This document shows, one piece after another, positions 1-20,155 of a stretch of DNA of 20,155 nt. The DNA lies in the IMG/VR virus record IMGVR_UViG_3300037557_000733, positions 1-20,155 of that record. The stretch is one strand, 5' to 3'. Within the stretch, counting starts at the first letter, position 1, and the number at the start of each line of letters is the position of its first letter. The notes below the pieces were generated by a model. It saw nothing but the letters and a program-made list of their open reading frames with translations. It made no database searches and had not been told where the DNA came from. The position numbers were made by a program, and so were the translations under genes. The stretch comes from a virus.

Positions 1-931
1 CGCATACTATTGTATAAGTATGCTTTTCTATTGGTTGTTCAAATATGTCTAAATTTTCATAAGTATGGACTGGTGTTTTAAATGGCATAGATCTTAATTT
101 TGAGCCAGATATTAATGTTCTTGTACTGCCAATAAATTCAGTTTCAAATTCTTGAGAAAATTGTCTCTCGCTTGTATTGCGAATGGTCTCTTGTTTCCAT
201 GCCTGGTCTCTGCCTGGAATTTCAGACCAGTGAACTTCGATGGGTATATAGTTACTTCTTTTTTCTTCTGAATCCACCCACATTTTATAAAATTGATTTA
301 AACCGAGTGGTGTAGATACTATAAAAACTTTTGTAGTTTGCCCGGAAGATATTGTAGGATAAACTGAAGTAAAAAATTCTTCTGCTAATTCTTTCGGAAC
401 GTGTGCGAATTCATCTAAGAAAATAATATTAAAAGATGAACCCCTTACCGCCGAAGATGATGTGGCAGCAGCTAATACTTTTGAACCATTCTCTAATTCA
501 ATGTTACCTTTATTCCATGCTAATATACCTTGCTGTAACCATATGGGCAAATTTTCATACGACAATTTTAATCTATCCAATAATTCTCTAGCTAGGGATC
601 CTTTATTAGCTAGTACACCTACTTGAACATTTTGATTGAAAAGTATATAATGTAAAAAGAAGGCTATGATAGTTGTTGATTTTCCGGATTGCCGAGGCAT
701 CTTACATATCACAAAACGATTATCATGAAATGTTTTTACCATATTCTCTTGAAAAGGGTAGAGATCGAAATCTACTAATCCCCTATCAACATGAATAATT
801 TTTACATATTGTTTAATGAAATAAACTGGATCGTCGTGGCATTTAATATATTCAGATAGTTGTTCCTCAGAAAATTCTACTGGAACATTTGATGATTTAA
901 GTTTTGGATTTCCTAGGTAAGAAGTACCCAT
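1..931 (-). CDS. 17: Terminase large subunit (gp17), N-terminal ATPase part, cut by window edge
   Basis: This is the packaging motor ATPase that pumps DNA into the prohead and, through its C-terminal nuclease, cuts the concatemer. About 310 codons are visible; the C-terminal nuclease lies beyond position 1. Reading from ATG at 931, a Walker A loop (RQSGKST, residues about 80-86) follows a MP dipeptide, Walker B is FLDEFA (about 171-176), and a coupling motif STP is at about 206-208. This arrangement is typical of T4-type large terminases. The start follows the stop of the 66-aa gene by 7 nt; no strong ribosome binding site is visible. In T4 it directly follows gp16, but here gp16 is about 15 kb upstream (16275-16727). 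Identification is secure; only completeness is unknown. Confidence 0.95.
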   Translation of the reverse strand, partial: MGTSYLGNPKLKSSNVPVEFSEEQLSEYIKCHDDPVYFIKQYVKIIHVDRGLVDFDLYPFQENMVKTFHDNRFVICKMPRQSGKSTTIIAFFLHYILFNQNVQVGVLANKGSLARELLDRLKLSYENLPIWLQQGILAWNKGNIELENGSKVLAAATSSSAVRGSSFNIIFLDEFAHVPKELAEEFFTSVYPTISSGQTTKVFIVSTPLGLNQFYKMWVDSEEKRSNYIPIEVHWSEIPGRDQAWKQETIRNTSERQFSQEFETEFIGSTRTLISGSKLRSMPFKTPVHTYENLDIFEQPIEKHTYTIVC

Positions 932-938
932 ATATTAT

Positions 939-1139
939 CTACTTTAATATATTTTTCCAATCAATGGAATTATCAAGTTTTGGATTAATAGATTTGAGAA
1001 ATTCATCACCGGTTTCACTTTCGCCATTGCGAGTATAAATTACTTCTGTTTTACGAATTTCTTTTCTGATTGTTGTCCCGTTTGATTCTTTTATTGAACG
1101 CTGATGTTTTCTTAAATTTCGTACTTTTATATGTTGCAT
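939..1139 (-). CDS. Small basic protein of unknown function
   Basis: A 66-residue, lysine/arginine-rich soluble protein with no signal peptide or membrane segment. I do not recognise a family. It is probably real: an AAGG-type ribosome binding site sits about 6 nt before the ATG, the upstream gene ends 8 nt before it, and gp17 starts 7 nt after it. Its position just before the large terminase and after a basic structural-type protein suggests a late virion or packaging accessory, but that is inference from context only. Confidence 0.6.
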   Translation of the reverse strand: MQHIKVRNLRKHQRSIKESNGTTIRKEIRKTEVIYTRNGESETGDEFLKSINPKLDNSIDWKNILK

Positions 1140-1147
1140 TAATAACC

Positions 1148-1669
1148 TTACCGACCGGATTTCTTATGTATGGTCATATTTTTTCGCGCCTGTTTTATTC
1201 TTTTAGGTTCATCTCTTATGATCTGCCGGCGCATTGGTTTCATCTTTCTATTAATAATTGCCGCTTTCATTCCCTTCCACATTTTTCTTTTTCTGATTCC
1301 AGCCGACCCTTTTGCTTTCATTATATTAGAAGGTATGACTTGTCTTTGGGTTCTGTTACGCGTAGAGGTTGTTATTTTATTTGCATCTTTTCTTCTTAGT
1401 TGTGATCTTTTCTTTTTTAATTTAAAAGATTGTCTTTTATTTCTTATTTTTGATTGTCGACCTAGCTTTCTCATTCGTTGAGTGTACTTAGCAGCACTTT
1501 CTTTTTCAAATAAAAAGTCTTCCCCAAGTCCTAAATCTTCCATTTCAATCCATTCAAAGAAATCAGACATCATATTGGCGTCTTCTACCTCTTCAATAAA
1601 TTCTAATATTTCTTCATCCACACTAGAATATTCTTCATCTAACTTAGAAAGTTCTTCGAATGATAACAT
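1148..1669 (-). CDS. Bipartite acidic/basic protein, possible nucleic-acid-binding virion protein
   Basis: A 173-residue protein split by charge. Residues 1 to about 60 are strongly acidic (runs such as EELSKLDEEY and EEVEDANMM), while about 65-173 are dominated by Lys and Arg (KLKKKRSQLRRK). No catalytic motif or membrane segment is visible. An AGGA ribosome binding site lies about 5 nt upstream of the ATG. Lys/Arg-rich proteins of this look occur near structural genes in T4-like marine phages, and the basic tail would suit DNA or RNA binding, with the acidic head acting as a mask or partner-binding arm. That role is inferred. It lies in a run of small genes leading to gp17. Confidence 0.65.
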   Translation of the reverse strand: MLSFEELSKLDEEYSSVDEEILEFIEEVEDANMMSDFFEWIEMEDLGLGEDFLFEKESAAKYTQRMRKLGRQSKIRNKRQSFKLKKKRSQLRRKDANKITTSTRNRTQRQVIPSNIMKAKGSAGIRKRKMWKGMKAAIINRKMKPMRRQIIRDEPKRIKQARKNMTIHKKSGR

Positions 1670-1682
1670 AGGTTCCTATCTT

Positions 1683-1958
1683 TTAAAAAAAGTGGCCGGC
1701 TATTACACTGATTAAAGTAAGTATGATTGCGACCGCACTTGTAATAATAATTCTATTTTGTTTTGTTTGTTGTTCCATTAGCCATTCTTTCATATCATCT
1801 ATGCTAGATTTGACTTTATCAATTCTTTCGTGTATTATTAATCTATCTTCTTTAAATGTTTCTTTTAATTCATCGTATTTTTCTTCCAATCTTGCATACC
1901 TTTCCGCACACAGATCAACGTGCGTTTCAAGACTGGATTTCTCCGTCTGACTGGCCAT
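1683..1958 (-). CDS. Tail-anchored coiled-coil membrane protein, XhlA/holin-accessory-like
   Basis: A 91-residue protein with a long N-terminal helical, coiled-coil-prone region (about 10-65) containing the motif LCAERYARLEEKYDEL, followed by one C-terminal membrane segment (about 69-89, IIITSAVAIILTLISVIAG). The 'CAERY plus coiled coil plus C-terminal TM' plan is common in small phage proteins and resembles the XhlA hemolysin family associated with holins. No catalytic residues are visible. The gene ends 13 nt before the next start and is preceded by another small membrane protein gene. A role in lysis or as an inner-membrane anchor is likely but unproven. Confidence 0.65.
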   Translation of the reverse strand: MASQTEKSSLETHVDLCAERYARLEEKYDELKETFKEDRLIIHERIDKVKSSIDDMKEWLMEQQTKQNRIIITSAVAIILTLISVIAGHFF

Positions 1959-1977
1959 AGAATCCCGAATTTGAAAA

Positions 1978-2355
1978 TTAATTTAGGCTTGAAGATTCCA
2001 GGTGCTCCATCTCTTTATGCTCCGGATCATCCTTATCTTTAAACCAGTAGTCCGTGGCTTTACTAAGCACCGCCACATACGCCCCTACCATAATATTTAT
2101 TAGATCGCGACTTGCGTCGGGCAAGTCTTCCATAAAGAGTAACCATATTAAAAATAAAAAGGTTAGTACTACAATTAGGGACAATGAAAATCTTGCCCAC
2201 CAATTCATTTTCTTCCGACGTTCAGTTCCTTCAAATATTAATGCTTTCATTGGTTCACCTTCCCATAATTTATCTTTACTGTGTGAATACATCTCGTCAA
2301 TAGTATTTATCTTATCATCATCAAGACGTTCTTTTTTGCTAAGTATATTGCTCAT
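1978..2355 (-). CDS. Small two-TM phage membrane protein, holin-like candidate
   Basis: A protein of about 125 residues with a charged N-terminal half, two membrane segments (WARFSLSLIVVLTFLFLIWLLF, then DLINIMVGAYVAVLSKATDYWF) and a charged, acidic C-terminus. The second segment resembles the 'INIMLGA...YWF' pattern seen in many small phage membrane proteins. The start was set at ATG 2355, which has a GAGAG-type ribosome binding site and leaves 14 nt after the fiber-like gene; an upstream TTG at 2382 would overlap that gene. Size and topology fit a holin or a structural/assembly membrane protein. There is no specific evidence for either. Confidence 0.6.
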   Translation of the reverse strand: MSNILSKKERLDDDKINTIDEMYSHSKDKLWEGEPMKALIFEGTERRKKMNWWARFSLSLIVVLTFLFLIWLLFMEDLPDASRDLINIMVGAYVAVLSKATDYWFKDKDDPEHKEMEHLESSSLN

Positions 2356-2369
2356 TTTATCACTCTCTA

Positions 2370-3677
2370 TTAGGCGTTCCAAATGGCGACGTAATATTCA
2401 TCCCCATCAATTTCAATTTTTATTCTACCATCACTCCTGTCAAATCCGGCCGGATAGGCGGTAGATGTATTTTGTGTAGACATAATTCTGAATGCATCTG
2501 CTCCGCCAAATTTAATTGTGCGGCTACCTGGAATATCAATTCCATCTTCATCCATAGCCATACTTGTTTGCATAGTACCGCCGTTCATAACATTAAATTC
2601 TACCTCTCCATCTTCTGAACCATCTGTAATCGTCTTTTGCTTCCCACCAATTTGTGCAAAATTAATTTCTTCACTTGCCGAATTTGTTCCCTTAAATTTT
2701 ACTTTACCTACAGCATTTCCATTAGTCCCTGCTTCATTTCGATGTAGTTGTATAATTGCTTCACTGTCTGTATCCTGTACGTCTATATCACCGCAATTTA
2801 TAGTAGTAGCTCCAGTAATTGCACCACTCATTGTAATTCCACCAGATGTATTAACACTCGCAGCACCAGTCCCTGAAGAAACTAATTTTGACCCTGTAAT
2901 CGTAGTTGCGCCAATTGTACCTGCATTTGTAATATTTCCTATTCCATCAAGTACTTTAGATGATCCAAGTATAACTGCTTTATTAGCAGCAGCTGTTCCA
3001 GCAGTAATTCCTGTATAAGCCGTTATCAATCTTATTTGTGTTGAATCTGTACCACTATCATTTGTAACACGAAAAACGTTTGCATCATAAAGCATATTAG
3101 TTTTAGCATTATATGTTGTAGTACTATCGCTACCGTCTTCAAGATCGTTTTTCTGTACTGTATGTTTAGATCCTCCAGCAGTACCATCAACAAATGCAAA
3201 CTTTGCTGTTGAGGAATTATACTTAAGAAATTTGTCATTTGCTAAATTAGATGTATCAACATCATCTAATCTTTTTAATCTTGTTTCTCCAGAGCCCGCA
3301 GTAGCACCGGAAAAGTCTCGTGACCTTCTAGAAACTGCACTGAAGCCTTGTTCCAATAGAGAAAGTCTTTCATTATAATTTTCTTGAATTTCTTCTTTTT
3401 TTACGTGCTGTTGTTCTTGGCCTATAGCATCTGCAAATATGTTTATAGGATTTTCTTGAATTGGTTCTGGTGTATTATCTTTAACAGCTTCAGTAAGAAT
3501 TATACTTTCTGGGGGTGGAGTTGAAACATGGTCAACAACTTCTGGGTTATTTTTTAAAGGAGAAATTACAAAAGATTCTACTAAATTTTCAAATTCAGAT
3601 ATTCCGGACAATCCTGCATATGATTCCATCATCTTTTCAAATTCAGATATATTTTTTTTACTTCTTCCGGCACTCAT
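2370..3677 (-). CDS. Fiber-like structural protein
   Basis: A 435-residue soluble, Ser/Thr/Gly-rich protein. Residues 1 to about 110 are acidic and helix-prone with two copies of a SEFE(K/N) element. The middle has the sequence LKRLDDVDTSNLANDKFLKYN, which resembles the 'LxDVDTS...KFLKYN' element repeated in marine phage tail-fiber and virion proteins. The rest is beta-repeat-like (GTIGATTITGS, GGITMSGAITGATTI), as in fibers. It is the first gene after a perfect T4-type late promoter box at 3705-3712, with an AGAGGA ribosome binding site. It may be a tail fiber, whisker or head fiber; which one cannot be told. It separates the envelope operon upstream from the small gp17-proximal genes. Confidence 0.7.
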   Translation of the reverse strand: MSAGRSKKNISEFEKMMESYAGLSGISEFENLVESFVISPLKNNPEVVDHVSTPPPESIILTEAVKDNTPEPIQENPINIFADAIGQEQQHVKKEEIQENYNERLSLLEQGFSAVSRRSRDFSGATAGSGETRLKRLDDVDTSNLANDKFLKYNSSTAKFAFVDGTAGGSKHTVQKNDLEDGSDSTTTYNAKTNMLYDANVFRVTNDSGTDSTQIRLITAYTGITAGTAAANKAVILGSSKVLDGIGNITNAGTIGATTITGSKLVSSGTGAASVNTSGGITMSGAITGATTINCGDIDVQDTDSEAIIQLHRNEAGTNGNAVGKVKFKGTNSASEEINFAQIGGKQKTITDGSEDGEVEFNVMNGGTMQTSMAMDEDGIDIPGSRTIKFGGADAFRIMSTQNTSTAYPAGFDRSDGRIKIEIDGDEYYVAIWNA

Positions 3678-3704
3678 AATTTTCCTCTAATTAAACTTAT
3701 ATCA

Positions 3705-3712
3705 TATTTATA
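3705..3712 (-). promoter_or_regulatory. T4-type late promoter box (TATAAATA)
   Basis: On the minus strand this reads TATAAATA, the exact T4 late -10 consensus recognised by the gp55-type sigma factor. It lies about 28 nt upstream of the fiber-like gene start in one of the few intergenic gaps (44 nt), which leaves room for a short leader carrying the AGAGGA ribosome binding site. Spacing, orientation and the structural nature of the gene all fit late transcription. Confidence 0.75.
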
Positions 3713-3721
3713 AATTTCTGT

Positions 3722-4057
3722 TTAATAAGAATTATTCGGCCCTACTGCTTGTTCGCCATCTGTACATCCTTCAGAATTATATCTACTTTGTCTCCATGAA
3801 TTTTTGTCTTCATTATATCTCATCCATAATTGAGTTCCATGGGAATTGCAATATTGTACGTATATTTTTTCGTTTATAGTAAATAATCCCGCTCTACTAA
3901 AACCTTCTACTTCGGGTAACGTTTCTATAGCTTGTAACCATAATGGAGGCCGCGTCTCTGCGGCGCAGGAAGTAAGTAAGACAATCAAACTAAATGTCAA
4001 AATTATTTGGATTAAATTAAGTATAACTAAATTTAAAATGGTTTTTATCTTTATCAT
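3722..4057 (-). CDS. Small lipoprotein, last gene of the envelope operon
   Basis: A 111-residue protein with a basic N-terminus, a long hydrophobic signal (about 7-29) and a lipobox LLTSC, so Cys31 should be lipidated. The mature part is about 80 residues and contains two more Cys (in VQYCNSHG and SEGCTDG) that could form a disulfide. I do not recognise a family. Its ATG overlaps the stop of the SbmA-like gene by 4 nt (ATGA), indicating translational coupling. With three other small lipoproteins in the same operon it probably acts at the periplasmic face of the inner or outer membrane. A superinfection-exclusion or transporter-accessory role is possible but speculative. Confidence 0.75.
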   Translation of the reverse strand: MIKIKTILNLVILNLIQIILTFSLIVLLTSCAAETRPPLWLQAIETLPEVEGFSRAGLFTINEKIYVQYCNSHGTQLWMRYNEDKNSWRQSRYNSEGCTDGEQAVGPNNSY

Positions 4058-5034
4058 ATTTCTTCAATCTCTATTAACCTATCTTCAAATTCTCTTAAAC
4101 GCCTATAAACACTTACTAATTCAATAATGGTAGGCCACGATTTTAAAAGATATTGCATACTGCCTTCTACTCTACCAAATGCTCTTATTATTTGTTGCAT
4201 TACACCTAGAGTCATTACCCCAGCAACTATGGCTGGTGCTAGGAATACATAAGCTGATAATACGTTTGCTTGTAAGTAAGCCATTCGACCAATATTAAAA
4301 TATAGATAACGTATATAACTTAAAAAATGAATTTTACGAACATCATCAAAAAATTCCTCAATTTTCTTTGGTCTAACATTTCCATCATCTTCGGCTATGA
4401 CAAGTATTTTTCTATATGCCGCTTCTTTTGCTTGTATATCATATTCTATACCAACTAAACGCAATACGTACCCTAATCCAATTAAAAAAGCAGTACCACC
4501 TAATGTCCAAAGTAACGCACCTGTAATCAATCCATATTCCCAATCACCAAAAAAGAATATTGGAATGCCCATTGACAATCCAAACAGTATAGGAATAAAC
4601 TGAACCAAAACCATAACTGATTCAATTAAAGCTGTTCCTAAACCTTCCATTATACGAGTAAATTTAATTGTATCTTCTTGAACTCTTTGTGATGCACCTT
4701 CTATTGTTCTGGCTTTGTTATACACACTATGATACCATTCAACCATGGCTGTACGCCATCTAAACAAATAGTGAGCCGTAAAATAACTTATTACAACATA
4801 GAGTGCAACATATATTCCTGCTAGTGTAATAAATGATAATAGACTTGTAAAGTATTCTTCTATTGTAACTGCATTTGGTGTAGCAAGTGCTTTTTGAATC
4901 ATGTCATAAAATTGCCCGAACCACTCGTTGATTTTTACATCAATCTTTACTTGAACCCAAAGTGATCCCAAAATAATTATTGAGCCTAACCACGACCACA
5001 ACAACCATTTTTTGTCTGTAAAAAATCTCCACAT
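4054..5034 (-). CDS. sbmA: SbmA/BacA-like peptide or cobalamin transporter
   Basis: A 326-residue polytopic inner-membrane protein closely matching the body of E. coli SbmA. Shared elements include FRWRTAM (91-97), EGASQRVQEDT (112-122), EAAYRK (204-209), EDD (215-217), YFNIGR (245-250), AGVMTLG (271-277) and the ending FGRVxGSxQYLxxSW...ELxSxYRRLRxFE. SbmA/BacA proteins lack an ATPase domain and use the proton gradient to import peptides such as microcins and proline-rich peptides; relatives are linked to vitamin B12 uptake. Compared with E. coli (406 residues) it lacks about the first 75 residues, so the first membrane segments are missing or differently arranged. An AAAGGA ribosome binding site precedes the ATG, and the gene is followed by a lipoprotein gene overlapping by 4 nt. 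A phage-borne copy is unusual. Substrate is unknown. Confidence 0.85.
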   Translation of the reverse strand: MWRFFTDKKWLLWSWLGSIIILGSLWVQVKIDVKINEWFGQFYDMIQKALATPNAVTIEEYFTSLLSFITLAGIYVALYVVISYFTAHYLFRWRTAMVEWYHSVYNKARTIEGASQRVQEDTIKFTRIMEGLGTALIESVMVLVQFIPILFGLSMGIPIFFFGDWEYGLITGALLWTLGGTAFLIGLGYVLRLVGIEYDIQAKEAAYRKILVIAEDDGNVRPKKIEEFFDDVRKIHFLSYIRYLYFNIGRMAYLQANVLSAYVFLAPAIVAGVMTLGVMQQIIRAFGRVEGSMQYLLKSWPTIIELVSVYRRLREFEDRLIEIEEI

Positions 5035-5043
5035 AATATTCCT

Positions 5044-5259
5044 TTAATCATTTGTTAAAGTTGGTTCGCCTCTATCGAAAAATAACCAACGGCCTTTCTT
5101 ACAAGGACTTTGTTTTCTTTTTCCCCAAGCCATATCTGTATACACATTTTGTGTTCCTTCGCACTCTGCAAAAAAAGGTGTCATACCATTTGGCCAATTG
5201 TTCGTTTTTGAACAACTACTCATCAATAACATTACCAAAATTAGTAATGTTATTTTCAT
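5044..5259 (-). CDS. Small cysteine-containing lipoprotein
   Basis: A 71-residue protein with a short signal peptide and lipobox MSSC (lipidated Cys16). The mature part is about 55 residues with two further Cys (AECEG and SPCKKG) and many aromatic residues. I do not recognise a family. Its ATG overlaps the stop of the preceding lipoprotein gene by 4 nt, and its own stop lies 9 nt before the SbmA-like start. That arrangement suggests it is made in step with the transporter and may serve it as a periplasmic accessory. Confidence 0.7.
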   Translation of the reverse strand: MKITLLILVMLLMSSCSKTNNWPNGMTPFFAECEGTQNVYTDMAWGKRKQSPCKKGRWLFFDRGEPTLTND

Positions 5260-5495
5260 CCGTGTTGCCCCTTTTCTATATTTTTATATGGTGCTTCTTT
5301 CTCTACACATTGTCTATAAGGTGTAACATTATGTCGATTAGACCAAATAGTACCTTTCTTATGTCCGCTTCTGGATCCATCGGTGTGTCCTACCCAATGA
5401 CCAAAACAACCGGCCTTGACTTGTCTTACTGTTTCACACCCTGCAACTATCCCTGTCGCTATCATAATAAAAATTATTAATAGCATTTTTCTCAA
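5256..5495 (-). CDS. Small lipoprotein, paralogue of the next gene upstream
   Basis: A 79-residue lipoprotein with signal peptide and lipobox VAGC. After the lipidated Cys it carries GCFGHWV and, about 30 residues later, YRQCV followed by NIEK. The same elements occur in the same order in the protein at 5492-5701, so the two are tandem paralogues. The start chosen is TTG at 5495, which overlaps the upstream stop and has a GGAG ribosome binding site 6 nt away; ATG at 5486 is an alternative that removes three residues. Two conserved Cys besides the lipobox suggest a disulfide in the periplasm. Function unknown. Confidence 0.7.
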   Translation of the reverse strand: MRKMLLIIFIMIATGIVAGCETVRQVKAGCFGHWVGHTDGSRSGHKKGTIWSNRHNVTPYRQCVEKEAPYKNIEKGQHG

Positions 5496-5701
5496 AATTG
5501 ACTCCGTTTCTCTAAATTGCTTCCTTTGTTATTTTCATCTACACATTGATAATAAGGTAAATGAGCATCTTTATTAAGGGCTCTAGTTCCTCTTTCAGGA
5601 GGTCCTTTAACCCAATGTCCATAACATCCTAATGTACTTGTTCCACATCCAACAACTATCCATGTCGCCATCATTACAAAAAGCAATAATAGCTTATTCA
5701 T
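5492..5701 (-). CDS. Small lipoprotein, paralogue of the next gene downstream
   Basis: A 69-residue lipoprotein with lipobox VVGC. It shares GC(Y/F)GHWV, Y.QCV(D/E) and N(L/I)EK with its neighbour at 5256-5495, which implies tandem duplication followed by divergence. Its start overlaps the stop of the 166-aa gene by 4 nt. No family is recognised. Short lipidated proteins of this size are used by some phages to block receptors or cap the envelope, and others are outer-membrane spanin subunits. No feature here distinguishes these options. Confidence 0.7.
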   Translation of the reverse strand: MNKLLLLFVMMATWIVVGCGTSTLGCYGHWVKGPPERGTRALNKDAHLPYYQCVDENNKGSNLEKRSQF

Positions 5702-6198
5702 CTATCTTCCTTTGGATTTTTCTGAGGCATTTGATCTTTATAGTCCCATTCATAGAAACTAATATCTCCACCAATTGTGATTCCGCCTTCTTGATTTTCT
5801 TTTCCGCCTTCCTCTTCTTCTCCCTCGTCTCCTACCTCTTCACGTAAAACCATAAATTTTCCTTCTTGCTCTGATTTCTTTTTCACACCTTCTAAGGCTT
5901 GATGTGTTTCTTTTGAATACACTAGCTGGTAAGATATAGGAATTTTTTCTTTATATACAACCCACAAATAAATCCAATTTGGTTCATCAATATAATGTTT
6001 GAGATACAATCCCTCTTTTGGATTTTCAGCTCTCGGATATCCCAATATTGAAGTATATGTTACGTATGTTGATGAAACCAAAACAAGAACAAGGGGAATA
6101 AACCAAATCAAAAACTTTGGGTTTTTTCTTCCTTCAATCAACAACCATAAACATATGACCGAAAGTATTATTAATCCAAAAATTAAACTCTCTATCAT
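5698..6198 (-). CDS. Two-TM membrane protein with acidic soluble domain
   Basis: A 166-residue protein with two N-terminal membrane segments (about 4-20 and 30-49), a soluble region rich in Trp and Tyr (NWIYLWVVYKEKIP), and a low-complexity acidic stretch near 122-137 (EVGDEGEEEEGG). No family is recognised. Both ends overlap neighbours by 4 nt, tying it to the ExbD/MotB-like gene upstream and the lipoproteins downstream. With a hairpin-like membrane domain and a large soluble tail it could be a third component of the stator-like complex. This is inference from operon position. Confidence 0.7.
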   Translation of the reverse strand: MIESLIFGLIILSVICLWLLIEGRKNPKFLIWFIPLVLVLVSSTYVTYTSILGYPRAENPKEGLYLKHYIDEPNWIYLWVVYKEKIPISYQLVYSKETHQALEGVKKKSEQEGKFMVLREEVGDEGEEEEGGKENQEGGITIGGDISFYEWDYKDQMPQKNPKEDR

Positions 6199-6884
6199 CT
6201 TCCTGTCTCTCCCGCTGCACCTGTAAAGTTTGAACGATCTGTCACCGGCTGTATATTTCCCAATTCCTGCATTGGTGTCACAAACTTTTTCTTTTCAAAT
6301 GTAAATGGTTTAAGAAGTTTTCCTTCTTGATCTAAACGAAAACGAACAAAAGTTTCTTCTTGTCCTCTATGAGTAAATAGTTTCTCTCCTACCCACATTA
6401 TTGAATACGGATTTACCTTGTGCAATTCTACTCTTACTGTTATAACTGGTTTTTTAGGATTCTTATCATAATTTCTTATCGAATAATAATGTCCATTGAT
6501 AGTATATTCGCCCTTGATAATTCCACGAATAGTTACTACTTCTCTATTAATTTCAATAGTAGTTGTTGATCCATCAGCATTAACTATAGTATCATTCTTT
6601 GCACCCAAATCATCTTTATCTAAGTGCATGAAGTTGTAATTTTGATATCTAAAACTAACTTGTTTGCCCGTAGGATCTTCTACATAAAGATCAATATCTC
6701 CACTAGCATCATTGTCCCATTCCATAACAATAACAAATTCTGCTCTTCTGTTAAAATCTTCTTTTTTTGCTTCGGGTTTTATAAGAAGAAAGGCTATAAT
6801 AAAAAGAAAGGCAAAACCAAGAATAATATTAAAAAGTAAATCTATAAACCCTATTGAGGTTTTAAATCGTGAACTTGAATCCAT
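6195..6884 (-). CDS. ExbD/TolR/MotB-like stator partner with a periplasmic beta domain
   Basis: A 229-residue protein with one N-terminal membrane segment (about 12-34). It contains Asp15 within FIDLLFNIILGF, the position where ExbD/TolR/MotB proteins carry the proton-relay aspartate. The following region starts with VIVMEWDNDASGDIDLYVEDP (roughly 51-71, split here as VIVMEW and GDIDLYVEDP), resembling DUF2135/YfaP-type beta domains, and no OmpA-like peptidoglycan-binding motif is visible. It follows the ExbB/MotA-like gene by 4 nt with a GGGGGAA ribosome binding site, the usual pairing for proton-driven stators. Its role would be to convert proton flow into force on a periplasmic partner. 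What it drives is unknown. Confidence 0.7.
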   Translation of the reverse strand: MDSSSRFKTSIGFIDLLFNIILGFAFLFIIAFLLIKPEAKKEDFNRRAEFVIVMEWDNDASGDIDLYVEDPTGKQVSFRYQNYNFMHLDKDDLGAKNDTIVNADGSTTTIEINREVVTIRGIIKGEYTINGHYYSIRNYDKNPKKPVITVRVELHKVNPYSIMWVGEKLFTHRGQEETFVRFRLDQEGKLLKPFTFEKKKFVTPMQELGNIQPVTDRSNFTGAAGETGR

Positions 6885-6888
6885 TGGA

Positions 6889-7347
6889 TTATTCCCCCAA
6901 TGCTACTTCTAAATTCACTAATTGTACTTTAAGAATTAAAGAAGAAATTAATCCTATAAGGGTTGTATAAAGAGCTGTTGACATGCCCACGGCCATGCTA
7001 GCTAGAGCATCTTGAAGAGCCGCGGAATTTGTTACATCAAGATCTGTAAAAGCCGTTCCTAGCATAAGTAAGAATCCGATTACAGTTCCAATCATTCCAA
7101 GAGCTAGACAGGATTCTGAAACAAACCATCCAACATCGGTTGATTGTGAAAAATCTCTTAATTCACTAACTTTATAGGTTTTTATTCCTATCCAAGCAGA
7201 AGTAGAGAAACATAAACCAAGTATAAAAAAACTTAATTTAGTAGTATCTGCGCCGTAAAGTGTTGTGTGGAGGTCAAAATATCCTGAAATTGCTATTGAT
7301 AAAAGCATCAAGCAGAATATTAACCACCATTTAAGTAGTGATTTCAT
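6889..7347 (-). CDS. MotA/TolQ/ExbB-like proton channel subunit
   Basis: A 152-residue protein with four predicted membrane segments (about 7-22, 36-55, 77-99, 117-139). The last two carry the family signature: ESCLALGMIGTVIGFL (compare LGLLGTVxG in ExbB/TolQ) and ALYTTLIGL (compare AL.TTA.GL). It is shorter than typical ExbB or TolQ, with almost no cytoplasmic domain between segments. The next gene encodes an ExbD/MotB-like partner, so the two probably form a proton-driven stator. Ribosome binding is weak at this start. It begins the eight-gene envelope operon, 34 nt after the dioxygenase gene. Confidence 0.8.
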   Translation of the reverse strand: MKSLLKWWLIFCLMLLSIAISGYFDLHTTLYGADTTKLSFFILGLCFSTSAWIGIKTYKVSELRDFSQSTDVGWFVSESCLALGMIGTVIGFLLMLGTAFTDLDVTNSAALQDALASMAVGMSTALYTTLIGLISSLILKVQLVNLEVALGE

Positions 7348-7381
7348 ATACTATATTTAGGGTTTAATATGTTGCAAGGAG

Positions 7382-8320
7382 TCAGTTTGGAAGATATTGC
7401 TTGCCTTCTTTTTTTATTTCTTCGTTTTCATTATAATCATCATCGATATAAGATTGAGCCAATCTCCATTTGAGATATTCGTAAGCTGAAATTGGTTCAA
7501 ACTTGTCTGGTTGGTTTGTAAAGTTTTCTATCATCACATCGCGGCCGGGATCAACAAAATATGGCATTGAATATCTTGATTGCTCCATATCAGTATTTAC
7601 TACTCTATGATTAGTAGATTTGAGAATTCCGTTTGACCATCTTGAAAACATATCCGCCACGTTTAGCACTATGGAATTTTCTACTACTGGAACATTTTCC
7701 CATTCACCCGTTTCTTTATTCTCTACTTGTAATCCTCCTGTATCATCAAAACGCCAAAGTAGAGTTATGCTTCCGTAATCTGTATGGCTTCCTCCGCGAA
7801 GTTGACCTTCTTTTACTTCACCGTCCCATTTTGGATAGTGTATCATTCTCATTGTTGCACTTCCATCTACGTGCTTCTCTACAAGAAAACCTTTTGGAAG
7901 AGAAAACATTTCTTCAAATTTGTAAAGGAATTCATATGAAAGTAATCGTGCAATGCGTTCTATCTTCTGAGCCTGAGGTTTGAATCTTGGTGTTCCAAAT
8001 TCTCTTGGCCAATATTTTTTTTGCATTCTATCGGGAGAAACCCAATTATAAGATTCTTTTAAATCACCCGGCATGGTTGGTGTTAATCTTTCTTCCTCCA
8101 ACCAATTATAGCCAAGATTTTCTGTAACGCCAGAATAAGCGTTAAGTTTTTTTACGTCTGTTGGCAGTTGAAAAAACTCCTCCATGAGTATTTTCCATTT
8201 TGTAAAATCTTCGAGCCACTCATCATAGACATGTGTAAAGACTGCAAATCCAACTGTAGTGTATGCATCATACATTTGGTTGACGCAATCTTTACTTCTA
8301 AAATCAATTATCGGGATCAT
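7382..8320 (-). CDS. Isopenicillin-N-synthase-like 2OG-Fe(II) dioxygenase
   Basis: A 312-residue soluble enzyme of the 2-oxoglutarate/Fe(II) dioxygenase superfamily. The iron triad is visible as H179-x-D181 (GGSHTDYGS) and H238 (STNHRVV), and the 2-oxoglutarate-binding R249-x-S251 lies in RYSMPYF. These enzymes hydroxylate or oxidise small molecules, consuming 2-oxoglutarate and releasing succinate and CO2. It overlaps the phosphoribosyltransferase gene by 17 nt, so it is probably part of the nucleobase cassette, where it could oxidise a purine or related compound. The substrate cannot be read from the sequence. Length fits the family, and all key residues are intact. Confidence 0.85.
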   Translation of the reverse strand: MIPIIDFRSKDCVNQMYDAYTTVGFAVFTHVYDEWLEDFTKWKILMEEFFQLPTDVKKLNAYSGVTENLGYNWLEEERLTPTMPGDLKESYNWVSPDRMQKKYWPREFGTPRFKPQAQKIERIARLLSYEFLYKFEEMFSLPKGFLVEKHVDGSATMRMIHYPKWDGEVKEGQLRGGSHTDYGSITLLWRFDDTGGLQVENKETGEWENVPVVENSIVLNVADMFSRWSNGILKSTNHRVVNTDMEQSRYSMPYFVDPGRDVMIENFTNQPDKFEPISAYEYLKWRLAQSYIDDDYNENEEIKKEGKQYLPN

Positions 8321-8900
8321 TTTTTTCTGGTTTAAAAATTGGGAGTTTTTCTAAATAAATTATATCACCTTTATTATATCCAGCTTCTTCCAATAAGATT
8401 GTAGCTTTACATACAATTTTACAATCAATTTTTTCTAACATTGCTTGGAGTCCTATTAGAGATCCTCCCGTGGACACTACATCATCTATAATACATACAT
8501 TCTTTCCTTCTAATTTCTTAACATCACTATTATCAAGGACAAGTATTTGTGCTCCTATAGTTGTAATAGATTGAACTTTTTCTATCATAGGATTATTCAT
8601 ATATCCCTTGACAGATTTTCTTGCAATGACATAATCTTTGTCGAACCTTCTTGCAACGGTATGTACCAGCGGTATTCCCTTTGCTTCTGGTGTACAAAAA
8701 ATATCAATTTCATCTTTCTTTGGAAAATCTTTATGAAGAATAATTGCTTCAGCACATTCTTCTATTAATTTTGTATCACCCAATATGACGAAGCTCGCAA
8801 TAGCGAGCTCGTCATTGATTTTGACTTTGGGTAACTTACGCGTGAGTCCTACAACATTTAATTCATAGAACTCATCTGTAAAAGGTTCTCCCCAAGCCAT
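8304..8900 (-). CDS. Apt-like purine phosphoribosyltransferase
   Basis: A 198-residue type I phosphoribosyltransferase. The PRPP-binding signature is VCIIDDVVSTGGS (135-147), preceded by EAKGIPLVHTVARRF and an ARK motif (about 72-95) as in adenine/xanthine PRTases. It would convert a nucleobase plus PRPP into a nucleotide in the cytoplasm, trapping imported base. It begins 1 nt after the permease stop with a G-rich ribosome binding site, and its end overlaps the dioxygenase gene. Length is close to Apt (about 170-190). Adenine is the default guess, but xanthine, hypoxanthine or guanine are possible. A strong hairpin lies within its coding DNA (8785-8815). Confidence 0.85.
   Translation of the reverse strand: MAWGEPFTDEFYELNVVGLTRKLPKVKINDELAIASFVILGDTKLIEECAEAIILHKDFPKKDEIDIFCTPEAKGIPLVHTVARRFDKDYVIARKSVKGYMNNPMIEKVQSITTIGAQILVLDNSDVKKLEGKNVCIIDDVVSTGGSLIGLQAMLEKIDCKIVCKATILLEEAGYNKGDIIYLEKLPIFKPEKNDPDN
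8785..8815. repeat. GC-rich perfect-arm hairpin inside the PRTase gene
   Basis: An inverted repeat with arms 8792-8798 (AGCTCGC) and 8803-8809 (GCGAGCT) around a 4-nt AATA loop. It extends outward by ATGACG/CGTCAT with a single bulged A at 8791, giving about 13 base pairs. It lies in codons of the early PRTase gene and is conspicuously GC-rich for this AT-rich window. It may be an mRNA structure that controls translation or decay. There is no T-tract, so it is not a terminator. Confidence 0.5.
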
Positions 8901-8901
8901 A

Positions 8902-10035
8902 TTAAGCCCCCATCATGATTAGGCTTGTACCAAATCCGGCAAGCAAACCATAAAAAGGATTAAATTTTGCAGTTACAAATGCTGCAGCACCAATTACCAT
9001 TCCTGCTGGTCCAAATCCATATGGTCCGGCAAAATCACCACCAATGCTAAGAGCACCGGAAATATTTGTAGCAAAGGTAACAAATACACCTAATACAAAA
9101 AGAAAACCTGCAATAGATGCTCTATGTACATACTGCCCAATCAAAGGCAATGCTTTGCTTAATAGAATGACTGCCATAATTCCCATCATAATACAGGATG
9201 CAACTATTGGCATAGGCGCTGCCGCAGTTCCAGAAATTATCGCTTCAACTGGACCACCACCAAAGAATGCTGATCCCATATCTGCAAGACTAGAATAAAT
9301 TGCAAGATGGTCTATATTTGTATTAGTCCCTGCAATACTTCCAGTAATTTTACCAAATGAAATATTGGCACCAATGTTTAAACATGCTAATGATAAAGCG
9401 CCAATAACAATGTTTCTATTAGTCCAAAACTTCCACTCAATGTTACCCGTTGTAAACTTTTCGCGTGAGTTGTCTACTACAATTTCTTCTAGTACAACAC
9501 CCAACTTTTCGCGCAATGGAGCATAAAACTTTAATGCAACATAAAAAAGTGTGGATAAACTTACGGACCATATAATTGTTTGTGCTAAGTCTTGGGTCCA
9601 AAACCAAGCAAGTAAAGCACTAATTAAAGATACTCCTCCTGTCCATTTTTCTGACTTAAACAAATCTACAGAAACATTCGCCAACATAATACCCACTCCG
9701 GCCATCATTGATGTGACAACTAGAGGACCAATAAAGTTAACCAACGCTTCATTCATACCAAGCAAAGAAGGAATCAACAGTAGGGTGGCACCCCAAAATA
9801 TAAGAGAGAGTCTCTCTTTTATATTATTACCTAGAGTACCAGCCAACGTGATTGTTTCTGCTTGGAAGGATATAGTTGCGACAGACATAAAGAATGCCGA
9901 ACCAATAATACCAATAACAAATGCTATTGCCGTAGGAAATGCTGCGAAGCCAAAACTTAACGCTAAAATTCCCTGTGGAATACCATTAATAACAACCGCT
10001 ATTGCGGTCAGAATGCTTTCAAATAAGCCTTCCAT
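8902..10035 (-). CDS. NCS2-like nucleobase permease
   Basis: A 377-residue polytopic membrane protein with ten or more hydrophobic segments. It looks like the xanthine/uracil permease (NCS2) superfamily, with Gly/Ala-rich half-helices such as FFGGGPVEAIISGTAAAP and FGPAGMVIGAAAFVTAKF. It is shorter than classical NCS2 members (about 430-480), and the assignment is less secure than for its neighbours. An AAAGG ribosome binding site is 5 nt before the ATG. It lies between the BMP-type binding protein (22 nt away) and the phosphoribosyltransferase (1 nt), which supports purine or other nucleobase uptake. It would act in the inner membrane by cation symport. Confidence 0.65.
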   Translation of the reverse strand: MEGLFESILTAIAVVINGIPQGILALSFGFAAFPTAIAFVIGIIGSAFFMSVATISFQAETITLAGTLGNNIKERLSLIFWGATLLLIPSLLGMNEALVNFIGPLVVTSMMAGVGIMLANVSVDLFKSEKWTGGVSLISALLAWFWTQDLAQTIIWSVSLSTLFYVALKFYAPLREKLGVVLEEIVVDNSREKFTTGNIEWKFWTNRNIVIGALSLACLNIGANISFGKITGSIAGTNTNIDHLAIYSSLADMGSAFFGGGPVEAIISGTAAAPMPIVASCIMMGIMAVILLSKALPLIGQYVHRASIAGFLFVLGVFVTFATNISGALSIGGDFAGPYGFGPAGMVIGAAAFVTAKFNPFYGLLAGFGTSLIMMGA

Positions 10036-10057
10036 ATTTACCTTTCATTATATTATT

Positions 10058-11143
10058 TTACTGTAGTTTGCCGTTTACACCTTCGACATAAAAATTCATA
10101 GTGTCGAGAGCTTGTCGCTTGATGGTATTCGGTGGAACTTTTGTTCCATCTTGCTTAGTAACACCGGCACTAAAGGGAAAGAATCTATCCATCTTGTCAT
10201 TTACCCAATCCATTTGCAGATTCTCAACATGATTAACAACTTTACCTGGAACATTGACACCCCACGGCGAAAGTCCTACACAATTTTCCTGTAGGCCCCA
10301 ATTTAACCGCTGACCTGGTTTCCACGTTCCATTTGCAACAGAGTCCGCTAAGTGTTTATACATAAGATTCCAGTTGAACATCATTCCTGAGATGTATCGA
10401 TCTGGTCCATTGTGTCCCATAGGTGCATCATTACCCATTGACCAAACTTCTTTACCGTCACGTTTCCACGCTTGTTGTGCAAGTGCAACTACACTAGGTG
10501 AATCGGTTGTGGTAAACAGAATATCATTGTTATCATCAAGAAGTGCTTTGGCAGCATCCATATCTTTAGGTGGATCGAACCAACTATTAATCCACACGAT
10601 ATTTACTTCAATGTCTGGATTTACTGTTTGAGCACCAAGTGCAACTGCATTAATATTACGAATAATTTCTGGAATTGGATGTGAACCAACTACACCAATC
10701 TTATTAGTTTTTGTCATCAATCCTGCAGCAACACCAGCAAGGTATCGTGCTTGATAACTCATACAACCATAATTATCAAAGTTAGTATCATTACCTTTGT
10801 AACCTGTAGCGTGCATGAATATTGTATCCGGAGATTTTTCTGCAGCCTTTGCCATTCCATCCATATAACCGAATGATGTTGCAAAGACAATATCGTGTTT
10901 TCGTGCAAGTTTAAGGAATATTTTTTGTGACTCAGCTTCCGGCACCATTTCAACCATGCTAACTTTATAACCATGTTTTGTCAATGATTGGAAACCATCA
11001 TGATGTCTCATTGACCATCCACCATCGGTGTGCGGTCCCACTAGAACATAACCAATTGAAGGTAATTTTCCTCCAGATACATTTACTATACTAAAGATTG
11101 CCAACCCGACAATCGTTGCCAATAAGGCAATTATTTTCTTCAT
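10058..11143 (-). CDS. BMP/PnrA-family periplasmic purine-nucleoside-type binding protein
   Basis: A 361-residue periplasmic binding protein of the BMP (basic membrane protein)/PnrA family, which bind purine nucleosides and related ligands. Family-like stretches include VGPHTDGGWSMRHHDGF near the mature N-terminus, FATSFGYMDGM, FMHATGY, and NNDILFTTTDSP. The start chosen is ATG 11143 because AAGGAG lies 5 nt upstream and a Sec signal peptide (MKKIIALLATIVGLAIF) follows immediately; an ATG 45 nt upstream (11188) lies in a hairpin and would add a non-signal extension. No lipobox Cys is present. The cognate ABC permease and ATPase are absent from the window, so it either serves host transporters or works with the adjacent permease. 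Confidence 0.85.
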   Translation of the reverse strand: MKKIIALLATIVGLAIFSIVNVSGGKLPSIGYVLVGPHTDGGWSMRHHDGFQSLTKHGYKVSMVEMVPEAESQKIFLKLARKHDIVFATSFGYMDGMAKAAEKSPDTIFMHATGYKGNDTNFDNYGCMSYQARYLAGVAAGLMTKTNKIGVVGSHPIPEIIRNINAVALGAQTVNPDIEVNIVWINSWFDPPKDMDAAKALLDDNNDILFTTTDSPSVVALAQQAWKRDGKEVWSMGNDAPMGHNGPDRYISGMMFNWNLMYKHLADSVANGTWKPGQRLNWGLQENCVGLSPWGVNVPGKVVNHVENLQMDWVNDKMDRFFPFSAGVTKQDGTKVPPNTIKRQALDTMNFYVEGVNGKLQ

Positions 11144-11172
11144 ATGAACTCCTTCCAGAGTTAAGTAGTTAA

Positions 11173-11196
11173 AATAGGTCGCTTCCACTACCTATT
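11173..11196 (-). terminator. Intergenic hairpin between isocitrate lyase and BMP gene, weak terminator-like
   Basis: On the minus strand, AATAGGT pairs perfectly with ACCTATT around a 10-nt loop and is followed by TTT. It sits in the 57-nt gap after the isocitrate lyase stop and before the BMP start. The 7-bp stem and short T run make it a weak terminator, so it may instead attenuate transcription or mark an mRNA 3' end between the two units. Confidence 0.4.
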
Positions 11197-11200
11197 ATAA

Positions 11201-12535
11201 TTAAAACTGCCCCTCCTCAGTTGATCCCTTAATTGAACTAAGACCTGAACTACCAGTACAAATCTGTCCAACTTGATCAAAATAAGATGCACCAACTTCC
11301 CGTTGATGTTTGACAGCCGTGAACCCCCGACTCTGAGCAGCGAACTCTTTTTCTTGTAGTTCAACAAACCCAGTCATTCCATTGTCTCTATATTTTTCAG
11401 ACAATTCGAACATACTATAGTTTAGAGAATGAAATCCCGCAAGGGTTATAAATTGAAATTTCACATTTAATTCACCCAATTCATCTTTAAAACTTCGTAT
11501 TTCTTTATCATTTAATTTTGCTTTCCAATTGAAAGATGGAGAACAGTTATATGCAAACATTTTATCTGGATATTCAACCTGAATTTCTCTTACGAATTCT
11601 GTTATTTCTCCTATGTCTGGTACTCCTGTTTCCATCCAAATTAAATCACAATATGGAGCATATGCAAGTCCTCTTGAAACTGCTTGTTCCATTCCTGCTT
11701 TCACCTTGAAAAAACCTTCTTCGGTGCGATCTGATTTTTTTCCACCTACCATGGAGCCGCCCCATTCTTTATCTATAATAAATTCACTATCATATACATC
11801 ACTATCACTATTTAATAATCCTCCAGAAAGTGCATCAGTTCTTGCAATAATAATAGTCGGGACATTCATAATATCTGCTGCTAATCTTGAAGCTATAAGT
11901 TTATTAACCATTTCTGAAGTAGAAACTAAAACTTTCCCACCCATATGTCCGCATTTTTTTGCAGAGGATAACTGATCTTCTAAATGGATTCCCGCAGCAC
12001 CGGCTTCAATTAAATGTTTAACTAGTTCATGTGTATTAAGAACTCCACCGAATCCGGATTCTGCATCTGCGACAATTGGAAGAAAATAATCTATTTCCCC
12101 TTGTCGATCTTCCATTGTTTGGATTTGATCTGCTCGTATAAATGTATTGTTGATTCTTTTAACTACTGTCGGAACGCTACCTACTGAATACAAAGATTGG
12201 TCTGGATACATCTCTAGACTATCATTTGCATCCCCTGCAACTTGCCAACCACTCAGGTAGACTGCCTCTAAACCTGCTTTGGCTTGTTGCATTGCTTGAT
12301 TACCTGTTAATGCACCCAGCGCACTAACATATTTTTTCTCATGAAATTTTTTCCAAAGTTTTTCCGCACCGTTTAATGCGAGAGTGTATTCTATATTAAT
12401 AGATCCACTTAATTTTTTAACGTCTTGGGTAGTATAAGGTCTTTGAATAGATTTTTGCCGGTCGCGCATCCAATATTTAGTTTCATTTAAACTAAATTCA
12501 TTATCCTTTGCCACTTGACTCTCCGCTAGATACAT
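11201..12535 (-). CDS. aceA: Isocitrate lyase, full length
   Basis: Isocitrate lyase splits isocitrate into glyoxylate and succinate, the first step of the glyoxylate shunt. The 444-residue protein aligns by eye with E. coli AceA (434) along its length: [10 protein letters not shown] (95-104), [16 protein letters not shown], the catalytic loop KKCGHMGG (193-200, Cys195), WMETGVPD (300-307), NCSPSFNW (330-337), and the terminal GSTEEGQF. All catalytic elements are intact, so it is probably active. ATG 12535 has a weak ribosome binding site; GTG 12514 has GGAG 6 nt upstream and may be the real start. A perfect late promoter box lies at 12559-12566. Malate synthase is not in the window. This gene is unusual for a phage. 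Confidence 0.95.
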
Positions 12536-12558
12536 TTTAATTCAGTGATGTTATATTA

Positions 12559-12566
12559 TATTTATA
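12559..12566 (-). promoter_or_regulatory. T4-type late promoter box (TATAAATA)
   Basis: Reads TATAAATA on the minus strand, the exact late -10 consensus, in the 33-nt gap upstream of isocitrate lyase and 24 nt before its ATG. It would make isocitrate lyase, and possibly the purine cassette after it, a late-expressed unit separate from the upstream membrane-protein genes. Confidence 0.7.
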
Positions 12567-12568
12567 AA

Positions 12569-12763
12569 TTATGAAACAGGGTCGTGAAAATAAATATCTT
12601 TAATTTTTCTTAATTCCATATTTACTTCATCTAATTCTTTTTGAACCATTTCATATTGTTTACGATAATAATCTCGTTCCTGTTCCACCTCTTTCCATTC
12701 CGATAAATGGTCTTCAGATTCAAAATGACCCAACAGCTGCTTCGCCTTTTGTGAAAATGGCAT
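12569..12763 (-). CDS. Small coiled-coil protein
   Basis: A 64-residue, highly charged protein, predicted largely helical with heptad-like spacing (EWKEVEQERDYYRKQYEMVQ and onward). It has no signal or membrane segment. An AGGAG ribosome binding site lies 4-5 nt before the ATG, and the gene sits between the holin-like gene (13 nt) and the late promoter of isocitrate lyase, so it is likely real. No family is recognised. It may oligomerise or bind a partner protein, for instance as a cytoplasmic antiholin-like or regulatory factor, but nothing in the sequence shows this. Confidence 0.6.
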   Translation of the reverse strand: MPFSQKAKQLLGHFESEDHLSEWKEVEQERDYYRKQYEMVQKELDEVNMELRKIKDIYFHDPVS

Positions 12764-12776
12764 TTCTCTCCTTGTG

Positions 12777-13067
12777 TTAAGAATCCTTATTATTATGAAC
12801 CTCTAATTCTTCTTTTTTCTTCCATGCAGTCGCACCTAATATAGCTCCAAACGATAAGTGAAACATTGCTCCAGCTCCTAGAGTAAGAGGTTCCCATCTA
12901 GTAACATCACATTTCACTCCGGGTGGATATCGAACTATATCATTACAATGTTCTTCCATTTTTAAATTCCATATTAAAGGAGCAATAAAAAAATCAACCA
13001 AACATATAAACAAATATAATAATGCTGCCCAATCTCTCCAATATCTATTAATAGTTTTATTCATCAT
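12777..13067 (-). CDS. Holin-like small membrane protein
   Basis: A 96-residue protein with RYWRDWAALLYLFICLVDFFIAP at the N-terminus (first TM about 13-33), a Cys-containing loop, and WEPLTLGAGAMFHLSFGAILGATAW (second TM about 62-82), ending in a short charged tail. The 'RDW...LY..I...DF..AP' plus 'LTL..G.MFHL..GAILG..AW' pattern is one I associate with small phage proteins annotated as holins. Holins form inner-membrane lesions that time lysis. Its start overlaps the upstream membrane-protein stop by 4 nt. No endolysin gene is in the window. The holin call rests on pattern recall and needs checking. Confidence 0.55.
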   Translation of the reverse strand: MMNKTINRYWRDWAALLYLFICLVDFFIAPLIWNLKMEEHCNDIVRYPPGVKCDVTRWEPLTLGAGAMFHLSFGAILGATAWKKKEELEVHNNKDS

Positions 13068-13669
13068 ATTACAGCATAAACGTGATATTTTAAAATAGTA
13101 TAGATGAATCCTGCTAAGAATATACCCATACCAATTTCATGTACTCTTTTATTACTACTAAACACCATCGGAGTCATGACACATAACATAATGACTCTAC
13201 CGACTACCTTGAGTGATGCTACTTCTCCTTGAAAAAATACAAAAAGATTTGCGAGAAGCATAACTTGTAGTATCCATGCTAGTCCTAATATTACTTTATG
13301 ATTATCATAATAATATTCATGTAAATTAACCGACTTATCTTTATATGTTTCGGGCTGTGGGGCAACTACCTCACTAACCATAAAAAACGTGAATGGTACT
13401 CCCAAATATAATAGAAATGTGAATAGGTTCCATCCCTCATTTGGGAAATAGGTCGGGTCTCTCAACGGATAAGATGTCCACCAAAATAGTATAATAGTAA
13501 AAAAAGTTATAAAACTTATTGCCGTATGTGGCCAATAAAAATAGACATCATCATCTGGACTATCATTATAATTCTTTGCTAATAATGAACTGTAATTTAT
13601 CATCAACCTTACCATAGACAAACCTAATATCACAAACGCAATCATTGACAAATGTGAATATGTTACCAT
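13064..13669 (-). CDS. Polytopic membrane protein of unknown function
   Basis: A 201-residue integral membrane protein with about six hydrophobic segments and little soluble sequence. Notable loops are NDSPDDDVYFYWPH and QPETYKDKSVNLHEYYYDNH. Several His and Tyr/Trp residues lie near segment ends (WPHTAISF, NKRVHEIGMG), but no defined ligand or catalytic motif is recognisable. It overlaps the holin-like gene by 4 nt and follows the PycTM-like gene by 15 nt, so the three are probably co-expressed. It may be host-derived. I do not recognise a family. Confidence 0.7.
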   Translation of the reverse strand: MVTYSHLSMIAFVILGLSMVRLMINYSSLLAKNYNDSPDDDVYFYWPHTAISFITFFTIILFWWTSYPLRDPTYFPNEGWNLFTFLLYLGVPFTFFMVSEVVAPQPETYKDKSVNLHEYYYDNHKVILGLAWILQVMLLANLFVFFQGEVASLKVVGRVIMLCVMTPMVFSSNKRVHEIGMGIFLAGFIYTILKYHVYAVI

Positions 13670-13684
13670 TTCGTTTTCCCATAT

Positions 13685-14353
13685 TTAAAGTGTTCTACAT
13701 ACTGTAGAAGATTGACACAACAAATATTTCATTCCATCCAAAGTAAACTTCAATTCACCTATGATTACATCAAGTATATTTAATGCACCACCTAAAACGT
13801 CATCTCCGAAAGGACCTTGCAAAACAAATATTACAATTGCGCTCATCATTCCTAAAAGAAAACTCATGTATGACCACTTGAGGAATCTATATTTCCTAAG
13901 TGCAAGAACTTTACCTTGTCCATATATGTCACCGGCCATGGCATCATATACAGAATCATCAGTCATTAAAGTTTCTGCATAATCTTCCTTATACTCTTCT
14001 ATTGGAATATGTGCAAAGTGTCCGAAAAACAAAGGATTGAATAGTGGAGATTTTCTATCTATATCTCCTGCTTCATCTTTTGGATAATCTGTTTTTGGTA
14101 TGATTGCAAATATTGCAAAGAGTAGTGCAAAAAAACAACCAAATGCAAATGTTAGAAGTGGCCATTTTACCAATTCATTATCAAGGTTTGCAATCGCAAT
14201 AGAAAATACAACAGATGCAACTGTAATCATGATATTTGCTTTTGCATCCGCCATCAAGTTCAATCTCATTTGATTGCCGTGATTGACTCGCAGAATATTA
14301 TCTACTGCTGTTCTATTTTCTGGTACTTTTGAAAATTGATTAATTTTATCCAT
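13685..14353 (-). CDS. Pycsar-effector-like (PycTM) membrane protein
   Basis: A 222-residue protein matching the PycTM/DUF5706 effector pattern. It has NQMRLNLMADAKANIMI (28-43) leading into the first TM (about 41-57), a second TM (about 64-85), a soluble stretch with FFGHF (109-113), EEYKEDYAETL and DIYGQGKVLALRKYRFLKWSY, and a third TM (about 162-178). In bacteria such proteins are membrane-damaging effectors of Pycsar anti-phage defence, activated by cyclic pyrimidine nucleotides; many homologues outside defence loci are uncharacterised. No cyclase is present here. The C-terminal about 40 residues are extra to the family core. It has a strong AGGAGGTG ribosome binding site and precedes membrane and holin-like genes. 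Superinfection exclusion, a nucleotide sink, or lysis are possible roles. Confidence 0.75.
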   Translation of the reverse strand: MDKINQFSKVPENRTAVDNILRVNHGNQMRLNLMADAKANIMITVASVVFSIAIANLDNELVKWPLLTFAFGCFFALLFAIFAIIPKTDYPKDEAGDIDRKSPLFNPLFFGHFAHIPIEEYKEDYAETLMTDDSVYDAMAGDIYGQGKVLALRKYRFLKWSYMSFLLGMMSAIVIFVLQGPFGDDVLGGALNILDVIIGELKFTLDGMKYLLCQSSTVCRTL

Positions 14354-14363
14354 ACTACACCTC

Positions 14364-15449
14364 CTACTTTAATGGTGGTGCATATAGTAGTCCTCCATGA
14401 CTATAAAGTTGATTCAGTCCTCGCTTTAGTCCCAATATTTCTGCAATATTGCGGTTATATATCTCTTTGTAATTTCCAACCTGTTTAATAATATCGTATG
14501 ACCAAGTAGCACTTAATCCCAATTTAGCTCCAAGATTGGGATGGTCTTTTCCATTCTTTTCACCCATAAATCGTTGAATATTTGGGTCTATGTTCTCTAT
14601 GAATGAATCTATATTCTTTGAGTTGATACCCATCTCTTCTGCAATGAATAGAACATATATTGACCATCTTACTATATCTGACCACTTTTGATCTCCATAC
14701 TTAACAACTGGTCCCAATGGTTCTTTTGAGATAATCTCTGGAAGTATCATGTGCCGAGAGGGTTCCTTAAAACCTAATCTGTTAGATGCAAGACCAGACC
14801 TATCAGTACCATACATATCACAATCACCAGCCAGATATATATTTTTAGCATTCTTATCTGGTGGTACAGGAATAGGAATATAATTTATTTCATGTTTTGT
14901 GAAGAAATCTGCAATATTTTTCGCGCCAGTTCCAGTACTACTGAAACAAATCTTTGCACCCTCTAGTTGTTTAGCAGAAGATACTCCAAGTGTTTTTCTT
15001 ACAATAAATCCCTGACCATCATAATATGTTGTTGGTAGAAACTCAAGTTTCTTAATTACATTTCGTGTAAAGGTATAAGTAGTTGCCGCAGAAAGAATAT
15101 CAATAGTTCCATCTCTCAAAAATTCAAATCTAGTCTTTCCATTTGTTGCAATGAATTCAATTGCTTTTGAATCACCGAATACTGCTGCAGCGACTGTACG
15201 ACAAATATCAACATCAAATCCTGCAGCCTCTCCTCGTAATACTGAGAACCCTAGAAAGTCAGGATTCGTACCACAAATAACTTTTCCTCTTGCTTTTACT
15301 CTTTGGTATGTGGAACCGAATGTTGGATTGTATTCTGGTTTTTCAATCACAGACATAGATGCATTATCTTTACCAATGGCAAAATTATCTATAATCATTA
15401 TCCAGAATATCCATGCCAAACAAACAAAAGCTCTAGATGCAAATATCAT
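14364..15449 (-). CDS. aapJ: AapJ-like general amino-acid ABC transporter binding protein
   Basis: A 361-residue periplasmic binding protein of the AapJ/BztA type, which deliver polar and acidic L-amino acids to an AapQMP transporter. Signatures are RVKARGKVICGTNPDFLGFS, AAGFDVDICRTVAAAVFGD, LSAATTYTFTRN, the DCDMYGTDRSGLA region, and the C-terminal LKRGLNQLYSHGGLLYAPP, typical of AapJ. A hydrophobic N-terminus (about 5-25) serves as signal peptide. Its ATG overlaps the stop of the CxxCH-protein gene by 4 nt, and the PycTM-like gene follows 10 nt later. Permease and ATPase genes are absent, so it would reprogram or boost the host's own transporter, as PstS is thought to do in cyanophages. Confidence 0.9.
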   Translation of the reverse strand: MIFASRAFVCLAWIFWIMIIDNFAIGKDNASMSVIEKPEYNPTFGSTYQRVKARGKVICGTNPDFLGFSVLRGEAAGFDVDICRTVAAAVFGDSKAIEFIATNGKTRFEFLRDGTIDILSAATTYTFTRNVIKKLEFLPTTYYDGQGFIVRKTLGVSSAKQLEGAKICFSSTGTGAKNIADFFTKHEINYIPIPVPPDKNAKNIYLAGDCDMYGTDRSGLASNRLGFKEPSRHMILPEIISKEPLGPVVKYGDQKWSDIVRWSIYVLFIAEEMGINSKNIDSFIENIDPNIQRFMGEKNGKDHPNLGAKLGLSATWSYDIIKQVGNYKEIYNRNIAEILGLKRGLNQLYSHGGLLYAPPLK

Positions 15450-15916
15450 TGTAGCGTCCGATATATGTTCAATAATTCTGCATCGGGCATAGCGGTAGTC
15501 ATTGTATAATATCGTTGATGTCCAACCGCCATAAAGGATTTGACATCAGAAAAACTGGGATATTTCTTTAAGAGATTGTGGAGTAGATAATCTGGTGCCA
15601 AATGACACTCTGCACATTGATTATCTTTCGCAAATACTCTAGTTGATTTTTTGTATCGTTCTGATTGAACTAGAATAGAATTAAGATCCTTTTCCATATA
15701 TGTAACTTTTTTATCTATGTCAGGTATAACCATAAAAATTAAATATATAAGAAGTGCTATAATAACATAGATGAAAGATTTACTTGCAACTATTTGATCT
15801 TTTTCTGCGAGTTCCAGCTGTACGACATCTTCAATCTTTCTATCCAGTTCTTCAATATCATGTTGTATTATTTTTTGGTCTTTTCCGTTTGCAACAATTT
15901 TTTCTTTTTCAGCCAT
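15446..15916 (-). CDS. Membrane-anchored protein with a c-type cytochrome heme motif
   Basis: A 156-residue protein: a charged, helical cytoplasmic N-terminus (1-45), one membrane segment (about 47-66, SFIYVIIALLIYLIFMVIP), a helical linker, and a small C-terminal domain with CAECH (101-105). TAMPDAELLNIYRTL at the end resembles the axial Met-Pro and final helix of class I cytochromes c, making Met143 a candidate sixth ligand and His105 the fifth. With the C-terminus in the periplasm, heme would be attached by the host Ccm machinery. The domain is only about 55-60 residues, short for a cytochrome c. A GAGGT ribosome binding site is present. It may move electrons near the membrane, or the motif may bind heme or metal otherwise. 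Confidence 0.7.
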   Translation of the reverse strand: MAEKEKIVANGKDQKIIQHDIEELDRKIEDVVQLELAEKDQIVASKSFIYVIIALLIYLIFMVIPDIDKKVTYMEKDLNSILVQSERYKKSTRVFAKDNQCAECHLAPDYLLHNLLKKYPSFSDVKSFMAVGHQRYYTMTTAMPDAELLNIYRTLQ

Positions 15917-15923
15917 AATTACC

Positions 15924-16268
15924 TCACTTCTTTCCTGCTTCGTTTAACTTTTTGGTGATTTGAACTTGAAACCATTTGAGAACAATTGGTATGCTCACAT
16001 TGGAAGTCAATCCAAAAAGATAACCGATGGGATAACGGTAACTTTCATAGGCCGCGAGTTGTGGAACGTTTGTAAATACAATGGAAATCAACAAATATCC
16101 AGTTGATGACATTCCCATATTAATTACTAAATCAAGTAAAATCAACCATCCATGACCGCTATACTTATCCTTATTATCCTGTCTGTAATTAAACAGAAAT
16201 ATCCAAAATGATGAAAATAATACTAATCCAAGCATCATCATTTCAGAAGTATTAAATAAATCAATCAT
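15924..16268 (-). CDS. Small three-TM membrane protein
   Basis: A 114-residue membrane protein with three hydrophobic segments (about 10-27, 42-65, 79-98) and a basic C-terminal tail (VQITKKLNEAGKK). It begins 6 nt after the small terminase stop and ends 7 nt before the CxxCH protein gene, so it is the first gene of the cargo region. A three-TM topology with a charged tail is compatible with a class I holin, but no family motif is recognised, and the ribosome binding site is poorly placed. It could also be a membrane partner of the CxxCH protein next to it. Confidence 0.65.
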   Translation of the reverse strand: MIDLFNTSEMMMLGLVLFSSFWIFLFNYRQDNKDKYSGHGWLILLDLVINMGMSSTGYLLISIVFTNVPQLAAYESYRYPIGYLFGLTSNVSIPIVLKWFQVQITKKLNEAGKK

Positions 16269-16274
16269 AAAGCA

Positions 16275-16727
16275 TCACTTTTCCTTATCTTTAGTTTGTT
16301 TTAAAAGTTTTTGAAGATCTGCGGTGCTTCCAACAAATAAAGCATTTGTTACATGTTGTGGAGACTTCCCCTGGCCGTCTTCATTCATAGATTGCATTGT
16401 TTTATGCAAGCCAATAAGTTCTTTATTTGCATTAGTTAACTTATCTATTAATTGGCCTACTACTTCATATGCTCTGGGATGTTCTGTCTCCCTAGCGATC
16501 TCCATTAAACCGTCCATGGCATCAGAACCCCTTTCTATAATATTATAAAGATTCTCTCGCGAATATTGAAAATCTGTATCTGAATCATCTTTAGCACTTT
16601 TTTGAGGTATAACTTTTGCAACCGGTAATTTTTCTACCGTTGGAGTTATTTCAAAAACTTCGTTTAATTTGTCATCTACGTTTTTTGTTGATAATGGCTT
16701 ATCAATTGGTTCACGATCTTTCATCAT
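16275..16727 (-). CDS. 16: Terminase small subunit (gp16)
   Basis: A 150-residue soluble protein with a charged, Pro-containing N-terminus and a helical C-terminal half. The core FQYSRENLYNIIERGSDAMD, followed by ARETEHPRAYEVVGQLIDKLTNANKELIGLHK, has the look of T4-like gp16 small terminases, which form rings that recognise DNA and regulate gp17. It follows gp15 by 6 nt with an AAAGGTAG ribosome binding site. Its normal neighbour gp17 is instead at the left edge of the window, with cargo genes in between. Confidence 0.85.
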   Translation of the reverse strand: MMKDREPIDKPLSTKNVDDKLNEVFEITPTVEKLPVAKVIPQKSAKDDSDTDFQYSRENLYNIIERGSDAMDGLMEIARETEHPRAYEVVGQLIDKLTNANKELIGLHKTMQSMNEDGQGKSPQHVTNALFVGSTADLQKLLKQTKDKEK

Positions 16728-16733
16728 CTACCT

Positions 16734-17726
16734 TTATAAGTTTTTATTACCGAGCGCTTGTACATCTAAACTTGGAGAACGCTCGTCCAATCCTGTAACA
16801 GGATCAAATTCTATTCCTTCAGCAAAAAAGTCTCTTGTTTCAGTTACATCATAATCGGCAGAAGTGGGGTCCGCATCTCCCACTGTTTGGATTATTCGAG
16901 ATTTTACTAATGATCTATTTCTATCCCCTCTTGTTGATTCTGAAAGAAATTTAGATCCATCTTCATTTATAAAATAACTTCTTTGTGCTCCAAAAACATT
17001 ATCAGATTCTAATACGATATATTCTGGTTCAGATAGTGCTACCGCCGCATGAGGTATTACATGAAAATTTATAATAGACGTTCTAATAAGTTTAGTTGAT
17101 TCATTATCACTTCCGTCACCAAATCCTTTTCCTTTAATATTTGGATACAGAAATCCTTTAAGGGTAAAATCTAAAGTCCATATTAAAGCTCTTCGAGATA
17201 AAAAATCACCTTCATATGAATCTTCAACATTAACACCGCCTAAAACAATTGGTAAATCTATTTTTATACCCATTGTTGGAAGAGCATGAATTGTAACGGT
17301 AAAATCTGGTTGAAAAAATGGTAAAATTTGTTCTATAATTTGTGTACCGTCATCAGCATTTTTTACATAAACAGCTAAAGCAAATGCAAAATCATATGGT
17401 ACTGGACTTTTAACTACCCCAGTTTCTCCTTTATGTTTACTCGTCCTATTATGGAGGGGATGCAACATTCTCTCGGGACTATATGACATTGAGGTCATAT
17501 CGAAACCCATCCTCGGCAATTGCATCCCCACTTTTTTATCTAGATTTGCATCGCCGGAAATCCTTGTCAAAAATTTCTGTTTGGGTCCATAAGCTAAAGG
17601 TACTTTTATTGTCTCTGTTACATTGCCAGAACTGTTTCTTCTTTGAATATTAATGTCATTAAAAAGTGTTCCGAACACAGCTACATATTTTCTTACCAAG
17701 CCATGATACCAATATTGTCCTATCAT
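16734..17726 (-). CDS. 15: Tail completion / sheath stabiliser protein (gp15)
   Basis: A 330-residue protein that caps the contracted-tail tube and sheath and joins it to the neck. MIGQYWYHGLVRKYVAVFGTLFNDI and IKVPLAYGPKQKFLTRI near the N-terminus, PRMGFDMTSMSYSPERML, and LPIVLGGVNVEDSYEGDF in the middle are characteristic of T4-like gp15. It is somewhat longer than T4 gp15 (272). It overlaps gp14 by 1 nt and precedes gp16 by 6 nt, the T4 order. The C-terminal region (about 230-330) is less recognisable and may be a marine-phage extension. Confidence 0.9.
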   Translation of the reverse strand: MIGQYWYHGLVRKYVAVFGTLFNDINIQRRNSSGNVTETIKVPLAYGPKQKFLTRISGDANLDKKVGMQLPRMGFDMTSMSYSPERMLHPLHNRTSKHKGETGVVKSPVPYDFAFALAVYVKNADDGTQIIEQILPFFQPDFTVTIHALPTMGIKIDLPIVLGGVNVEDSYEGDFLSRRALIWTLDFTLKGFLYPNIKGKGFGDGSDNESTKLIRTSIINFHVIPHAAVALSEPEYIVLESDNVFGAQRSYFINEDGSKFLSESTRGDRNRSLVKSRIIQTVGDADPTSADYDVTETRDFFAEGIEFDPVTGLDERSPSLDVQALGNKNL

Positions 17727-18568
17727 TAAAATGATCCTTCACTAAATGGATTTCCTTCGGTAAAATCAATAATTCCATTCGCTGTTGTTTGAATTACTTC
17801 GTTCTTTGCTTGATCATTAGTTTGAGCAAATTCTTTTATTAGACTGCTCATTGTCGCTGTTACACCAGATGTTTGACCCGTTATAGTTTCACCGTTTGTA
17901 AATGATCCTACTATGTTTGTAACCTTTATAATATAATTATCATCTTGTATTGATAATTTTAATACTTTAGCTGTCGCACCTGATTGAGCTCCAATTATAA
18001 ATTCCTCCGAAGTAAATGTTCCCGAAGCGGAAGTATAAAAATAATCTACTGAATATGCGTTTTCAACTTCCACAGCATCTATTGCTTCGATACCTGTATC
18101 AATATCTTCACTACTATATTCAAAGAATTCACAAGATAAATCATAAACGGGTAATTTACCTAGTTGATAAAAAATTGCCTGATGTTCAACAAATTGTATT
18201 TCAAACAGTTTCTGGGCCAAACCAAACCAAATTAAATCACCTTCAAGAGGTCTTGCTGTAAGGCCCAATCCTTTCCAAGTACGCTGTGCAATAGAAAAGG
18301 TAATTTGTTCTCTAATTTCTAATCCAAATCTACCAACAAAAGCTCCTTCACCCTCAAAACCATCAGTAGTTTTAATATACATTTCTATTGGATATGCTGA
18401 TTCAAAAGATGATGTAGGATCTTCTCCAAAAATATTATCTACATTATTTTGAGTTCTTGGTAGATAAGTATTCTCATGTCCAAAAGCTTGTATAGATTCA
18501 ACTACTAAATCTTCTAGAAGATTTTGTTCATTCGGATTATATTTTTGGAAATAATTACTTACTGGCAT
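17726..18568 (-). CDS. 14: Neck protein gp14 with an inserted repeat module
   Basis: A 280-residue neck/head-completion protein. LLEDLVVESIQAFGHENTYLPR (about 17-38), SAYPIEMYIKTTDGFEGEG (58-75), FGLEIREQITFSIAQRTW and FEYSSEDIDTG (149-159) match T4-like gp14, and the end, IIDFTEGNPF, is also typical. Between about 173 and 245 lies extra sequence with two copies of a 'F(T)..E.I.G..SG(A/V)TA' element (GAQSGATAKV and GQTSGVTATM), a small beta-type repeat seen in other marine phage virion proteins. The module could be surface-exposed on the neck. It follows the 67-aa gene, overlapping it by 14 nt. Confidence 0.9.
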   Translation of the reverse strand: MPVSNYFQKYNPNEQNLLEDLVVESIQAFGHENTYLPRTQNNVDNIFGEDPTSSFESAYPIEMYIKTTDGFEGEGAFVGRFGLEIREQITFSIAQRTWKGLGLTARPLEGDLIWFGLAQKLFEIQFVEHQAIFYQLGKLPVYDLSCEFFEYSSEDIDTGIEAIDAVEVENAYSVDYFYTSASGTFTSEEFIIGAQSGATAKVLKLSIQDDNYIIKVTNIVGSFTNGETITGQTSGVTATMSSLIKEFAQTNDQAKNEVIQTTANGIIDFTEGNPFSEGSF

Positions 18569-18758
18569 CGTCAGCCTTTTCGTCCGTCACTCTAACTCTT
18601 AGAATCGATTTTCCATTAATGGTAATATCACCCTTTTCATTTTTACCAATTTCTTTTACTTCTATTCTTCTATTTTTAAATTTACCACCAAGAACAATAT
18701 CTCCAACCTCTATAGGTAATTTAATTTCTTCTTCTATAAATTCTCGAAATGACTTCAT
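18555..18758 (-). CDS. Small protein with capsid-targeting-like leader (2)
   Basis: A 67-residue protein starting MKSFREFIEE, the same ten residues as the protein next upstream, and similar to the T4 capsid-targeting sequence of internal proteins (MKTYQEFIAEA). The FIEE contains an I-x-E site of the kind cut by the gp21 prohead protease. The remaining about 57 residues (VGDIVLGGKFKNRRIEVKEIG...) resemble a small beta-barrel. It would be packed inside the head and possibly injected with DNA. The start abuts the preceding gene's stop and its end overlaps gp14 by 14 nt. The mature function is unknown. Confidence 0.7.
   Translation of the reverse strand: MKSFREFIEEEIKLPIEVGDIVLGGKFKNRRIEVKEIGKNEKGDITINGKSILRVRVTDEKADDASK
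18729..18758. repeat. 30-nt direct repeat encoding the shared leader, copy 2
   Basis: This 30-nt segment matches 19025-19054 with a single mismatch (a C/T difference at 18753 versus 19049) and encodes the first ten residues of the protein at 18555-18758. Near-identity at the DNA level, including synonymous positions, indicates recent duplication or recombination of a leader module while the downstream proteins are unrelated. Confidence 0.85.
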
Positions 18759-19054
18759 TAGTTATCTACCTTTGATCCGGCTCTCCATTGATAACAACTC
18801 CAATATTTTGCTTTCCATTTGGGACCCGGCTCTGAACATTTATGCCTTGCACGAAATGACTTTCTCCTTACCGGATCATCTCGTTTGATTTCCATGTTTG
18901 GATCACCAAAACCTACTTTAACTACATTCCCCTTTTCGTTCTTCGCATACACATAGAACTTTTTCTTTCCATCGCTGGCACGTGTAGGGTTATTCAATTT
19001 AACTTTCTTCCCTTGATATTCTGATTCTTCTATAAATTCTCGAAATGATTTCAT
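18758..19054 (-). CDS. Small protein with capsid-targeting-like leader (1), RARHxC/YWSC motif
   Basis: A 98-residue protein beginning MKSFREFIEES, like the T4 capsid-targeting peptide. After it comes a conserved-looking domain: KFYVYAKNEKGNVVKVGFGDPNMEI, then KRDDPVRRKSFRARHKC and KAKYWSCYQW. I recall this 'FGDPNMEIKRDDP..R.SFRARH.C...YWSC' domain from other marine phages near capsid genes, without a settled function. Two Cys and a His could bind metal. It starts 1 nt before the gp13 stop region ends and its stop overlaps the next start by 1 nt. It is probably an internal head protein, delivered with the genome. Confidence 0.75.
   Translation of the reverse strand: MKSFREFIEESEYQGKKVKLNNPTRASDGKKKFYVYAKNEKGNVVKVGFGDPNMEIKRDDPVRRKSFRARHKCSEPGPKWKAKYWSCYQWRAGSKVDN
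19025..19054. repeat. 30-nt direct repeat encoding the shared leader, copy 1
   Basis: Partner of the repeat at 18729-18758, 29 of 30 positions identical. It encodes the N-terminal MKSFREFIEE of the 98-residue protein. See the other copy for interpretation. Confidence 0.85.
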
Positions 19055-19055
19055 A

Positions 19056-19799
19056 TCATCCTGTCATAAAGTCATCAGGCAATTGATATTTTGTAAAGAT
19101 TTCATCATCCAACATTTGCAATTCTGTTGTTGCATCATCAAAAATTTGCCTGCCATTTAAAGTAGTGCCGCCGGGTAATTGTAAGCCTTCGAATTTTAAT
19201 AAATTAGATCCCCATTGTCTTTTAAATAAAGATGTTGTGTATTTTTTTAGCCATAAGTCATTATAAGCATCTGTATTGGATTCTGGATCTAATCTTCTAT
19301 AAGTTTCAAACATCAAAAATTTTCCAACCTTTAATTCTCTCTCCCATTCAATATCGAGAAATAATTTATTTGTATGTCTATTAAATCTAAATGAAGGAGC
19401 TTGGTTAAAAAGATTTTCTATTAAATCCAAATGCTGCATTGCTATAGTATATCCTGAAAGCTGCTGCTTACTTAAATCAAACATATCATTTAGTCTTAAT
19501 TGGTATCTTACATCGAACATACCAATACTTCCAGTTGTTGAATCTATAGGAAATACTTTAATAATGCTAATAGTTTCATCTCCAACAGTAAGATACTTAT
19601 TAGTAATATCTTCTTCAGTAATTACGTGTTTTAAATATATTTTTTCGGAACCATCATAATGATAATCATTATAGAGTTGAATAGATTCATCAATTCTATC
19701 TTCTAATTGATCATCGTCTACGTTGATTTCAATGACCGGATGGCCTAAGGTTCTAAGACAATATTCTTTAAGTTGTTGCCGTGTTTGGGGTTTTGCCAT
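19056..19799 (-). CDS. 13: Neck protein gp13
   Basis: A 247-residue head-completion/neck protein. The N-terminus, TRQQLKEYCLRTLGHPVIEI followed by NVDDDQLEDRIDESIQLYNDYHYDG, is characteristic of T4-like gp13 in marine phages. Later features are FPIDSTTGSIGMFDVRYQLRLNDMF, a WERELKVGKFLMFETYR segment, and an ending rich in Asp/Leu with LPDDFMTG. gp13 and gp14 close the filled head and form the tail attachment site. ATG 19799 has AGGA about 8 nt upstream. A GATAAATA late-like box lies at 19837-19844. Confidence 0.9.
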   Translation of the reverse strand: MAKPQTRQQLKEYCLRTLGHPVIEINVDDDQLEDRIDESIQLYNDYHYDGSEKIYLKHVITEEDITNKYLTVGDETISIIKVFPIDSTTGSIGMFDVRYQLRLNDMFDLSKQQLSGYTIAMQHLDLIENLFNQAPSFRFNRHTNKLFLDIEWERELKVGKFLMFETYRRLDPESNTDAYNDLWLKKYTTSLFKRQWGSNLLKFEGLQLPGGTTLNGRQIFDDATTELQMLDDEIFTKYQLPDDFMTG

Positions 19800-19836
19800 A
19801 ATGAGATTCCTACATATAGATTGCTTTTATATAATG

Positions 19837-19844
19837 TATTTATC
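19837..19844 (-). promoter_or_regulatory. Possible late promoter box, one mismatch (GATAAATA)
   Basis: Reads GATAAATA on the minus strand, one base off the T4 late consensus, and overlaps the stop of the preceding oxygenase gene, about 37 nt before gp13. Placement ahead of the neck genes fits late transcription. The same 8-mer also occurs inside a gene near 2306-2313, so alone it is weak evidence. Confidence 0.4.
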
Positions 19845-20155
19845 TCCATACAGGTCCTGACACCCAGGACACTAGCGAATATCTAGTACCTTTAGTAATT
19901 GGGGTAACTTGGTGTTGTGTGAAGCTGGGAAATATTAATGCGTCTCCAAACTCTAAACGCATTGTTCGAGGGTCCTTTTGATTATTTAGAAGTAATTGTA
20001 AATCTCCTCCTTTATAAGATCCCGCATTTAGTGATATAGTTATACTTAATTTTCTTACATTTTGATGTTTTTTATAGGTTGATGTAAAATCATCATCGGC
20101 ATGCCACGAATAAAAATCTCCTTTTTGATATTTTGTATATTGGACATTAATAGAT
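19840..20155 (-). CDS. 2OG-Fe(II) oxygenase, prolyl-4-hydroxylase-like, C-terminal part
   Basis: About 105 codons ending at TAA 19840-19842; the start is beyond the right edge. It contains YSWHADDDF (the HxD iron-binding pair), RKLSITISLN and YKGGDLQL, then FPSFTQHQVTPITKGTRYSL (distal His and the 2-oxoglutarate-binding Arg) and an ending SWVSGPVW. This is the prolyl-4-hydroxylase-like oxygenase type that is common in T4-like cyanophages and other marine myoviruses. It would hydroxylate a protein or small molecule; the substrate is unknown. It is distinct from the isopenicillin-N-synthase-like oxygenase at 7382-8320. Confidence 0.85.
   Translation of the reverse strand, partial: SINVQYTKYQKGDFYSWHADDDFTSTYKKHQNVRKLSITISLNAGSYKGGDLQLLLNNQKDPRTMRLEFGDALIFPSFTQHQVTPITKGTRYSLVSWVSGPVWR

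Follow-up and report, generated by a model that had tools for sequence, protein, structure and literature searches.

What kind of machine do phages encode when they carry genes that resemble the stator of a proton-driven motor? The question arises from the 20,155-base virus record IMGVR_UViG_3300037557_000733, analysed here over its whole length and called the window below. It comes from a marine phage with T4-like tailed-phage genes (small terminase, tail sheath stabiliser, head closure and head-tail adaptor), and the genes of interest lie in the cargo region past the small terminase. An earlier note on this DNA had described a phage-encoded stator pair forming a minimal motor with a new output domain; both open reading frames were present where that note had placed them, on the minus strand (Table 1). 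Few proton-driven 5:2 motors are known, and a field of research has grown from every one of them (flagella, Ton, Tol, gliding, Zorya). Excerpts of superfamily surveys list Mot, Ton, Tol, Agl, Zor and vWA-linked types and mention domains of unknown function in many non-flagellar types (PMC12505986, PMC12204202, PMC9389320). The three-gene set reported here, A-B-C, is not described in these excerpts, and we found no description of it in the papers searched on phage ExbB/ExbD cassettes, on DUF2135 with ExbD or on quinoproteins with ExbB/ExbD. We consider it reasonably probable that A-B-C belongs with the proton-driven 5:2 motors, as a variant not described before, and that it acts near the inner membrane.

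Table 1. Coordinates of the cassette and its flanking lipoprotein genes in the window
Feature	Position	Strand	Basis
Gene A, putative channel subunit, 152 aa, MotA/TolQ/ExbB family	6889..7347	-	PF01618, hydropathy, invariant residues
MotA_ExbB core match in A, residues 81-140, TM3-TM4	6928..7107	-	Pfam profile search
Thr128-Thr129 of A, aligned with the TolQ TM3 threonine region	6961..6966	-	conservation 59/59; profile alignment
Gene B, putative axle subunit, 229 aa, one TM helix and periplasmic domain	6195..6884	-	ORF, model, relatives
Asp15 codon of B, candidate proton-carrying residue	6840..6842	-	54/54 relatives read through Asp15
Predicted periplasmic beta-sandwich of B, residues 50-195, TerD-like fold; invariant acidic D63, D65, D91, D92, E115	6300..6737	-	model, structure comparison, conservation
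Gene C, third subunit, 166 aa, two TM helices (2-25, 27-52) and predicted small beta domain with one long helix	5698..6198	-	ORF, alignments, model
C-terminal tail DQMPQK of C, counterpart of the bacterial PxLPEK tail	5719..5736	-	alignment
Small predicted lipoprotein directly past C, accessory, close relatives only	5492..5701	-	lipobox ATWIVVGC; 8 viral loci
Second small predicted lipoprotein, similar to the first, accessory	5256..5495	-	lipobox IATGIVAGC; neighbour clustering

The product of gene A matched the MotA_ExbB family (PF01618, Pfam) with 32.3 bits and an E-value of 9.6e-8, above the cut-off of 22.9 bits, and the A proteins of bacterial relatives scored 34.6-41.5 bits. With tailed-phage structural genes in the same window, this match bears out the reading of the pair as phage-encoded and of the proton-channel type. 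The elements LGMIGTVIG (residues 83-91) and ALYTTLIGL (residues 125-133), on which that reading had drawn, are both present in A, and Gly84, Gly87, Thr128, Thr129 and Gly132 were invariant in 59/59 relatives. The A profile aligned with the TolQ chains 9kpz and 8odt at E 0.04-0.05, Thr128-Thr129 included, and in the PDB profile search its TTLVGL stretch paired with the ATAIGL stretch of TolQ. The PDB matches were mostly to TolQ, MotA and ExbB chains, each of them weak (E 0.04-0.8); PHROGs returned nothing for A. Hydropathy indicated four hydrophobic segments (about residues 2-27, 38-56, 74-105 and 118-150), and the same four occur in the bacterial A proteins measured. The channel subunit had been called unusually short, correctly so: the TM2-TM3 loop has almost disappeared, which leaves 152 residues where the measured bacterial relatives have about 196-243.

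Gene B starts four bases past the end of A, on the same strand. Its product has a single transmembrane helix, placed at residues 9-34 by the model and at 9-40 by hydropathy. Asp15, singled out before as an acidic residue in this helix, does lie in it, near its cytoplasmic end, and was found in 54/54 relatives whose chosen start includes it; 12 further relatives, trimmed at an ATG just after Asp15, are outside this count. The full B reading frames that were inspected read FxDxLFN. The conservation of Asp15 and of the glycines and threonines of A argues that the motifs are not due to chance. No Pfam family was above cut-off for B, and neither ExbD/TolR nor OmpA/MotB matched it at E-values up to 1; bacterial B proteins likewise lacked an ExbD/TolR or OmpA/MotB match. 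The absence of an OmpA-type Pfam match agrees with the claim that the partner has no peptidoglycan-binding motif, and the expected kinship with ExbD/MotB profiles did not materialize. Since B has no ExbD/TolR match in Pfam, we assign the axle role from its position, its topology and the aspartate. B matched no family in NCBIfam or PADLOC either, and its two marginal matches in PHROGs (E 0.0085 and 0.025) were to families of unknown function.

About 15 residues past the helix the predicted periplasmic head of B begins. The model, built from 66 sequences (pLDDT 85.8), consists of the helix at 9-34 and a beta-sandwich for which Foldseek gave a TerD-like match at E 9.5e-4. Re-alignment of the Foldseek candidates yielded Z scores of 10.9 for the TerD structure 3ibz (rmsd 5.1 over 137), 9.9 for 2qng (rmsd 3.5 over 128), 9.7 for 2qz7 (rmsd 3.3 over 126) and 8.8 for the calcium-binding TerD 2kxt (rmsd 4.3 over 135), and after these four TerD structures the next-best group dropped to 6.5. 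The head is thus predicted, with good confidence, to have a TerD-like fold. The order of its acidic residues, D-x-D, then D-x-D-D, then E, also resembles that in TerD sequences fetched for comparison. In contrast to this agreement in fold and acidic order, B has no detectable sequence homology with the TerD family of tellurite resistance and calcium binding: PF02342 did not match, and hhalign gave a probability of 0.2%. We therefore make no claim of homology, as the profile comparison failed despite the fold match. TerD proteins are soluble and cytoplasmic. The family has calcium-binding members, and the head of B, with its conserved acidic residues, probably binds calcium.

The earlier note had seen a DUF2135/YfaP-like segment, GDIDLYVEDP, as the mark of the output domain. 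The segment is indeed there, at residues 62-71, but the family assignment did not stand. PF09906 had no match to the window B in Pfam, and in two bacterial B proteins it matched below threshold (13.3-16.8 bits, cut-off 22) at another segment, about residues 125-150. The nature of the domain is better described by the predicted TerD-like fold.

A third gene, C, follows B, its start overlapping the end of B by four bases. The window C protein aligned with the C proteins of Rhizobium phages, and a wider C alignment matched the Rhizobium phage C alignment with a probability of 99.5%, a score helped by the presence of the window C in both. The soluble domain of C begins directly past TM2 in the model. 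C had no family in Pfam, NCBIfam or PADLOC and nothing in PHROGs, so that PHROGs offers no convincing family for B or C. Among the structures listed, OB/S1-like chains were middling candidates for the C domain (best Z 6.3 over 70 residues), from which we drew no conclusion. In bacteria, a conserved lipoprotein of about 230 aa lies directly past C, about 1.1-1.2 kb downstream of B (e.g. L158, L161, L142), in 43 of the 69 loci that leave space for it, but at none of the phage loci; it is DUF3108-like below cut-off and is a possible fourth component. The small lipoproteins of the window and its near relatives are unrelated to it.

Tblastn with A gave no match in cultured phages, and we therefore used B as the bait for relatives. 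The first eight B proteins, aligned together, proved too diverse to serve as a scan query. Six-frame profile searches replaced the initial gene calls in the bacterial and viral loci, the first calls having been poor in GC-rich ones. At our scan thresholds, with E-values relative to the candidate stretches, B-bearing contigs numbered at least 188 viral and at least 469 bacterial. The cassette may represent a further motor type in which B and C carry no family name. We fetched 193 loci through B, some of them the same contig under two ids, and found A, B and C together in 184, in phages and bacterial chromosomes alike. Most of the nine loci without the full trio end at a contig edge. One of the nine, L155, is an orphan B; it and a second orphan copy without A or C (L234) belong to the same genome (G005), which also has a complete cassette (L233). 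The trio was present in 20/20 loci from a genome sample, a divergent subfamily included. We conclude that A, B and C form one unit. Of the proposed minimal motor with a new output domain, the domain unlike that of known B subunits stands, but the set comprises three genes, not two.

With B as query, 26 cultured phage records were found, all of Rhizobium or Sinorhizobium phages, which makes the cassette open to genetics. In Rhizobium phages the trio consists of a multi-TM protein of ~145 residues, B, and a two-TM protein of ~145 residues with a soluble domain. Two temperate-type Rhizobium phages have a gene inserted between A and B in an otherwise intact trio. The insert resembles homing endonuclease genes of the GIY-YIG/Seg type (L007:4162-4920 and L008:4111-4848).

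In bacteria, the neighbourhood of the cassette pointed to alcohol oxidation. Quinoprotein-system genes lay within 6 kb of the cassette in 56/80 bacterial loci, the best 80 of at least 469, as counted by six-frame clustering of the neighbours and a follow-up count. The neighbours include PQQ-dependent alcohol dehydrogenase, PqqB, PqqE, a MoxJ-like binding protein, a PedC-type ABC permease and a PQQ-associated beta-propeller; NCBIfam names the exemplars accordingly, with the MoxJ-like and beta-propeller ones below cut-offs. As these loci were the best of the set, we tested whole genomes for the joint occurrence of B and PqqC. PqqC was present in 10/22 alphaproteobacterial genomes with B versus 21/168 (p 5e-4), and in 14/22 gammaproteobacterial genomes with B versus 13/163 (p 9e-9), by a test that ignores phylogeny. 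The layouts of the quinoprotein genes vary between lineages (e.g. L131, L130, L142, L173, L139), which argues against a single inherited layout. Within about 6 kb of the divergent subfamily there were no quinoprotein neighbours; the link is thus frequent in bacteria but not universal. It suggests that the cassette may energise a step of PQQ/quinoprotein alcohol oxidation, a possibility open to test.

The phage copies have a history and setting of their own. The tree of B largely keeps phage and bacterial proteins in clades of their own; it requires about three changes between the phage and bacterium labels, and well-supported branches force at least two. Phages have therefore probably acquired the cassette more than once. 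Among phage relatives pN/pS was 0.14-0.49 for A, B and C, with many comparisons near synonymous saturation; all three genes are under purifying selection. The cassette sits among replication and nucleotide genes in T4-like marine contigs and Rhizobium phages. A search of 14 cassette-bearing phage records for PQQ beta-propeller enzymes found none, and no quinoprotein genes were near the cassette in the phages tested. An SbmA/BacA-like transporter gene (window 4054-5034, minus strand; 445.8 bits) is found repeatedly near the cassette, in 12 viral loci.

We propose that A, B and C would assemble into one complex, an inner-membrane motor of the MotA/TolQ/ExbB superfamily driven by the proton motive force, presumably with 5:2 stoichiometry in its A-B part. 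In it, A would form the ring of the channel and B would serve as axle, while Asp15 of B would ferry protons past the A threonines. Such carriage would correspond to that in known motors of the superfamily, where the proton is carried by an aspartate halfway along the B helix (PMC9389320). The TerD-like, probably calcium-binding head of B would sit in the periplasm near the membrane, and C would be a third, obligate subunit in the membrane, its small domain likewise at the periplasmic face. With the head of B only about 15 residues beyond its helix and the C domain directly behind helix 2, neither protein appears made to cross the periplasm. Neither B nor C contains a stretch that could span the distance to the outer membrane, and the motor therefore probably acts on a partner close to the inner one. 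In bacteria this partner would often be part of a PQQ-quinoprotein alcohol-oxidation system, commonly with a lipoprotein. Phages, having probably taken up the cassette more than once, may have kept it as an auxiliary module that energises the envelope, and would be a case of phages carrying a motor of their own; tentatively, its use might be to support the energised periplasm of the host during infection.

Known systems offer other readings. The gene order of motor, motor and extra membrane protein resembles ExbB-ExbD-TonB and TolQ-TolR-TolA, with which the cassette shares the Pfam family of A, the single B helix with an invariant aspartate and a third inner-membrane protein that completes the set. 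It might thus be a force transducer of the Ton/Tol type, one that works through C and a lipoprotein to energise the outer membrane, whether for the uptake of nutrients or for a stable envelope; a lipoprotein follows C in many bacteria and some phages, TonB receptors lie near 8 loci and the window holds several import genes. We regard this as unlikely, because C, a protein with two TM helices, lacks a linker that could span the periplasm and matches neither TonB nor TolA in Pfam or PDB, and the lipoprotein is missing at most phage loci. Moreover, the cassette differs from these systems in the four hydrophobic segments of A and in the TerD-like sandwich head that B has instead of the ExbD/TolR fold. 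MotA-MotB, the flagellar stator, shares with the cassette the four-TM A subunit and the aspartate in the B helix, but the cassette lacks its OmpA-like peptidoglycan-binding domain and long linker, and the cytoplasmic loop of phage A is very short. The vWA-type motor-coupled transducers beside tolQR-like genes (PMC12204202) similarly combine a motor with an unusual head, but both the head domain and the third gene differ from those of the cassette.

A resemblance to Zorya defence had also been suggested, and a phage motor that detects DNA entering through the envelope or keeps it out, Zorya-like or for superinfection exclusion, would share the logic of a motor driven by the proton motive force. 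ZorA gave the best-named of the weak matches of A (PADLOC ZorA2, E 4.7e-6 at best), a relation at superfamily level, and a Pycsar-effector-like gene is present in the window (13685-14353). The NCBIfam ZorA score of 22.3 bits is, however, far under the curated cut-off of 500, B and C matched no defence family in PADLOC, and the long ZorA tail is absent. Among the genes scanned in the window, itself a genome fragment, no ZorC/ZorD or ZorE was recognised, nor was a nuclease partner beside the cassette. The extra subunit C and the bacterial copies next to alcohol-oxidation genes, rather than recognisable defence genes, also set it apart, and we consider this reading improbable; membership of the cassette in Zorya, Ton or Tol is not supported. 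Membrane proteins accompanied by small lipoproteins in some phages recall spanins, as in a lysis module powered by the proton gradient that would disrupt the outer membrane or set the time of lysis. This is very improbable given the lack of a conserved place near lysis genes, the replication and nucleotide genes around the cassette in T4-like and Rhizobium phages and the occurrence of the same cassette in many bacterial chromosomes. The loss of most of the cytoplasmic loop in the short phage A could also suggest a decoy that poisons the Tol, Ton or Mot stators of the host by subunit mixing. Such a decoy is the hardest of these readings to credit: the residues implicated in proton flow are invariant, purifying selection acts on all three genes, and C would be superfluous.

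Further genes of the window, all on the minus strand, are of interest in their own right. The Pycsar effector-type membrane protein is PycTM (79.7 bits, cut-off 27.2). A full-length isocitrate lyase is encoded at 11201-12535 (NCBIfam equivalog, 659 bits, cut-off 562), an unusual central-carbon gene of the glyoxylate shunt to be borne by a phage. The window also encodes an amino-acid-type family-3 solute-binding protein (14364-15449) and a membrane protein with a CxxCH heme-binding-like motif and no family match (15446-15916). At 8304-11188, a BMP-family nucleoside/B6-type binding protein is paired with a multi-TM protein lacking a family match, possibly a permease; an adenine phosphoribosyltransferase-like gene adjoins this pair, and together they look like a phage uptake and salvage set.
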